64,000 nt of DNA from Parabacteroides sp. FAFU027 (GTDB lineage: Bacteria > Bacteroidota > Bacteroidia > Bacteroidales > UBA7332), in the NCBI RefSeq assembly GCF_022808675.1, contig NZ_JAKZKV010000002.1, positions 248,001 through 312,000 of the forward strand, in the 5' to 3' direction. Below the pieces are notes generated by a model. The model saw only the letters and a program-made list of their open reading frames with translations, did not search any database and had not been told where the DNA came from. Made by a program: the position numbers and the translations under genes. Positions 1 through 64,000 of this stretch are shown one piece after another (position 1 is the first letter of the stretch; each line of letters opens with the position of its first letter).

Positions 1-1653
1 GCTTATCATTACTCTTTCGGAGAAATAAAGCAAACTTTAAGCGCAGCCATAAGCGTGTGGGGTATAGCCAGCCTTTTATTGAGTGTCTCTGTGATTATAG
101 CTGCATTTGTTTACATACCCCGTTATAAGCGGGTAACTTCAAACTTCAGCATTGGATTGCCTATTCTCTGTATCCTTTTCTTTTTGTTTGGCATTTCTAA
201 GAGTATGGTTGTAAGCGATTTTGGATCGGAATACAACAATAACTTACTGACCAATAAATCTTCATATTTTTATGCCGCTTCATTTGACTATTTTTTCCAT
301 TCAGGGAATAATTCAGACATTAGTCTTGACGCTAAATATTCAGATGGGAAAATCGAAAATGATTTTACATATAAAGATCCCGGGAAATATGCCTTTATGC
401 ATGTCGATAGCACAAAAGATGTATTTTCTTCATATATTCGGAAAAGCGAAACGGCTCCCGATTACGTCTTTATTATTGTCGAAGGATTAGGACGTGCTTT
501 TTCAAACGATAATTCTTATTTGCAGAGTTTTACCCCATTCCTTGATTCTTTATCGCGGCACAGTCTTTATTGGGAAAATTGTTTGAGTACTGCAGGGCGT
601 ACATTTGAGGCGTTACCTTCTATTTTAGGGTCATTACCTTATGGATCAAACGGGTTTGCCGAATCAGGCAATCAAATGCCATCCCATTTGAGTCTTATGC
701 GAATACTTGCTGACAATGGCTACCAGTCATCATTTTATTATGGCGGAGATTCAAAATTTGACAACATGAATCTATTCCTGAAGCAACAGAAGATCAGTCA
801 CATCTATGATCAGTATAATTTTGACAGTTCGTATAAAAAGCTGCCATCAAATTCAACGGCTTCTTCGTGGGGATATGGAGATTCGGAATTATTCAGATTT
901 TACCTCAGTAATCTGGATCAACAACCGAAAAACAAGCCCAGAGTCAGTGTTTTGCTAACGCTTGCGACACACAATCCATTCCTGGTGAACGATCAGAAGC
1001 GATATAATGCTCTATTTGAAAAAAGAATACAGGAATTGAAACTTGATGCATCCTCTGTAAAACAGCACAGGGAGTACAAACCACAGTATGCGAGTATCTT
1101 GTATGCAGACGACGCATTGCGCTGTTTTTTCAGAAACTATTCATTAAAGCCTTCATTTAAAAATACGATCTTTATCATTACCGGAGATCACCGGATGCCG
1201 GATATTCCGCTTAGCACAAAGATTGACAGATATCATGTTCCTTTAATTGTTTATAGTCCGTTATTGAAACAAGCTTCGAAATTTCCGGCAGTAGTTTCTC
1301 ATCTGGATATTTCCCCTACTATTTTAACTTTTCAAAAAAAGCAGTATCGTATTAAGGCCCCATCTCTTGTGAGTTGGCTGGGAGCCGGACTTGATACCGC
1401 GCATTTCTTTAGAAATAGAAACAATTATCCGCTGATGCAGACCAAAGAGGGAGTAAATGAATTCATTTCGGGGGATTATATGTTGAGCGCCGGTAAAGTC
1501 TTTAAACTTTCGGAGAATATGGGGCTTAAACCTGTTAAAGATGTAATCCAGTCAGATAAGTTGCAGCGTTTACTCAATCAGTTTATTCTGCGAAATAAAG
1601 AAATGATAGATCAAAAAACATTATTACCTGAAAACCTATTGAAGCAATATTGA
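1..1653 (+). CDS. LTA synthase-like sulfatase-fold membrane enzyme (5' end cut by window)
   Basis: The frame is open from base 1, so the gene begins outside the window; the internal GTG at 55 is not a convincing start. Two membrane helices are visible (about residues 1-22 and 31-52 counted from that GTG), followed by an extracytoplasmic alkaline-phosphatase/sulfatase-fold domain. Key motifs are IIVEGLG (metal-binding Glu about 143), GRTFEALPSIL (Thr about 183 is the probable nucleophile) and TGDHRMPD plus LDISPTIL near the C-terminus. This is the arrangement of lipoteichoic-acid-synthase-like and phosphoethanolamine/phosphoglycerol transferases, which modify surface polymers or lipids. The substrate cannot be read from the sequence. 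The YaiO-type gene follows after 51 bases on the same strand, so the two are probably cotranscribed. Confidence 0.8.
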   Translation, partial: AYHYSFGEIKQTLSAAISVWGIASLLLSVSVIIAAFVYIPRYKRVTSNFSIGLPILCILFFLFGISKSMVVSDFGSEYNNNLLTNKSSYFYAASFDYFFHSGNNSDISLDAKYSDGKIENDFTYKDPGKYAFMHVDSTKDVFSSYIRKSETAPDYVFIIVEGLGRAFSNDNSYLQSFTPFLDSLSRHSLYWENCLSTAGRTFEALPSILGSLPYGSNGFAESGNQMPSHLSLMRILADNGYQSSFYYGGDSKFDNMNLFLKQQKISHIYDQYNFDSSYKKLPSNSTASSWGYGDSELFRFYLSNLDQQPKNKPRVSVLLTLATHNPFLVNDQKRYNALFEKRIQELKLDASSVKQHREYKPQYASILYADDALRCFFRNYSLKPSFKNTIFIITGDHRMPDIPLSTKIDRYHVPLIVYSPLLKQASKFPAVVSHLDISPTILTFQKKQYRIKAPSLVSWLGAGLDTAHFFRNRNNYPLMQTKEGVNEFISGDYMLSAGKVFKLSENMGLKPVKDVIQSDKLQRLLNQFILRNKEMIDQKTLLPENLLKQY

Positions 1654-1704
1654 TAGCTTTTCGTTACCAGAAACCGTTGTATTCGCTACTAAACATGTCA
1701 TTCT

Positions 1705-2988
1705 ATGAATATATTCAGCTATAATCGAAGTAAATATTATGGATTAATCCTCTCCTGTATTGCAATATTCTATTGTTCCGTAGGCTTTGCTCAGCAACAG
1801 TTTAATTCAGATGAGCTGTTTCAGCAAGCAAGAGATGCAGCCTTCAACAAAAAAGATTATCCACTTGCTATCAGGTTGTCACGTCAGGCATTGCAATTAA
1901 GTCCTCAGTATAACGATATCCGCACTTTTCTGGGACGTATTTATACCTGGAGTGGGAAGATCGATAGTGCAAGGATTGAATTACAGACTGTATTAAAGTT
2001 AAATCCTGATTATGAAGACGCAGCTTCGGCCTTAGCTGACCTGGAATACTGGAACGACAATTATACCGATGCTTTAACTTATTGTAATCAGGGGTTGCAA
2101 TATCATCCGGAGTCCTCAAGCTTGCTGATTAAAAAGATCAAAATACTAAAAGCTGATAAAAAATACATCCAGGCTTATCAAGTGGCTCAGGCAATCCTGC
2201 AAAAAGACCCTTCAAATCTGGATGCAAGATCACTAATCGTTGATATTGGTGATGCAGCGGCGCTAAATAAAGTCGGTGTCGGATATGATTTTACGTGGTT
2301 TGATAAAGGATATGGAGATTATCTTCACAAATCCCCCTGGCATATATTTAATGTTGATTATACCCGCTTCACATCAATAGGTTCGGTAACAGGCAGGATA
2401 AATCGTGGTGAACGGTTCGGAAAGACTGCCTTTCAGGGGGAAATAGATGCGTATCCTCATCTAATGAAGGATTTATATGCATACACTAATATCGGCTTTT
2501 CAGACATGACATCGGTATTTCCCCGATTCAGAATGGGAGCTTCTTTGTATGGAATATTGCCCAAAAGTTTTGAAGCTGAATTAGGCTTCCGGCATTTAAA
2601 GTTTGGTAGCTCTGCGTGGATCTATGTCGTCGGACTCTCGAAATATTATAGAAACTTTTGGTTCAACGGCCGGGTAACCCTTGTGCCCGACCAAAAGAGT
2701 CTTTCTCATTCCTACACCGGAACTATGCGTTATTACTTTGGTGGAACAGATGATTATTTTTACGGAAGTGTGGGGTATGGCCTTTCTCCTGACAACGAAA
2801 ACGTAGTGCTTGCCTTTAATAAAGAATCCGTTAATCTGGTTTCAAAAAAAGTATCTGTCGGATATAAACGAAGCATCAGGAAGTTAAATATCATATCCGT
2901 ATCAGCTTCCTGGTTGAATGAGGAATATATTGCCGGACAAAAAGGGAATCAACTGAACATGTCAATTTCTTACCAGAAAAGGTTTTAG
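1705..2988 (+). CDS. TPR-containing YaiO-family outer membrane beta-barrel protein
   Basis: A 427-residue protein with an N-terminal signal peptide ending near GFAQQQ. TPR-like helical repeats span about residues 30-175 (motifs such as AIRLSRQALQLSPQ and ALADLEYWNDNYTDAL). The C-terminal half, about 190-427, is rich in alternating aromatic and polar residues and ends in an amphipathic strand with a terminal Phe (ISYQKRF), as expected of a barrel. TPR plus YaiO barrel is a known outer-membrane architecture, often beside glycosyltransferases or sulfatase-fold enzymes, so a role in export or assembly of a surface polymer is inferred from the upstream neighbour. The ATG at 1705 directly precedes the signal peptide. 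Confidence 0.8.
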   Translation: MNIFSYNRSKYYGLILSCIAIFYCSVGFAQQQFNSDELFQQARDAAFNKKDYPLAIRLSRQALQLSPQYNDIRTFLGRIYTWSGKIDSARIELQTVLKLNPDYEDAASALADLEYWNDNYTDALTYCNQGLQYHPESSSLLIKKIKILKADKKYIQAYQVAQAILQKDPSNLDARSLIVDIGDAAALNKVGVGYDFTWFDKGYGDYLHKSPWHIFNVDYTRFTSIGSVTGRINRGERFGKTAFQGEIDAYPHLMKDLYAYTNIGFSDMTSVFPRFRMGASLYGILPKSFEAELGFRHLKFGSSAWIYVVGLSKYYRNFWFNGRVTLVPDQKSLSHSYTGTMRYYFGGTDDYFYGSVGYGLSPDNENVVLAFNKESVNLVSKKVSVGYKRSIRKLNIISVSASWLNEEYIAGQKGNQLNMSISYQKRF

Positions 2989-3325
2989 TGTAATCTTGAT
3001 TGAGTAACTACCAGAATTTACAATTACAATACTTAAGCTCAATAATGAACTTCCCATCTATGTATTTACAGATAACGTCCTGACGGTATTACAACTTTTA
3101 TGGTTTATATCCAATGAGACGGAATATCGTTATTCATGCCAGCCGGGAGGCTGGCTTTTACCAATGACGAAAGCAGAGCTTTCGCCAAACTACCTCCACC
3201 AGCCTACAATCAACGAGGGCAGATTTCAAGCCATAAATTCCTGAACATTTTACTTTGGGTAATGTTACAACTTAACACACGCAATAGTCTTATTTACAGA
3301 ATCTAATCATTTAAATTCAAAGGCC
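2989..3325. other. Intergenic region, 337 bases
   Basis: No open frame of note. It contains one copy of the double-hairpin repeat (3138-3222). The stretch just before the next gene is AT-rich, with a weak Shine-Dalgarno-like AAAGG. Confidence 0.5.
3138..3222 (+). repeat. Double-hairpin dispersed repeat (family A), copy 1
   Basis: Hairpin 1 is GCCAGCC / GGGA loop / GGCTGGC (3138-3155). Hairpin 2 is CGAAAGC / AGA loop / GCTTTCG (3169-3185). A conserved tail (CCAAACTACCTCCACCAG, then CAACGAGGG) runs to about 3222. Further copies lie at 4154, 27634 and 56461, with compensatory stem changes. Confidence 0.8.
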
Positions 3326-4015
3326 ATGAACATTACAGTTTTAGGTACAGGAATGGTTGGTCAGACCGTGTCAAAGCGCCTCGTGGAGTTGGGACATAAA
3401 GTGACTATGGGTACCCGCAATCCGGACGCGACTCTTTCCCGGACAGAACCTGACCGGATGACAGGTATCACTTTTTCTGAATGGCACAAGGCAAATCCGC
3501 AAGTCTGCCTGGTGACCTTTTCCGAATCGGTAAAAGGAGCGGATTTGATCATAAATGCGACAAGTGGGATTGCTTCACTGGAAGTGTTAGAGCTGGCTGG
3601 TGAGGCCGCAATGGATGGAAAAGTATTGCTGGATATTTCGAATCCACTTGATTTTTCTAAAGGGTTGCCCCCCTCTTTGTTTGTTTGCAATACGGATTCA
3701 TTGGGAGAACAGATCCAGAACCGATTCCCCGGTCTTAAAGTGGTCAAGAGCCTGAATACGATGAATGTATATATTCAAATGAACCCCGGTTTACTTCCCG
3801 GTGACCACAATGTCTTTGTGAGTGGAAACGACCAGGAAGCGAAAGCGATGGTGAAGGAACTTTTGATCTCAATTGGCTGGAGAGAACAAACCATAATTGA
3901 TCTGGGCGATATCACTTCTACCCGGGGAACGGAGATGTTGCTTCCCATCTGGGTGAGATTGTGGAGCACGTTCGGCGATATCAATTTCAACTTTCATATC
4001 CAACGGGCTAAATGA
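3326..4015 (+). CDS. NADP-dependent oxidoreductase, F420-reductase-like Rossmann protein
   Basis: A 229-residue cytoplasmic protein starting MNITVLGTGMVGQ, a GxGxxG dinucleotide-binding loop in the first beta-alpha-beta unit. MGTRNP lies at the end of beta-2, where NADP-preferring members carry Thr/Arg to hold the 2'-phosphate. The fold matches the F420-dependent NADP oxidoreductase family (NAD-binding domain PF03807). Members outside F420-producing organisms act on unknown substrates, and nothing here suggests F420 synthesis. It appears monocistronic: repeats lie upstream and a strong terminator-like hairpin follows. Confidence 0.75.
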   Translation: MNITVLGTGMVGQTVSKRLVELGHKVTMGTRNPDATLSRTEPDRMTGITFSEWHKANPQVCLVTFSESVKGADLIINATSGIASLEVLELAGEAAMDGKVLLDISNPLDFSKGLPPSLFVCNTDSLGEQIQNRFPGLKVVKSLNTMNVYIQMNPGLLPGDHNVFVSGNDQEAKAMVKELLISIGWREQTIIDLGDITSTRGTEMLLPIWVRLWSTFGDINFNFHIQRAK

Positions 4016-4085
4016 TTCTATTTCACAGAGAACAGAAGACACAATCCTGACCAGAAATAAAGTTCTAAGATTGGTTATTCCTACA

Positions 4086-4139
4086 CAAGAAAGCAGCTTC
4101 AGATATTCACTTTTTGCTGAAACTGCTTTCTTGTTTTTG
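4086..4139 (+). terminator. Rho-independent terminator after the oxidoreductase
   Basis: AAGAAAGCAG-C-TTCAG pairs with CTGAA-A-CTGCTTTCTT across an 18-base loop and is followed by GTTTTTG. Confidence 0.7.
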
Positions 4140-4153
4140 CTGCAGCGACTCTT

Positions 4154-4236
4154 GCCAGCCTGGAGGCTGGCTTTTACCAATGACGAAAGCAGAGCTTTCG
4201 CCAAACTACCTCCACAAGCCTACGATCAACGAGGGG
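4154..4236 (+). repeat. Double-hairpin dispersed repeat (family A), copy 2
   Basis: Hairpin 1 is GCCAGCC / TGGA / GGCTGGC (4154-4171). Hairpin 2 is CGAAAGC / AGA / GCTTTCG (4184-4200). The same downstream tail as copy 1 ends just before the stop codon of the minus-strand lipoprotein gene. Confidence 0.8.
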
Positions 4237-4239
4237 AAG

Positions 4240-4728
4240 TTACCAGTAGAATAATTGATTGTCAAATTTAATTTGATAATTGTCATCTTCATCACAATTT
4301 AGCTTAATGTGAATTTTACGATGGCCTAACAAGCAATAGGATTCTTTTTTATTCCAAAGATATACCATCTTTTTTCTTGAATCAATCGCATTGATTTCAA
4401 TTGTTGAGATTTGGGTAAGGTTATTATCGATACAAATTGGTAAGTTATCAACCTTGATTAAGGGACAATATTTTCCCTTATATGCAATAAGTCCCTCAAT
4501 TCTAATCAATAATTCATAATTATTTAAGTTATAACGTTTATCATTATGGGTTACATAAAACTCAAGAGGCTCATAAACAGTCTTATTACATCTCCCAGAA
4601 TATTCATTTAAATCCAGGTCCTTTAATGGAAAAGAATAAGCAGAAGGTGCTAAACTTTTTTTTGAATTACAATCTGAAAGAAATATCATAAATAATAATG
4701 TAACGACCACCAAACAATATTTATTCAT
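4240..4728 (-). CDS. Small hypothetical lipoprotein
   Basis: About 162 residues from the ATG at 4728; a second ATG at 4737 would add three residues. The N-terminus is a lipoprotein signal (MNKYCLVVVTLLFMIF) with lipobox LSDC, so lipid anchoring in the envelope is likely. The mature part is polar and rich in Asn, Lys and Tyr; it contains four further Cys residues and ends IKFDNQLFYW. I do not recognise a family. It is more AT-rich than its neighbours and is boxed in by repeats on both sides, which fits an accessory or transferred gene. Its size and setting resemble the lipoprotein at 27986-28495. Confidence 0.6.
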   Translation of the reverse strand: MNKYCLVVVTLLFMIFLSDCNSKKSLAPSAYSFPLKDLDLNEYSGRCNKTVYEPLEFYVTHNDKRYNLNNYELLIRIEGLIAYKGKYCPLIKVDNLPICIDNNLTQISTIEINAIDSRKKMVYLWNKKESYCLLGHRKIHIKLNCDEDDNYQIKFDNQLFYW

Positions 4729-4798
4729 ATCATACATATTTCAGGGTTTAAAGATAAAAAGACCTTGAGGAACTCCGTAAGGTGTATCACCCCCTGTT

Positions 4799-5003
4799 GC
4801 CCGTAGCCTATCGAAACCTCCACAAACTCAAAAAACCGCAGTCAGCCGTTCGGCGACAGGCTCCACCTTCGTCGTCAGAAAATCAAGGCCTCCTGGCCTT
4901 ACCTTAGTGTAAGAATCAACTTCAAAATCCATCAACCTAACACACCAAGCCTTTTGATTTCATGACCGACTTTCAAAAATAACATTTCTTTCCGGAAGAA
5001 AAC
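4799..5003. repeat. Family B dispersed repeat, copy 1
   Basis: The core is GCCGTTCGGC (4845-4854, palindromic), then a conserved CTTCGTCGTCA block and a palindromic AAGGCC...GGCCTT. The tail contains TTTCAAAAATAACATTTC. Related copies start at 28597, 56218 and 60141. Confidence 0.7.
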
Positions 5004-5033
5004 TCAACTACCGATATGAACGAAGGAGCGGGG

Positions 5034-5230
5034 CACTGAAAAATGCAAGGGAGCCACTGAAAAACGCTCCGGAGTCACTCCGAAATGCGACAGCGGCACT
5101 GAAAAATGGATGGTCGGCACTGAAAAATGCGAGAGCGGCACTCCGAAATGCGTGGGAGACACTGAAAAACGCGACAGCGGCACTGAAAAATGCGAGGGAG
5201 AGTGACTCCCGGGCATTTTTCAGTGCCGCT
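5034..5230. repeat. 21-bp minisatellite (8 units) ending in a terminator-like hairpin
   Basis: Eight head-to-tail 21-bp units built on CACTGAAAAATGC (variants CACTCCGAAATGC, CACTGAAAAACGC) followed by eight variable bases. The last unit pairs with an inverted copy to form a hairpin (5176-5230) with an 18-bp outer stem and an inner GGGAG/CTCCC stem. A shorter copy with six units lies at 28785-28939, directly downstream of the giant gene. Confidence 0.85.
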
Positions 5231-5254
5231 ATTGGTTAATGGATTGAAGATGGT

Positions 5255-5731
5255 TTATTTCTTAATCACCTTCGTGGTCGATGTGCCTTCTTTAGCAATC
5301 ACGCTGATGGTGTACACGCCGGTTACACACTGACCGATGTCGATGCTGAAGCGGGTAACCGATTTATCTTTGGCTAGGACCTGTACAGCCTGTCCGCGGC
5401 TGTCATTGACCATTACGATGTAACCTTGGCAAACGGATCGTTGATGGTTACATAGACGATGCCTTTGGTCGGATTCGGATAAAGCGATACACGCTTACTA
5501 TCGGCTTTCACGTAAGGAACGCCACTGCCGCCTGTGTTCTTCACCCAAACCGTAATCTGGTCAGCCGGAGAATCGGCTTTACCGTCATTGACCACCAGGG
5601 TAAAGGTATATTCCGTATCCTTATCCACCATTGGTGCTGTGAAGACCGGTTTAGCCACATTGGTAGCGCTCAGGGTAATACCTGCCGGAGCCGTCCATTT
5701 GTAGGTAAATGTATCGCCATCCGGATCACTC
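5255..5731 (-). pseudogene. Duplicated 3' end of the giant T9SS gene (PKD plus sorting domain remnant)
   Basis: On the minus strand this encodes the same PKD tail (SDPDGDTFTYKWTAPAG), linker and sorting domain (VSLYPNPTKGIVYV) as the C-terminus of the 3246-residue protein at 28964-38704. It has no start codon or signal peptide of its own. A one-base loss near 5425-5432 (AACCTTGGC against ACCCTTCGGC in the parent) shifts the frame, so the sorting tail is no longer read with the PKD part. Homology stops at about 5731, where a palindromic element begins. It is a non-functional copy unless used as a recombination donor. Confidence 0.85.
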
Positions 5732-5989
5732 ACCCGTACCTCCGGATATACCATAAAAAGTTGCGGAACCGTTGGGGCGGAATTGTATTCCGCCCCCTTA
5801 GTTACTAATAGGATTTTCAATCCGACAACAAACTATTCCGCTATAAAATTAAGCTTTTTAGCAATGGTTCAAATGTTCTGCTTATTTGTTTTCGGAATTT
5901 CAAATTCCTATAATAATGGAAAGGCGGATAACACATCCGCTTTGACCATACATCATTTTTCAACAACGGTTATACATTCGGTGTGACGA
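5732..5989. repeat. Non-autonomous RAYT-related palindromic element, copy R1
   Basis: The left end is CCCGTACCTCCGGATAT, then AAAAGTTGCGGAACCGT and a hairpin with 10-bp stem GGGGCGGAAT and loop TGT (5774-5796). The body has TTAGTTACTAA and a Cys-less AT-rich stretch; the right end has an inverted GCGGAT/ATCCGC hairpin and ACGGTTATACATTCGGTG. It aligns over its length with the copy at 25412-25685, and its ends match those flanking the RAYT gene. It abuts the broken end of the giant-gene duplicate. Confidence 0.75.
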
Positions 5990-5992
5990 AGG

Positions 5993-6133
5993 CGGGTTTG
6001 TAACCCGTACCATCTGTTTTGAGCAGTTTGCAACTGCGATAGCGAAACAAAAGAGGTTCTATGTGTGAAGTTTGCAACTTCAAAAACAGTCACAGACTGT
6101 TTAAATAAAAAGCGCGGGTTGCAAACCCGCGCT
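5993..6133. repeat. Cluster of five short hairpins with trinucleotide loops
   Basis: CGGGTT-TGT-AACCCG (5993-6007), GCAGTT-TGC-AACTGC (6023-6037), GAAGTT-TGC-AACTTC (6067-6081), AAACAGTC-ACA-GACTGTTT (6084-6102) and a 9-10 bp stem GCGCGGGTT with loop GCA (6111-6133). The loops are identical or complementary while the stems differ. The rest of 5990-6246 holds no gene. Confidence 0.75.
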
Positions 6134-6246
6134 AAGAGGGGGGGCTGATTTTGTTGTACAGTTTATTTACAGTACCTGATTTTCTATCAACCGCTTTCCA
6201 TTGTTCTGTCTTTTCAATATTTAGAGGACAATGAAATACTTATTGA

Positions 6247-8652
6247 CTATTCGTATTTCAACGCATCCGCCGGATTGCAAACCGACGCCTTATAGCTTTG
6301 CCAGCTTACCGTAAGCACGGTAATGAAAAGCGTAACCAACCCCGCAATCGCAAATATCCACCAACTGATGTCGGTATGGTAGGCGAAATCCTGCAACCAT
6401 TTATTCATCATCCAATACACGAGCGGACAGGCAATGACGAAGGCAATGGCCGTCCAACGCAGGAAGTTGCGGTTAATAAACAGCATTACTTCCGACACCT
6501 GTGCGCCATTGACCTTGCGTATGCCTATCTCCTTCTTCTTCTGGTTGATGTAATGCAGCAACAATCCGTACAGACCGAGACAGGCAATGGATAGCGACAG
6601 GATGGTGAGCAGGATATAGAATTTTCCAAAACGTACTTCGGAGAAATACTGTCGGTTAAACAATTCGTCGGCAAAGAAATAGTTAAACGGATCTTCTGGA
6701 AAATGCCGTTTATATATCTTCTGCAATTGGGCAACCGCCTCCTGCATGTTCGGGTTATTTACACGAATGGAATAGAATCCAAACTCGTAGGGGTGGTCAT
6801 TGTTCCAAACCATCGGATAAACAGGCTTGTGCAACCCCTCGTTGTGAAAATCGGCCACCACGCCAATAATTTCGACAGGCTTCCGGTTGTCGCCGGTGGG
6901 TACGATTTGTTTGCCTATGGCATCCTGAGCATTGGCAAAACCCAACTTTCGGGCAGAGCTCTCGTTTATCAATATTTTATTGGCATTATTGGCCGGAGTG
7001 ACGGAAAAATTTTGCCCGGCCAGCAACTTCAACGAATAGGTGTTAATAAAACCATCGTCGGCATTGTTGGTGCAGAAAACCGCGCCCGGCTGAACTCCTG
7101 CATCCGGACGGACGAACTCACCCGAGCTCCAACGCGGTTCCTGTCCCGGAACGTTCATGGTCGCAGTTGCAGCGATAAAATGAGGATCGGAAAGCACCTC
7201 ATTGCGAAACGCAAGGAACTTCGTTCTTCGTCCTTCGCCCTGAATGTTGGTCGATGCCGGACCGCTTAAGATTAGCACGCGGTCGATTTTCATACCCAAC
7301 TGGTAGTTCTGCATAAAGCGTATCTGCTTAAACACGATAATCGTTCCGCTGATAAAAACAATGGAAATAACCAGTTGCGCTATAACCAGACCTTTCTTGA
7401 AACCGCTTTTGCCTTTCACTTCCTTGCGTCCGGTGAACGCTCCCATCCGAAAAATGCTTACCGAAGTATAAATGCTTGAAAACACAATTCCGGAGAGGCA
7501 CGCAAGCGCCAGAAAGAATGCGATTTTCCCGCCCGGAATATAGGCATGACCAAGCGGCAGGCTGAAAAAATGCGCAAATGGTATCATCAAAACCAGATAT
7601 AGCCCATACGCCAGAATTACAGCCACAACATTGATAATAAAACTTTCGACAAACGATTGCAGCCAAATATGAAAGCGCGAAGCCCCGATGAGCTTCCGGA
7701 TCAGGATTTCGTGCGTACGCTTTACCGACTGGGCCGTTGAGAGGTTCACAAAGTTTATCCATGCGATGAGCAAAGTGAGCAGCCCCACAATAAGCAGGTT
7801 GACCAGCGATTTGGGATTGGTACCGGCTCCGAACTCGCTCTGCAACCCGCGAAGGAAGTGCAGGTCGGGCAATGGCTGAAGCTTGAAATGAGCGGTTTTT
7901 CCCTCCTTTTTCAGGAATGCCATGTGACGGTCCACAAAACCGTTGATACCGGCTTCGGCCTCTGCTGCAGAAACGCCAGGTTTCAGGCGGATATAATTCC
8001 ACCAGCCCGGCCAGTTCCAGTCACCCTGTTCGCCTATCCACTTATAATACACAAACGTATTGATCGATATAAAATATTCGGCATCGAGGTGCGTGTTCGA
8101 AGGCAAATCGGCAAAAACGCCGGTTACCTCCACGGGCATCCCCTCATTCACTTTAATGATTTTACCCACCGGGCTTTCGTTGCCAAAAAGGGCTTTGGCC
8201 TTGCTGGCAGACAATACTCCCGTAAGCGGTTTTTTGAAATCGGCCTTGCCCTGCAACATGGTGAGCGGAAAAACCTTCTCAAAACCTGCGTCCACCCAGA
8301 GTACGTTCTGGTCGCTATACCCAATCACGCCGTTGCGGATAAGGCAACGTTCAAGGTAAGTGAGCGTGTTAGCTTCTACGCCGGGCAGTTCCTGCTTTAG
8401 CGCGAAGTACATCTGTCGGGGAGTCTGGGCGCCTTCGTAGGTACTTACACCATCTTTGGTCATTGACATGTTGATACGATACACCCGCTCGCTGCCGTCA
8501 AAAAAACGGTCGTACGATGTTTCGTAAATGAGGTAATGAAGGATAAACAGAAAGGCAGTCAGCCCAATGGTCAGCCCCAGGATATTGATGAGGCTCACGC
8601 TCCTGTTTTTCAATAGGCTTCGGAAAGCTGTAATAAAATAGATTCTAAACAT
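6247..8652 (-). CDS. FtsX-like ABC transporter permease (MacB type)
   Basis: 801 residues with the Bacteroidota double layout: N-terminal helix (SLINILGLTIGLTAFLFILH), a large periplasmic MacB-type domain, a three-helix FtsX block around residues 280-400, then a second periplasmic domain and a second FtsX block at the C-terminus (LFITVLTVSW). It ends PADALKYE, the tail usual for this family. Such proteins partner with LolD/MacB ATPases in mechanotransmission-type efflux or lipoprotein handling. No ATPase lies beside it; the nearest is at 12282-12983, which may serve both permeases. A 144-base gap separates it from the upstream metallo-hydrolase gene. Confidence 0.85.
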   Translation of the reverse strand: MFRIYFITAFRSLLKNRSVSLINILGLTIGLTAFLFILHYLIYETSYDRFFDGSERVYRINMSMTKDGVSTYEGAQTPRQMYFALKQELPGVEANTLTYLERCLIRNGVIGYSDQNVLWVDAGFEKVFPLTMLQGKADFKKPLTGVLSASKAKALFGNESPVGKIIKVNEGMPVEVTGVFADLPSNTHLDAEYFISINTFVYYKWIGEQGDWNWPGWWNYIRLKPGVSAAEAEAGINGFVDRHMAFLKKEGKTAHFKLQPLPDLHFLRGLQSEFGAGTNPKSLVNLLIVGLLTLLIAWINFVNLSTAQSVKRTHEILIRKLIGASRFHIWLQSFVESFIINVVAVILAYGLYLVLMIPFAHFFSLPLGHAYIPGGKIAFFLALACLSGIVFSSIYTSVSIFRMGAFTGRKEVKGKSGFKKGLVIAQLVISIVFISGTIIVFKQIRFMQNYQLGMKIDRVLILSGPASTNIQGEGRRTKFLAFRNEVLSDPHFIAATATMNVPGQEPRWSSGEFVRPDAGVQPGAVFCTNNADDGFINTYSLKLLAGQNFSVTPANNANKILINESSARKLGFANAQDAIGKQIVPTGDNRKPVEIIGVVADFHNEGLHKPVYPMVWNNDHPYEFGFYSIRVNNPNMQEAVAQLQKIYKRHFPEDPFNYFFADELFNRQYFSEVRFGKFYILLTILSLSIACLGLYGLLLHYINQKKKEIGIRKVNGAQVSEVMLFINRNFLRWTAIAFVIACPLVYWMMNKWLQDFAYHTDISWWIFAIAGLVTLFITVLTVSWQSYKASVCNPADALKYE

Positions 8653-8796
8653 GTCAATTAGTTATTTACATTGCCAATGCGGTTTATTATGTACTCAGTT
8701 ACAATCCTCAATGACCCATTCTTATCGTTTCGTTTGTCGGAGATTGAATTTTTCTACTACTTTGTATAAACACTTATTAAAAAACTCGGAGAACCG

Positions 8797-9651
8797 CTAG
8801 AATCCAATCGTTTTATTATCCAAAACATCCTTGAAAAGAGTAATCCCGGGGAAAACTTGCTTCAATTGCTCTACTTTCTTTGACCATTCCCCATACAGGC
8901 TTGGAGGCAAATGCATGACAACGATGTGTCGGGGATTTATTGTCTTTTTCAGGTAATCCAAATCCGTTTTGCCATTATTCAACAGCTCGTAATAGACAAA
9001 AGCCACATCTACGGGTTCTTTCCATTGCCCGTTTTTTGCCATGTAATCTTTGAACTGCTCCATTTTCGTATCGCCCGAATGAAAAATCCCGACCCCATCC
9101 ATATGGATATAAAACCCGATATTTTTCATATATTGCTCTATATCAATACCATCCTCGAAATACGGCATGTGCTTTAGCCCGAGAGCCTTCACCGTTACAT
9201 CGTCAATCGTAAGCTTGATGCTTTTATTCGTTTCGGGTGTGAGCTCGCAAAATTGTTTTTTCAATTTGACAAACCGAAACTGTTCCCCGTCGATAAATAC
9301 GAGTGTTGGCTTCGTGGTTATCAGTTTCACCGAAGGGAATTTGCTTAAATAGTCGTTCATCAGTTTCGAATCGGAATGATCCTTGTGATAATGGGTTATA
9401 AAGCAAAAGTTTACACTGTCGAACGGAGCTTCCGCATTCATTATTTGACTCAATGTTTCCTTTGTTGGAGTTGCAAAATACCCGTATCCGTCTGTAAACA
9501 AAGCATCAATTAATATTTTGTGATGCTTTGTTTTAATCATAAATCCGTCATTCGCAATATAGGTGACATGCAAATCTCTTGTTTTGGTTTGTGAAAATAT
9601 TGAACCAAAGCCAATAGCCGAAGCCAAAATCAGTACAAAAATCTTTTTCAT
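8797..9651 (-). CDS. Secreted metallo-beta-lactamase-fold hydrolase
   Basis: 284 residues from the ATG at 9651, chosen because it begins a clean signal peptide (MKKIFVLILASAIGFGSIFS); an upstream ATG at 9687 would add a charged extension inside the preceding gene. The metal site is THYHKDHSD (HxHxDH), with a later HSGDTKMEQF supplying the bridging Asp and VVMHLPPS the last His. This is an MBL-fold hydrolase, probably periplasmic; substrate unknown. Only four bases separate its start from the stop of the fucosidase gene, so the two are translationally close and cotranscribed. Confidence 0.75.
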   Translation of the reverse strand: MKKIFVLILASAIGFGSIFSQTKTRDLHVTYIANDGFMIKTKHHKILIDALFTDGYGYFATPTKETLSQIMNAEAPFDSVNFCFITHYHKDHSDSKLMNDYLSKFPSVKLITTKPTLVFIDGEQFRFVKLKKQFCELTPETNKSIKLTIDDVTVKALGLKHMPYFEDGIDIEQYMKNIGFYIHMDGVGIFHSGDTKMEQFKDYMAKNGQWKEPVDVAFVYYELLNNGKTDLDYLKKTINPRHIVVMHLPPSLYGEWSKKVEQLKQVFPGITLFKDVLDNKTIGF

Positions 9652-9655
9652 CCTT

Positions 9656-11329
9656 TTATCTTGTTTGTATTTTAAATACGACTGCAATATTGTTCGGAAT
9701 TCTGTTTGGTTTTCGAATTACCAGCGATTCCGGATTTTGCTCCCACGATAGTTTTTCGTTGCTGCCAAGCATTTCAATATTCTTGATTTTTAATGCCCCG
9801 CCGTTTTTCGCTAGCGATTTGAGCGAAATATTTTCAGCGGGAACTCCCATCACGGTTGCATAAACCACATTCCCTTTCCGCGCGAAGCGAATATCTTTAC
9901 TGTTCAATTTAGCATTACCTTCATTGAAACCCTCTACCACCTTCGATCCGGCAGCTTCGACCGAAGGCCCTTCTCCGTACACATTCCATGGGCGTGTATC
10001 GAAAATGCTTTCTTTGTTTACATCCATCCAGGCAGCTATGCCATCGAGTATGACCACTTCTTTATCATCAATGGAGCCATCGCCCCGAACAGGAATATTC
10101 AGCAACATATTTCCGTTCTTGCTCACAATATCCACCAACATGCGGATGACGGTTGCTGCCGATTTGTAACGGTTCTGTTCGTAAAAAGCCCTGTTGTAAT
10201 GCCAGTCGCCAATGCAGGTACAGGTTTGCCAGGGGGCGGATTCTATTTTGTTGGTAGCGCCACGTTCCACATCCCAGACCAAACATTTTTTCTGTTCAGC
10301 GGTTAGTTTTTTACCAAACAAAACACCTTCGAGCTTACCTTTGTGGGTGGCCATGTTATGGTTATAAAAATGGGTGGCAAGTTTCAGCCCGGCATCGCTT
10401 ATCTGATACAGCGGCAAACCGTCGTCATCGAAATAAAGCAAATCGGGATTAAACTGGTTGATCAAATCCATTGTCCGGTTATAAAACTTTTCGCAATATT
10501 TTTGAGAGGGAATTGACGCCCCATTTTCCCAGTCCCATTGTCTTCTCCATGTTTTAGTTGCTTCATCAAATACTGGCTTCCAAATGCTTTCGATGTTGTC
10601 GTTTCCTGCACTCAACGGATGGTTTTGTTCGTAAAGTTCCTGCGGGTCAAGCCCTTCCCACCAAGTTCCCTTGCCATCGGCTTTAGTCAGTTTGCCATCA
10701 TAGGGAATACCTGCAAATTCTCCTTTTTTATCTGACCACTGAGAAGTTTCGAACCACGTCCACGTATGTGCGGCATGGACACTCAATCCAAACGGAAGCC
10801 CCTGGTTTTTAGCCGCTTTTGCCCAGCCGGCAATAATATCCTTTCCGGGGCCTACGCGCAGGGTATTCCATTCCTGATATTTGCTGTTCCACATGTCGAG
10901 GTTATCGTGGTGGTTGGCCATGGCAAAAAAGTATTGCGCCCCCACTCGTTTATATAGTGCCACAAGCTTATCGGGTTCCCAATTCTGACCTTTCCAGTTA
11001 TGAATTACATCTTTAAAACCCACTTTTGAGGGATGCCCATAATGCGTAACAAACCATTTATACTCATCGCTTCCTTCGTTATACATAAATCGGGCAAACC
11101 AATCGCCTTGCTCTGCCTGACATGCAGGCCCCCAATGCGCCCAAATCCCAAATTTGGCGTTGCGAAACCACTCCGGAACCTTGTATTGACTGAGCGATTG
11201 CCATGTCGGTTCGAATTTGCCCTTAGCAACCGGCTCGCTATCCGTTTGCACGATTATAGGCTTGTTTTCTTGTGCTTGCAGACAAAATGATGACAAAACA
11301 CAAATAATGCTCAATAATTTAGTTTTCAT
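9656..11329 (-). CDS. Alpha-L-fucosidase, GH29 family
   Basis: 557 residues from the ATG at 11329, which starts the signal peptide MKTKLLSIICVLSSFCLQAQ; a further 26 in-frame codons upstream lack signal character. GH29 hallmarks: WAHWGPACQAEQGDWFARF early, ANHHDNLDMWNS in the substrate pocket, and DLLYFDDDGLP carrying the probable nucleophile Asp. It would release terminal L-fucose from glycans in the periplasm or at the surface. It sits between a DUF1349 protein (upstream, 83 bases) and an MBL-fold hydrolase (downstream, 4 bases). No SusC/SusD pair is present, so this is not a classical PUL. Confidence 0.85.
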   Translation of the reverse strand: MKTKLLSIICVLSSFCLQAQENKPIIVQTDSEPVAKGKFEPTWQSLSQYKVPEWFRNAKFGIWAHWGPACQAEQGDWFARFMYNEGSDEYKWFVTHYGHPSKVGFKDVIHNWKGQNWEPDKLVALYKRVGAQYFFAMANHHDNLDMWNSKYQEWNTLRVGPGKDIIAGWAKAAKNQGLPFGLSVHAAHTWTWFETSQWSDKKGEFAGIPYDGKLTKADGKGTWWEGLDPQELYEQNHPLSAGNDNIESIWKPVFDEATKTWRRQWDWENGASIPSQKYCEKFYNRTMDLINQFNPDLLYFDDDGLPLYQISDAGLKLATHFYNHNMATHKGKLEGVLFGKKLTAEQKKCLVWDVERGATNKIESAPWQTCTCIGDWHYNRAFYEQNRYKSAATVIRMLVDIVSKNGNMLLNIPVRGDGSIDDKEVVILDGIAAWMDVNKESIFDTRPWNVYGEGPSVEAAGSKVVEGFNEGNAKLNSKDIRFARKGNVVYATVMGVPAENISLKSLAKNGGALKIKNIEMLGSNEKLSWEQNPESLVIRKPNRIPNNIAVVFKIQTR

Positions 11330-11412
11330 GATATCGATTCTTAGTTTTATATTACTGATTTCCAATCCATAAACCATTGTTGGCGTTTGTGATTTCATTG
11401 TCATCAAAAAGT

Positions 11413-12054
11413 TTATTGAAAAGGCAGATAATTTATATCCGTAAAATCGACTTTACACCCTTTCCCTGTAGGAGATTGAGCACAGAGTCCAATTTGCAGG
11501 CTTTCAGTTTTATTTAACCTAAAGGAACGTATTGGAAGCCATCCTTTCCCTTCTTCTAAATAACTAAGCGTAAATGTATTACCCTTCGTAGATCCTGTAA
11601 TTCTGAAATAAACCTCGTTATTATTGACAGGCATCGAATTGCAATCGTCGGCAACGTCATTGCAGACAACTGATACAACCCTTGGCTGACCTTTGAAATC
11701 GGCCTCAAAACAGAATTTCGCAAAGTGCGTGCTGTCATTGAATATCATCAAGACACCCGCATCCCATTTCGATTTAAAGGCCGGCTTGATTTTTGCCGAA
11801 AGTGTAAAACCCGAATCCGGTGTGAATACCAACCTCGGCGACCGGTTCGTTTTAAAACCGCCATCCGGCGATATAAACAGATCGGTGTAAGCCGGCGCAG
11901 CAATCTGGATGGAGTTTTCACTCAATACCTTATAGTCCTGCGCCTTATTCTCGAAGTGCATCGTGTAAGGAACAGACGACATTTTAACCTCTTGTGCATG
12001 AACGTATGCCGCACAAACCACTGTGAGCAGACATAACAAAAACAGTTTTCTCAT
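11413..12054 (-). CDS. Secreted DUF1349 (concanavalin A-like) protein
   Basis: 213 residues with signal peptide ending AAYVHAQ. The rest matches the DUF1349 beta-sandwich: AKIKPAFKSKWDAGVLMIF, FEADFKGQPRVVSVV, and a C-terminal GLCAQSPTGKGCKVDFTDI. These lectin-like jelly-roll proteins commonly sit with glycoside hydrolases and are presumed to bind or modify carbohydrate. It is first in the minus-strand set leading to the GH29 enzyme. The 227 bases upstream (12055-12281) show no recognisable promoter. Confidence 0.75.
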   Translation of the reverse strand: MRKLFLLCLLTVVCAAYVHAQEVKMSSVPYTMHFENKAQDYKVLSENSIQIAAPAYTDLFISPDGGFKTNRSPRLVFTPDSGFTLSAKIKPAFKSKWDAGVLMIFNDSTHFAKFCFEADFKGQPRVVSVVCNDVADDCNSMPVNNNEVYFRITGSTKGNTFTLSYLEEGKGWLPIRSFRLNKTESLQIGLCAQSPTGKGCKVDFTDINYLPFQ

Positions 12055-12281
12055 AATATGTCATTTTATTTAATTGTATAATTGTATTTTATTTCCTAAC
12101 CAAGAATTCAAAAAAAGAATAGAACTGATATGAGACTGATATTTGTGATTCTGGCATCGCAGATTATAGATCGATTCGGAAAAAATTCAACGTAGTTGAA
12201 TTCAAATCCGTTTTCAAATCCGCTATATCAGCGAAAATCAGCGTTCTATTCATATTTGTAAATTTCACACCTGAAAGTTTT

Positions 12282-12983
12282 TCACTGCATAACGAAATGC
12301 TCCAAAACCCGCTGGCTCTCTTCGCTCATAATCTTTCCGTCGAAAAGGTTGATAACGCGGTGTGCAAAGGTGGCGTCGCGGTCGGAGTGCGTAACCATTA
12401 TGATGGTAGCGCCCTCTTTGTTGAGTTCAGAGAGGAGCTTCATCACTTCGAGTCCGTTTTTCGAGTCGAGGTTACCAGTCGGTTCATCCGCCAGTATCAG
12501 TTTTGGGTTAGCCACCACGGCACGGGCAATAGCCACGCGTTGCTGCTGTCCGCCCGAGAGCTGCTGCGGAAAATGGTGCTTGCGGTGGCCAATCTTCATG
12601 CGTTCGAGAGCCGCTTCTACCTTCGCCTTGCGTTCTGCCGCCTTCATATTCAGGTAAATAAGAGGAAGTTCTACGTTTTCATAAACGTTCAGCTCGTCGA
12701 TCAAATTAAAACTCTGGAAAACGAAGCCGATATTCCCTTTGCGGATGTTTGTCCGCTGGCGCTCGCGCATGTTGGCAACCTCGGTGTTGTCGAAAAGGTA
12801 ACTGCCCGATGAGGGGTTATCCAACATGCCCAGTATGCTGAGCAGGGTCGACTTCCCGCACCCCGATGGCCCCATAATGGCCGTAAACTCGCCCTTTTTT
12901 ACGTGCAGGCTTACGTTGTCTAACGCTGTGGTTTCCACTTCTTCTGTGCGGAATACACGTGAAAGTTGATTGATTCGGATCAT
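12282..12983 (-). CDS. ABC transporter ATPase, LolD/MacB type
   Basis: 233 residues with a complete nucleotide-binding domain: Walker A GPSGCGKST (about 38-46), Q-loop GFVFQSFNLIDELNVYENV, signature LSGGQQQR (about 141-148), Walker B LILADEPTGNLD and switch His in MVTHSD. The FQSFNLI and DEPTGNLD signatures are typical of ATPases serving FtsX-type permeases. It is the last gene of the TolC / adaptor / permease / ATPase run; the 136-base gap to the permease holds only short TTAGTTACGAG direct repeats. Confidence 0.9.
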   Translation of the reverse strand: MIRINQLSRVFRTEEVETTALDNVSLHVKKGEFTAIMGPSGCGKSTLLSILGMLDNPSSGSYLFDNTEVANMRERQRTNIRKGNIGFVFQSFNLIDELNVYENVELPLIYLNMKAAERKAKVEAALERMKIGHRKHHFPQQLSGGQQQRVAIARAVVANPKLILADEPTGNLDSKNGLEVMKLLSELNKEGATIIMVTHSDRDATFAHRVINLFDGKIMSEESQRVLEHFVMQ

Positions 12984-13119
12984 AGTTGTTGTTTTTAGTT
13001 TTTAGTTACGAGTTACAAGTTATTAGTTACGAGTAGACGAGCAATCATCCTCTGCGGTTCTCTGCCACAAACTCTGCGACCTCTGCGGTTGATTAAGTTA
13101 TGAGTTACGAGTAATATTC

Positions 13120-15582
13120 TCACTCATAGCGGAGTGATTCAATGGGATTGCGAACTGCAATGCAGTAAGTTTGCCATCCCACGGTAAGTAAAGCAATGAA
13201 AAAGGTCAATAGGCCGGACAACACAAATACCCACCAGCTAAGTTCGGTTCTGTAAGCAAAATTCTGAAGCCAATGGTCAGTCAGAAACCATGCCACTGGG
13301 CTTGCAATGACAAATGCGATGAGTACCCATTTCACCAAATCTTTGTTTAACAAGATCATTACTTCGTCCACCCTTGCACCGTTCACTTTTCTGATGCCGA
13401 TCTCTTTGGTTCGGCTTTCGGCCGTTAGCCGAGCCATGGCAAAGAGCCCCATACAAGCAATAAAAATGGCCAGTATCGAAAAGAAGGCATACAGGTGTTG
13501 AAACTTAATGTCCTCTTCATACTGGGCATTAAAATTATCGTCCAATAAAGAGAGCAAACAGGGTTCTTGCGGATAGATCTGATTCCAGCAGTTCTTAATT
13601 TTCTGCATGGTGGTTTTCATATTTTCGGGAGATATTTTAATGCAATAATACCCCACTTCCCTGTTCCATCTCAGACTTTTGAAAAACACTATCGGCTCAA
13701 TAGCATCCTTCAACGAAAGATGGTGATAGTTGTCCACCACCCCAACGATTCGGTAAGTATTTTTTTGTATGGTAACTAATGAATTAACCGCCGATTGCGG
13801 GTTTTGAAAACCCAACTTTACACAAGCCTGTTTGTTGATAATTACTTCGTTGGCATCATAACCGGAAGCAAACGGAAAGTTTGTTCCTGCGAGCATTTTT
13901 ATCGAGAAAAAGTCAACGAAATTCTGGTCGATACTGATTAACGAGAAGTTGGCTTTTGTGCTCTCTTTGCCAATCAGGCTGACTTCGTTGCTTTTTCTTT
14001 CAAAAGCTTTTCCGGGAACCGTTTCAGCCGTAGTAAAGGCTTTAACCTCCGGAATCCGCCTCAGCTCATCCCTGAAAGAAGCCAGCTTTTCCGCACGGGC
14101 AGGTTTTTTAATCATGGTCATCGGAGAAAATGAAACCAATGTCTGATCCAGATTTATACCAAGCGACTGGTTTTGCATGAACTGCACTTGTTTAAAAATA
14201 AAACCGGTAGCGATAATCAAAAATATGGATGTCGCCAACTGGAATACCACCAGTATTTCTCTCGAAAACAGGCTTCTTCGCCCTAATATTGTTTTTTGCT
14301 TGAAGCTAATGGATGGTTGCGGTTTATAAATCTGTAAAAATGGATAAAGAGCTGAAACAAAAGCGCCAATCAATACTAATATGGCGGTTATTCCCCCTAA
14401 ATACAGAAAGCTTACCTGAGAAATGTCAAATCCGGCAACATGCAATCCGTTCTTAAACAACGAGACAACAATAGCCAAACTGATTGCTCCGGCAACGGCG
14501 TGAAGGAGCAATATTTCTATGGCATGCAGCAGCATGACATCCCTTTTTCCTGCCCCTATTACCCGCCGGATATTGTCTTTCGACGCTTGTTTCAAATAAT
14601 CGGATATCGACAGGTTCATGAAATTAAGCCACGAGATAATCATGATGAGCAATCCTATCACTAGGCAGGCCATCACCCTGAACTTGCTTCCGTTTGTCAT
14701 GATTTCTCCTTCGAGGTGCGAGTTCAGGTGAATATCGCCCACCGGCTGAAAAATCAGTTTCACCACTTCTCCGGCATCGGTTATATGCTTGATTGCCGGT
14801 TTTATGACTTGTGCATACTTCGCTTCCACATTTTTAATGTCGGCATCCGGTTTCAGGCGCATATAGGTATAGCTCCATGCACCTCCCCAGTCTCCGTTAG
14901 ACTCGCCATTTTTAATCTCCCCGATTTTGCTATCGTCCAATATGCCAGTTTCGTTGTTGAAATTATTCATGTAATAGAAAAGCGATTTCAATTGAATAAT
15001 CATATCCGCCTGTATATGGCTTTTTGGGGGGAAATCGTCGAATACGGCGCTCACAAAAAACTCCCAGCCCTCGTTAAGCTTGAATTTCTTGTTCAGCGGA
15101 TTTACGTTTCCGAAAAGCTTTTGAGCCATAGAGCGACTCAATGCAGCGCCGTGAATATCGGAGAAAATATACTTCGGGTTTTCGGATAAAATCGGACGCT
15201 GAAACACCTTGAAGAACGAAGTGTCGGAATAAAACATATTGATGTTCTGAAAGCTGTTTTCGCCGGCAAAAACAGTAATTACATCTTTCGCAATATTGGT
15301 TGTAGCCTCTATTTCGGGAAGCTGGTTGCGCAACGTTGGGCCTACCGCGCTATAATTCATGGCCGTGTTTTGGGTTATGATACCATTACCCGATTGGGAA
15401 AGTGCCACCCTGTACATCCGGTCGTGTGTCGGCCAGGACTGGTCGTAGCTCTCCTCCGACCGAATCCACGATAACAGGAATAAAAAAGCAACCATACTGA
15501 TGGTAAGCCCCGACAAATTGACAATGGCATTGACCTTATTTTTTAAGATCTTTCGAAAAACAGATTTTAGTAATATGTTCAT
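13120..15582 (-). CDS. FtsX-like ABC transporter permease (MacB type), efflux operon
   Basis: 820 residues, same two-block architecture as the 801-residue protein at 6247 but clearly diverged. It has helix one at residues about 18-40 (IVNLSGLTISMVAFLFLLSW), a periplasmic MacB domain, FtsX helices around 285-410, a second periplasmic domain, and C-terminal helices ending NPIESLRYE. It would couple to the ATPase downstream and the HlyD-type adaptor upstream in a tripartite pump that moves substrate from periplasm to exterior. Gaps are 77 bases upstream and 136 downstream. Confidence 0.88.
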   Translation of the reverse strand: MNILLKSVFRKILKNKVNAIVNLSGLTISMVAFLFLLSWIRSEESYDQSWPTHDRMYRVALSQSGNGIITQNTAMNYSAVGPTLRNQLPEIEATTNIAKDVITVFAGENSFQNINMFYSDTSFFKVFQRPILSENPKYIFSDIHGAALSRSMAQKLFGNVNPLNKKFKLNEGWEFFVSAVFDDFPPKSHIQADMIIQLKSLFYYMNNFNNETGILDDSKIGEIKNGESNGDWGGAWSYTYMRLKPDADIKNVEAKYAQVIKPAIKHITDAGEVVKLIFQPVGDIHLNSHLEGEIMTNGSKFRVMACLVIGLLIMIISWLNFMNLSISDYLKQASKDNIRRVIGAGKRDVMLLHAIEILLLHAVAGAISLAIVVSLFKNGLHVAGFDISQVSFLYLGGITAILVLIGAFVSALYPFLQIYKPQPSISFKQKTILGRRSLFSREILVVFQLATSIFLIIATGFIFKQVQFMQNQSLGINLDQTLVSFSPMTMIKKPARAEKLASFRDELRRIPEVKAFTTAETVPGKAFERKSNEVSLIGKESTKANFSLISIDQNFVDFFSIKMLAGTNFPFASGYDANEVIINKQACVKLGFQNPQSAVNSLVTIQKNTYRIVGVVDNYHHLSLKDAIEPIVFFKSLRWNREVGYYCIKISPENMKTTMQKIKNCWNQIYPQEPCLLSLLDDNFNAQYEEDIKFQHLYAFFSILAIFIACMGLFAMARLTAESRTKEIGIRKVNGARVDEVMILLNKDLVKWVLIAFVIASPVAWFLTDHWLQNFAYRTELSWWVFVLSGLLTFFIALLTVGWQTYCIAVRNPIESLRYE

Positions 15583-15659
15583 TTTGCTATTTATTAAATT
15601 ATATTGCGATAAATCTAATTGTAGATCCGCTCGTAACTTGTAATTCGCAACTACCCCAG

Positions 15660-16910
15660 CTATTTTAATACCAGCTTATCATTTTTGCCAAACAGGTCGT
15701 ATCCCGAGGTGACTACTTTTTCTCCCGGACGCAAGCCTTCAAGTACCTCGTAACTGCGCGGATTTTGGCGACCTATGCGGATGTTGCGCTTTACAGCGGT
15801 TTTTCCATCGGCTGCCAGCACATAAATCCATTGTCCGCCGGTGGATTGATAAAAGCTTCCCCGGGGAATCATGATGGCTTGCTGGGTTTCGCCCAATTGC
15901 AGCCCCACATTATAACTTTGTCCGGCACGAATATTTCCCGGCAATTTTCCGGAGAAGAACAGATCGACCTCAAACCGGCCATCGCGGACTTCGGGGTATA
16001 CTTTGCCTACCTCCATCTGAAGAGTATCCGTTTCGCGGCTCACATAAGCGGTAAGCCCCTTACGGACACGGTCGATGTAATGCTCGTCGATTTTGGCCTT
16101 GATTTTAAAGGACGTAAGCACATTGATCTGGCCTATTCGTTGCCCCACCGAAATCGCTTGCCCTGGTTTGGCATTCAAAAGCGCCAACTGCCCATCTACA
16201 GGCGCCTTAACGTTAAGATTCTCCTGCCGCTGATAGATCAGTTCGAGGTTTCGCTGCATACTCGCAAGGTTCTGGCTTATTTTTTCCACCTGATTGCTGC
16301 GAAATATCGAGTCCTGAAGGTAGCGTTTCTGCATCAACTTTTCCATTTTTTGAGAAAGTTCGTAATCTTCTTTTGACCGAAGATAATCTTCGCGCGATAT
16401 AAGTTCGTCGGCATACAACGCTTTATTTTGTTCTGCCTTTCGTTTTTTTTGCTGCACATCGACATCGAGGTTAAGCAGTTCGCGTTGCAGGGTCAGTTTC
16501 TGCTGTTCCATGTTGATGCGGGTTTCGCGAAGGAAATTCGATTTCTCTGCCAGTTGGGCTTCGCTTTCGAGAATGCTCAGGTTGAGATTAATATTGGTAA
16601 GGCGCAGAATCACATCGCCTTGGCGCACCATGTTTCCCTCTTCGATACAAATCTCTTTCACCGTGCCACTTTCAATGGCATCCAGATACATATACATAAT
16701 AGGCTCGACAACTCCTACTACCTGTATATAATCCTGAAACATTCCGTTTGTAACCGGATCTATGGTAACCTTATCTTTTTCGATGCGAAAGGTGTCTGAT
16801 TTGTCGCGAAGAGCCATAAACAATATCAGGCCAATAGTCAGCAAAACCGGAATTGCGATTTTCAGATGTTTCGGTTTTATCCGGCGTTTATCTTCTATTA
16901 TTCTGTCCAT
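15660..16910 (-). CDS. HlyD/MacA-type periplasmic adaptor subunit
   Basis: 416 residues: one N-terminal membrane anchor (about 20-38), a split biotinyl-lipoyl domain (SGTVKEICIEEGNMVRQGD and NVKAPVDGQLALLNAKPG), a long alpha-helical hairpin rich in Leu/Gln/Lys between about 105 and 225, then beta-barrel and membrane-proximal domains ending in GEKVVTSGYDLFGKNDKLVL. It would bridge the inner-membrane permease and TolC. The gene starts 40 bases after the tolC stop. Confidence 0.88.
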   Translation of the reverse strand: MDRIIEDKRRIKPKHLKIAIPVLLTIGLILFMALRDKSDTFRIEKDKVTIDPVTNGMFQDYIQVVGVVEPIMYMYLDAIESGTVKEICIEEGNMVRQGDVILRLTNINLNLSILESEAQLAEKSNFLRETRINMEQQKLTLQRELLNLDVDVQQKKRKAEQNKALYADELISREDYLRSKEDYELSQKMEKLMQKRYLQDSIFRSNQVEKISQNLASMQRNLELIYQRQENLNVKAPVDGQLALLNAKPGQAISVGQRIGQINVLTSFKIKAKIDEHYIDRVRKGLTAYVSRETDTLQMEVGKVYPEVRDGRFEVDLFFSGKLPGNIRAGQSYNVGLQLGETQQAIMIPRGSFYQSTGGQWIYVLAADGKTAVKRNIRIGRQNPRSYEVLEGLRPGEKVVTSGYDLFGKNDKLVLK

Positions 16911-16950
16911 AATCTTGATAGTTTTTTTACTTTTATTAATCCCGAAAGAA

Positions 16951-18279
16951 CTACCACGTCATCATGCTTCCCGTTTGATAAAACCGGAGGTTCGCCTGCA
17001 TGATATAAGTCTGCATCCGGGTGCGCAAAACCTCGCTCTGTGCCTTAGCCAGATTATTTTTCGACTCGTAGTATTCCATGATGTTTGCCAATCCCTTTTC
17101 CCGTTTTTTGCGTACCGCTTCAAAAGCTATTTTTTCGCTTTCGGTTTTCTTCTTTGCTGCCTGATATTCCTTTAAAGCGGCTTCGTAGTCCCGATTCGCC
17201 TGCTGTATTTCATAATTCAGTGATTTCAGTCCATCACTCAATCTGTTTTTCGCCTGTTGCAATTCTATCTTTGCGATGTGTACACTGTTTCGGCGGCTAA
17301 AACCATCAAACAGGGGAATCCGCAACGAAAGGCCATAGTTTAACCGCCTGTTGCCTTTCAGCTGCTCCGAAAATCCTGCCACATTACCGTTTTCGTTCAC
17401 AACAGATTGGTAATAACCACTGTACCAACCACCGTAAAGGCTCAGTTGGGGAGAATAGGATGCCCGCTCTATCCGCACACTCCGCCGCGCAGCCTCGTAA
17501 CGGTTGTTCAGGATTTTTATCTGCGGAAGCACATCGGCAGCGGTATTTAAGAGATTGTCGCCTGTTAATGGAAGGTCGGCCACGGCCTCTTCCGTCAAAT
17601 CGGATATATGCAAGTCCGAATCTGCCGGAAAGTTCATCAACTTTCGCAACGTAAACTCCGATTTTTGCACTGCATTCCGGCAGCGGAGCAATTGGTATTC
17701 GTCGTTTGCCAGCCGGGCTTGCACTTCGTAACGGTCGCTTCCCGCTGCCCGGCCAATTTCTGTCTTTTTCTGTACAGTTTCATACTCTTTTTTCGAGAGC
17801 TCATATTGCTCCAACTGTACTTCGGCCAGCCCCAGATTAAGCAGATGGGCTGTATATGCTTCCAAAACACTGTACATCAGCTCATTTTGCTTTTGCTTTA
17901 AAGCCTCTTGCTCCGAGCGGAGGTTAAATTGCTCAAAGGCTACACGGTTAACCTGCCTGAAACCATCGAAAAGCAGCATGCTTCCGCTCAGATACCAGTC
18001 ATTCGAAAACAGGTTATTCACAACATAAGTGTTGGTGGTTGCATCTAACGTCTTTCCATTATTAATTTCATAAGAGGAACCGGTACTAATACGGGGCAAA
18101 AAACTTTGCGTGGCATTTTGCATGGTTACGCGCTGCTTATCAACATCAAGCTTACTGTTTTGAAGCACCAAATTATGGCTCAATGCATATTCGGCACATT
18201 GGTGATAGGTGAGTGCCTCCTGCGCCCGCATCATCATTGATGTTCCACATAAAATCAATATTACAAACCAATGCTTCAT
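16951..18279 (-). CDS. TolC-family outer membrane efflux protein
   Basis: 442 residues with signal peptide (MKHWFVILILCGTSMMMRAQ). Two tandem TolC/OEP repeats: the first ends near NFPADSDLHI, the second begins near LPQIKILNNRYEAA. Long heptad-like helices and strands such as GLSLRIPLFDGFSRRNSV match the trimeric outer-membrane channel family. It is first in the efflux operon and lies about 18 bases downstream of the transcription start predicted from a sigma-54 promoter. Confidence 0.88.
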   Translation of the reverse strand: MKHWFVILILCGTSMMMRAQEALTYHQCAEYALSHNLVLQNSKLDVDKQRVTMQNATQSFLPRISTGSSYEINNGKTLDATTNTYVVNNLFSNDWYLSGSMLLFDGFRQVNRVAFEQFNLRSEQEALKQKQNELMYSVLEAYTAHLLNLGLAEVQLEQYELSKKEYETVQKKTEIGRAAGSDRYEVQARLANDEYQLLRCRNAVQKSEFTLRKLMNFPADSDLHISDLTEEAVADLPLTGDNLLNTAADVLPQIKILNNRYEAARRSVRIERASYSPQLSLYGGWYSGYYQSVVNENGNVAGFSEQLKGNRRLNYGLSLRIPLFDGFSRRNSVHIAKIELQQAKNRLSDGLKSLNYEIQQANRDYEAALKEYQAAKKKTESEKIAFEAVRKKREKGLANIMEYYESKNNLAKAQSEVLRTRMQTYIMQANLRFYQTGSMMTW

Positions 18280-18307
18280 AGATAGTTTACTATTTTATCA
18301 AATATCT

Positions 18308-18324
18308 GGCAAATGTCATGCCAA
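18308..18324 (-). promoter_or_regulatory. Sigma-54 (-24/-12) promoter for the tolC efflux operon
   Basis: Minus strand TTGGCATGACATTTGCC fits the sigma-54 consensus TGGCACG-N4-TTGC, with GG and GC exactly ten bases apart. The expected start, about 12 bases downstream (near 18297), precedes the tolC ATG (18279) by roughly 18 bases. The divergently encoded sigma-54 activator makes it biologically coherent. Confidence 0.75.
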
Positions 18325-18368
18325 AACATATATATATTTGACAAACAGCTATTTAAAAGCAGCAAGTA

Positions 18369-18428
18369 TTATTCGGTCTGTCAAAATACTTGACACCCAA
18401 TTGTCAAATATTTTGACAGACCGAATAA
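18369..18428. promoter_or_regulatory. Paired upstream activator dyads for the sigma-54 activator
   Basis: A near-perfect inverted repeat with 27-base arms, one mismatch and a 6-base centre. Each arm contains a 17-base dyad: TGTCAAAATACTTGACA (18379-18395) and TGTCAAATATTTTGACA (18403-18419), i.e. TGTCAA-N5-TTGACA twice, 24 bases centre to centre. They lie about 90 and 114 bases upstream of the predicted tolC start, the usual place for enhancer-binding-protein sites. Confidence 0.7.
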
Positions 18429-18490
18429 CAAATCAAAAAATTTCATAGCTTTGAATTGTCATACATTGCTAAGATTGTTCGAGGACAAAA

Positions 18491-18556
18491 GGTGCAGCGC
18501 ACCCAAAATATTTGTAGAATAATTAATCGCAAGAAGACGTTAAGGTGCAGCGCACC
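18491..18556 (+). repeat. Paired GGTGCAGCGCACC palindromes in the activator leader
   Basis: The 13-base palindrome GGTGCAGCGCACC occurs twice (18491-18503 and 18544-18556), 53 bases apart, just before the activator start. The sequence following the first copy is CAAAATATTTGTAGAATAA. It could be a transcript structure or a small repeat insertion; no function is evident. Confidence 0.6.
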
Positions 18557-18577
18557 GATGATATAACAAAAAAAACT

Positions 18578-19936
18578 ATGAATCCCGGAAAAATCCTTGT
18601 TGTCGATGACAATAAAAGTGCGTTAAGCGCGCTCAATATGCTATTGCAATTCGAGTTCAAGACGGTAGTTACCCTCTCGTCGCCCAACCAGATTGTGGCG
18701 GAGATGCAGAAAACCGATTTCGACATCGTATTGCTCGACATGAATTTTAAGTCCGGGATAAATACCGGAAACGAAGGGATTTACTGGCTCGATAACATTA
18801 AAAAAGCTTATCCCGATGTAGAAGTAATTATGATTACAGCCTATGGTGAGGTAGAGCTGGCCGTAAAAGCGATTAAACACGGCGCAACCGATTTTATATT
18901 AAAACCTTGGGAAAACGAAAAGCTGCTGGCGACATTGCATTCGGCCATGCGCCTGCGCTCTTCGGGCAAAGAAATCGCAACATTGAAACAGCGCGAGCAG
19001 AGCCTTAAGAATGAATTGAATCCAGAACCGTGCGAACTCTTATGCTCCTCGCCGGTCATGCAACAAGTGTTGCGAACCATCGACAAGGTGGCCCGCACCG
19101 ACGCCAACGTGCTGATAACCGGAGAGAACGGCACCGGGAAAGAGGTGATTGCCCGGGAGATACATTTACGATCTAACCGCAGTAAAGAGCTGATGGTGAC
19201 GGTGGACATGGGAGCCGTTCACGAACACCTGTTCGAAAGCGAGCTCTTCGGCCATAAAAAAGGGGCTTTTACCGATGCCCGGGACGACCGCACCGGAAAA
19301 TTCGTATTGGCCAATCGCGGAACGCTTTTCCTCGATGAGATTGCAAACCTGCCCCTGCCTTCGCAGTCCAAACTGCTGGTCGCGCTGCAAAACCGGGCGA
19401 TTGTTCCACTTGGCGCCAATCAGCCTGTCCCAATAGACATTCGCCTGATTACGGCCACCAATGCCAATCTCGACGCTTTGGTCGAAAAACAGTTGTTTCG
19501 TCAGGATTTGCTTTACCGCATCAATACCATCCGCATCGAGGTGCCGCCCTTGCGCGAACGGGGTGACGACATCGAGCTGCTGGCCGGCTTCTTCCTCAAA
19601 CGGTTTGCGAAGAAATACCAAAAGCCAAACCTGCGGCTCAACCCGCAGATCATCCGAAAACTGATGAAGTACCCGTGGCCGGGAAACGTACGCGAACTCC
19701 AGCACACCATCGAAAAGGCGGTCATTCTTTGCGAAGGCGAAAATCTGTCTCCCGACGATTTCAACCTTCGCTGCCCGGTCGGCACCTCATCGGCTCCCCT
19801 TACGCTCGAAGCTTTGGAGCGGCAACTGATTGAAGCGGCCATGGATCGGCATAATGGAAATCTGTCGGCCGCAGCCTCCGAACTGGGCATTTCGCGTCAA
19901 ACGCTTTACAATAAAATAAGCCGCTATGGACATTAA
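18578..19936 (+). CDS. Sigma-54-dependent response regulator (NtrC type)
   Basis: 452 residues from the ATG at 18578 (MNPGKILVVDD, where the receiver begins); an upstream GTG at 18545 lies inside a palindrome and is less likely. Domains: receiver 1-125 with phosphoacceptor Asp54 (VLLDMNF) and KPWEN; AAA+ domain 150-375 with Walker A GENGTGKE, sigma-54 contact loop GAFTDA (229-234), Walker B GTLFLDEI and WPGNVREL; Fis-type helix-turn-helix at the C-terminus (AAASELGISRQTLYNKI). It should activate the divergent tolC operon through the TGTCAA-N5-TTGACA sites. Its 3' end overlaps the kinase gene by 11 bases, so the pair is translationally coupled. Confidence 0.92.
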   Translation: MNPGKILVVDDNKSALSALNMLLQFEFKTVVTLSSPNQIVAEMQKTDFDIVLLDMNFKSGINTGNEGIYWLDNIKKAYPDVEVIMITAYGEVELAVKAIKHGATDFILKPWENEKLLATLHSAMRLRSSGKEIATLKQREQSLKNELNPEPCELLCSSPVMQQVLRTIDKVARTDANVLITGENGTGKEVIAREIHLRSNRSKELMVTVDMGAVHEHLFESELFGHKKGAFTDARDDRTGKFVLANRGTLFLDEIANLPLPSQSKLLVALQNRAIVPLGANQPVPIDIRLITATNANLDALVEKQLFRQDLLYRINTIRIEVPPLRERGDDIELLAGFFLKRFAKKYQKPNLRLNPQIIRKLMKYPWPGNVRELQHTIEKAVILCEGENLSPDDFNLRCPVGTSSAPLTLEALERQLIEAAMDRHNGNLSAAASELGISRQTLYNKISRYGH

Positions 19937-21272
19937 AGCATTCAACCTCAATATCGTCCTGCGCATCACTTTTGTGGCTCTGCTCGCGGCAGGATTAATC
20001 CTTTCCGTTTTTTACAAGCAGGTTTTTGCTGCGGTTATCTGCGCGCTGCTTCTGCTGTGGACGGTTTTCAGCCTGGTTTATTATATAAATGGAGTAAACC
20101 GCAAATTGGCCTATTTCTTCGATGCCATCCGAAACGAAGACTCCACGCTGAAGTTTCCCGAAACCATCCGCAATAAAGCCATCAACGACCTGCACCGGAG
20201 CCTCAATCGCATCAACAGCTACATCGCCGGTATAAAGCTAAAAAACGAAGAGAACGAGCGCTTCCTCAACGAACTGATGCAAAGTTCGGCCACGGGGCTG
20301 ATGGCGATTGACGAGAAAGGCTATGTGGAACAGATTAATCAGGCGGCGCTGATGATCATCGGATTGCCACATCTGGTGCATATCGACCTGCTCCGTCAAA
20401 AAAACGAACCTCTGTTTAACGTTATCGTACAACTCTCTTCCGGAAAAACCCAAATCCTCAAACTCGCCGATAATAACGGGATCCGCCAGATTTCGATCAA
20501 AGCGGCGCAGTTGCGATTTGCCGAACGCCAATACCGCATATTTTCGATGACCGACATCCGCACAGAGCTGGAGGAAAACGAACTCGATACGTGGCAAAAA
20601 CTCATCAGCGTGCTCACCCACGAGATGATGAACTCGCTGGCTCCCATCACCTCACTGAGCAATACGCTCGGCCGTTTTTTTATCCGCGAAGGGAAAACGG
20701 TCACTCCCGAAGGGCTCACTTCGAAGGATATTGAACAAACCATACACGGACTCTCTGTGATTGAAGAACGCGGCAAAGGGCTGCTGCATTTTGTGGATAA
20801 TTACCGGAAACTGACCCGTATTCCACGTCCGGTTTTTACCCCGATAAATATTGATGGTTGGTTTCACCGTATGACCATGCTGATGAGGCCCCGGCTGGAA
20901 GATGGAAAGATTAACTTCAGCATTCAACGCGCCGAGCAGCTTGTCGATTTCCCCGGCGACGAGAAGCTTCTTTCGCAGGTACTTATAAACCTTTTCAACA
21001 ATGCAATAGATGCCCTCGGCGAAACGTCGGATCGTCGAATTGTATTACATACCACCATTAATCCGCAGGGTAAATTCTGCATTCACCTTACGGATAACGG
21101 CCCGGGCATCAGTCCCGACAATCTTGATAAGATTTTCGTACCCTTCTTCACCACAAAAGAAAACGGGTCGGGCATAGGGCTGAGCCTTTCGCGCCAGGTT
21201 ATGCATTTGCACGGCGGTTTCATTACTGCGCATTCTACTTCTGATAAAACTACCTTTACATTAACCTTTTGA
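19926..21272 (+). CDS. Sensor histidine kinase, NtrB-like partner of the sigma-54 regulator
   Basis: 448 residues. Two membrane helices (about 11-29 and 33-53) have almost no periplasmic loop, then a HAMP-like linker, a PAS-like domain (about 110-215), an H-box with His232 (LTHEMMNSLAP) and a HATPase domain with NLFNNAIDAL, DNGPGIS and GSGIGLSLSRQ. The missing sensory loop suggests it senses the membrane or cytoplasm (inference), as do many envelope-stress kinases. Confidence 0.9.
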   Translation: MDIKAFNLNIVLRITFVALLAAGLILSVFYKQVFAAVICALLLLWTVFSLVYYINGVNRKLAYFFDAIRNEDSTLKFPETIRNKAINDLHRSLNRINSYIAGIKLKNEENERFLNELMQSSATGLMAIDEKGYVEQINQAALMIIGLPHLVHIDLLRQKNEPLFNVIVQLSSGKTQILKLADNNGIRQISIKAAQLRFAERQYRIFSMTDIRTELEENELDTWQKLISVLTHEMMNSLAPITSLSNTLGRFFIREGKTVTPEGLTSKDIEQTIHGLSVIEERGKGLLHFVDNYRKLTRIPRPVFTPINIDGWFHRMTMLMRPRLEDGKINFSIQRAEQLVDFPGDEKLLSQVLINLFNNAIDALGETSDRRIVLHTTINPQGKFCIHLTDNGPGISPDNLDKIFVPFFTTKENGSGIGLSLSRQVMHLHGGFITAHSTSDKTTFTLTF

Positions 21273-21362
21273 AAGGATGTGTTATTTTCATGGAAGTAAG
21301 ACAACTGATTAAAAAAACGCCCAGAAGATGAATGAAATGTAAATATGATGAAAGTCCTACAG

Positions 21363-21420
21363 ATGGAATTATGTTTGACAAATTTAGGTTTCCATTGCTA
21401 CTGGCTTTTTACATCGAATT
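21363..21420 (+). pseudogene. IS1595-type transposase stub
   Basis: About 50 bases starting ATGTTTGACAAATTTAGG closely match the 5' part of the decayed IS1595 transposase at 56555 (peptide MFDK.RFPLL.AF). The rest of the element is absent. It lies across the 3' end of the NTF2-like remnant. Confidence 0.55.
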
Positions 21421-21850
21421 TGAATGATTTTCCAGTTGGCATCACCTTCAAGCCGGTAAACTTCAGTGCAGTTCCATTTATGTACGGATGTGCCAACAAA
21501 AGAATTGAGATTGTAGGTGAGAACAGCCATATCCTTTACAGATTGTACAAGAGGATTGAGCATTTCGTATTTATCGACATGTATTTTGCTACGAATACTT
21601 TCGTACAAGTTGGTTACTTTTTCGAGGCCATCAAGACGCTACTCAATAAACGGATCGAAATACACGATATCGTTTGCATAAATGCTCTGAGAGTATCGCC
21701 ATATACTCGGAGAAATTCATCCCGCTTTTCTCATCCATTGCCCCCTCATCAATTGTTCGGACACTCATTTCGCCACTTTTAAGCGGCGAAATAACGGTGA
21801 GCGCCGATTTGTTTGTAGAATAGGGAGTTGCTCTGTATAATAAATACAAT
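21390..21850 (-). pseudogene. NTF2/SnoaL-like protein remnant
   Basis: Minus-strand pieces reassemble into one NTF2-like (SnoaL/DUF4440-type) protein: an N-terminal part ending NFSEYMA, then YSQSIYANDIVYFDPFIE, an in-frame TAG, then RLDGLEKVTNLYESIRSK and a C-terminal AVLTYNLNSF...WNCTEVYRLEGDANWKIIQI. One frameshift (near 21690) and one nonsense codon break it, and the end runs into the IS1595 stub. The intact protein would have been a small alpha+beta barrel of unknown ligand. Confidence 0.65.
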
Positions 21851-22010
21851 CATCCACCAGTCTATCATCATATCGATAAAACCTTTTATATCGTCGGCAA
21901 ATCTTATCAGGTTGTATAGTTTTATTGTTCAACAGAAATAAATGATTGATATTTGCAATTGAAATAACATGTTGCTAATACCTTAGTTAAGTCAAATAGG
22001 GAGTGAATGT

Positions 22011-23036
22011 ATGAAACGTAAAGCAATTATCTATCTCCATCTTTTCACATGGCTTTTTGCGGCTTTTATCAATATAAACAACTTCAATCAACTGGCAAAG
22101 CCGGAAATGTTGTTGTCTTATGTAATCAGTTTGCTGTTTCTGTCCATAGGGTTTTACCTGTTCTATTTTTTTATTGTACCGGCATTTCTTCTGAAAAAGA
22201 AATTTACCGATTTTTTTATCCTGGCGGCATTGGCTGTACTTATCCTTCCTTTTTTCGGATATACGGCTTTGCTGCTTAACAAAGCCATATTTAATAGATC
22301 GTTCGAAAATTTCTACGACATCTATTCATTAAAGATGCATCTCAGTGGAACTGTCGCCATGATTTTTTCGGCTTCGTTCGGATCTTTTTTCAGGGTTATC
22401 ATCAATTGGTTTGATGCTTTAAACCATAAAGAAATGCTGGAAAAACAAAATCTGGAAAGTGAACTGGCCCTGCTCAAAAGCAAGGTCAATCCTCACTTTC
22501 TGTTCAATACCATCAATAATATCGATGTGCTGATTTATCAGGATCCTGACAAAGCCTCCAATGCGCTCCTTAAATTGTCCGAGATTATGCGCTATATGTC
22601 TTATGAAACGGTATCGGAATATATTGATCTTTCTAAGGAGATCGGCTATATAGAAAATCTGGTCGAACTTTACCGGCTAAGGATAAAGGATCCGCAACTG
22701 ATAAAGCTTGATATGCAGGGTGACACTTCAAACCTGAAAATAGCACCTGCTATCTTTATTCCATTTATCGAAAATGCCTTTAAATATTCCACCTTTCAGG
22801 GGCCAAATTCCGGTTTCACCATTCGTTTTAAGACAATAGGGAATTGGGTACATTTCGTCATCACCAACTATTTCGAAGAAAAAACGGTCGTGCAAAAATC
22901 CCAACAAGGAGGTACTGGTATCATGAATGTAAAGCGACGCCTTGCTATCATCTACCCAGACAGGCATTTGCTGAAAATCACTGAATCACAAGGCCAATTT
23001 ATGGTTGAACTCAATATCGATACCCATGCCAATTAA
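22011..23036 (+). CDS. LytS/YehU-type sensor histidine kinase
   Basis: 341 residues. Four membrane helices lie in the first 135 residues, then a helical linker and the His_kinase domain (PF06580 type) with His162 in NPHFLFNTINNID. The ATP-binding lid is atypical, as usual for the family (PAIFIPFIENAFKYS, GGTGIMNVKRRL). It reads straight into the LytTR regulator (11-base overlap), forming a two-gene unit. The signal is unknown; homologues sense small metabolites or envelope state. Confidence 0.88.
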   Translation: MKRKAIIYLHLFTWLFAAFININNFNQLAKPEMLLSYVISLLFLSIGFYLFYFFIVPAFLLKKKFTDFFILAALAVLILPFFGYTALLLNKAIFNRSFENFYDIYSLKMHLSGTVAMIFSASFGSFFRVIINWFDALNHKEMLEKQNLESELALLKSKVNPHFLFNTINNIDVLIYQDPDKASNALLKLSEIMRYMSYETVSEYIDLSKEIGYIENLVELYRLRIKDPQLIKLDMQGDTSNLKIAPAIFIPFIENAFKYSTFQGPNSGFTIRFKTIGNWVHFVITNYFEEKTVVQKSQQGGTGIMNVKRRLAIIYPDRHLLKITESQGQFMVELNIDTHAN

Positions 23037-23748
23037 ATGTATTGCCATTGACGACGAACCCCTTGCTCTTGCCAAAGTAAGGATGTTTGTGGAAAAAACC
23101 CCAGGTTTGCAATTGTTGCAAACGTTTGACAATGCGTTGGATGCTATGTTTTTCATTAAACAAAATGTCGTGGATTTAATATTCCTCGACATTCAGATGG
23201 AACAGCTTACCGGCATCCAGTTCCTCGAAGCCATTAACCTTGAAGCTCAGGTTATCATTACTTCTGCTTACGAAGAATTTGCGTTGAAAGGATTCGATCT
23301 TAATGTGACTGACTACCTGCTTAAGCCCTATTCGTTCGAACGTTTTGTTCAGGCTGTTGATAAAGTGCTGGGAAAATCCCGCTCAAAAGTGGCCGAACCT
23401 GTATCGACTTCTCAGGAGTGTATCTTTATCAAAACAGAGTATCGGCTGGAACGGGTTGATCTGAGTGATATTATCTATATTGAAGGGATGAAAGATTACC
23501 TGCAGATCGTAACAGATTCGCGTAAAATCATGACTTTGCAAAGCTTTAAAAATATGGAAGAAATGCTTCCATCGTCGAGATTTCAACGCATACACAAGTC
23601 TTTTCTGATAGCCATCAATAAAATTGAAAGTATTGAGCATAACCGGGTGAAAATTAACAACCGGCTACTTCCCATAAGCCAGACCTATAGAAGCTCATTT
23701 CTCAAAACCATTGAGAATAAATTACCGCCAAAGTATAATCCGGAATAA
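23026..23748 (+). CDS. LytTR-family response regulator
   Basis: 240 residues from the ATG at 23026 (MPIKCIAIDDEP), chosen because the receiver starts there; it overlaps the kinase stop, favouring coupling. The receiver carries Asp55 (LIFLDIQM), Ser/Thr in ITSAYEE and LKPYSFERF. A LytTR DNA-binding domain spans about 130-235 (DIIYIEGMKDYLQIV, FQRIHKSFLIAINKI). No direct-repeat target could be assigned in the window, so its regulon is unknown. Confidence 0.9.
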   Translation: MPIKCIAIDDEPLALAKVRMFVEKTPGLQLLQTFDNALDAMFFIKQNVVDLIFLDIQMEQLTGIQFLEAINLEAQVIITSAYEEFALKGFDLNVTDYLLKPYSFERFVQAVDKVLGKSRSKVAEPVSTSQECIFIKTEYRLERVDLSDIIYIEGMKDYLQIVTDSRKIMTLQSFKNMEEMLPSSRFQRIHKSFLIAINKIESIEHNRVKINNRLLPISQTYRSSFLKTIENKLPPKYNPE

Positions 23749-23883
23749 TTTGTAGAAAAGCCTGATTTATTATAACTGATAACTCCTAAAGATTACCCGG
23801 GAACACTTGGGCGGGTATTTCATTGTCCATATCCAGGATTGTTTCATTCTGAAAAATATAATCACCCCCTTAAATCTTAAATT

Positions 23884-25362
23884 ATGAACACAAAAAACAT
23901 CTTCGTTCGCTCTGGTGACTATCTGGCACTGGGATTAATGTTCTTGGCTTCGGTAATACTGAGAGGATTATCGAATTTTAGCTCTGAACTTCCTTGCGGC
24001 ATTGATGGTATGTATTACCCCTTGCAGGTTCGTCACTTTATGGAAACAGGCGCTCTGGGATTTCAGGATATGCCCCTGACTTTTTGGATTGAAGCCCTGG
24101 CTGCTAAGATTATTTTGATTTGCACAACTCTCTCTGCTGACGAATCAGTTATTTTGGCATGCAAACTGACCAATGTTATTTTACCCTCTTTAATTGTTGT
24201 CCCAGTATTTTATCTTATTCGGTCATTAATTGAAAATCGGAGCTTTAGCTTCTTCATTCTTGTGCTTCTGGCTTTCTCGGTTTTAAACCCTACTATACTT
24301 GTATTGTTGGGGGTTGATTTCCACAAAAACGCATTTGGAATATTATTTCTGTACTCCACCCTTTATTTTTTTCGAAGCTATCTGATAAACAGCAAAGTTT
24401 ATTTCCTGATGCTTTCTGCTCTTTTTGCACTAATGACAGTTCTCACCCACTTCGGATGTTTTTCAGCTTTACTCATATTCTTCATTCTGCTCATAATGGT
24501 TTTTGCTATCGACTATATGAGGAATTTAACGAAAACAGGCAGAATTCAGAGAGAAAGCAGAACAGTCCTATGGGTAACAGGACTTATTGTTGTTGCCCTT
24601 CCTTTGCTTGTATTCTACTTTGACACTCAACGTTTCGAGCACATGAGCAATGTGTTGGGAAATTTCCTCTTGTCGCTGAAGAATTCCGTACTTGTTGTTT
24701 TAGTGAAAGGCGAACCCTTTTTAAGCGGACCCCGGTTGGCATTTTTTGTTATTCTAAATATTCTGAGTATTTTGTCAGTTGTTGTCTATTTTAGGATACG
24801 GAAATGTCTTACCAAAAACGAACGAAAAATCCTATTGGTTATCGTTCTTTGGTACATATGTTTAACAAGCCCTCTGCTTCCTCGTGATATTTATGAGCGA
24901 TTATTGTTTATTGCGTTAGTCCCCTTGTCTATCATTCTTATATATGCGCTTTATCATCTCCCCCGTAAGACCGCTATGACTACTGCTGTTGTTTTTTCAT
25001 TGTTTATCCTGCTCACAGTGGCTACCTTGCCCAAACGTTATCCCGTTTTATCCGTGCAACAGCTAAACGAGCTGTCCGATCTCAGCAGATTTATAAAACA
25101 CCCGGCAAAAACCATTATCATCACCCAACATGGACTGGAGTGGTGGACTGCCTGGACATTACGAACAAAAGTAGGACTACCCTCCGGACTTAAACAAACG
25201 GAAATACCCAACTATGCCGATGTGTTTTTTCTGATTCCCTCAAAAGAACAAGATATTTCTATCCCCAAATCATCAAGCCTAATCTCGAATGGTCAGTATT
25301 TCAGCTTGTACAAAATCAGTCAAAGCATACCGAAAGAAGAAGAGCAGCTTGTTTCAAATTAA
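23884..25362 (+). CDS. Polytopic membrane protein, GT-C-like
   Basis: 492 residues with roughly ten to twelve hydrophobic helices. The first extracytoplasmic loop reads GIDGMYYPLQVRHFMETG, resembling the Asp-containing loop of GT-C glycosyltransferases (PMT/ArnT/STT3 folds), and the chain ends in a soluble tail. Transfer of a sugar from a lipid-linked donor is therefore plausible but not proven. It follows the LytTR gene by 135 bases; no stem-loop separates them, so regulation together is possible. Confidence 0.6.
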   Translation: MNTKNIFVRSGDYLALGLMFLASVILRGLSNFSSELPCGIDGMYYPLQVRHFMETGALGFQDMPLTFWIEALAAKIILICTTLSADESVILACKLTNVILPSLIVVPVFYLIRSLIENRSFSFFILVLLAFSVLNPTILVLLGVDFHKNAFGILFLYSTLYFFRSYLINSKVYFLMLSALFALMTVLTHFGCFSALLIFFILLIMVFAIDYMRNLTKTGRIQRESRTVLWVTGLIVVALPLLVFYFDTQRFEHMSNVLGNFLLSLKNSVLVVLVKGEPFLSGPRLAFFVILNILSILSVVVYFRIRKCLTKNERKILLVIVLWYICLTSPLLPRDIYERLLFIALVPLSIILIYALYHLPRKTAMTTAVVFSLFILLTVATLPKRYPVLSVQQLNELSDLSRFIKHPAKTIIITQHGLEWWTAWTLRTKVGLPSGLKQTEIPNYADVFFLIPSKEQDISIPKSSSLISNGQYFSLYKISQSIPKEEEQLVSN

Positions 25363-25411
25363 TCCTGCACACATTTACTAATTCAGGGCTTTATATACAG
25401 ACGATTTTACT

Positions 25412-25685
25412 CCCGTCCCTCCGGATATACCGTAGAAAGTTGCGGAACCGTCAGGGCGGAAACAGCGTTCAGCATAGCTAATTGTATTCCGGCCCCTTAG
25501 TTACTAAAAGGATTTATAATCCGACAACCAACTTATTCCGCTATAAAAATAAGCATTTTAGCAACGCATCAAATGTTCTGTCTATTTGTTTTCGGAATGC
25601 AATTCCTTATAGCACAGGAAAGGCGGAATGCAATTCCGCCTTAACCATACATCACTATTCTACGGTTTCATATCCGGTGCGACAG
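25412..25685. repeat. Non-autonomous RAYT-related palindromic element, copy R2
   Basis: The left end is CCCGTCCCTCCGGATAT, then ACCGTAGAAAGTTGCGG; the first hairpin is split by about 20 inserted bases (GGGCGGA ... TATTCCGGCCCC). The body aligns with 5732-5989. The right hairpin is GGCGGAAT-GCA-ATTCCGCC (25622-25640), followed by the inverted terminus ACGGTTTCATATCCGG. Confidence 0.8.
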
Positions 25686-25912
25686 GAGCCATAACCTCTT
25701 TCTAAAAATGAATTCTTAAAAGAAATGCTATCAGCATTACGTTGGATATGATGAGCTTCTATTAATTCTAGCTGATGTTCAATATTATCAAGAACATCAG
25801 CTATTTTCATACTATCTACTGTAATATTCTCAACGAACTCAAACCTAACTGACATATCACCCAATACAAAGTGAAAGAGTTTTAAATTTGATACAAACCC
25901 CTGATTCTTCAT
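25655..25912 (-). pseudogene. Hypothetical fragment truncated by palindromic element R2
   Basis: An 85-codon frame; residues 1 to about 75 (from MKNQGFVSNLKLFHFV to ISFKNSFLERG) are ordinary-looking coding sequence, but the last codons and the stop come from element R2. It looks like the surviving 5' part of a gene cut by the insertion. Family not recognised. Confidence 0.35.
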
Positions 25913-26105
25913 TAGTTTACATTTTAAAGTTCGTCAAACAGAATTCCCAATTTGTCTTCTACAACAGAGCAAAAGATTAACAGCCAATAAAGCACCTAAT
26001 TTATATAAAAACGCCAACATATAGAGTAACAATCTAAACTATAAGCCATTAAACAAAAACGGTTGATTCAGACAATCTACAGCTATCTTTCATTTTCTTA
26101 TAAAT

Positions 26106-26387
26106 CTACCAATCAATCGTAAAAATCATAACAGCAAAAGAGAAATACAGTATCAAGGTTATTACAGTCAACGCAAAATATATCTTAAGTATATTTCGTT
26201 CTTTATCTGTGATAGACTTGCTATACTTAAAGGTCTTATATATATAATACATATCCTTGAAACCCGCGAGATTTTCGTATTTATCTGCAGAGTTTCTCTT
26301 CATGATGTCTAGGATCTTATTGCGCATTGTAACTAAGTACACATTAAACACGAACATCATCGAGAAAACAATCATTATTATCAACAT
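26106..26387 (-). CDS. Small membrane protein, possible orphan immunity protein
   Basis: 93 residues with a hydrophobic N-terminal helix (MLIIMIVFSMMFVFNVYLV), a charged middle (NKILDIMKRNSADKYENL) and a second helix near the C-terminus (YFALTVITLILYFSFAVMIF). No family recognised. It starts 21 bases after the stop of a truncated frame on the same strand, an arrangement like toxin tip then immunity gene. That reading is inference. It is strongly AT-rich compared with core genes in the window. Confidence 0.45.
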   Translation of the reverse strand: MLIIMIVFSMMFVFNVYLVTMRNKILDIMKRNSADKYENLAGFKDMYYIYKTFKYSKSITDKERNILKIYFALTVITLILYFSFAVMIFTIDW

Positions 26388-26408
26388 AATTTCAAACTAA
26401 ATACAGGG

Positions 26409-26598
26409 TCAATGTCCATAAGTTGAAAAATAAATAAATTTATCATTGAATTCAGGGAGAGGGGCGGTAATTGTGAATATATGAGGTATGAAAAAGCCCG
26501 CGCCTACACCAAGGTTTAGACCGATGCCATTCGTTTCTTTTGATGAAAAAAAGCCGCCACTACTGAGCAATCCTTTAAATATTGGAAGAGTAATACCT
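26409..26598 (-). pseudogene. Truncated protein tail next to the RAYT element
   Basis: An open minus-strand frame whose 5' part is supplied by the palindromic end of the RAYT element. The native part reads PIFKGLLSSGG, GIGLNLGVGAGFFIP and ends FNDKFIYFSTYGH. It lacks a start and looks like the C-terminal tip of a larger protein cut at 26598. Gly-rich hydrophobic stretches would suit a toxin tip, but the family is not recognised. Confidence 0.35.
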
Positions 26599-27345
26599 TG
26601 TCCCTCCGGATATACCGTATAAAATTGCGGAACCGTCGGTGGGATTTGCAATCCCACCTCTTAAATACTATCAGGATTTGTTATCCGACAATCAACTAAA
26701 CCACCATCACTTTCAGCAATCCCGGACTTCCCGCATAATCAATCGCCGAGCTATACCGGTAATCTTCGGGGCGATTAACCAGTTCAGCCGTAACGGGATT
26801 ATTGTGGATATAATTCAGCTTCTGATCAAAGTAATCTACCAGAAATATCTCCTGATGATCATTCCCTTCCTGCCAGAATCGATAGTTCTTGATCTTCTTA
26901 TCGTTACGACCGGAATATTCGAAGCGATTAAGCATCCACTCACGACGACTTTCCTGCGAATCCGTCTGCAAGGTACGAAGAATCTCCTTACTCGTAAACT
27001 TCTTGAAATCCCGCATAATATCCGATACCTTGTCATCGCCTTCCGAGCCTACAATCATGTGCAAATGATTCGACATCAACACCCATGCATAAATGATCAA
27101 TCCCTTTTCAGTCTGGCAATATCGTAATGAATCCATGATGATATGCTTGTATCTTGGTCTGGTGAATATATCTACCCAGTCCACTACCGTGTCGGTAGTA
27201 AACCAGACTTCTCCGGTGATTCTGTTGGCTATGTTCATTGGTATTTCTTTTTCAGATTATAAATCTTCATAGTATAAAGAAGGTGGGATTGCAAATCCCA
27301 CCAACGGTTCCGCAACTTTCTGCGGCTTCATATCCGGTGGGACGG
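26599..27345 (-). mobile_element. RAYT/REP element (transposase bracketed by inverted palindromic ends)
   Basis: About 747 bases. The left end (26599-26658) reads TCCCTCCGGATATACCG, AATTGCGGAACCGT, then a hairpin with stem GGTGGGATT and loop TGC (26638-26658). The right end (27282-27345) is the same set in inverted orientation, with hairpin 27282-27302 and terminal ATATCCGGTGGGACGGG. Inside is one transposase gene. Each end also has a smaller stem CCGCA/TGCGG, or CCGTA/TGCGG with a wobble pair. This layout matches REP-associated tyrosine transposons. Confidence 0.8.
26696..27238 (-). CDS. REP-associated tyrosine transposase (RAYT, Y1/HUH family)
   Basis: 180 residues. The HUH metal motif is HLH in MSNHLHMIVG; the usual MRDFKKFTSKEI helix follows. 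The candidate catalytic Tyr is in LNYIHNNPV, and the family tail PEDYRYSSA follows it. RAYTs are single-copy, domesticated relatives of IS200/IS605 transposases that nick and join single-stranded REP hairpins. Stop and start lie only 37 and 43 bases from the flanking palindromes. All motifs are intact, so the enzyme may be active. Confidence 0.88.
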   Translation of the reverse strand: MNIANRITGEVWFTTDTVVDWVDIFTRPRYKHIIMDSLRYCQTEKGLIIYAWVLMSNHLHMIVGSEGDDKVSDIMRDFKKFTSKEILRTLQTDSQESRREWMLNRFEYSGRNDKKIKNYRFWQEGNDHQEIFLVDYFDQKLNYIHNNPVTAELVNRPEDYRYSSAIDYAGSPGLLKVMVV

Positions 27346-27554
27346 GTGCTATACGCAATCCAATGCTCGCTCACCCTCGCTTGACAGCCTTGTATCAAAT
27401 TTCTGTGCGTCAGTACGCTAACTTTGCTGATGGCTTCTTTCAGATTCGTCCTCACGGATGACACCCTTGCCATTCGCTAACACTTCCTTTCAACGCGGCA
27501 TGTACAGGGACTTGCACCCTGCAAGTAGAAGAACCATGCCCGACATACTTACTG

Positions 27555-27622
27555 GAAAGGCGGATCACAGGTCCGCCTTGACCAACATCACCTTTCTACG
27601 GCTTCATATCCGGCGGGACGGG
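27555..27622. repeat. Right-half copy of the RAYT-related palindromic element
   Basis: GGAAAGGCGGA ... TCCGCCTTGACCA followed by TCTACGGCTTCATATCCGG and GGGACGGGGG matches the right halves of the elements at 5732 and 25412. The left half is missing. Confidence 0.7.
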
Positions 27623-27633
27623 GGCGATACTTT

Positions 27634-27690
27634 GCAAGCCGGGAGGCTTGCTTTTAGCAATGACGAAGCGAGACGCTTCGCCAAACGACC
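27634..27690 (+). repeat. Double-hairpin dispersed repeat (family A), copy 3
   Basis: Hairpin 1 is GCAAGCC / GGGA / GGCTTGC (27634-27651) and hairpin 2 is CGAAGCG / AGA / CGCTTCG (27664-27680). Both stems differ from copies 1 and 2 by paired, compensating changes. Confidence 0.75.
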
Positions 27691-27789
27691 GCGCTACGGT
27701 TTTGGCACGCTACTGGCAACGGGGTGGAACCTTCGCCAAACTGCCTAACGATCTAACTACGGTTATCGCATGCTACTGGCAACAGGGTG

Positions 27790-27950
27790 TACTGCCACTT
27801 GGAGGTCGCTCCTGAGGTAAAGACCCTTCCGGGGTAAGTATGCGCTTGAGTACTCCATTTTCGTAAATATAGCTACCGCAATAATCAGTCTTCGAGGTGA
27901 GCGCAATCAGGCTGGTATTTTCAGTCGTTGAGCCAATTAGAATAAACACC
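27790..27950 (-). pseudogene. RHS-repeat core remnant
   Basis: On the minus strand one frame reads STTENTSLIALTSKTDYCG then SYIYENGVLKRILTPEG, which closely resembles the pre-core segment of Bacteroidota RHS proteins (TDYCGN.IYENG.LKRIL). No start codon or downstream core (YYLKDHLGN) follows; the frame is lost near 27785. It is probably a fragment left by recombination or truncation of an RHS toxin gene. Confidence 0.6.
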
Positions 27951-27985
27951 TGGGGGGTCGATGTCAGGTAGCGTGCCTGGTGAAA

Positions 27986-28495
27986 TCATCTCTGCTTTAA
28001 ATTAATTACACCAATAACCTTTAATCCATGATTCAAATCACCATCAGGATCTAGCTTATAAATACCGACTACTATATTCCGATCCGATGTTTCTTTACTT
28101 AAACCAACAACCCCATACAGGTCTCTAAGATTATCTACAAAACAAGAATCACCTAACTTCATTATCCAATTATCACCATAGTTATCACTATTGTAAAAAA
28201 ACTTATTATCTAATCTTATGTCCAGCAATAAAGTCTTATATAAAGAATCTGAGCTATCAAAGACTTCTGATTTATAAAAACAAAGCTTCTCTAACCAGGC
28301 ATTATCAATTGTCATTTTCAAAGAATCAGAGTTAGTTCTAACTTTTACCGAATACGCCTTAATATATGTTTTATGCACTTTAGACTCCTTTAACGACATG
28401 GAAAATTCCCGATCTTTTCGTTCATATCTTGATAAACTACAAGAGAAAATACCTATAAATAATATTGGAATTATAAATTGAAATATACGTCTCAT
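27986..28495 (-). CDS. Small hypothetical lipoprotein, possible orphan immunity protein
   Basis: 169 residues. Signal plus lipobox FSC (MRRIFQFIIPILFIGIFSC) implies lipid anchoring. The mature part has no recognised domain; it includes WLEKLCFYKSEVFDSSDSL, a core with DNWIMKLGDSCFVDNL and an end GLKVIGVINLKQR. It is AT-rich and sits immediately upstream (same strand) of the RHS-core remnant, a position where immunity genes of displaced RHS cassettes are often found. Function is inference only. Confidence 0.55.
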   Translation of the reverse strand: MRRIFQFIIPILFIGIFSCSLSRYERKDREFSMSLKESKVHKTYIKAYSVKVRTNSDSLKMTIDNAWLEKLCFYKSEVFDSSDSLYKTLLLDIRLDNKFFYNSDNYGDNWIMKLGDSCFVDNLRDLYGVVGLSKETSDRNIVVGIYKLDPDGDLNHGLKVIGVINLKQR

Positions 28496-28596
28496 AATAG
28501 TTCTATTTAACAGTTATGGCAATATTGGGATTCTGCTGTATCCATGAATTGATTAACATGCTAGCCTCAGACCAAGTCTCAGTCTTATTTTCATCC

Positions 28597-28770
28597 CCGT
28601 TCGGCGACAGGCTCTGCCTTCGTCGTCACAAAATCAAGGCCTCCTGGCCTTACCTTAGTGTAAGAATCCTCTTCAAAATTGATCAACCTCACACACTAGG
28701 CCTTTTGATTTCATGACCGACCTTCAAAAATAACATTTCTTTCCGGAAGAAAACTCAACGACCGATAAGA
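28597..28770. repeat. Family B dispersed repeat, copy 2
   Basis: CCGTTCGGCGACAGGCT, CTTCGTCGTCA, AAGGCC/GGCCTT palindrome and a tail with TTCAAAAATAACATTTCTTT; near-identical to 4845-5003. Together with the minisatellite and the gene end it forms one duplicated block. Confidence 0.8.
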
Positions 28771-28784
28771 ACGGAGGAGCGGGG

Positions 28785-28939
28785 CACTGAAAAATGCAAG
28801 GGAGCCACTGAAAAACGCTCCGGAGTCACTCCGAAATGCGACAGCGGCACTGAAAAATGGATGGTCGGCGCTGAAAAACGCGACAGCGGCACTGAAAAAT
28901 GCGAGGGAGAGTGACTCCCACGCATTTTTCAGTGCCGCT
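28785..28939. repeat. 21-bp minisatellite (6 units) and hairpin downstream of the giant gene
   Basis: Six 21-bp units with the CACTGAAAAATGC core. The last unit pairs with its inverted partner to give a 19-bp perfect outer stem and a GGGAG/CTCCC inner stem (28885-28939). The hairpin begins 24 bases past the stop codon of the giant gene, so it probably terminates that transcript. Two middle units of the copy at 5034 are missing here. Confidence 0.85.
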
Positions 28940-28963
28940 ATTGGATAATTGATTGATGTTGAT

Positions 28964-31900
28964 TTATTCCTTAATCACCTTCGTGGTCGATGTGCCTTCT
29001 TTGGCAATCACGCTGATGGTGTAAACGCCGGTTACACACTGACCGATGTCGATGCTGAAGCGGGTGACCGATTTATCTTTGGCAATTACTTGCACGGTCT
29101 GTCCGCGGCTGTCATACACCATCACAACGTACCCTTCGGCAAACGGTTCGTTGATGGTGACATAGACGATGCCTTTGGTCGGATTAGGATAGAGGGATAC
29201 ACGCTTACTATCCGCCTTCACGTAAGGAACGCCGCTGCCGCCTGTATTTTTCACCAACACCGTGATCTGGTCAGCCGGAGAATCGGCTTTGCCATCATTA
29301 ACCACCAGCGTAAAGGTATATTCCGTATCCTTATCAACCATCGGTGCGGTAAAGACCGGTTTAGCCACATTCGCAGCGCTCAGGGTAATGCCTGCCGGAG
29401 CCGTCCATTTGTAGGTAAACGTATCGCCATCCGGATCACTGGAGGCCGAGCCATTGAGCGTAACCAATTCGCCTTCGTTGACCGTCTGGTCAGGACCGGC
29501 ATTGGCCACCGGAGCCTTATTGGGCTGAATGATCCACTCGGCTATCGCACTGACTGCACCCTCTTTTCCGCTCAGGTATTTCCGCAAAGCAGTCAGATCA
29601 GCCGTCAGCGTGTAGGTACCGCCCACGCCTTGCACGGCCTGACGGATGCCTTTCACGGCATAGACCTTATCCGAAATCTTCACGATAGAGAGCGGCGCCG
29701 TGCTGACAACTATGCCATTGGCTTTCAGGGTCAGGTATTGTTTTAGCTGGTCATCAGCCAACAGTTTATCGGAGAATTCCAGTACTAGCGAATCGGGCTG
29801 CAATACCTGCGAAGTCGAAGGCACATTCGTCCATTGGGCCGACAACGCGATATTATCAATCGAAATATCGAGCGTCGTGATGGACTGGTTCGACAAGGTA
29901 TCGAGACAATAGACTTCGAGCTCCATATTACTACTGTTACTCAGACTCACCGGCAGGATTAACTGACCGGTACCGACATTGGCGGTGTCTTTGAGCAAGG
30001 TCAATGTGCCATAGGAATTCTGATACAACTGAATCCTGGATTTCGGTGCATTTACCATCATGATAACTGACAGATTCGGAGTTGCCGTGATGGCGTCCGT
30101 AGCGGAATAACCCATATCCGGAGCAATGTGCAGGTTGGTTACGGCAGGAGGAGCCGTCCGGTTGACCGTCCATTTCTGTTCTACCGTACCGGAAGCAACA
30201 TTACCTGCCGAATCTGCAATACCGTCCATTTTCACTTTCAGGATATAGTTGCCTTCGTAATAGGTCAGTAACCTGAACTGGGTGAAAAGGAAGGTTGTGC
30301 TGTTGACCTGCGTCAGATTGAGTTGTGACAACGGTTGTCTTACACCATCTTTCCACAATTCGATGGATGAAAGGCCGAAGCCAATGACCGGTTCGGTAAA
30401 CCGGACCTCAACCTCTGTAGCGTGTTGGGCATCGAATCCGCCGGTGCTTCTGCGCAGTATCTGTGAAACAGCCGGTGCGTGCGTATCGACTCTCCACTGC
30501 ACGGATTGCGGCAGTACGCCTGAAACATTGTCCTGAGACTTGATTTTAGTCAAATCGACCGTCAGCTTGTAAGTCGCATCGGCAGACAGGAAGCTGCTCA
30601 GTCCGGATATCTTAAACAGTTTGCTTTGCGTATCCATCGTGGTGATGGTAACCGTTCCGGTAATTGGCACGCCATCTTTTGTCCAGGTAAAGCGGTCACC
30701 CGTCAGCGTCGAGGTGTTGATTGGCACCGTAAACCGCACAATGAGGTAATCAATAGGTGTACCAACTCCATTAGCGGGCAGTCCGGTAAACTCTACAATC
30801 GCCGGTGTATGGGCATATTGCGTCCATCCCACCTTGAATCCCTCTGTACCGGAGACGCCGGAGGTATCTTTGATACCGGCTGCCTGGATGGTCAGTACAT
30901 AGAATCCGTCACCAATGGTCTTCGTAGTCAGGTCAACGTCAAAGGTGGTCGGACTGGTCTGTGTCACCGTCACCGTATTATCCATGATATTATCGCCGCC
31001 CTGCAGTGACAAGTTCATGTCTTCGTAGGTGAATGTAGCCGGATCAATCGGTTTGTTGAAAGTCACTGTAACTGTGGTTACCGGAGTTGTGGTTACAGCC
31101 ACCGGTATATTGTCCACCTTAATGACTTTCGGCGGGTTCTGTTCTTTCAGGGTAAACAGAAGTTTGTATTTCACCTGTAAAATAGCAGAGAAGTCATCCA
31201 CGAAATGAAGCATATTTTCATAAACCGGATCCTTACCGTCAGGCAAGGTTACAAAGGTTTGCCAAACGTTATCGAGCGGAATAACCTGGTTGTCAGATTC
31301 ACGGATAACGCTCACCAGTTTGTACCTGCCGCCGGTCGGATCACTGATCTTCGCATAGTTCCAGCCAAGCAGGAATGGAGTTACGGTCAGTTCTCCTTCA
31401 TAATTTGTAGCATTGATATTGCCGGTTATTGAAACGGATTTGGCCGGATGCACATCGAGCGTAGTTCCATTTGACAGGTAAATAATATCCGGTGTTTCAC
31501 TGGCATCCTGGACTTCATTGACCAGGAAATCGTTGATACCGTCTTCCATCGTATAGACGCGGATGCTCTTGATCAATTCGTGAAGCGTTGCCCCGCTCAC
31601 CAGGCTCAGGTCAGGATTGCCAAAACTATTCAGGTGGGTTAACTTCGTTTCGTAGGAGACAAAGTGACCAAGCAGTGTGCTGGTAAACCACCATTCACCA
31701 ATGGCCGTGCTCTTTGGCGCAATGTTGCCAAAGTCAATATTGGTAACTTCCAACTGGCGCTCCTGACCATTCAGATTCGAAGCAATCAGAGCAAACTTGA
31801 TCGCCAGTCCTTTTTCATTATCCACAATCACCGGTTGAGCCGATTCCACTTTTACGCTCTTCGCCGTACCGTAACCGTTATTCTGAATCATCAATGCCAG

Positions 31901-34900
31901 TTCAGCCGGAACAATCGGCTCGATGGTCGGCGTCAACGGATCATCGCCCAGAATATCCCGCTGCATGAAGTAATGCAGCCAGAGATCCGGACTCGGGTGA
32001 ACCTCAAGCGTTACCGGATACAATACCCGTGTGACGGTGGTTCCGCTAAACGGATCGAGGTATGAGAACGATCCTCCGAAGGAATAGCTCTTGGCAACAG
32101 TCGGTGCGGCGCCCTTTTCAGGGATAAACTGAATGGTCGCGCTACCTTTCTGACCAGCACCCAGTTCCCCTGTTCCGTCTATTCCGGTCAGGATATCGAG
32201 CGCTTTGGTATTGATCTGGAAGAGATCATTGGCCAGATTGCCGTTTTCATCCTTCACCTCAAGATTCAGCTTAACCTCTTTCATCGCTGTCGTGGTATTG
32301 CCATTCGAAATGGTCAATGTTCCGTCGAAGGCTTCACGTGTCATGGTCAGCTTTTGGGAAATCTGGATTGTGACGGAAGCACAGACGGATTTCCGTCCGC
32401 TTTCAATCTGATCCTGAGTAGTGGCCCAGGCATCTGAAAGCATATCGAATATTCCTTCGTAACCACGCTTGTTGGCATAACGGCTGGCGGAATCCAGTTT
32501 AGAGATATAGACTTTTAATTTTACTTTGTCAATAATATCAGGATATTCATCATTAGGCGAATAGATCTGCTTATTCCAGGCGATCAGTGAATTATTCCAT
32601 CTGGAAGTAAACCGGTCAACATCATCAGAGGTAATGTCAGTTCCCTGCATCTTTTGATTGATCCGGGATATGTCTTCCGGCAGGAATGATCTGGTTTGCC
32701 GGATAAACGAGTCAACCGCATTGATAAAATCATGAGTATTCACCCTTGAACGCCATTCCCAATTGCCCATTATTTCTCCGGAAATACTATCCAATGCCTC
32801 GTAACCATAGATGTAATAAGTCAGGTCCTGCATGGATTGTTTCAGGATTGGAGGCATTTTTTGAAGCGCCGCCACATTCGTCATCGCATTGATATCATCA
32901 ACCACCATCGCCGATTTTACAAATACAGGAGGATCCTGATAGCATTCCCAGGCAGTCCTGATCAGGCCGTACAAACAACCTATTTCAGATAAGTCAATTA
33001 CTAACCCTGCTGCGGTCATTGCACAATCAGCGACGTCCTTCAATGCGATATCCATATCTGCCAGACTTAACAGACATCCAATGATACCGGCGCCATTCGT
33101 GATAACCGGGCCTAATGCCGGGATGCAGCCAATAGCAGTCAGGCCCAAAGACATCAGACAGTTGTCGCACTCTGCCGTAGGAGCTGTAACCGGGATCGCA
33201 CTACCGGAAGCACCGGTAGGCCAACCTCCACCACCGCCATAAGAAGGATCACCGACAGGACCACCTCCACCGGGCAGACTGATTGAACCGGTATAAGTAC
33301 ATTCACGTCCGGTAAATGTGATTCCCTTATCGGAGCGGTGCCATTTCTTGTCCGGACCACACTGGAATCCATAGATGGTATAAACGACGTCATGGCAGTT
33401 AAGCGCCTCTTCAGTAGATTCCGCAGAGCGTAATCCACTGACCGGATTGGGTGAATAGCCAGCCCGTCGCTTCATCACTACCGGAACCTGAATAGACTGC
33501 TGTGCCAGTAAATTCATCGTCGTGAAGTTGGTGACAAACTCATATTCCGGATCATTCGGGAAGTTGAGCTGCACGTCGGTTGCCGTAATCAGGCCTTTAT
33601 TGGTCAGAGTCACCATGAAAGTATAGGTTTCGTCATTGACCAATTGAGGCATTTCAGATGGCATTTCAATCACAACGACCGGTACAGGCACACTGGTTTC
33701 GTACTGCATGATCAGGTCAATCTTGTACTGATCCTGAATCTCCGTAGGCACGACTTCCCAGGTATAAGAGATGGCCTGGAAGCTGAGATAGGCCGTAGCC
33801 GTATTTTCCCGTCCCGGGTCAATGGTAACGATATTCTGGTAAGTATCGTGCTTAGTGGCCTCAACGGTCAGGCGGTAATTACCTTCCGGCAGGCTGTCCA
33901 CTTTAAACAGGCCATCGGCATCGGTAAATCCTTCCGCTAAAATTACCCCGCTGAACGGGTGACGTACTACGACATGCGCTCCACTCAGGTGTGGTGCACT
34001 TTCAGTGAAATAGGTGTATTCGTCCACCGCATCCACTTTCAGGCTACCGGTGGCTTCCGATACCGCTTCGAGTTTGTAAGGAATGGATAGCCCCAGGCCA
34101 TTGGAACAGTTTACCGCAATATTTCCGGTAATCGGAGTATTAAGCGGAACATCCGTAGGTGTCAGCTTCAGGGTTACCTTCACGGTATCCCACGGCAGAA
34201 TATTCGAAATGGTATCCGCACTGACCAGACTCATATAGGAGACATTCGGCAGAGTAATCCATGTTTTACCCGCTTCGCCCGCGCCACTGTTATAGACCAA
34301 CAATTCGTAATAACGTGATTTGTCCTTGGTCATGGTGGTGTTGATGCTGACAGGTAGCGCATTCAATTGGGCCTCAACAGCCTGGCAATAGTAATAAGCC
34401 GGGAACTGGGTCGAAGCGCCTTCATTGCTTTCAATGGTCAGGTAGATTTTCTTGTAATCTTTGCCCGTTGTGATCTCCGTACCTTTAACTGTAAAGTTGA
34501 TCAATACTGAACCGGCGCCCGGAAGCGTCTTCACAGTATCGAAGGTCATTGTACATCCCGCAGGCAGGAAGTCCGGTTTCACAATCAGGTTGGTCAGGGC
34601 AACATTGCTGCTGTTGTTGATCTGGATAGTACCGGTCAGCGACAGATTCTTCTTCGTTACCCAAATGAGATAGTCGGAAGTCGCCCGTTTCATTCCCAGG
34701 ATGTCAAATGCATCCTGTTCGGTACTCAATCCTTGTCCGGGATAGCAGGCGCCTACGCTGAAGTGTCCCGCTTCATTGAAAAGAGGCGTAAACTGGATCT
34801 GGTATTTACCCTGATCATCGGTCGTTGCCGAAAGCTGACGGCGTGTGCCGTTACAAAGCAGATAGACATCCACATTGACATTCGCAGCCGGTTTGGCATT

Positions 34901-37900
34901 CAGTTTCGTTGCCGTTCCGTGAATGGTAACCGGGAGGTTTTGCAGGAAAACGGTCTGATCGACAATCGCCGTCGCGCTGTATTCGGGAGCAATCTCGATG
35001 GCAAGCGGTTGCGACGTATTATTCGTATAAACCAGTTCGGTAACAATATTATCCGGATTGGCTTTGGCTATGATCTTATAGGTTCCGGTCTTGCCCGGCA
35101 TTTTCAGGTTAAATACAAACCGGAGCGAATCACCTGTTGGAATACCGTTCGGAGCGGTGTAGTAACCCAGTAAATCATCATTACCATCCACATAATCGTC
35201 TTTGGATAAATAGAAATTGACGATGGTTCCCGGAGGTGCATTCAGGTAACCGACATTTTGCAGATAACCGGAAATCTGAATGGAACTGTCCGTCACAGCC
35301 TTGCTTTGGCTCAAGGCAACATGGGCAAAGGCGTAATCCGGTTTGTTCAAATCGGTTACGTACAGATAGCAATAACCGGAGGCATAACCGGGTGTGCTTA
35401 CCTCAAAGGTTACCATCTGATTACCATCCTGAACGCCATCGTTTAATGTACTTATCGGTACAGATACGGAAGTTTGCCCGGCGGTAATAACAGCCGATGT
35501 CTGCATACTGACCTCTGTCGGATCATTGTATTTAATCGTTATGGGCAAATCATTTGTCGGAGGTGTATTTCGGGAAATGGTCAGGGTTCCGGCATTTACC
35601 TTGCCTTCGTAAAGCGAGGCCGGATTAGCTGAAGCGCTCAGTGACGGACCGTCATTATCGACAACCACCAGATCCTGCTGCACGATGCCGCCATTTTCGG
35701 CAGAGGTATTGCAACTACAGGAAGAGAGATAAATGGAACCTTTGATGGTCACTTTCCGGTTGCCATCCACCAGATTATTGTCGATTACGCCGATGTTGAA
35801 TTTTACTTCGCTTACCCCTTTATTCAGGGAAATGGAGCCCGGCAGAATCAGTGTATTGCTTAGAGACGGAGTCAGATTCACTGTAATCACGCCATCCCCT
35901 TTCATCCGTTTAATCACGCCATAGGTGGCATAAATACCGGCAGATTCCTGTACGGTATCCATCAGCAACTTGAATTCCACTTCAGGCAAATCATTATCCG
36001 TAATAAATGCGGTGTCTTTGCCCGAAACGTAACCATAGGCGCTTACCGTCAGTATCGCATTGTCGTTCAATTCGGCCACCTGGTCATCGGTCACATACAC
36101 CGGAACGACTATTGATGCCTGATTAGCCGGTATCTCGGCATGGTTATCAAAGCTCCATTGCGACGGTTTGTCCGTGGACACAGACAGCGTCAAAGGCGAA
36201 GAGGTAACCAGGTTCCGCGTGATGGTCAGTTGCAGGTTATCCCCTTCAACTGCCGTTTTCTTACTTAATTTCGCGGTGATGACGGTCGCCTCGTTATCGG
36301 TGATTTGCAGTCGGGTTGTATCCCCTCCAAAACCAGATGCAGCCACGGATATGGATACATTCCGCGTGCCATCCACCAGCAAATTATCAATTGCTTTCAG
36401 GTAGAAAACGGCAGACGAGTTATTGGCCGGAATGGTCACCGTGGCCGGAATGGTGATTTGTCCGGTCGGAGCAACCGTGACATTCGCCGTCATGTCGGCA
36501 TCGTACTCCCCGCTTCGGGTCACTATACAACGGACATCATCGGTCGAACTTTCAATCAATGAACCGGTGGCTATTTCGAGGAAAAGCCGCTTGCCAACAT
36601 TGACATAGTTGGCCGATACCGCCTTGTTATTGGCATCGTTACCGCTATGTTCGATCAGCGTGGAAGAAGGGAAGAGCTCGATCTCAACTTTAGCATCTCC
36701 AGAGAAACGAAGGGCTTCCGGCAATTTGAATTTCGCGGTCCGGGTGATGGTCTCTCCTACCGCCAGGTCACGGGTTACCGTGATGTAGGTCGGATTCAGA
36801 TACGCCCTCACACCCGTAGTCGAAATCAATGAAATCCGTTCCGTCCATCCGCCCAACGCCGCGGCGTTACCGATGTTGCCGACTTTCCAGGTAATCTGCA
36901 AAGAGTCACCCGGTGTGGCTGTAGCCGATGCCGCTATATCTTTCACCAGAATATCCGGGAAAGGTTTGAGCTCGACGGTAATCGGATTGATTGCCCTGAG
37001 TTGGTTGTTATTTTCGGAAAGCTCGGTCACCGAACCGGAATTATCGGCCCTCACCCACAGGTAATATTTCCCGCTGTATTCGGCCGGAACGCTCACCAGA
37101 TAGGATTGGGTATAGGTACCATTGACTGCCAGCGGCCCCATGTTGTATTTGGCCACCATGTAGTTCATGCCGGAATTCCCCGTCGAGTCGGTTGACATAT
37201 AGACGGCATCCGTCCAGAGGCTGCTTCCGGTGGTCGTTTGTCCTATATTTTTAACGGTAAATGTAAGCGTGAAGGCGCTTCCGGATTCCACACTGGCCGG
37301 CATCTGCACATCGGTCACTGTCAAATCGGGAATCGGTCGTACCGAGAAGCTTTGCACATCGCTTTCGGCAGTCGAACACTCATTGACGGAAACCAGTTTC
37401 CAGTTGAATGTTTTTCCGGGAGCAAGGTTATACAGCCAGGTGCTTGTGCCATAAATATAACTGTAGTACGGGGTTGTCGGCATTGTCGTGCCCTGTTCCC
37501 ACAAATAGAGACTGTAATATTTGGCATTCAAAGCCGGCTGCCAGTAAAGGTCAACCGTCGAATTGAGGTTTTGCTTGCCGTTTTCCGGCAACAAACCGGT
37601 CGCCTTCACACAAGGGTTACACTCAGTGGTGACATTTCCGGAATAGGTCAGGGCAAGCAACGACTCGTTACAAAGTACATTCTGGATGTTCACGGAATTG
37701 ACGCCACTGTTAATGGCTTTCATATATACTTTACACAAAATCCCCGTACCGGTAATTCCTGTACCGGATGCAAATGAAACCTTTACAAGATTTGCTTGTG
37801 CGTTATTCTGAACCGAGATATTATAATCTCCGGTAATGGCAGCTGCTTTAATGCCTTCGAGGCTGCTGTTGAATGCCAGTTCAAAACTACCGGAATAGAT

Positions 37901-38704
37901 CATTGTACCCGGTGCAATTTCAATTTTTATGGGTAAATAAAAACTATCCTGCGGAGATGTATTGGTGGAAATGACACTTAGTTTAACAGCGCGGACGTCA
38001 ATGTTTCCGTAGGTATAGTTCTTATACCCTTTGCTATCGGTTACGAATGCCCGTGTGGTTCCCGGACCGACAGCAGTAACCAGACCGGCACCCGTGGTTG
38101 TCGCCACAGCGGTATTCACAGTTTGGAAAGTATAAGGAGGAGTACCGCTGTAACCGTAAAGTTGCATGGTTTCTCCCACAAACAAGGTTTGGTAGTCGGG
38201 ATAAATATCCGGTTTGGGGATGGAAGAGCAGTTGATTATCCCGTAATTCAGTGACATGGCCGGTGAGCCTTCGTTCAGATAGCTCACCGATGAAATATTC
38301 TGAATGTAGGTATAACCGCCCTGTATTGCCCTGAATCTGAGGTAAAACATATTGCCTTTACCCGACAGGGCCGATGCTCCTGCTCCGGCAATCACCAGGG
38401 TACCGGCAGTATTGCTGTTTACCGTAGGGATACTCCAGGATTTCATCACCGTACCCACGGAGTCAATCCCCAGATATTCGAGATAATTGGAGTTATAGTT
38501 TAATCCGAATTTGAAGGCATAGATTCCCCGTCCCGTCAGGACCGAATCGGCCCGTACAGCAACGTTGAAGGTATCGTTCTCCACCGGATTTTTACTTGCA
38601 ACGCTGAATCCGACAGTCTGCGCCGTCAGATTGCTGTACGAAAATAGCTGGACGCAAATTATCCACAGGATAACCGCCAGCGAGTGTTTATGGTTGGTTT
38701 TCAT
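28964..38704 (-). CDS. Giant modular T9SS-secreted surface protein (cohesin-like, CARDB, Calx-beta, PKD)
   Basis: 3246 residues with a signal peptide (LFSYSNLTAQ). Approximate modules: cohesin-like 30-155; Big_2-like 165-235; second cohesin-like 240-355; Fn3-like 370-455; CARDB 455-580 and 580-700; four Calx-beta-like repeats 705-1120 (VTDDQVAELNDNA, LNDGVQDGNQ); CARDB 1125-1235; carboxypeptidase-regulatory-like 1550-1625; Gly-rich then Cys-rich hydrophobic segment 1805-1920; Ig-like adhesive repeats about 2525-2820; PKD 3068-3151 (PVANAGPDQTVNEGE); T9SS type A sorting domain 3168-3246 (SLYPNPTKG). It should be secreted through the T9SS and anchored or released at the surface, probably in adhesion or glycan binding (inference). 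It follows the beta-helix gene by 91 bases on the same strand, so the two are likely cotranscribed. No catalytic domain was recognised. Confidence 0.85.
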   Translation of the reverse strand: MKTNHKHSLAVILWIICVQLFSYSNLTAQTVGFSVASKNPVENDTFNVAVRADSVLTGRGIYAFKFGLNYNSNYLEYLGIDSVGTVMKSWSIPTVNSNTAGTLVIAGAGASALSGKGNMFYLRFRAIQGGYTYIQNISSVSYLNEGSPAMSLNYGIINCSSIPKPDIYPDYQTLFVGETMQLYGYSGTPPYTFQTVNTAVATTTGAGLVTAVGPGTTRAFVTDSKGYKNYTYGNIDVRAVKLSVISTNTSPQDSFYLPIKIEIAPGTMIYSGSFELAFNSSLEGIKAAAITGDYNISVQNNAQANLVKVSFASGTGITGTGILCKVYMKAINSGVNSVNIQNVLCNESLLALTYSGNVTTECNPCVKATGLLPENGKQNLNSTVDLYWQPALNAKYYSLYLWEQGTTMPTTPYYSYIYGTSTWLYNLAPGKTFNWKLVSVNECSTAESDVQSFSVRPIPDLTVTDVQMPASVESGSAFTLTFTVKNIGQTTTGSSLWTDAVYMSTDSTGNSGMNYMVAKYNMGPLAVNGTYTQSYLVSVPAEYSGKYYLWVRADNSGSVTELSENNNQLRAINPITVELKPFPDILVKDIAASATATPGDSLQITWKVGNIGNAAALGGWTERISLISTTGVRAYLNPTYITVTRDLAVGETITRTAKFKLPEALRFSGDAKVEIELFPSSTLIEHSGNDANNKAVSANYVNVGKRLFLEIATGSLIESSTDDVRCIVTRSGEYDADMTANVTVAPTGQITIPATVTIPANNSSAVFYLKAIDNLLVDGTRNVSISVAASGFGGDTTRLQITDNEATVITAKLSKKTAVEGDNLQLTITRNLVTSSPLTLSVSTDKPSQWSFDNHAEIPANQASIVVPVYVTDDQVAELNDNAILTVSAYGYVSGKDTAFITDNDLPEVEFKLLMDTVQESAGIYATYGVIKRMKGDGVITVNLTPSLSNTLILPGSISLNKGVSEVKFNIGVIDNNLVDGNRKVTIKGSIYLSSCSCNTSAENGGIVQQDLVVVDNDGPSLSASANPASLYEGKVNAGTLTISRNTPPTNDLPITIKYNDPTEVSMQTSAVITAGQTSVSVPISTLNDGVQDGNQMVTFEVSTPGYASGYCYLYVTDLNKPDYAFAHVALSQSKAVTDSSIQISGYLQNVGYLNAPPGTIVNFYLSKDDYVDGNDDLLGYYTAPNGIPTGDSLRFVFNLKMPGKTGTYKIIAKANPDNIVTELVYTNNTSQPLAIEIAPEYSATAIVDQTVFLQNLPVTIHGTATKLNAKPAANVNVDVYLLCNGTRRQLSATTDDQGKYQIQFTPLFNEAGHFSVGACYPGQGLSTEQDAFDILGMKRATSDYLIWVTKKNLSLTGTIQINNSSNVALTNLIVKPDFLPAGCTMTFDTVKTLPGAGSVLINFTVKGTEITTGKDYKKIYLTIESNEGASTQFPAYYYCQAVEAQLNALPVSINTTMTKDKSRYYELLVYNSGAGEAGKTWITLPNVSYMSLVSADTISNILPWDTVKVTLKLTPTDVPLNTPITGNIAVNCSNGLGLSIPYKLEAVSEATGSLKVDAVDEYTYFTESAPHLSGAHVVVRHPFSGVILAEGFTDADGLFKVDSLPEGNYRLTVEATKHDTYQNIVTIDPGRENTATAYLSFQAISYTWEVVPTEIQDQYKIDLIMQYETSVPVPVVVIEMPSEMPQLVNDETYTFMVTLTNKGLITATDVQLNFPNDPEYEFVTNFTTMNLLAQQSIQVPVVMKRRAGYSPNPVSGLRSAESTEEALNCHDVVYTIYGFQCGPDKKWHRSDKGITFTGRECTYTGSISLPGGGGPVGDPSYGGGGGWPTGASGSAIPVTAPTAECDNCLMSLGLTAIGCIPALGPVITNGAGIIGCLLSLADMDIALKDVADCAMTAAGLVIDLSEIGCLYGLIRTAWECYQDPPVFVKSAMVVDDINAMTNVAALQKMPPILKQSMQDLTYYIYGYEALDSISGEIMGNWEWRSRVNTHDFINAVDSFIRQTRSFLPEDISRINQKMQGTDITSDDVDRFTSRWNNSLIAWNKQIYSPNDEYPDIIDKVKLKVYISKLDSASRYANKRGYEGIFDMLSDAWATTQDQIESGRKSVCASVTIQISQKLTMTREAFDGTLTISNGNTTTAMKEVKLNLEVKDENGNLANDLFQINTKALDILTGIDGTGELGAGQKGSATIQFIPEKGAAPTVAKSYSFGGSFSYLDPFSGTTVTRVLYPVTLEVHPSPDLWLHYFMQRDILGDDPLTPTIEPIVPAELALMIQNNGYGTAKSVKVESAQPVIVDNEKGLAIKFALIASNLNGQERQLEVTNIDFGNIAPKSTAIGEWWFTSTLLGHFVSYETKLTHLNSFGNPDLSLVSGATLHELIKSIRVYTMEDGINDFLVNEVQDASETPDIIYLSNGTTLDVHPAKSVSITGNINATNYEGELTVTPFLLGWNYAKISDPTGGRYKLVSVIRESDNQVIPLDNVWQTFVTLPDGKDPVYENMLHFVDDFSAILQVKYKLLFTLKEQNPPKVIKVDNIPVAVTTTPVTTVTVTFNKPIDPATFTYEDMNLSLQGGDNIMDNTVTVTQTSPTTFDVDLTTKTIGDGFYVLTIQAAGIKDTSGVSGTEGFKVGWTQYAHTPAIVEFTGLPANGVGTPIDYLIVRFTVPINTSTLTGDRFTWTKDGVPITGTVTITTMDTQSKLFKISGLSSFLSADATYKLTVDLTKIKSQDNVSGVLPQSVQWRVDTHAPAVSQILRRSTGGFDAQHATEVEVRFTEPVIGFGLSSIELWKDGVRQPLSQLNLTQVNSTTFLFTQFRLLTYYEGNYILKVKMDGIADSAGNVASGTVEQKWTVNRTAPPAVTNLHIAPDMGYSATDAITATPNLSVIMMVNAPKSRIQLYQNSYGTLTLLKDTANVGTGQLILPVSLSNSSNMELEVYCLDTLSNQSITTLDISIDNIALSAQWTNVPSTSQVLQPDSLVLEFSDKLLADDQLKQYLTLKANGIVVSTAPLSIVKISDKVYAVKGIRQAVQGVGGTYTLTADLTALRKYLSGKEGAVSAIAEWIIQPNKAPVANAGPDQTVNEGELVTLNGSASSDPDGDTFTYKWTAPAGITLSAANVAKPVFTAPMVDKDTEYTFTLVVNDGKADSPADQITVLVKNTGGSGVPYVKADSKRVSLYPNPTKGIVYVTINEPFAEGYVVMVYDSRGQTVQVIAKDKSVTRFSIDIGQCVTGVYTISVIAKEGTSTTKVIKE

Positions 38705-38795
38705 CGTAGTAGCATTTTAATGTTATCAATCTTTACCCAAATGCTAAACCGGAAAGTATGGACAAACGGGGTCCATTACTTTCCACGCGGTTTGG

Positions 38796-41700
38796 CTACT
38801 TTATCAGCACCTTTTTATCGGTTGAGATTTCATTAGAATGCAGACGGATGATATATACACCCTGCGGATGTGTACCTATGGCAGACAATGGGATAAAGAC
38901 ATTCTTCATTCCCGGAGCCAGCTCTTTTATCAAGGTTGAATAAACAACTTTACCTGTGATATCAGTCAATTGAACACTCAGGTTATTAACGGATTCCGGC
39001 TGGCTAAAGCCGATGCAAACGGCATTTTCCTGTACCGTGATGGTCGGTTCATTGGCTATCGAAGTCGATTGCAATCCGGTAGCGACCTTCAGGCTGTTGA
39101 CTGTCACCGGAGTAACTGTCGCCAGATTGGTTTCATTGGCCAGGCCGGATGCCAGGTCAATCGTCGATTCGCTGATTTGCGCATTCTTCAGGGCAAATTC
39201 AAGATAAATCGGCTCATTCTGCAAATTCAAATCATAGGCAGAGGCCATGGAAACCGCAATCTCTCCGTTGCCGGTATTTTCACTTTTTGCAAATGAGAAT
39301 TCGGTTGAACATTTACCTGCTTCGATATTTACCAGGCTGATGTGCTCCGGATTAAAGGCAAATTTCAGATCCAGTGACCTTACGTTTAGGCCGGTAGTAA
39401 GCTGTACCGGTATGGTAAAGGTTCCTTTTCCGGCATTCAGCATAATATCGCTGAATGAAACGGAGGCGTTATCGGCAATGACAGCGCTTTTGAGTGCGCT
39501 CTTTTCAAACCAGTTGATCAGGCCGACATTGTATTGCAGAATCATGGAAGCATCATAAGATGTGACGAATTTGTTTCCACTGACATCGGCTACGCCAATC
39601 TGCTTGGGAGTCAATATAATATTGGATACTAAATATTGCAGAATCAACGATGCGTCGTAAGGATTGATGGTGCCATTGATACTGACGTCGCCAAGTTCGG
39701 GCTTGACCACCTGAGTGAGGTAAGGTGTAAAGACGACATTATCCGAAACGCGTTCTCCTGTACCGGTAGGATTGGAGGTATGTTTCGGGCCGGTGGCACT
39801 GTTCCACCAGCAGTTGGTTGCAGTCACAGTATTCGAAGTGGACAGGTTTTGGACAGCATAACCGCTGTTTGGATCAGTCCCGCTAAAGTCACAATTACTA
39901 ATGATGGGCAATGAAGTATTGTTACATTTAATTCCGTTATACCCATTTATAAAACGGCAATTCTGAATAGTGGGTGATGCATTATCCATATTAACGGCTG
40001 ACCTCGAGTTGTAATAGGAGGCATATCTGAAAATGCAGTTTTGCAAAACACAATTGACATCAATGGCCTCGTTGTAGAAATAAATTCCCTGCCAGGCATT
40101 ATTCCACGGACCATTTGTATCGCCATTGTTGTAGGTATCTCCACCATAGAAATCATCCCGGTCGGAAGTAAATACAATTACGCTATCCACGGTACTTCCA
40201 CCCACAGCCATCAATCCGTTTCTGACGTCGAGGTAACCATAGTCATTAAATTTGCAGATTACACCCGGATTAATAGTCAGTTTTGCGCCTGTACCCACGG
40301 TATAGTTTCGGAAAATGTAAGGTATATTGGTAATGCCGCCAAAGTCCCTTTTGGCGAGAGTTGCATCCTGTGTAAGCGTTTCATCATTTACCCGGATTCC
40401 TCTTCCCGTCGTACCTGAGATAGTGTTGCCGACTGTCGATTTCGGATAGGTCAGTAGCGAGGTATTAAACGGATAGGCTATGTTGTTGAATGCACAGTTA
40501 TCAATAGCCGGCGCACTGTTTCCAACCAACGAAATACCGATCTGGCCGGAATTTTCAAAAGCACAGTTTTTAATTGTCGGAGAAGCATTATTCAACTGTA
40601 TCGGAGTTGTGGTGGAATACCGGAAAATGGCATGATCGATGGTGCTGGAATCGTTTGAAGCATCATAAAAAACAAAGTAACCTCCGTTACTGTTATAGCC
40701 TCCCTGTCCGTTCTGCTGGCTGTCTTTCGGATTGCCATATGCATCATCTTCCACAGTAGTAAATACGACCGGTTTTTCAACTGTCCCCTGTATATTCAGT
40801 TTTCCATAAATTTCCCAGCGGCCCGGCCCTTTAAAGGTCAGTCCGGCCGGTATCGTCAACTGGTCATTGACGGTCAGTGTATTATCATACCACAAATAGG
40901 TAATCGGATTGTATCCGGCAAAATTGCGAACGGGAACCGTACCGCTAACCGTTCCGGCCCTTAGTTTAATCGCAATATCCGCCACATTGGCCAGGGTATT
41001 GTTTCCCGTAAATGTCGGGTTGGCAAACATATCCATATAGAGCGGTTCCCAACCGATATTTTGGATGGCACAATCTTTTATTTCGGGATTGGCATTTCCG
41101 AAAATACCGATTCCGCATCGGGCGGAGAAATTGACCTTAACCGAATCAAGGAGTACCCGGCAATCGTAAATGCCTATCGGCGCATAAGTGTACCCGCTAT
41201 TATAAGCATCTCCACTGTATTTGATTTCACAGTTGCGGAGGATATTTTCAGTATCGCTGGCGGTTCCGGTAAATACCAGTCCCATCCAGTCGTCATTTCC
41301 GGGGACAGAACCGGTTCCGTCATTATTGGTGTCTCCCCAGGCTGAGTCATCGCGTATCGAGGTGAATGTGATTTTATCATTTTTTGTACCAATGGCTTTC
41401 AGGGCTCCATTGACCCAGATTCCGCTATTCCAGTAACTCTGAAATTTCAGGATTACCCCGGGAGCAATGTTCATTACATTCCCCGGATCAATGGTAATCT
41501 GATGTGTCAGGATATAGGGCAAATTGGTATATCCGGCAAAATTCATCTTTTTCAGTGTGGGAGAATCATTTTCCACGCCATCCAGTTCTATCCCGATATA
41601 TCCTACATTAGTCAACGTATTTCCCGATATATCAGGTGTTCCCGTACTCAACTGGTAGCCGATGGGGTATTGAGGAACATTGATAAAACTGTTGTTGGTT

Positions 41701-43307
41701 ACCTTTGCATTTTTACTAAACCAGACAGCGTTGTAAGTATTTTTGATTTCGCATTTGTTCACCACGTTGGAGTTCTTCACATAAATCCCCCAGTTTCCGG
41801 AGTTATAACCGATATAGTTGAACTTCCAGTTTTCCAGTCTCGACTCGGCTGTACTGTACAAGGCTATCCGACCGCCATCGCTGTAGTTGATGGTTTGAGT
41901 CCCGTTATTCTGTGAGTCTGCCGGATTGCCATAATTATCATCGGCAATGTGAGTGAAAATGATTGGTTCGAGTGCCGTTCCGATACCGGTTATTACACCG
42001 TTTCCTGTTATCATGGAGTTATAGTTACGGCATTTGATCACAACCCCCGGATCTATAGTCAGCGAGGCAGTATCAAGTACGGTCGTAATATCGTAGAGGC
42101 AATAGGAGATATTATTTATCCCGATAAAGGATAGCTTTTTCAGTTGGGCTTTATCCGTAACCGAGGTTCCACCACGTAGCCCGATCGCCCTGATTTCAGA
42201 ACTATTGAATTGAATCGAGTCATTGATAAAAACGGGATTCGCATTCATATCCATCAATACATTGAATACCTCCCCGGCAGTTGTAATTGAAGGTCCCAGA
42301 TAACAATTAGAGATAACCGGTTTGCTATATCCGTCAATGTGCAGGTTAAAGGCATTCCCTACAAACCGGCAGCTGTCAATGGTCGGTGATGCATTTTCGA
42401 TTTCCATCGCATTGTACCATTCGTAGTAGTTGTAATTGGCATTGCGGATGATACAATTTCTCAATATACAGGCCGTATCAATGGCACTGTTATGAATATT
42501 CATTCCCAGCCAATAGCTGGAAGCTGGTGTCTTTTCAAATATGATCGGTTTATCTTTTGTACCCAAAGCCTTTATTTTACCATACACCTGAATTTCGGTA
42601 TTGGCAATCTGCAAATCAACACCCGGATCCATTTTCAGGGTTCCGGTTGCACGCACCTGGATACTGTTGTCATTATAGTAGGGATATCCGAAGTTTTTCA
42701 GCCAAAACAGCTCATTCACCTCACTGAAATCAATATCGACATAGTCATAGGTATTATTTGAAAAATCGAGATTGGTCCCCGGATTAATCGTTCCCGCTCC
42801 GTAATAGGTAATCGGGAAGTTGGTATTTGAAATCTTTGTCTTATCTATGTTTAATGTACCCAGATTACTGATGCGTATTGTCCCGCTCAGGTTACTTATG
42901 ATACAGCTGTTCAGCGTCATCTGCCCTTTCCGCACATAAAGGTTCGAGGCATATTCCACCGTACAGCTGGTCAGGTTTACATTTCCGGTCTCATAGTATT
43001 CGTAAGAGACATAGATCCCGTCATAAAAGCCTTTGGCGGTACTACCATTGGCGGTAAAGGTTGCTCCGGTGGCATTGAGCGTTCCCCTCACATGCAGATA
43101 GACTCCGCCGTTAAACTTTACCGTCACTCCTGATTGTACAGTCAGTGTAACTCCGGAATTTACGTCTATACTATTCGTGATGATGTAGGGACTGCCAGCG
43201 GTAGTCCAGGTCGTGTTGCTCGCAATGCTCGAGCTTACAGTTGTTTGAGCCAATAGCGCCAGACTATTCATCATTGCGCACAAAAGGAGAAGCGTAAACT
43301 TTTTCAT
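38796..43307 (-). CDS. Right-handed beta-helix protein with dockerin-like, cohesin-like and T9SS domains
   Basis: 1503 residues with signal peptide MKKFTLLLLCAMMNSLALLA. Residues about 20-1190 are parallel beta-helix repeats (recurring SPTIDSC, NCIIRNA, ITGIGT and GKLNIQGT turns and asparagine ladders). A dockerin-like pair follows at about 1206-1265 (GDVSINGTINPYDASLILQY and VADVSGNKFVTSYDASMIL, both with calcium-loop spacing), then a cohesin-like beta-sandwich at 1275-1405 (TFTIPVQLTTGLNVRSLDLK) and a T9SS sorting domain at 1420-1503. Beta-helices of this type bind or cleave polysaccharide; no catalytic triad is evident. Being first in the pair, it probably shares a promoter with the giant gene. 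Confidence 0.85.
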   Translation of the reverse strand: MKKFTLLLLCAMMNSLALLAQTTVSSSIASNTTWTTAGSPYIITNSIDVNSGVTLTVQSGVTVKFNGGVYLHVRGTLNATGATFTANGSTAKGFYDGIYVSYEYYETGNVNLTSCTVEYASNLYVRKGQMTLNSCIISNLSGTIRISNLGTLNIDKTKISNTNFPITYYGAGTINPGTNLDFSNNTYDYVDIDFSEVNELFWLKNFGYPYYNDNSIQVRATGTLKMDPGVDLQIANTEIQVYGKIKALGTKDKPIIFEKTPASSYWLGMNIHNSAIDTACILRNCIIRNANYNYYEWYNAMEIENASPTIDSCRFVGNAFNLHIDGYSKPVISNCYLGPSITTAGEVFNVLMDMNANPVFINDSIQFNSSEIRAIGLRGGTSVTDKAQLKKLSFIGINNISYCLYDITTVLDTASLTIDPGVVIKCRNYNSMITGNGVITGIGTALEPIIFTHIADDNYGNPADSQNNGTQTINYSDGGRIALYSTAESRLENWKFNYIGYNSGNWGIYVKNSNVVNKCEIKNTYNAVWFSKNAKVTNNSFINVPQYPIGYQLSTGTPDISGNTLTNVGYIGIELDGVENDSPTLKKMNFAGYTNLPYILTHQITIDPGNVMNIAPGVILKFQSYWNSGIWVNGALKAIGTKNDKITFTSIRDDSAWGDTNNDGTGSVPGNDDWMGLVFTGTASDTENILRNCEIKYSGDAYNSGYTYAPIGIYDCRVLLDSVKVNFSARCGIGIFGNANPEIKDCAIQNIGWEPLYMDMFANPTFTGNNTLANVADIAIKLRAGTVSGTVPVRNFAGYNPITYLWYDNTLTVNDQLTIPAGLTFKGPGRWEIYGKLNIQGTVEKPVVFTTVEDDAYGNPKDSQQNGQGGYNSNGGYFVFYDASNDSSTIDHAIFRYSTTTPIQLNNASPTIKNCAFENSGQIGISLVGNSAPAIDNCAFNNIAYPFNTSLLTYPKSTVGNTISGTTGRGIRVNDETLTQDATLAKRDFGGITNIPYIFRNYTVGTGAKLTINPGVICKFNDYGYLDVRNGLMAVGGSTVDSVIVFTSDRDDFYGGDTYNNGDTNGPWNNAWQGIYFYNEAIDVNCVLQNCIFRYASYYNSRSAVNMDNASPTIQNCRFINGYNGIKCNNTSLPIISNCDFSGTDPNSGYAVQNLSTSNTVTATNCWWNSATGPKHTSNPTGTGERVSDNVVFTPYLTQVVKPELGDVSINGTINPYDASLILQYLVSNIILTPKQIGVADVSGNKFVTSYDASMILQYNVGLINWFEKSALKSAVIADNASVSFSDIMLNAGKGTFTIPVQLTTGLNVRSLDLKFAFNPEHISLVNIEAGKCSTEFSFAKSENTGNGEIAVSMASAYDLNLQNEPIYLEFALKNAQISESTIDLASGLANETNLATVTPVTVNSLKVATGLQSTSIANEPTITVQENAVCIGFSQPESVNNLSVQLTDITGKVVYSTLIKELAPGMKNVFIPLSAIGTHPQGVYIIRLHSNEISTDKKVLIK

Positions 43308-43764
43308 GGCAATAGTTATTTGGTTTAGGTTGATTATGTTCAGAGAAATAGTTAAGCTGAAAAATCGTATTGCAGCAGGGTTAGGTTATAAATCAATTTG
43401 ACAAATAAATCCTTGATGCAAAAGAGAAAGAACCGGACTCAGTAAGTATCGTTGGGGAAAAGCAATTCAGAAAAAAGCCGAAATGGCGCTGTGTGAATTA
43501 ATAATCCTAACAGAAAAAGGAACAAAGGTGGACGTTTTACACAAACATCAGGTTCAGGTTAATCACTTCAAAGCCTCGCAATGTAAATTCGTTTCATAAA
43601 AACACGTAGGCTATAATTAAACAAACTTCCCCCCTTCACTTGTTCATACCCGATTACGATTTTCACCTTTCATAAATATCTTGTCAAAGTACTGAGTATC
43701 TACCGTTTTATGTTTGTCAGGATGTCTTAACCATTATTATTCTGAGGAACTTTATTCAAATCCG
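43308..43764. other. Divergent intergenic region
   Basis: About 460 bases between the beta-helix gene (minus) and the HAD gene (plus). No open frame or repeat of note. No clear TAnnTTTG element faces the beta-helix gene, so its promoter is unassigned. Confidence 0.4.
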
Positions 43765-43772
43765 TAACTTTG
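43765..43772 (+). promoter_or_regulatory. Bacteroidota -7 element for the HAD gene
   Basis: TAACTTTG matches TAnnTTTG and lies 24 bases before the chosen ATG. No clear -33 TTTG is seen. Confidence 0.55.
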
Positions 43773-43796
43773 CAACGTCTTAATAATTACAAGGAA

Positions 43797-44435
43797 ATGA
43801 AGAATATTTGTGCGCTTTTTGATATGGACGGCGTATTACTTGATACGGAGTCACAATACGATATATTCTGGCACTCGATGGGCGAGAAATACGACCTGGG
43901 CATCGAGAAGTTTGAGAAGAAAATCAAGGGAACCACACTGGTTTCTATTCTTACAAAATACTTTTCTCACCTGCCGGAGTCGGAGCACGATCTGATCAAA
44001 CAATCGTTGCTTGACTTTGAAAAAAACATGACCTACTCCGATATTCCGGGTGTGATGAACTTCATCAACGAACTGAAAGAAAACAACATCAAGGTAGGGA
44101 TGGTGACCAGTTCTGACGATGAGAAACTCTCGGCTGTTTTCAAGCAACGTGCCGGATTCGACAAGATGTTCGACACCATCGTTTCGGCCAACCGCATTAC
44201 GCAAGGCAAACCTCACCCCATGTGCTACCTGTCGGCTGCTAAGGATCTCGGTATTGATCCGGAGAACTGCTACGTATTCGAAGATGCTCTGTCCGGAATT
44301 CAGGCAGGCACTGATGCCGGTATGACTGTCATCGGTCTGGCTACGACCAATCCGGCAGAAGTGATTCAGGATAAGGTTTCCAAAGTTATTCCCCATTTTG
44401 AGGATTTCTCTGTGGAAGAGATGAAAGCAATATAA
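43797..44435 (+). CDS. HAD-family phosphatase, beta-phosphoglucomutase-like
   Basis: 212 residues from the ATG at 43797, behind AAGGA and the -7 element; the frame's earlier ATG lies in the promoter. HAD motifs: I DMDGVLLDTES (nucleophile and acid Asp), II MVTSSD, III Lys in ITQGKPHP and IV FEDALSG. The helical cap between about 20 and 85 gives subfamily I, typical of small sugar-phosphate or nucleotide phosphatases. Cytoplasmic; substrate not determinable. It is probably a single-gene unit, ended by a hairpin at 44469. Confidence 0.85.
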   Translation: MKNICALFDMDGVLLDTESQYDIFWHSMGEKYDLGIEKFEKKIKGTTLVSILTKYFSHLPESEHDLIKQSLLDFEKNMTYSDIPGVMNFINELKENNIKVGMVTSSDDEKLSAVFKQRAGFDKMFDTIVSANRITQGKPHPMCYLSAAKDLGIDPENCYVFEDALSGIQAGTDAGMTVIGLATTNPAEVIQDKVSKVIPHFEDFSVEEMKAI

Positions 44436-44468
44436 CCAATCCGATAACCACTCCTTTATATATTTAGC

Positions 44469-44503
44469 AAAGCGGCTTCAGCTTGATTCTGAGGTCGCTT
44501 TTT
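44469..44503 (+). terminator. Rho-independent terminator after the HAD gene
   Basis: AAAGCGGCTTCAG pairs (two mismatches) with CTGAGGTCGCTTT and runs into TTTTTC. Confidence 0.7.
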
Positions 44504-44614
44504 CATTTTATTCATAATAAACTGTCGAATCAGTACCTTTTAATGTTGAACCTTGTTTTCCCGGAGACATTTGTCCAAAAACGCCCAATCTTCATGACTT
44601 TCGTAAAAAAGCTC

Positions 44615-44622
44615 TATCTTTG
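44615..44622 (+). promoter_or_regulatory. Bacteroidota -7 element for the GNAT-like gene
   Basis: TATCTTTG, 19 bases before the ATG at 44642. It rules out the longer frame that would start at 44483. Confidence 0.65.
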
Positions 44623-44641
44623 CGCTCCAACTTTGAAAAAT

Positions 44642-45775
44642 ATGGCAGTAACTATTCGTCCGGTTAACAGTAAGAGCGAACTTAAACAGTTTGTAAAATT
44701 CAGAATTGACCTCTACAAAGAGAATCCCTACGCTATCCCGCCATTGTATATGGATGAAATGGGAACGCTTGACCCAAAGAAAAATCCGGCTTTTGAATTT
44801 TGTGAAGCACAATGTTTCCTGGCTTACCGTGATGGTAAAATCGTGGGGCGTATTGCCGCCTTTATTAATCACAAAGCGAATGAGACCTGGAAGGAAAAGA
44901 ACGGACGATTCGGATTCATTGACTTTATCGACGATGAAGAGGTATCTTCTGCCCTGCTCAAAGCTGCCGAAGATTGGGTAAAAGCCAAAGGGATGAACCA
45001 CCTGCACGGTCCGCTCGGATTCACCGACTTTGACCAGGAAGGTATGTTGGTGGAAGGTTTCGACCAGTTGGGTACAATGGCCACCATCTACAACTACCCC
45101 TATTATCCGCAACACATAGAAAAGCTGGGGTATCGGAAAGACGCCGACTGGGTGGAATTCAAAATCTACATCCCAGACTCGATTCCCGATAAGCACAAAC
45201 GTATTTCTGAAATCGTGATGAAGAAATACAATCTTCGTATCCTCAAGCATACCAGCCCAAAAAAGCTGATCAAAGAGGGTTACGGAAATAAAATTTTCGA
45301 GCTGGTAAATAATTCATACAGCCACCTTTACGGTTTTACACCTTTATCAACCAAACAGATCGACTACTACATCAAGATGTATCTCTCGATGTTGAAGCTG
45401 GAATTCCTGACATTGATTGTGGATGAAAATGATGATCTTATTGCCTTTGGTGTGGCTATGCCCTCTCTCTCTAAAGCGCTTCAAAAGGCACAGGGCAAGC
45501 TCTTCCCGTTCGGATTTATCCATATCCTTAAAGCGTTGAAAGTGAAAAACCCGATAGTAGATTTGCTATTGATTGCGGTTCGTCCCGACTATCAGAGCAA
45601 GGGTGTAAATGCGCTGATGTTTTACGACCTGATCCCTCACTTCAAAAACGCGGGTGTCGTTTATGCCGAAAGTAATCCGGAGCTCGTGGAAAACGAAAAA
45701 GTGCAGTCGCAGTGGGAATATTTCAAATTCGAACAACACAAACGCCGTCGCGCCTTTATCAAAGACCTAAAATAA
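44642..45775 (+). CDS. GNAT-like acyltransferase protein
   Basis: 377 residues from the ATG at 44642. The start is set by the -7 element just upstream; 53 extra in-frame codons would include the promoter. The N-terminal part (FLAYRDGKIVGRIAAFINH) and a second copy-like segment (FLTLIVDENDDLIAFGVAMP, AVRPDYQSKGVNALM) resemble GNAT folds, with Q/RxxG-like acyl-CoA contacts in DYQSKGVNAL. This conserved Bacteroidota protein has no assigned substrate. It is monogenic, ended by a shared bidirectional terminator. Confidence 0.7.
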   Translation: MAVTIRPVNSKSELKQFVKFRIDLYKENPYAIPPLYMDEMGTLDPKKNPAFEFCEAQCFLAYRDGKIVGRIAAFINHKANETWKEKNGRFGFIDFIDDEEVSSALLKAAEDWVKAKGMNHLHGPLGFTDFDQEGMLVEGFDQLGTMATIYNYPYYPQHIEKLGYRKDADWVEFKIYIPDSIPDKHKRISEIVMKKYNLRILKHTSPKKLIKEGYGNKIFELVNNSYSHLYGFTPLSTKQIDYYIKMYLSMLKLEFLTLIVDENDDLIAFGVAMPSLSKALQKAQGKLFPFGFIHILKALKVKNPIVDLLLIAVRPDYQSKGVNALMFYDLIPHFKNAGVVYAESNPELVENEKVQSQWEYFKFEQHKRRRAFIKDLK

Positions 45776-45815
45776 ATTGCCAATATAATAAGATGGATTA
45801 GCAACATCTGTTATG

Positions 45816-45846
45816 AAAACGCGGACCACTCGGTTCGCGTTTTTTT
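45816..45846. terminator. Bidirectional terminator between convergent genes
   Basis: AAAACGCGGACC pairs with GGTTCGCGTTTT (one wobble), followed by a T run on the plus strand and an A/T-rich exit on the minus strand. Confidence 0.75.
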
Positions 45847-45874
45847 GTTATGTGTCACCCCTTGAGTTGGCGAT

Positions 45875-46414
45875 TCACTCCACCAGCAAAAAAGCAAAGC
45901 GGGTAATCTCCGTCATCTTATCGCTGAACTCATTAATCTGCATCCCGGTGTTCTTCACAGTTTGGAAAACATCCACCGCCATAGCTTCGGGACTGGGCTT
46001 TGCACGGTGCTTATTGTGACAGCCGATGCGATTATGGGAACATTTCTTACACGAATTGCAGCAGGTATGATTGAGCAGGAAGGCTTTTACGAATCCTTTG
46101 CGGAACACCATCCGTTCAAGATCAAGCAACCGGGTTGTCATCAGTTCCGACCATTCCGCCTGCTTAAAGTCATTATCTGGGCCAATCTCTTTCCGCAATT
46201 TAATGATCAGGCCACTGCTGTATTCATTGAAAAACGCACGGCAATCTTCCACAGAAGGGGTATTTGGCGGACAGGCCCCCAACCCGTAATCGGGACAGCC
46301 AAAGGTACACTTCATGCGCACCCATTGTGCAACTACGATTTCTTTTGGATTCATCCAGCAATATTCGGTAAAACCTTGCTGGGAGAGGAGGGTTTGGATT
46401 TGGGTGTGGGGCAT
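45875..46414 (-). CDS. DUF2284 cysteine-rich metal-binding protein
   Basis: 179 residues. Cysteine clusters CTFGCPDYGLGACPP near residue 40 and HTCCNSCKKCSHNRIGCH around 120 match DUF2284, a predicted Fe-S or metal-binding family. The AKPSPEAMAVDVF segment is also family-typical. The protein is cytoplasmic with no assigned reaction. The frameshifted gene ends eight bases upstream on the same strand, so they may share a transcript. Confidence 0.8.
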   Translation of the reverse strand: MPHTQIQTLLSQQGFTEYCWMNPKEIVVAQWVRMKCTFGCPDYGLGACPPNTPSVEDCRAFFNEYSSGLIIKLRKEIGPDNDFKQAEWSELMTTRLLDLERMVFRKGFVKAFLLNHTCCNSCKKCSHNRIGCHNKHRAKPSPEAMAVDVFQTVKNTGMQINEFSDKMTEITRFAFLLVE

Positions 46415-46422
46415 AAGGATCT

Positions 46423-47021
46423 TTAATGATTGATATCTATTGTATTGGAATTGCTAGTCAAAAACTCTCTTTGTTTTTCAAAGATACCGTCTCTCCACTT
46501 TATCACAATATCCAAAAGCCATTTCACAGTCGAAATATCCTCATTTAATAAAGACAGTCCCTCTAAAATCAAAGTATCCTCATATCTTTCATCTCTTTTT
46601 TTAGAATACCTCAAAAGATTCAATTTGTCTAATACTACATTGGTTTTTCGTGTAATGAACCTTCATCATGGCTGTGCTTAAAGTAATTCGCAAGTGCGAT
46701 TATTAAACGTATCTGATTGATTTCATTTACAATAGGCATTGAGCCTAAATCATAATATTCGTGCTTCTTTGTATATCCTAGAAACTTTGCTTCTAGAAAA
46801 TCCACACAGCATTTATTGATATAATTCTGAAGACTTAATAAAGCAACTCCATAAATCAACTCTGTTTCTTCTCTGAAAAAATCTCCATCATACCAATTAA
46901 ACTCATTCAATTTTGATTCAAATATTTTGAGAGAGTTATCAAATCCTTCAAATAAACCTTCTAAGCCTTCAATTCTAATATCCGGTTCAAACCAATAACG
47001 AAGTTTTTGTTGTGTTTCCAT
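46423..47021 (-). pseudogene. Frameshifted hypothetical all-helical protein
   Basis: Two adjacent minus-strand frames form one protein if a single A is restored in the run of five A (46644-46648): ANYFKHSHDEGSLHEK then TNVVLDKLNLLRYSKKRD. The start is probably the ATG at 47021 (METQQKLRYW); the frame further upstream is minisatellite. The joined product, about 199 residues, is helical with FREETELIYGVALLSLQNY and STVKWLLDIVIKW. Family not recognised. The lesion could be a real mutation or an assembly error in a homopolymer. Confidence 0.6.
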
Positions 47022-47169
47022 AGTTGTAGGTATTTTGATTAAGTCTCCTATTCTATTCAAATAAAGATTCTGTAGAATGATGTTCGATTTACAAATATAC
47101 CCAAACCCATGAGCAAAAACAATCCCTATATTATGCAATATACATTCACCTGACAAAGTGTCTTCCCCT

Positions 47170-47379
47170 CTGACTCTCATGAAAATCAACCTGACAAAGT
47201 TAGAAAAGGCTCCGACACTCATAGAAATCAGTCTGACACTCATAGAAATCGTGTTTACAGTCATCGAAATGATCCTGGCACTCATAGAAAGGGCTCCGAC
47301 ACTCATAGAAATCGGTCTGACAATCATAGAAAGGGCTTTGACAGACATCGAAATCATGTTGACACACATAGAAATCACA
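47170..47379. repeat. 21-bp minisatellite (10 units), heptad-phased
   Basis: Ten 21-base units such as CCGACACTCATAGAAATC + 3 bases (47212, 47296) and CTGACACTCATAGAAATC + 3 (47233), degenerating at both ends. Because 21 is divisible by three, several frames stay open; plus-strand translation gives heptads like APTLIEI, GLTIIER. There is no ribosome-binding site or convincing start, so it is treated as non-coding. It lies between the frameshifted gene and parE. Confidence 0.85.
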
Positions 47380-47531
47380 CCGGCAGAAATGGTGGTTTTC
47401 CCTGCTCAAAAAGCACCTATTCCTACCCTTCCCGAGAAAAACAAGACATAATCTCAGATCCTGCTGATAAAGCCCCTCTCCACTCCCGTTTTCATCCCCT
47501 TTTTTCCTTGATTTACAGTTGATATTTTTCT

Positions 47532-47539
47532 TATCTTTG
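47532..47539 (+). promoter_or_regulatory. Bacteroidota promoter for parE
   Basis: TATCTTTG (-7) with TTG (-33) 21 bases further upstream; the ATG at 47562 follows 22 bases later. Confidence 0.65.
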
Positions 47540-47561
47540 CGTGATTAAAGCGCTACATTCT

Positions 47562-49418
47562 ATGGACGAAATTCTAAACAAGCCTCAAACCGAATATATT
47601 GAAGATGATATTAAGACCCTTGACTGGCAGGAGCACATCCGCCGCCGTCCGGGGATGTATATCGGTAAGCTGGGGGACGGTACTTATTCTGACGACGGTA
47701 TCTATGTATTGTTGAAAGAAGTACTCGACAACTCGGTGGACGAATTCATGATGGGTAACGGTAAAACCATTGACGTTCAGATTGCTGACGGTGTGGTAAA
47801 AGTACGTGACTACGGTCGCGGTATTCCCCTCGGAAAGGTCGTTGACGTCTCTTCCAAAATGAATACCGGAGCCAAATACGACTCCAAAGCCTTTAAGAAA
47901 TCGGTAGGTCTTAACGGGGTCGGTATCAAGGCGGTGAATGCGCTTTCCACCCGTTTCTTCATCAGCAGCCACCGTGAAGGTGAAATGAAAAGCGTGGTGT
48001 ACACCGCCGGTCAGATTGTGGAGGAGTTTCCATTGGCCTCAACCACCGAAGCCAACGGTACCTACATCGAGTTTGAACCGGACAACACCATTTTCAAAGA
48101 CTTCAAATACAAGGACGAATATGTGGAAGGATTGTTGAAAAACTACGTCTTCCTCAACTCCGGCCTCACCATCGTCTATAATGGCAAACGCTACTTTTCC
48201 AAGAACGGATTGGTCGATTTGCTCAACGAATACATGACTTCCGAACCGTTGTACCCCATCATTCACCTGAAGGGAGAAGATATCGAAGTCGTGATCACCC
48301 ACGCCAACCAAAACGGCGAAGAGTATTACTCCTTCGTCAACGGTCAGCACACCACCCAGGGCGGTACGCACCTGACAGCCTTCAAGGAGGCGGTATCGCG
48401 CACCATCAAGGAGTTTTACAACAAAGGCTTCGAATACGGGGATATCCGCAACGGTCTGGTGGCCGCCATCAGCGTAAAGGTGGAGGAGCCGGTCTTCGAA
48501 TCACAGACCAAGACCAAGCTGGGCTCCAAAGACATTGGTCCTGATGGCCCTACCGTCGCGAAATTCGTAGGCGATTTCCTTAAAAAGGAGCTGGACAACT
48601 TCCTGCACAAAAACGGGGAAACGGCAGACATCTTGCTTCACAAAATCCAGGAGTCGGAGAAAGAGCGCAAGGCCATGGCCGGCATCACCAAGATTGCCCG
48701 CGAACGCGCGAAGAAGGCCAACCTTCACAACCGCAAACTCCGCGATTGTCGCTTCCACTTCAATGATGTCAAAGGGGAAAAAGGGGAATACTCCAGCATC
48801 TTCATCACCGAGGGAGACTCGGCGAGTGGTTCCATTACCAAAAGCCGGGATGTGGAAACACAGGCGGTATTCAGCTTGAAAGGAAAACCCTTGAACACCT
48901 TCGGCCTGACCAAAAAGGTGGTTTACGAGAATGAAGAGTTCAACCTCCTGCAGTCAGCGCTCAATATCGAAGAAGGCCTTGACGGACTCCGCTACAACAA
49001 GGTGATTATCGCTACCGATGCCGACGTGGACGGTATGCATATCCGCCTGTTGCTGATTACCTTCTTCCTCAACTTCTTCCCGGAACTGATAAAAAAAGGG
49101 CACGTTTACATCCTGCAAACGCCTCTGTTCCGCGTTCGGAATAAAAAAGAGACCTTCTATTGCTACTCCGAAGAAGAGCGACTGAATGCCCTCAGCAAAC
49201 TGGGTGCGAATCCCGAGATCACCCGATTCAAAGGTTTGGGAGAGATTTCGCCCGATGAGTTTAAACACTTTATCGGACAGGACATGCGTCTCGACCCCGT
49301 TTCGTTGAAAAAAGAGGACCTTGTGAAAGAACTTCTCGAGTTCTATATGGGAAAAAACACCATGGAACGACAAAACTTTATTATTGATAATCTGGTTGTA
49401 GAAGAAGACGTTGTTTAA
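47562..49418 (+). CDS. parE: DNA topoisomerase IV subunit B
   Basis: 618 residues from the ATG at 47562 (MDEILNKPQ). GHKL ATPase motifs: [18 protein letters not shown] and [14 protein letters not shown]. Transducer Lys in [27 protein letters not shown] and [15 protein letters not shown]. The compact length and TOPRIM without a long insertion fit ParE of Bacteroidota rather than GyrB. It forms the heterotetramer with ParC (not in the window) that decatenates chromosomes. A strong hairpin follows before coaD. Confidence 0.88.
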
Positions 49419-49429
49419 TAAATCTGCGG

Positions 49430-49475
49430 AAGCTTTTCCAAAGTTTGAAACTTTGGAAAAGCTTTTACTTTTTTC
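49430..49475 (+). terminator. Terminator between parE and coaD
   Basis: AAGCTTTTCCAAAGTTT and its exact reverse complement meet at a single G (effective stem about 15 bp), followed by TTACTTTTTTC. Confidence 0.75.
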
Positions 49476-49493
49476 AACCACAATCCATCATTC

Positions 49494-49937
49494 ATGCCAA
49501 AAAAAATTGCAGTTTTCCCGGGCACATTCGACCCTTTCACCACCGGTCACGAAGCTTTGGTTCGCCGGGGATTGACTTTTCTTGATGAAATAATCATTGC
49601 CATCGGTGTCAATGAATCGAAAAAGACCTGGCAGTCACTCGATGAACGCCTCAAAACTATTTCCCGAATCTATGCCGACGAGCCTCGCGTAAAAGTAATT
49701 CCCTACGACGGACTTACCATTGACTTTGCCGTTGAACATAATGCCAAAATCATCCTCCGTGGTATCCGCTCCACGACCGACCTGGAATACGAAAAGCTAA
49801 TGGCCGACGTCAATCGCAAGGTTTCCGGTATTGAAACCGTTCTGCTGATTACCGAACCCGAATTTGCCCATATCAGCTCATCAGTCGTTCGCGAACTTCA
49901 GCGTTACGGAAAAGACATCAGTCAGTTCCTTCCCTGA
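49494..49937 (+). CDS. coaD: Phosphopantetheine adenylyltransferase
   Basis: 147 residues. The nucleotidyltransferase signature is GTFDPFTTGHEAL (TxGH at 17-19); RGIRSTTDLEYE and the ISSSVVRELQRYG loop complete the active site. It transfers AMP from ATP to 4'-phosphopantetheine, the penultimate step of coenzyme A synthesis, as a cytoplasmic hexamer. Length is slightly under the usual 160 residues but all motifs are present. The order parE-coaD-S41 protease is conserved in Bacteroidales. Confidence 0.92.
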   Translation: MPKKIAVFPGTFDPFTTGHEALVRRGLTFLDEIIIAIGVNESKKTWQSLDERLKTISRIYADEPRVKVIPYDGLTIDFAVEHNAKIILRGIRSTTDLEYEKLMADVNRKVSGIETVLLITEPEFAHISSSVVRELQRYGKDISQFLP

Positions 49938-49977
49938 TTTACACAGACTTTACATAAACAAAATATTTATACCAAGC

Positions 49978-51711
49978 ATGAAACGCACCTTTATCACTCT
50001 GGCATTGCTACTCGCCATCTCCATTTGCGGAATGGCTCAATCCCAATCGGCAGCGATGCGCAAACTATCCATGACGGAATATGCCATTCAGAATCTATAC
50101 GTAGATAAGCTGGACGAGAATAAACTGACCGAAGATGTCATCGAGGCCATACTCAAGAAGCTGGACCCACACTCTTCATACATGAACGTGGAAGAGACAA
50201 AGCAAATGAATGAACCCCTCCAGGGAAACTTTGAAGGTGTCGGCATTCAGTTTAATATGCTGAACGATACGTTATTTGTCATCCAGACCATTCCGGGGGG
50301 ACCATCAGAGAAAGTAGGCATCATGGCCGGTGACCGTATTATTATGGTCAATGACACTTTAGTGGCCGGCGTGAAGATGAAAAACACCGACATCATGAAG
50401 CGTCTGCGGGGCAAAAAAGGCTCTATCGCAGCTGTTAAGGTACTTCGCCGCGGAGTGAACGGACTGGTTGAATTCCGCATCGTTCGGGATAAGATACCCA
50501 TTTACAGCCTGGATGCCTCCTATATGGTGGACAAAAATACCGGTTACATCAAAATCAACAAGTTTGCTGCCACAACCTACGATGAGTTCCTCAAAGCAAT
50601 GAGAGACCTCAGAAAAAAAGGGATGAAGAATCTTATTCTTGACCTCGAAGACAACGGAGGCGGATACCTGACTGCTGCTACCAACATGGCCGATGAGTTC
50701 CTCAAAGACGACCAGTTGATCGTTTACACGCAAGGTTACCACCAGTCAAGAGATGAAAGCATCGCTACAAAAAAAGGTGAATTTGAGACCGGCAAACTGG
50801 TGGTGATGATTGATGAAAACACGGCATCGGCCAGTGAGATTGTCAGCGGAGCTATCCAGGATTGGGACCGCGGAGTGATTGTGGGCCGCCGCAGCTTTGG
50901 TAAAGGATTGGTTCAGCGCCCCATTCCTCTGCCTGACGGTTCTATGATACGTCTGACAGTGGCACGTTATTATACTCCTTCAGGCCGCTGCATCCAGAAG
51001 TCTTATGAAGATGGAATCGATAAGTATAAAAAAGACCTGATTGACCGTTACAACAAAGGCGAACTGGTTCACGCAGACAGCATCCACTTCCCAGATTCAC
51101 TCAAAGCATTCACCAAAATCAATCGCCGCATTGTATATGGTGGTGGTGGTATTATGCCTGACTACTTTGTGCCAATGGATACTGCACGCTACACCGTATT
51201 CTACATCAATCTGGTGGCTAAAGGCATTCTGAACAAATACTGCATCAGCTATTTTGATGACCATCGCAATGAGTTCAAGGAGAAATATCCAACTTTCGAA
51301 GCCTTCGACAAAGGATTTAACGTGACCGATGAGATGATTGACCAGTTGCTTACCGAAGCAAAAAAAGACAAGGTTGTTCCCAACGATACCGCTTACGCTA
51401 AGAACAAGTTACGCACCGAGGTCGAACTCAAAGCCACACTGACTAAAGATCTGGGCTATACTCCTTCTGACGAAGTGGTTAAATACATGTTGAAAGATAT
51501 GCAGGCCAAACTTAATGACAAAGCGGAGAAAGACGAAATGATTAAAACCAAGCCGTTGCTCCAGAACCAGATTAAGGCGTTGATTGCCCGCGACCTGTTC
51601 GATATGACTGCCTATTTCCGCGTTATCAACAGTGACAGCGACAGCTTTAAGAAAGCAGTGGAAATCATCAACAACGAAAAACAATACAACAAACTGCTGA
51701 AGAAATTGTAA
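49978..51711 (+). CDS. S41-family C-terminal processing peptidase
   Basis: 577 residues from the ATG at 49978 (MKRTFITLALLLAISICGMA signal peptide); an earlier in-frame ATG lies inside coaD. PDZ domain about 75-165 (GVGIQFNMLNDTLFVIQ), protease core with catalytic Ser in ENTASASEIVSGA and Lys in RRSFGKGLVQ. The C-terminal helical region (about 420-577) is longer than in classical CtpA. A periplasmic Ser/Lys protease that trims or degrades envelope proteins. It lies 40 bases after coaD. Confidence 0.88.
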   Translation: MKRTFITLALLLAISICGMAQSQSAAMRKLSMTEYAIQNLYVDKLDENKLTEDVIEAILKKLDPHSSYMNVEETKQMNEPLQGNFEGVGIQFNMLNDTLFVIQTIPGGPSEKVGIMAGDRIIMVNDTLVAGVKMKNTDIMKRLRGKKGSIAAVKVLRRGVNGLVEFRIVRDKIPIYSLDASYMVDKNTGYIKINKFAATTYDEFLKAMRDLRKKGMKNLILDLEDNGGGYLTAATNMADEFLKDDQLIVYTQGYHQSRDESIATKKGEFETGKLVVMIDENTASASEIVSGAIQDWDRGVIVGRRSFGKGLVQRPIPLPDGSMIRLTVARYYTPSGRCIQKSYEDGIDKYKKDLIDRYNKGELVHADSIHFPDSLKAFTKINRRIVYGGGGIMPDYFVPMDTARYTVFYINLVAKGILNKYCISYFDDHRNEFKEKYPTFEAFDKGFNVTDEMIDQLLTEAKKDKVVPNDTAYAKNKLRTEVELKATLTKDLGYTPSDEVVKYMLKDMQAKLNDKAEKDEMIKTKPLLQNQIKALIARDLFDMTAYFRVINSDSDSFKKAVEIINNEKQYNKLLKKL

Positions 51712-51720
51712 TTGCACGTA

Positions 51721-51800
51721 GAGACGCAAGATTTTGCGTCTCTATCCAAATATGCAAAAAAATGAGCCATTCCGTAGTTAGCGGGATGGCTCATTTCTTT
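51721..51800 (+). terminator. Two hairpins after the S41 protease gene
   Basis: GAGACGCAA-GATT-TTGCGTCTC (51721-51742) and AAATGAGCCAT ... ATGGCTCATTT (51760-51796) followed by CTTTT. The second looks like the functional terminator. Confidence 0.65.
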
Positions 51801-51854
51801 TAGTAATCAGAAATATTGTCTCATATAACCTTTACACTACTCCCCCCCATTTTA

Positions 51855-51957
51855 TGTAATTACAATTACACCAAACACCCAAAATAGACTATTTTGTAAT
51901 TACGTTTACACAAACAACACAAGTCAACCTGTATTGTAAGTATAATTACACAAAACC
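51855..51957. repeat. Three palindromic sites at exact 40-bp spacing
   Basis: TGTAATTACAATTACA (51855), TGTAATTACGTTTACA (51895) and TGTAAGTATAATTACA (51935), each followed by CAC/CAA-rich bases (ACCAAACA, ACAAACAA, ACAAAACC). The first is a perfect palindrome. The 24-base gaps between sites are otherwise mostly dissimilar. It lies between convergent genes; no cas genes are nearby. Confidence 0.7.
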
Positions 51958-51958
51958 A

Positions 51959-52007
51959 AAAAGCGGAAACCTGAGACTCAAACCTCATGTTTCCGCTTTT
52001 TCTTTCT
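51959..52007. terminator. Bidirectional terminator before the exporter gene
   Basis: AAAAGCGGAAAC pairs with GTTTCCGCTTTT across 18 bases; T runs are present on the plus strand and, by symmetry, on the minus strand after the exporter stop (52049). Confidence 0.7.
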
Positions 52008-52048
52008 AGTAAAGACGTGGCATGCCGCGTCTCTACATTCGTATGTTA

Positions 52049-53878
52049 TCAGAAACTCTGCATATCACACAACCGTTTGTAGTATCCATCCAGTTCAATC
52101 AACTCGTCATGGCGGCCACGCTCCACGATTTCACCTTCATGCATTACACAAATCAGATCGGCATTCTTAATCGTGGAAAGACGGTGAGCAATCACTATAG
52201 AAGTACGGTTACGCATCAGGTTCTCGATCGCATCTTGCACCAAACGTTCCGATTCGGTATCCAGCGCTGATGTTGCTTCGTCCAAAATCAGGATTGGTGG
52301 GTTTTTCAGAATTGCACGCGCAATACTCAGGCGTTGGCGTTGGCCTCCCGAAAGCTTACAGCCACGGTCACCGATGTTGGTTTCGTAACCTTGCTCAGAG
52401 GAAACGATAAACTCGTGTGCATTGGCAATCTTCGCAGCCTCGATGACTTGCTCCATAGTTGCATTTTCCACCCCGAAAGCAATGTTATTGAAGAAGGAAT
52501 CATTAAACAGAATTGCCTCCTGATTCACATTCCCCATCTGCGCTCGCAGGTCATGGATACGATATTGACGGATATCATTTCCATCCAGGTAAATGCCACC
52601 CTCCACAACATCGTAGAAACGGGGAATCAAATCCACCATGGTCGATTTCCCTGAACCGGACTGACCTACCAAAGCGATTGATTTACCTTTTGGAATCTCA
52701 AGATTGATATTCTTCAAGACCCATTCGCTGTTGTATCTGAAGTACATGTTTCTGAACTCGATTTTTTCAGAAAACTCTTTTAACTCAAGCGGTTGTACCG
52801 GATCTTTGATTTCATTTTCCGCCTTCAGGATCTTGTCGATTCGTTCCATCGAAGCCATCCCTTTCTGGATAGAATATGCTGCTTTTGACAGATCTTTGGC
52901 CGGATTGATAATGCTATAAAAGATAACCAGATAATAAATAAAGGTAGCAGCATCAATGCTACTGGAATGATTAAGAATCAGCAATCCTCCGAACCAAAGT
53001 AAAATCGCAATGGTGATAGTGCCCAGAAATTCACTCATCGGGTGAGCCATGGACTGTCGGCGGTTGATTTTTACCGTCGTTTTACGGAAGAGATTATTCT
53101 GGTGGTCAAAACGGATTTTAATTTTCTCTTCAGCATTGAAAGCTTTGATAATACGCAATCCGCCAAGAGTCTCTTCGAGTTGTGCCATCAGTTCGCCCCA
53201 CTGGTTCTGACCTTCCAGCGATTTACGCTTCAGCTTTTTCCCTACCTGCCCCATGATGTATCCGCTTACCGGCAACAGGGCAAATACGAACAAAGTCAAT
53301 TGCCAGCTAATTAAAAACATAGTAATCAGGTAAAAGATAATGTAAACCGGGTTTTTGAACACCATGTCAATAGAGCTCATTACCGAGTTTTCCACCTCAT
53401 TGACGTCTCCACTCATCCGGGCTATAATATCCCCTTTTCGCTCATTCGAAAAGAAACCGATATGCAATCCGGTGATTCGACTAAAAATTGAATTCCGGAT
53501 ATCCCGTACCACACCAGTACGCAACGGAATCATATTGTATAGCGCCATATAGGCTGTCCCGGTTTTCAGTAAAGTCATGAAAATAAGCAGTACTCCAAGC
53601 AGCATCAATACATATCCGCCACCGTGTGTTTGCATCATATCGGTAACATAGAAATAGAAGTTGTTGATAAACTTGTCTTTAAACGAGCCGACACTGTCCC
53701 AGGCGACAAAATGATATTTGCTTTTATTGATTCCAAACAGGATTTGCAGAATTGGAATAATCAATCCAAAAGAAAAGATACTGAATACAGCCGAAAGGAT
53801 ATTGTTGAAAATATTGAGGAACAAGTACTTTTTATACGGCGGCACCAGCCGGAGCATTACCTTAATAAACTCTTTCAT
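52049..53878 (-). CDS. MsbA-like ABC exporter (fused membrane and ATPase domains)
   Basis: 609 residues. Six-helix exporter domain about 1-330, ATPase domain 365-609 with Walker A GQSGSGKST, signature LSGGQRQR, Walker B ILILDEATSALD and switch His in IVIAHRLS. The half-transporter works as a homodimer in the inner membrane. MsbA-type lipid A flipping is the likeliest role in a Gram-negative, but peptide or drug export cannot be excluded. It is transcribed alone from a promoter near 53976. Confidence 0.85.
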   Translation of the reverse strand: MKEFIKVMLRLVPPYKKYLFLNIFNNILSAVFSIFSFGLIIPILQILFGINKSKYHFVAWDSVGSFKDKFINNFYFYVTDMMQTHGGGYVLMLLGVLLIFMTLLKTGTAYMALYNMIPLRTGVVRDIRNSIFSRITGLHIGFFSNERKGDIIARMSGDVNEVENSVMSSIDMVFKNPVYIIFYLITMFLISWQLTLFVFALLPVSGYIMGQVGKKLKRKSLEGQNQWGELMAQLEETLGGLRIIKAFNAEEKIKIRFDHQNNLFRKTTVKINRRQSMAHPMSEFLGTITIAILLWFGGLLILNHSSSIDAATFIYYLVIFYSIINPAKDLSKAAYSIQKGMASMERIDKILKAENEIKDPVQPLELKEFSEKIEFRNMYFRYNSEWVLKNINLEIPKGKSIALVGQSGSGKSTMVDLIPRFYDVVEGGIYLDGNDIRQYRIHDLRAQMGNVNQEAILFNDSFFNNIAFGVENATMEQVIEAAKIANAHEFIVSSEQGYETNIGDRGCKLSGGQRQRLSIARAILKNPPILILDEATSALDTESERLVQDAIENLMRNRTSIVIAHRLSTIKNADLICVMHEGEIVERGRHDELIELDGYYKRLCDMQSF

Positions 53879-53975
53879 GCGTGGGGTTTACAGTTGTTTA
53901 ATAGTTTGATTTATCTGTGAAAATCAGTCGCATCAATGTCATCTGTGTCTCTGCTTTATCACATCGAAAAGCCGA

Positions 53976-53983
53976 CAAAATTA
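53976..53983 (-). promoter_or_regulatory. Bacteroidota -7 element for the exporter gene
   Basis: Minus-strand TAATTTTG, about 97 bases before the ATG at 53878. Confidence 0.45.
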
Positions 53984-54040
53984 GGAAATTAAATCGACTT
54001 AGCTAAAGAGGTGACGGATTTAGGATGAGATATAAGATTT

Positions 54041-54116
54041 ATAAACGCAAAGGCGCCAAAGCGCAAGGTTTTTTCCCAATGTAAAAGAGAGAACCTTTGC
54101 GTCTTAGCGCCTTGGT
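54041..54116. repeat. Imperfect inverted repeat after the sulfhydrylase gene
   Basis: GCAAAGGCGCCAAAGCGCAA and a partner reading CTTTGCGTCTTAGCGCCTT form a long imperfect stem. It probably ends the minus-strand sulfhydrylase transcript. Similar wording is common as a dispersed repeat. Confidence 0.5.
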
Positions 54117-54129
54117 ATTAAATCAAATA

Positions 54130-55458
<1,329 letters not shown>

Positions 55459-55465
55459 TCAGATA

Positions 55466-55473
55466 CAAAAATA
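55466..55473 (-). promoter_or_regulatory. Bacteroidota -7 element for metY
   Basis: Minus-strand TATTTTTG, 49 bases before the metY ATG. Confidence 0.5.
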
Positions 55474-55631
55474 GGATTAAATTGGGTTGGTTATTCCCCA
55501 TCGTCCGGTTTTCATCGTTTATATCAGTAGTCCCGAGATTTTAAGTCGCAGACTCACGATAAAGATTAGACACAAAACCGATGGTATGAACACATTCTGA
55601 TATTTATCATCCCTGTTTCATCGGAATAATT

Positions 55632-56217
55632 TAGACATTCTACCGCTCCCCTTTCCTATACCTGTCCCTATACTTGAATATAGGTTGATTATAGGTAATT
55701 CTAAGGTTATCTCATGGATATCCCATAGATAACCTATATTATATAATTATATGGGATATCTATGGAGAAAATATGAGTAAAGGAAAAGACTATCTATATT
55801 AAATCTTATTGAAAGGTATAATCAACCTATAAGCAAACCTTGAAGAAGCCGTTCAATTAATGCCACATTTGAAGAGTAAAAAAGAAAGCGTTCCATTTTA
55901 GAATGGAGGCACTCCACCTTAGCCAACCACAAACGATTCGAATGGAGGATATATGCTGATAAGACTGAAAAAGAAGATATGGCCTCCGGTTATCCACTGG
56001 TGCCAGATATTGGAATAGAATCGGGAAAGGTAAATGCGACAGGTTAAATGGGGAAGATGAAACAAACCGGAACGAGAAGAATACAGAAGATGCTCTCAGA
56101 GGGTAAAACGGTTGTGTTGCTTTTGCGAAATAGTGATTTGATGACTTGAAGTCATCCAGTCACTTACGTCTGTAATATTTTCTATACGGGATAGCATTTA
56201 CCTTCTTCTGCCAGCAC
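55632..56217. repeat. Duplicated rnz 3' flank, distal copy
   Basis: Aligns with 60426-60965 along its length (CCTTTCCTATACCT ... TGCCAGCAC) with scattered substitutions and small indels. It carries the last 11 codons and stop of rnz in frame (56182-56217, minus: VLAEEGKCYPV against VLAEEAKCYPI in rnz). Inside, perfect 15-base arms TATAGGTTGATTATA (55679) and TATAATCAACCTATA (55817) face each other. Confidence 0.85.
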
Positions 56218-56290
56218 GCCGTTCGGCGAATGGCTCTGCCTTCGTCGTCATAAAATCAAGGCCTCCGGCCTTACTGTTAAGGTAAAAGAA
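56218..56290. repeat. Family B dispersed repeat, copy 3
   Basis: GCCGTTCGGC, CTTCGTCGTCATAAAATC, palindromic AAGGCCTCCGGCCTT. It directly joins the rnz tail fragment. Confidence 0.75.
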
Positions 56291-56401
56291 TTCCATAACC
56301 CTCTGGCTATGCCATCACCCTACTGATGTTGTTTTCGGATCGGAACTCAAAAACAACAAAACTACATGAGTTATCACACTTATTCACACCGCTGAAATAG
56401 C

Positions 56402-56450
56402 AGCGGCTCCAATCTTATTGACTGAAGCCGCCTTCTTTTTTTTTCACTTA
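56402..56450 (+). terminator. Terminator-like hairpin before the IS graveyard
   Basis: GCGGCT-CCA pairs with TGA-AGCCGC around ATCTTATTGAC, followed by nine T. The gene it once served is not evident. Confidence 0.5.
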
Positions 56451-56460
56451 GCGATACATT

Positions 56461-56530
56461 GCCAGCCTGGAGGCTGGCTTTTAGTAATGCCGATAGCAGA
56501 GCTATCACCAAACTACTTAACTGCGGTTAC
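56461..56530 (+). repeat. Double-hairpin dispersed repeat (family A), copy 4
   Basis: GCCAGCC / TGGA / GGCTGGC (56461-56478) and GATAGC / AGA / GCTATC (56492-56506). The second stem again differs from the other copies by paired changes. Confidence 0.75.
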
Positions 56531-56554
56531 ACCTTTCGCCGAATCGGGGGAACT

Positions 56555-57182
56555 ATGTTTGACAAATGTATGTTTCCATTGCTCCTGGCTTTTCATATCG
56601 CATTTAAGATAAGTACAAAGGAGAAAGGAATGTCAACTTTGGAATTATCTCAAGAATTTGAATTACGCCAAAAAACTTGCTGGGTGTTTAAATGGAAAAT
56701 ACAACAAACTATGACCAGCAGTAAGCTTCATCCAATCAGCGGATTAGTCCATGTGGATTAATTCTACATCGGTGGAGAGGAAGAAGGTAAACGAGGTCGA
56801 AGAAGAGGAGACAAAAAGCTCGTTATAGTCGTTTTGGAAATAGTACCAGACGGAGTTGGACATGCTTATGCGCAATGTATCGACAATGCTTCTGCCAATT
56901 CATTCAAACCTTTCTTTGAAACATACATTAGCAAAAAGCTACTATCCCAATCTCCAACAAGTAAAATCTGAAAATGGAAAGAGCTTTCAAGATATACATA
57001 TCCACATTATGAATCTCAAAGGTTGGCTTAGAGGAATTCATCACCATTGTAGCAAAAAAAGGCTTCAAGGATACCTGGATGAGTACCACTTTAGGTACAA
57101 TAGACGCTCAAATATGGAGAGAATCTTTGATTTACTCATAAAAAGAATGGTCTTAAAGATTCTATACGTTTATAATCAATAA
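56555..57182 (+). pseudogene. IS1595 (ISXO2-like) transposase remnant
   Basis: Translation gives STLELSQEFELRQKTCWVFK, then SGLVHVD-stop-FYIGGEEEGKRGR (TAA replaces the catalytic Glu/Asp-region codon at 56758-56760), YAQCIDNASANSFKPFFETY, and after a frameshift and small deletion near 56940 VKSENGKSFQDIHIHIMNLKG and YHFRYNRRSNM. These are the DDE_Tnp_IS1595 landmarks. The zinc-ribbon N-terminus is missing. Inactive. Confidence 0.8.
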
Positions 57183-57237
57183 ATTAACCAGGGCGGTCTA
57201 AACGCTTATACCAATACAACTATTCTCTCCTTTTTAT

Positions 57238-57637
57238 TTGTATTTTCTTATCGCTAACTCAGGTTATTATTCCGTTCGTGCTTCCCGTGGTAAAACGGCC
57301 ATTGAATCTGTTTTTCCCAATGGGCTTCTCAAATCCATTTTATCCACAGATTGTTGGGTCTCTTACTTCGGGATGAAGGTTGAGAACCATCAAATCTGTA
57401 CGGCTAATTTGCTGCGTGAACTCATTTACCTTAAAGAGCATTATCCGCAATAAGACTGGGCTTCAAGATTCTCCGCTTTAATAAAAAATCAACCACAAGG
57501 TCAGTGGATTCTTCAAATCCCTCTTCGGTGCAAATCTTTTCGCTCAAATACGCTCTATTTGTGAAACGACTAAGAAAAATCGACAACCTCCTTTCTTTGC
57601 CTTTTCTGTCGTGGCTGCTAAATATGCGGTTTATTGA
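57238..57637 (+). pseudogene. IS66 transposase (TnpC) remnant
   Basis: Reads SRGKTAIESVFPNGLLKSIL, VENHQICTANLLRELIYLKE, an in-frame TAA at 57451-57453, DWASRFSALIKN, then in another frame NHKVSGFFKSLFGANLFAQI and PPFFAFSVVAAKYAVY before a stop. The order matches IS66 TnpC, with the central catalytic part deleted. tnpA and tnpB are absent. Confidence 0.75.
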
Positions 57638-57672
57638 TAAATAACTATTGTAAATCAACAAAATTTGACCGT

Positions 57673-57960
57673 CTAGAACCACATTTGATACCTATTTTTG
57701 TGATGTATATATTCGCAACCAGAATAGACAAATCGAAAAAACAATGCTTCAATATCGTTTTTGTAAACGTATCGGGTAAAGCGGGATAAATCCAGTTCTT
57801 TGTGGAAGTTCATAAAATCAAACTTCAGTTCAAATTGCTGACGAAATCGTTGTTCTCCGTATTTACTATATCGTTCCATCTGAAGGAAATTCACGCGTTG
57901 CGGTATCACTAAATAAAGCATAAGAACCTTTATCATAAAATCACTTCTCCATTTATTGAG
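57673..57960 (-). pseudogene. IS4-like transposase N-terminal fragment
   Basis: Minus strand LNKWRSDFMIKVLMLYLV, RVNFLQMERYSKYGEQRFRQ, QFELKFDFMNF resembles the N-terminus of Bacteroidota IS4-type transposases; nothing of the DDE domain remains downstream. Confidence 0.55.
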
Positions 57961-58198
57961 CTTAAGAGATTTATTTAATGTGCTTGATATAACAGAAGGA
58001 TATTACTTATGAATCTGAAAGATCACGACTTTAAGTATTGGTGGTGCAATCCTTAAAGATGCTGATTTCAAGGGGATAAGCATCTTTTTTAAACAACTTA
58101 TTTCACTGTATATCAAATAGACAACAAAAAGCTTAACGAAGTATTGGTTATACATTCAATTCAGTACATTAATATCAACCTTTTTAAATCATTAGATT

Positions 58199-59680
58199 AT
58201 GAAAAAAACTTTACTCTTTTTTGGAATGTTGGCATGGGGGGCTATGTCAATGAATGCGCAAATAACAAAAAGCAGCCTTTGGGCTCCGACGTCGGACGCT
58301 ACCGCCGCCTATCTAAATGGAGGTAATTATAAGAATACCGTTCAGGCAGGGGTTACCATTACGGTTTTGGACAATGGTTTTCCAGACTATAGTAAGACAT
58401 CTCCCGTGTTCCCTACCGACTACAAGTTTCCGCAGTGGGACCTTCTGTGGCATTTTAACAACCTGAAGGATAATATAAATAACACTGATCCCTCAGACGA
58501 TGTACTTACTTCTTATTTTAAAATCTCAAATTCTGCTTTTACTGATACCTTATTTTGGGTAGCTAGTGCAACTGACCCGTTGGTGCCTTATAATAAAACA
58601 ATTGCTTCATCACATTTGCCTACCAGAAATGGAATTTTCTTTGGCGGCGTCGATGCGACAGGAGGAAAACATGCTTTTGGTTTAATAAATGGTAAAGACT
58701 GGGGCCGTCTTCAGAGTTACCAAGGAGGAGGAAACGCCGTACTTGTGGAATCTGTGAGCGACTTTATAAGTTTGCTGAATTGGGGTAAAGTGATTAAAGA
58801 ACGTACTCGTTCCGGATCTGGCACAACTGCTTCCCCATACGTATATGGAACAACTACATATTCAACTAATTTCCTTGTAGCTGATTCTGCATCGGCATTT
58901 GGGCTGAAGATAGGTGAAAATAATAACGCACTCGCGTTTTACCCTGGTAAGTTTGACAAAACTGACCTGCGTATGGCTTTTCAATTTGATTCTTCACGTG
59001 TAAGTTCCGATATTACATTCAAACTATTGCAAGTAGATAAGGGAACGTCAGGTAAGAACATGACCTATAAAATGGTGGTATCTATTGAGCCGCGGACAAG
59101 TACTTATGGATTTATAAATATAGGTGCAAAATTATTTGTTACTCCCACCGGATGCGACAAGACAGATAGTACATTGTTAGGCGAATTAGGACCTAAACGC
59201 TATGTTATTGATAATATTTTTGAAGCGCAGGGCGGTGCCAGTGATATGACTGCTGCAACCACCATTAGCGTGCTTGATAAAATTAAAACAAAAAATCCTG
59301 CGTTTACGATTGACGATTTCTCAAAGAAACGTATTATTGTTTCAATCATTGGTGTTGCAAGCGAACCAGCAGCACAAGGCACTCACCATCCGATCATTGC
59401 CTTGGACGATATACATGTTAGTTATTGGATTGATTGGTATAAATACAAAAACAAAGGTCTCTATACCGGTATCGCTGAAAACGTTATTTCTTCAACTGAC
59501 ATTATCGGTTTAACCGGTCAAATAAAAATTTCCGGCGCACTTGAAGCTGGTGATGTTTATAATATTACAGGACAAAAAGTCGCATCTTTCGGTCGTGACA
59601 ACCAAGTTATTTCTGTCCCTGCAGGTGTTTATCTTGTAAAAGAACAGGGTCAACCCGCAGTGAAGGTTTGTGTAAAATAA
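58199..59680 (+). CDS. Secreted protein with short C-terminal sorting-like domain
   Basis: 493 residues with signal peptide MKKTLLFFGMLAWGAMSMNA. The body is beta-rich (FPQWDLLWHFNNLKDN, TDLRMAFQFDSSR) with no family I recognise. The last ~55 residues (KISGALEAGDVYNITGQKV, VPAGVYLVKEQGQPAVKV) match the short DUF6383/T9SS-type C-terminal tails of Bacteroidales secreted proteins, so export across the outer membrane is likely. It stands alone, flanked by IS debris and repeats, and ends in a terminator. Confidence 0.65.
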   Translation: MKKTLLFFGMLAWGAMSMNAQITKSSLWAPTSDATAAYLNGGNYKNTVQAGVTITVLDNGFPDYSKTSPVFPTDYKFPQWDLLWHFNNLKDNINNTDPSDDVLTSYFKISNSAFTDTLFWVASATDPLVPYNKTIASSHLPTRNGIFFGGVDATGGKHAFGLINGKDWGRLQSYQGGGNAVLVESVSDFISLLNWGKVIKERTRSGSGTTASPYVYGTTTYSTNFLVADSASAFGLKIGENNNALAFYPGKFDKTDLRMAFQFDSSRVSSDITFKLLQVDKGTSGKNMTYKMVVSIEPRTSTYGFINIGAKLFVTPTGCDKTDSTLLGELGPKRYVIDNIFEAQGGASDMTAATTISVLDKIKTKNPAFTIDDFSKKRIIVSIIGVASEPAAQGTHHPIIALDDIHVSYWIDWYKYKNKGLYTGIAENVISSTDIIGLTGQIKISGALEAGDVYNITGQKVASFGRDNQVISVPAGVYLVKEQGQPAVKVCVK

Positions 59681-59697
59681 TTCATATAAATGCCAAG

Positions 59698-59732
59698 AAG
59701 AGGGTGTCCCATAAGGATGCCCTCTCTTATTA
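59698..59732 (+). terminator. Terminator after the secreted protein gene
   Basis: GAGGGTGTCC pairs with GGATGCCCTC (one wobble) across CATAA, followed by TCTTATTATT. Confidence 0.7.
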
Positions 59733-60425
59733 TTATCCCAATCGAAGTCATTGTAATCAGCTCGGAAATTAGCAACTTAGAGCATGAGGACAACAAAGAA
59801 TAAACAAGTCTTTAAAGATTATCCACAGGGTCAAAGCACGCTGTTCCCGAAATCACTGATAAAATAAAAGAAGGGACCCTGTTTGTCTGATCAATACAAT
59901 AGTTGATCAATTATTATATCCTTAGGTTTAAAAACTGATAAAGGAAGCGGAACAAGCAGTTATCATCTCCGTATGTTGCTTAAAGTGCTCTTTTTGCATA
60001 CCTGAACAACTCTTACTCTTGTCGCAAAATAGCGACAGCCCTTGAAGAGGATATCCTCTCTATGTGGCTTTCCGGTAATTAAACCCTGGTTCGCCGTAGC
60101 CTGCATCAAAATTCACACCAACATCAAGAAACTGCAGTCTGCCGTTCGGCGAATGGCTATGCCTTCGTCGTCATAAAACCAAGGCCTCCGGCTCTACCTT
60201 AACGTTAAATATCGACACCAAAATATTTGAATTCCCGAACGACCTTCAAAAATAACCATTCCTTTCCGATTATCCTGCCTCACCACCCACATTATACTTG
60301 TGCAATCGCTGACTTATTACTGAAACCACATTCCTGTTTTTATTGTCGCTTACTTACTGCGAACCGGACCTCTGTTTATAATTCGCAGTTCCACTATAAA
60401 AATCGAACATAACACGGCAGTCTGA
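59733..60425. other. Intergenic region
   Basis: No gene seen. Contains a family B repeat (60141-60260); the remainder is unremarkable AT-rich sequence. Confidence 0.45.
60141..60260. repeat. Family B dispersed repeat, copy 4
   Basis: GCCGTTCGGC, GCCTTCGTCGTCATAAAA, AAGGCCTCCGGCTCTACC and the tail CGACCTTCAAAAATAACCATT. More diverged than copies 1-3. Confidence 0.7.
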
Positions 60426-60965
60426 AGACATTTTGCCCACCCTTTCCTATACCTTTCCCTATACTTGAATATAGGTTGATTATAGGTTATCCCATGGATA
60501 TCTATGGATATCTATGGTGAATGTATGAGTAAAAGAAAGGACTAGCTATATTAAACCTTATTGCAAGTTATAACCAACCTATAAGCAATCCTTGAAGAAA
60601 CCGTTGAATTAATGCCACATTTGAAGAGTAAAAAAGAAAGCATTCCTTTTTTAGAATGAATGCGCTCCGCATTTGCCAACTGTAAACGATTCGAATGGAG
60701 GATGAATGCCGATAAGACTGAAAAGGAAGATATGCCTCCGGTTATTCACTGGTGCCAAATATTGGAATAGAATTGGGAAAGGTAAATACAACAGGGGAAA
60801 TGGGGACGGCGAAACAGACCGAAACGAGAAGAATACAGAAGATGCTCTCAGAGGGTAAAACGGTTATGTTGCTTTTGCGAAATAGTGATTGGATGACTTG
60901 AAGCCATCCAGTCACTTACGTCTGCAATATTTTCTATATGGGATAGCATTTAGCTTCCTCTGCCA
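60426..60965. repeat. Duplicated rnz 3' flank, parental copy
   Basis: Matches 55632-56217 and runs through the rnz stop into its last codons. The hairpin GTGATTGGATG/CATCCAGTCAC (60885-60915) just past the stop is the probable rnz terminator. Confidence 0.85.
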
Positions 60966-61848
60966 GCACCGTTTCGGGGAAAATCGTTTTAGCCTCTTCG
61001 AGCAAGACATTCAAGTCATTGTACCGAGCAGAAAAGTGGCCGATGACGAGTTTTTTCACCTGGGCAGCCTGGGCTATTTTTGCAGCCTGTAAAGCGGTGG
61101 AGTGCATGGTCTGTTTTGCACGGGCTTTCTCCTTTTCCAGAAAAGTGGCTTCGTGGAAAAGCAAATCGACACCCTCGATAATCGGAACAATGGACTTGTG
61201 GTAAGTAGTATCTGAGCAATAAGCATATTTGCGCGTAGGCTCAGCCGGTCGGGTCAGATTATCGTTGGGGATAACCGTTCCATCCTCACGCACGAAGTCA
61301 GCGCCATCCTTCAGGCGGTTCATATCTCTTACAGGAACCTGATAAAAGTCGGTCATCTCACGGATAATATGGCGTGGACGGGGTTTCTCTTCGAATAGGA
61401 ATCCACAAGTAGGCACACGGTGCTTCAGGGGAATGGAATAGACCCGCAGCGAACGTTCTTCCAGAATCAGCTCGTGTTTCTGCGGGGCAATGGGATTGAA
61501 GATGACTTTATAGGGAAGCTCGGCACAAAAATAATCGAGCAGCGGACGAAAGACTTTTTCAGCATCGGGATGGGCATGCACCACCAGTTCACCGGTACGG
61601 TCCAGCAAGCCGAGCGTAGAGATTAAACCCATCAATCCGAAACAATGATCACCGTGCAAATGTGAGAGAAAAATGTGGCTGAGCCGGCTGAACTTCAGTT
61701 GCATCTTGCGCAATTGCGTCTGCGCCCCTTCGCCACAATCTATCATAAAGAGATTATCGCGGAAATTCACCACCTGCGAGGTGGGATTGAAGCGGGTGGT
61801 GGGCAAAGCCGAGCCGGTACCCAATATATTGAGGTCAAATTTTTCCAT
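60934..61848 (-). CDS. rnz: Ribonuclease Z
   Basis: 304 residues. MBL-fold tRNase Z: NILGTGSALPT start, IDCGEGAQTQL, metal motif SHLHGDHCFGL (His63, His65, Asp67, His68), SDTTYHK and HFSARYND for the remaining ligands. It removes the 3' trailer of tRNA precursors, in the cytoplasm. Three bases separate it from xseA, so it is the last gene of the protease-xseA-rnz unit. Its final codons and downstream flank have been copied to 55.6-56.2 kb. Confidence 0.92.
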   Translation of the reverse strand: MEKFDLNILGTGSALPTTRFNPTSQVVNFRDNLFMIDCGEGAQTQLRKMQLKFSRLSHIFLSHLHGDHCFGLMGLISTLGLLDRTGELVVHAHPDAEKVFRPLLDYFCAELPYKVIFNPIAPQKHELILEERSLRVYSIPLKHRVPTCGFLFEEKPRPRHIIREMTDFYQVPVRDMNRLKDGADFVREDGTVIPNDNLTRPAEPTRKYAYCSDTTYHKSIVPIIEGVDLLFHEATFLEKEKARAKQTMHSTALQAAKIAQAAQVKKLVIGHFSARYNDLNVLLEEAKTIFPETVLAEEAKCYPI

Positions 61849-61851
61849 GTG

Positions 61852-63159
61852 TCAGGATTTTTCAGAAACAATACTGGTAATCTCTCCGTCTGCCAGCAAG
61901 GTGGTCAGCGCATCTCCAACGGTCAGTTCGCCAGAAGAACGAACCGCTTTACCCTCTTTCAGGGTAATGGAATAGCCTTTCTTCAAAATGGTTTCAGGGG
62001 ACGAAAGTCGGATAATCTGCTCAGCCAGATGGAGCTTTTGCTGCTCTTTCTCGATACGGCGATTAATAGCCAATGCAATCTGTTGCTCCAGTTCGGGTAA
62101 ATGCTTCTGCTGAAGGGTCAGTACATTCTGGGTAAAGAGCGGCAACTGGCTTTCGAAGCGGTTAAGCTTGAGGTGTTCATTTTGCAAATGCCTGCTGGTC
62201 GATAACGAGAGGTAATGCGAAAGGTTTTGCAGACGATAGGTTTCGTTCAGGATACGCTGGCTCGCCTTATTCAGGATAAAATCCTGTGCCGAAAGCAAGT
62301 CATCCTCCTGCTCCTCCATGCGTGAAAGCAGAAATTCAGCCACCGCGGTAGGCGTCTTCATACGGGTATGCGCCACCATGTCAAGCACCGATTCATCACG
62401 ATCGTGTCCAATGCCGGTAATCACGGGTAAGGAAAATTCAGCCGCCCGCTTAGCTATGGCATAGCTATCAAAGCAACCCAATTCAGAGACCGCTCCTCCA
62501 CCGCGGATAATCACCACGGCATCGAAGTGCTCCCGATATTTTTCAATTTTGGAAAATGCAGATAAGATGGATGCCTCGGATTGGGCTCCCTGCATCAGGG
62601 CAGGAAAAAGTTTTGGATAAAAAACGAACCCGTGACTGTTTTTCAGAAGCTGGTCGGTAAAGTCACCAAACCCGGCCGCCGTAGCCGAAGAGATCACGGC
62701 AATGCGTTGCGTCACATCAGGAAGTTCCAGGGCTTTATTATTTTCAAAAATGCCCTCTTCTTTCAGCCGTTTGATGATCTCCAACCGCTGGCGCATCATG
62801 TCACCCACCGTATAGGAGGGATCAATGTCAAGCACCGTCAGACTGGGACCATAGACTTCATGGAAATCGACATTAACTTTTACCATCACCTTAATGCCAC
62901 TGGTAAAAGGTTGTCCCGTCTCCTCCTCAAAATACGGTTTTATTACCCGGAAGGTATTTGCCCAAATGTTGCCGCGCATTTTAGCAATAATATTACCACT
63001 GCGGCTATCCTTCTCTACAAACTCTACATAGCAATGTCCCGGCCCGGAAGTCCGCACCTCACTCAGTTCGGCACGCACCCAGTAACTATCGGGAAAACAT
63101 TCCCGCAGCGCTAGCTTGATCAGGTTATTTAGTTCGACAAGGGAGAGGATATCGTTCAT
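61852..63159 (-). CDS. xseA: Exodeoxyribonuclease VII large subunit
   Basis: 435 residues. N-terminal OB fold (SYWVRAELSEVRTSGPGHCY), catalytic core motifs IRGGGAVSELGCFDS and TGIGHDRDESVLDMVAH and KTPTAVAEFL, then a coiled-coil tail. With XseB it degrades single-stranded DNA; xseB is not adjacent here. Its ATG overlaps the protease stop by four bases, indicating coupling. Confidence 0.92.
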   Translation of the reverse strand: MNDILSLVELNNLIKLALRECFPDSYWVRAELSEVRTSGPGHCYVEFVEKDSRSGNIIAKMRGNIWANTFRVIKPYFEEETGQPFTSGIKVMVKVNVDFHEVYGPSLTVLDIDPSYTVGDMMRQRLEIIKRLKEEGIFENNKALELPDVTQRIAVISSATAAGFGDFTDQLLKNSHGFVFYPKLFPALMQGAQSEASILSAFSKIEKYREHFDAVVIIRGGGAVSELGCFDSYAIAKRAAEFSLPVITGIGHDRDESVLDMVAHTRMKTPTAVAEFLLSRMEEQEDDLLSAQDFILNKASQRILNETYRLQNLSHYLSLSTSRHLQNEHLKLNRFESQLPLFTQNVLTLQQKHLPELEQQIALAINRRIEKEQQKLHLAEQIIRLSSPETILKKGYSITLKEGKAVRSSGELTVGDALTTLLADGEITSIVSEKS

Positions 63160-64000
63160 TTGAGCACTTTAGTCATGAAACGGAAGTTCTTGTTTTCGAT
63201 GCAGACAATATACATTCCTTTAGGCAGGCGATTGGTATTCAACAATTTTTCCGTTCCGTTAAATTTATCACACAATGCCATTTGCCCCCAGGCAGTATAA
63301 AGGTGGGTAGTATAGAGGCTATCACTCAATGGCAGATTCTTAATACAAAGACTTTTAGAGGGTTTAAAAAAGACCTCTATGTTTTCGGACAATACCGGAG
63401 GAAGTCCCTGAATGGTACTCAGGTACGCCCCCATGTAATCGGGAACGCCATAACCGTAACGGTTATCGGGCTGTTTAAAGAAAGAAGAGTTTCTACGAAT
63501 CAGGTCTATAAGTTCTTTATTGGTCAGTTTCGGTAACGCCTGCCACAGGCAAGCAGTCAGTCCCGTAGTCAGCGGAGCCGAGAAAGAGGTTCCGTTAGAA
63601 GTGGTCAGCGCACCATTCTGGTCAATCAGGTATGTGCCCTCTCCTACTGCCACCACATCCGGTTTGACACGGTTATCGGCGGTATAGCCCAGCGAACTGA
63701 AGGCTGCAATTTGTGACGAACTATTGATAGCTCCAACGGTCAGCACATCGCGTGCATCTGCCGGTGCATTGATTTTTTCCCAGGGCTTATTCCCTTCATT
63801 CCCGGCACTGATTACGACCAGTATCCCTTTATCAGCTGCTTTCTGCGCTTCCCGTGAAATAAAGATGGTCTTTCCATCGAGCTGCTCATGGGTATGATTC
63901 ATCGAAGCCACATCGAACGTGGAATATCCCAGCGAGGTATTAATCAAATCCACACCCACACTATCGGCAAATTCTGCAGCAGCCGCCCAGTAATCCTCCT
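63156..64000 (-). CDS. Subtilisin-like S8 serine protease (5' end cut by window)
   Basis: The frame is open to base 64000 (EDYWAAAAEFADSVGVDLIN), so the start lies outside. Seen are NTSLGYS, oxyanion Asn in VVISAGNEGNKPW and catalytic Ser in SNGTSFSAPLTTG; the Asp and His boxes lie in or beyond the cut part. After the protease domain comes a short C-terminal module ending MYIVCIENKNFRFMTKVLK, similar to a T9SS-type tail. Likely secreted. It precedes xseA and rnz in one operon. Confidence 0.85.
   Translation of the reverse strand, partial: EDYWAAAAEFADSVGVDLINTSLGYSTFDVASMNHTHEQLDGKTIFISREAQKAADKGILVVISAGNEGNKPWEKINAPADARDVLTVGAINSSSQIAAFSSLGYTADNRVKPDVVAVGEGTYLIDQNGALTTSNGTSFSAPLTTGLTACLWQALPKLTNKELIDLIRRNSSFFKQPDNRYGYGVPDYMGAYLSTIQGLPPVLSENIEVFFKPSKSLCIKNLPLSDSLYTTHLYTAWGQMALCDKFNGTEKLLNTNRLPKGMYIVCIENKNFRFMTKVLK

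Follow-up and report, generated by a model that had tools for sequence, protein, structure and literature searches.

The locus studied here, in Parabacteroides sp. FAFU027, sets the operon of an ABC efflux pump back to back with the gene of a two-component response regulator, and it raises the question of how the pump is switched on. We analysed a window of 64,000 nucleotides (the whole stretch of DNA under study) together with related genomes. An earlier note, made from the letters of the window, had proposed that the intergenic DNA holds a sigma-54 promoter and two enhancer dyads. The features of the locus are as follows.

12282-12983, minus strand: ABC ATPase, MacB/LolD/DarD-like, below equivalog cut-offs
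13120-15582, minus strand: MacB_PCD/FtsX permease with duplicated FtsX, ADOP/DarB-like, below cut-off
15660-16910, minus strand: HlyD-type periplasmic adaptor; nearest NCBIfam model is the darobactin exporter DarC, below cut-off
16951-18279, minus strand: tolC-like outer-membrane efflux protein (OEP, PF02321)
18297, minus strand: putative transcription start of the efflux operon, placed by the -12 to +1 distance
18308-18324, minus strand: predicted sigma-54 -24/-12 promoter TTGGCATGACATTTGCC, facing tolC, from sequence and conservation in relatives
18369-18428, unstranded: inverted repeat enclosing both dyads, arms 18369-18395 and 18402-18428
18379-18395, unstranded: promoter-proximal dyad TGTCAAAATACTTGACA, predicted regulator-binding site, centre near -90, conserved in orthologous loci
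18402-18418, unstranded: promoter-distal dyad TGTCAAATATTTTGACA, predicted regulator-binding site, centre near -113, conserved in orthologous loci
18578-19936, plus strand: NtrC-type response regulator (receiver, sigma-54 AAA+, Fis-type HTH)
19926-21272, plus strand: histidine kinase, its gene overlapping that of the regulator; H-box HEMMNSLAPI (HEIMNSIAPI-type)

Genes and predicted promoter of the locus

Channel, adaptor, FtsX-type permease and ABC ATPase lie in one operon, the gene set of a tripartite ABC efflux pump. On the other side, all three regulator domains (PF00072, PF00158 and PF02954) score above their cut-offs, and the recognition helix reads SRQTLYNKI. The sigma-54 contact loop is GAFTDA instead of the classical GAFTGA, with G(A/S)FTDA in most relatives; GAFTDA is listed among tolerated variants and considered active (PMC4641369). 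By hydropathy, the N-terminal part of the kinase contains two hydrophobic segments with hardly any extracytoplasmic loop between them, a topology that points to signal perception within or at the membrane. The genome encodes four strong sigma-54 activator domains, and rpoN is present. The rpoN gene falls within at least 19.9 kb that are identical on two contigs (G000 C1:676000-695900 and C7:21200-41100; L186 and L187), which is probably redundant assembly and not a true second rpoN.

Several further genes were observed around the module. A second two-component pair, a His_kinase-family sensor with a LytTR response regulator, sits just downstream of the kinase at 22011-23748. Downstream of the efflux operon, an alpha-L-fucosidase gene (9656-11407) adjoins a DUF1349 protein, and a Y1-type (IS200-like) transposase of the REP-element-associated kind is encoded at 26696-27238.

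The minus strand from 18324 to 18308 reads TTGGCATGACATTTGCC, with the GG and GC dinucleotides separated by exactly 10 bases and the form TGGCAY...TTGC. The ATG of tolC lies at 18279, and the signal-peptide-like MKHWFVILILCG follows it. If initiation occurs about 12 nt beyond the -12 element, transcription would begin near 18297, which leaves 18 nt before this ATG. The search string given in the earlier note, TGGCA-N7-TTGC, needs one correction, since the spacer is N6 (TGGCA-N6-TTGC). Taken alone, the -24/-12 consensus is weak evidence and is not diagnostic: TTGGCA-N6-TTGC has 23 exact matches in the genome against 14 for the reversed control, and with at most one mismatch the pattern occurs 7 times in the window against 6 expected.

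Relatives retain TGGCA and the T-N-G of the site, while the last base varies. Across loci the second base of the -12 element may be C, T, A or G, so some of these promoters are non-canonical, and the invariance of GG and of the -12 G is partly circular because the scorer weights precisely those bases. In the mostly Cytophagales loci L112-L143, we observed a near-invariant tandem TTGGCA-N6-TTGGC(A/T) at -24/-12, with an unusual -12 element (GG-N10-GG, then C).

Paired dyads and their conservation

Upstream of the promoter, two 17-bp dyads are placed 23 bp apart with a 6-bp gap between them. Together they lie in an inverted repeat whose 27-nt arms are 96% complementary around a 6-nt loop. The earlier note had described dyads of the form TGTCAA-N5-TTGACA at about -90 and -114, a near-perfect inverted repeat made by both, a minus-strand -24/-12 fit with 10-base GG-GC spacing, and a sigma-54 activator with its kinase as the next genes. 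All of these descriptions hold, with the distal centre nearer to -113 and the regulator and kinase identified as REC-AAA(sigma-54)-Fis-HTH and histidine kinase.

Within the 4.9-Mb genome, TGTCAA-N5-TTGACA occurs in just these two places. A genome search for dyad-6-dyad with TGGCA 40-70 bp away returned a single match, this locus. Since both the dyad and the dyad-plus-promoter layout are unique in the genome, the combination of elements is not due to chance, though any one element alone could be. The extended 27-nt arms are peculiar to this genome: they found no match in the two nearest relatives (G002 and G066), so the long arms are not the functional unit. In the stretch that separates the far dyad from the start of the regulator gene, we also observed two copies of AAGGTGCAGCGCACC, an inverted repeat GGTGC-N3-GCACC, at 18489-18511 and 18542-18564, 53 bp apart. 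A 15-mer of this repeat has no other occurrence in the genome and is absent from both relatives; the copies are possibly sites of a second regulator or a local duplication.

To what extent is the layout shared? Of 99 related genomes, 51 contain a regulator homolog, as do 80 named GTDB loci, nearly all of them labelled Bacteroidota. In nearly all of the 80, the regulator is divergent from an FtsX/ABC/HlyD/TolC cluster, and most contain the same pump parts. Alignment with the two nearest relatives shows that the dyads, the 6-bp gap and TGGCA survive amid intergenic DNA that has mostly diverged. A dyad pair stands upstream of an efflux-facing -24/-12 site in 66 loci, the window included; these are not 66 independent cases, because they are related by descent. 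Many loci come from metagenome-assembled genomes, and about 15 of the 81 either departed from the layout or were cut too short for testing. When a strict pair-plus-promoter expression was run over the whole of the 80 GTDB loci (about 4-13 kb each, both strands), it fired only in the regulator/efflux intergenic region and always on the efflux-facing strand. The best dyad pair scored at least 10/12 in 43 of 74 promoter-anchored sequences, compared with 2.4% of shuffled upstream sequences. The core common to these loci is TGT-N11-ACA, which takes the place of the 6-5-6 dyad as the general motif; TGTCAA-N5-TTGACA is its lineage-specific form.

The earlier note had also offered the sites as a searchable regulon motif. 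This idea needs revision: the motif is a pair of TGT-N11-ACA dyads, its exact form is confined to a lineage, and in this genome it finds only this operon. We rejected a wide regulon, since neither the exact dyads nor the complete layout recurs elsewhere in the genome. Over 395 genomes of the class, the combined pattern matched in 14, and most of these matches seem unlike the module, so the exact motif does not serve as a class-wide regulon marker. The dyad motif appears to mark a dedicated local switch and not a wide regulon.

Spacing, recognition helices and alternative readings

The distance from the near dyad to the TGG of the promoter is 52-55 bp in 61 of the 66 loci, 63 bp in three (L122, L133 and L138) and 43 bp in two (L135 and L137). 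The exceptional spacings thus differ from the main class by about one helical turn, longer or shorter. On the regulator tree the spacing class needs two changes, and the phasing claim therefore rests on two events and not on five loci. We also scored palindromicity with the promoter as the only anchor. The first group of loci peaked at -62 and -84/-85 from the -24 element (z of 6.8 and 5.5) and the second, mostly Cytophagales, at -60.5 and -80.5 (z of 6.9 and 6.6), and these peaks coincide with the two dyad centres.

The type of dyad goes with the recognition helix of the adjoining regulator. Regulators with RQTLYNK, RPTLY or RTTLYKK adjoin dyads of the type TGT-N11-ACA (half-sites such as TGTCAA, TGTAAA and TGTACA), and those with RSSLYRRL adjoin TGTCCG-N4-CGGACA or GTTCACATGTGAAC, a second type that was defined post hoc, after inspection of the data. 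Dyad type changes once on the regulator tree, so descent and specificity are statistically inseparable in this split. Paralogous modules within one genome carry their own, different upstream dyads, as read by eye. Four genomes (G009, G016, G082 and G084; loci L164-L177) hold three or four paralogous regulator/efflux modules each, which differ in recognition helices and in dyads. The simplest reading would be that each regulator recognises the dyads that adjoin it.

Taken with the gene content and the presence of rpoN, the conserved spacing and the helix-dyad pairing support the earlier reading of these sites as a sigma-54 enhancer switch for the pump. We consider it highly probable that the intergenic DNA serves as a dedicated sigma-54 switch of the efflux operon, worked by the neighbouring NtrC-type regulator through the two dyads. 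In such a switch, the adjacent kinase would phosphorylate the regulator, which would then sit on the TGT-N11-ACA dyads as a pair of dimers spaced by 23 bp. An AAA+ ring could assemble there and, across a short loop of near-fixed length, remodel the sigma-54 RNA polymerase waiting at -24/-12, so that tolC-hlyD-ftsX-abc would be turned on. The signal might be envelope or antimicrobial-peptide stress, perceived through the membrane segment of the kinase; envelope-active compounds are a reasonable guess because the pump belongs to the antimicrobial-peptide/macrolide class.

The dyads might instead serve mainly as an operator for the regulator's own gene, by autorepression or autoactivation, with the efflux promoter driven by other means. 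The far dyad is just 24-70 bp from the regulator start codon in many loci, where a bound protein could occlude a promoter, and such autoregulation may coexist with a sigma-54 switch. As the main function, however, we find it improbable, because the distance on this side varies between 24 and 328 bp among the 42 loci with the first type of dyad, compared with the near-constant distance to the efflux -24/-12. In the window, extra sequence has pushed the regulator gene away and left the efflux side unchanged, and no regulator-facing -24/-12 site was found upstream of the first homolog set.

Still less probable is that the -24/-12 match arose by chance, with a housekeeping Bacteroidota promoter in use and the dyads bound by a different repressor or activator. 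This would agree with a consensus that barely exceeds its controls, but it does not account for TGGCA...TTG at fixed spacing in divergent species whose surroundings change, or for a dyad class that tracks the recognition helix of an adjacent sigma-54 activator. Least probable of all, and very remote, is that the inverted repeat forms an RNA hairpin (a bidirectional terminator) or a mobile, REP-like palindrome: its long, highly complementary arms and short loop would suit one, yet it precedes both divergent genes, a position in which a terminator is not needed, its dyads occur nowhere else in the genome, relatives retain the two dyads and the gap without the extended arms, and the two dyads of most loci do not complement each other.

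The sigma-54 switch may also be one member of something larger. We regard the chances as evenly balanced that a large family of such efflux switches, each complete in itself, exists in Bacteroidota, with every pump operon divergent from a dedicated NtrC-type regulator and membrane-embedded kinase. In this family, private dyads that covary with the recognition helix would insulate paralogous pumps from one another, and the enhancer distance would be rigid and helically phased rather than distance-tolerant. Bacteroidota dominate gut and many marine communities, and little appears to be known of how sigma-54 activators choose their targets in this phylum. From this locus one can predict how ABC efflux pumps of a large family are switched on, and it supplies a motif, a spacing rule and a pairing of helix with dyad. 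The near-fixed distance, with its rare one-turn shifts, provides a natural test case for whether precise phasing is required by short bacterial enhancers.

Comparison with known systems

Paired enhancers with a sigma-54 promoter are a textbook arrangement. Like activators of the NtrC, ZraR and AtoC types, the window regulator combines REC, AAA+ and Fis HTH domains with two adjacent dyads about 90-115 bp upstream and a -24/-12 promoter. AtoC, ZraR and NtrC are among its NCBIfam matches, all with equivalog scores far below cut-off. It differs from these types in its tripartite ABC efflux target, its GAFTDA loop and a dyad-promoter distance that is nearly invariant phylum-wide.

The pump shares TolC, HlyD, MacB/FtsX permease and ABC ATPase with MacAB-TolC and DarBCD. 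Its best NCBIfam models are DarC, DarB (after ADOP) and DarD, each below the equivalog cut-off (181 of 450, 108 of 700 and 281 of 375 bits, respectively), and unlike in MacB, its permease and ATPase are separate proteins. In the Bce-type detoxification modules of Firmicutes, an FtsX-type exporter is accompanied by a two-component system, and the kinase of that system has two membrane segments with next to no loop. The window kinase and FtsX exporter seem to resemble such a module, and the kinase topology agrees by hydropathy; in contrast to it, the regulator here is a sigma-54 activator and the pump is tripartite with TolC.

In the open-licence literature, no enhancer motif or spacing reported for this regulator/pump family came to light, and we found nothing relevant on Bacteroidota intramembrane kinases with ABC transporters or on helical phasing at sigma-54 enhancers in Bacteroidota. 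A close precedent is a 2025 study (PMC12316311) that predicted sigma-54 control of COG0577, an ABC antimicrobial-peptide permease, in Bacteroidia and presents this as the first evidence linking sigma-54 to this kind of ABC system. Phylum, permease class and a predicted sigma-54 promoter are shared with the window. In that study, promoters were predicted by matrices and a GAFTGA loop was required for calling activators, which would exclude the GAFTDA regulator described here; we found in it no analysis of enhancer sites, spacing or activator pairing. In conclusion, the paired-enhancer mechanism is of a known kind, and what is new is a geometry that stays fixed phylum-wide, together with the pairing of recognition helix with dyad.
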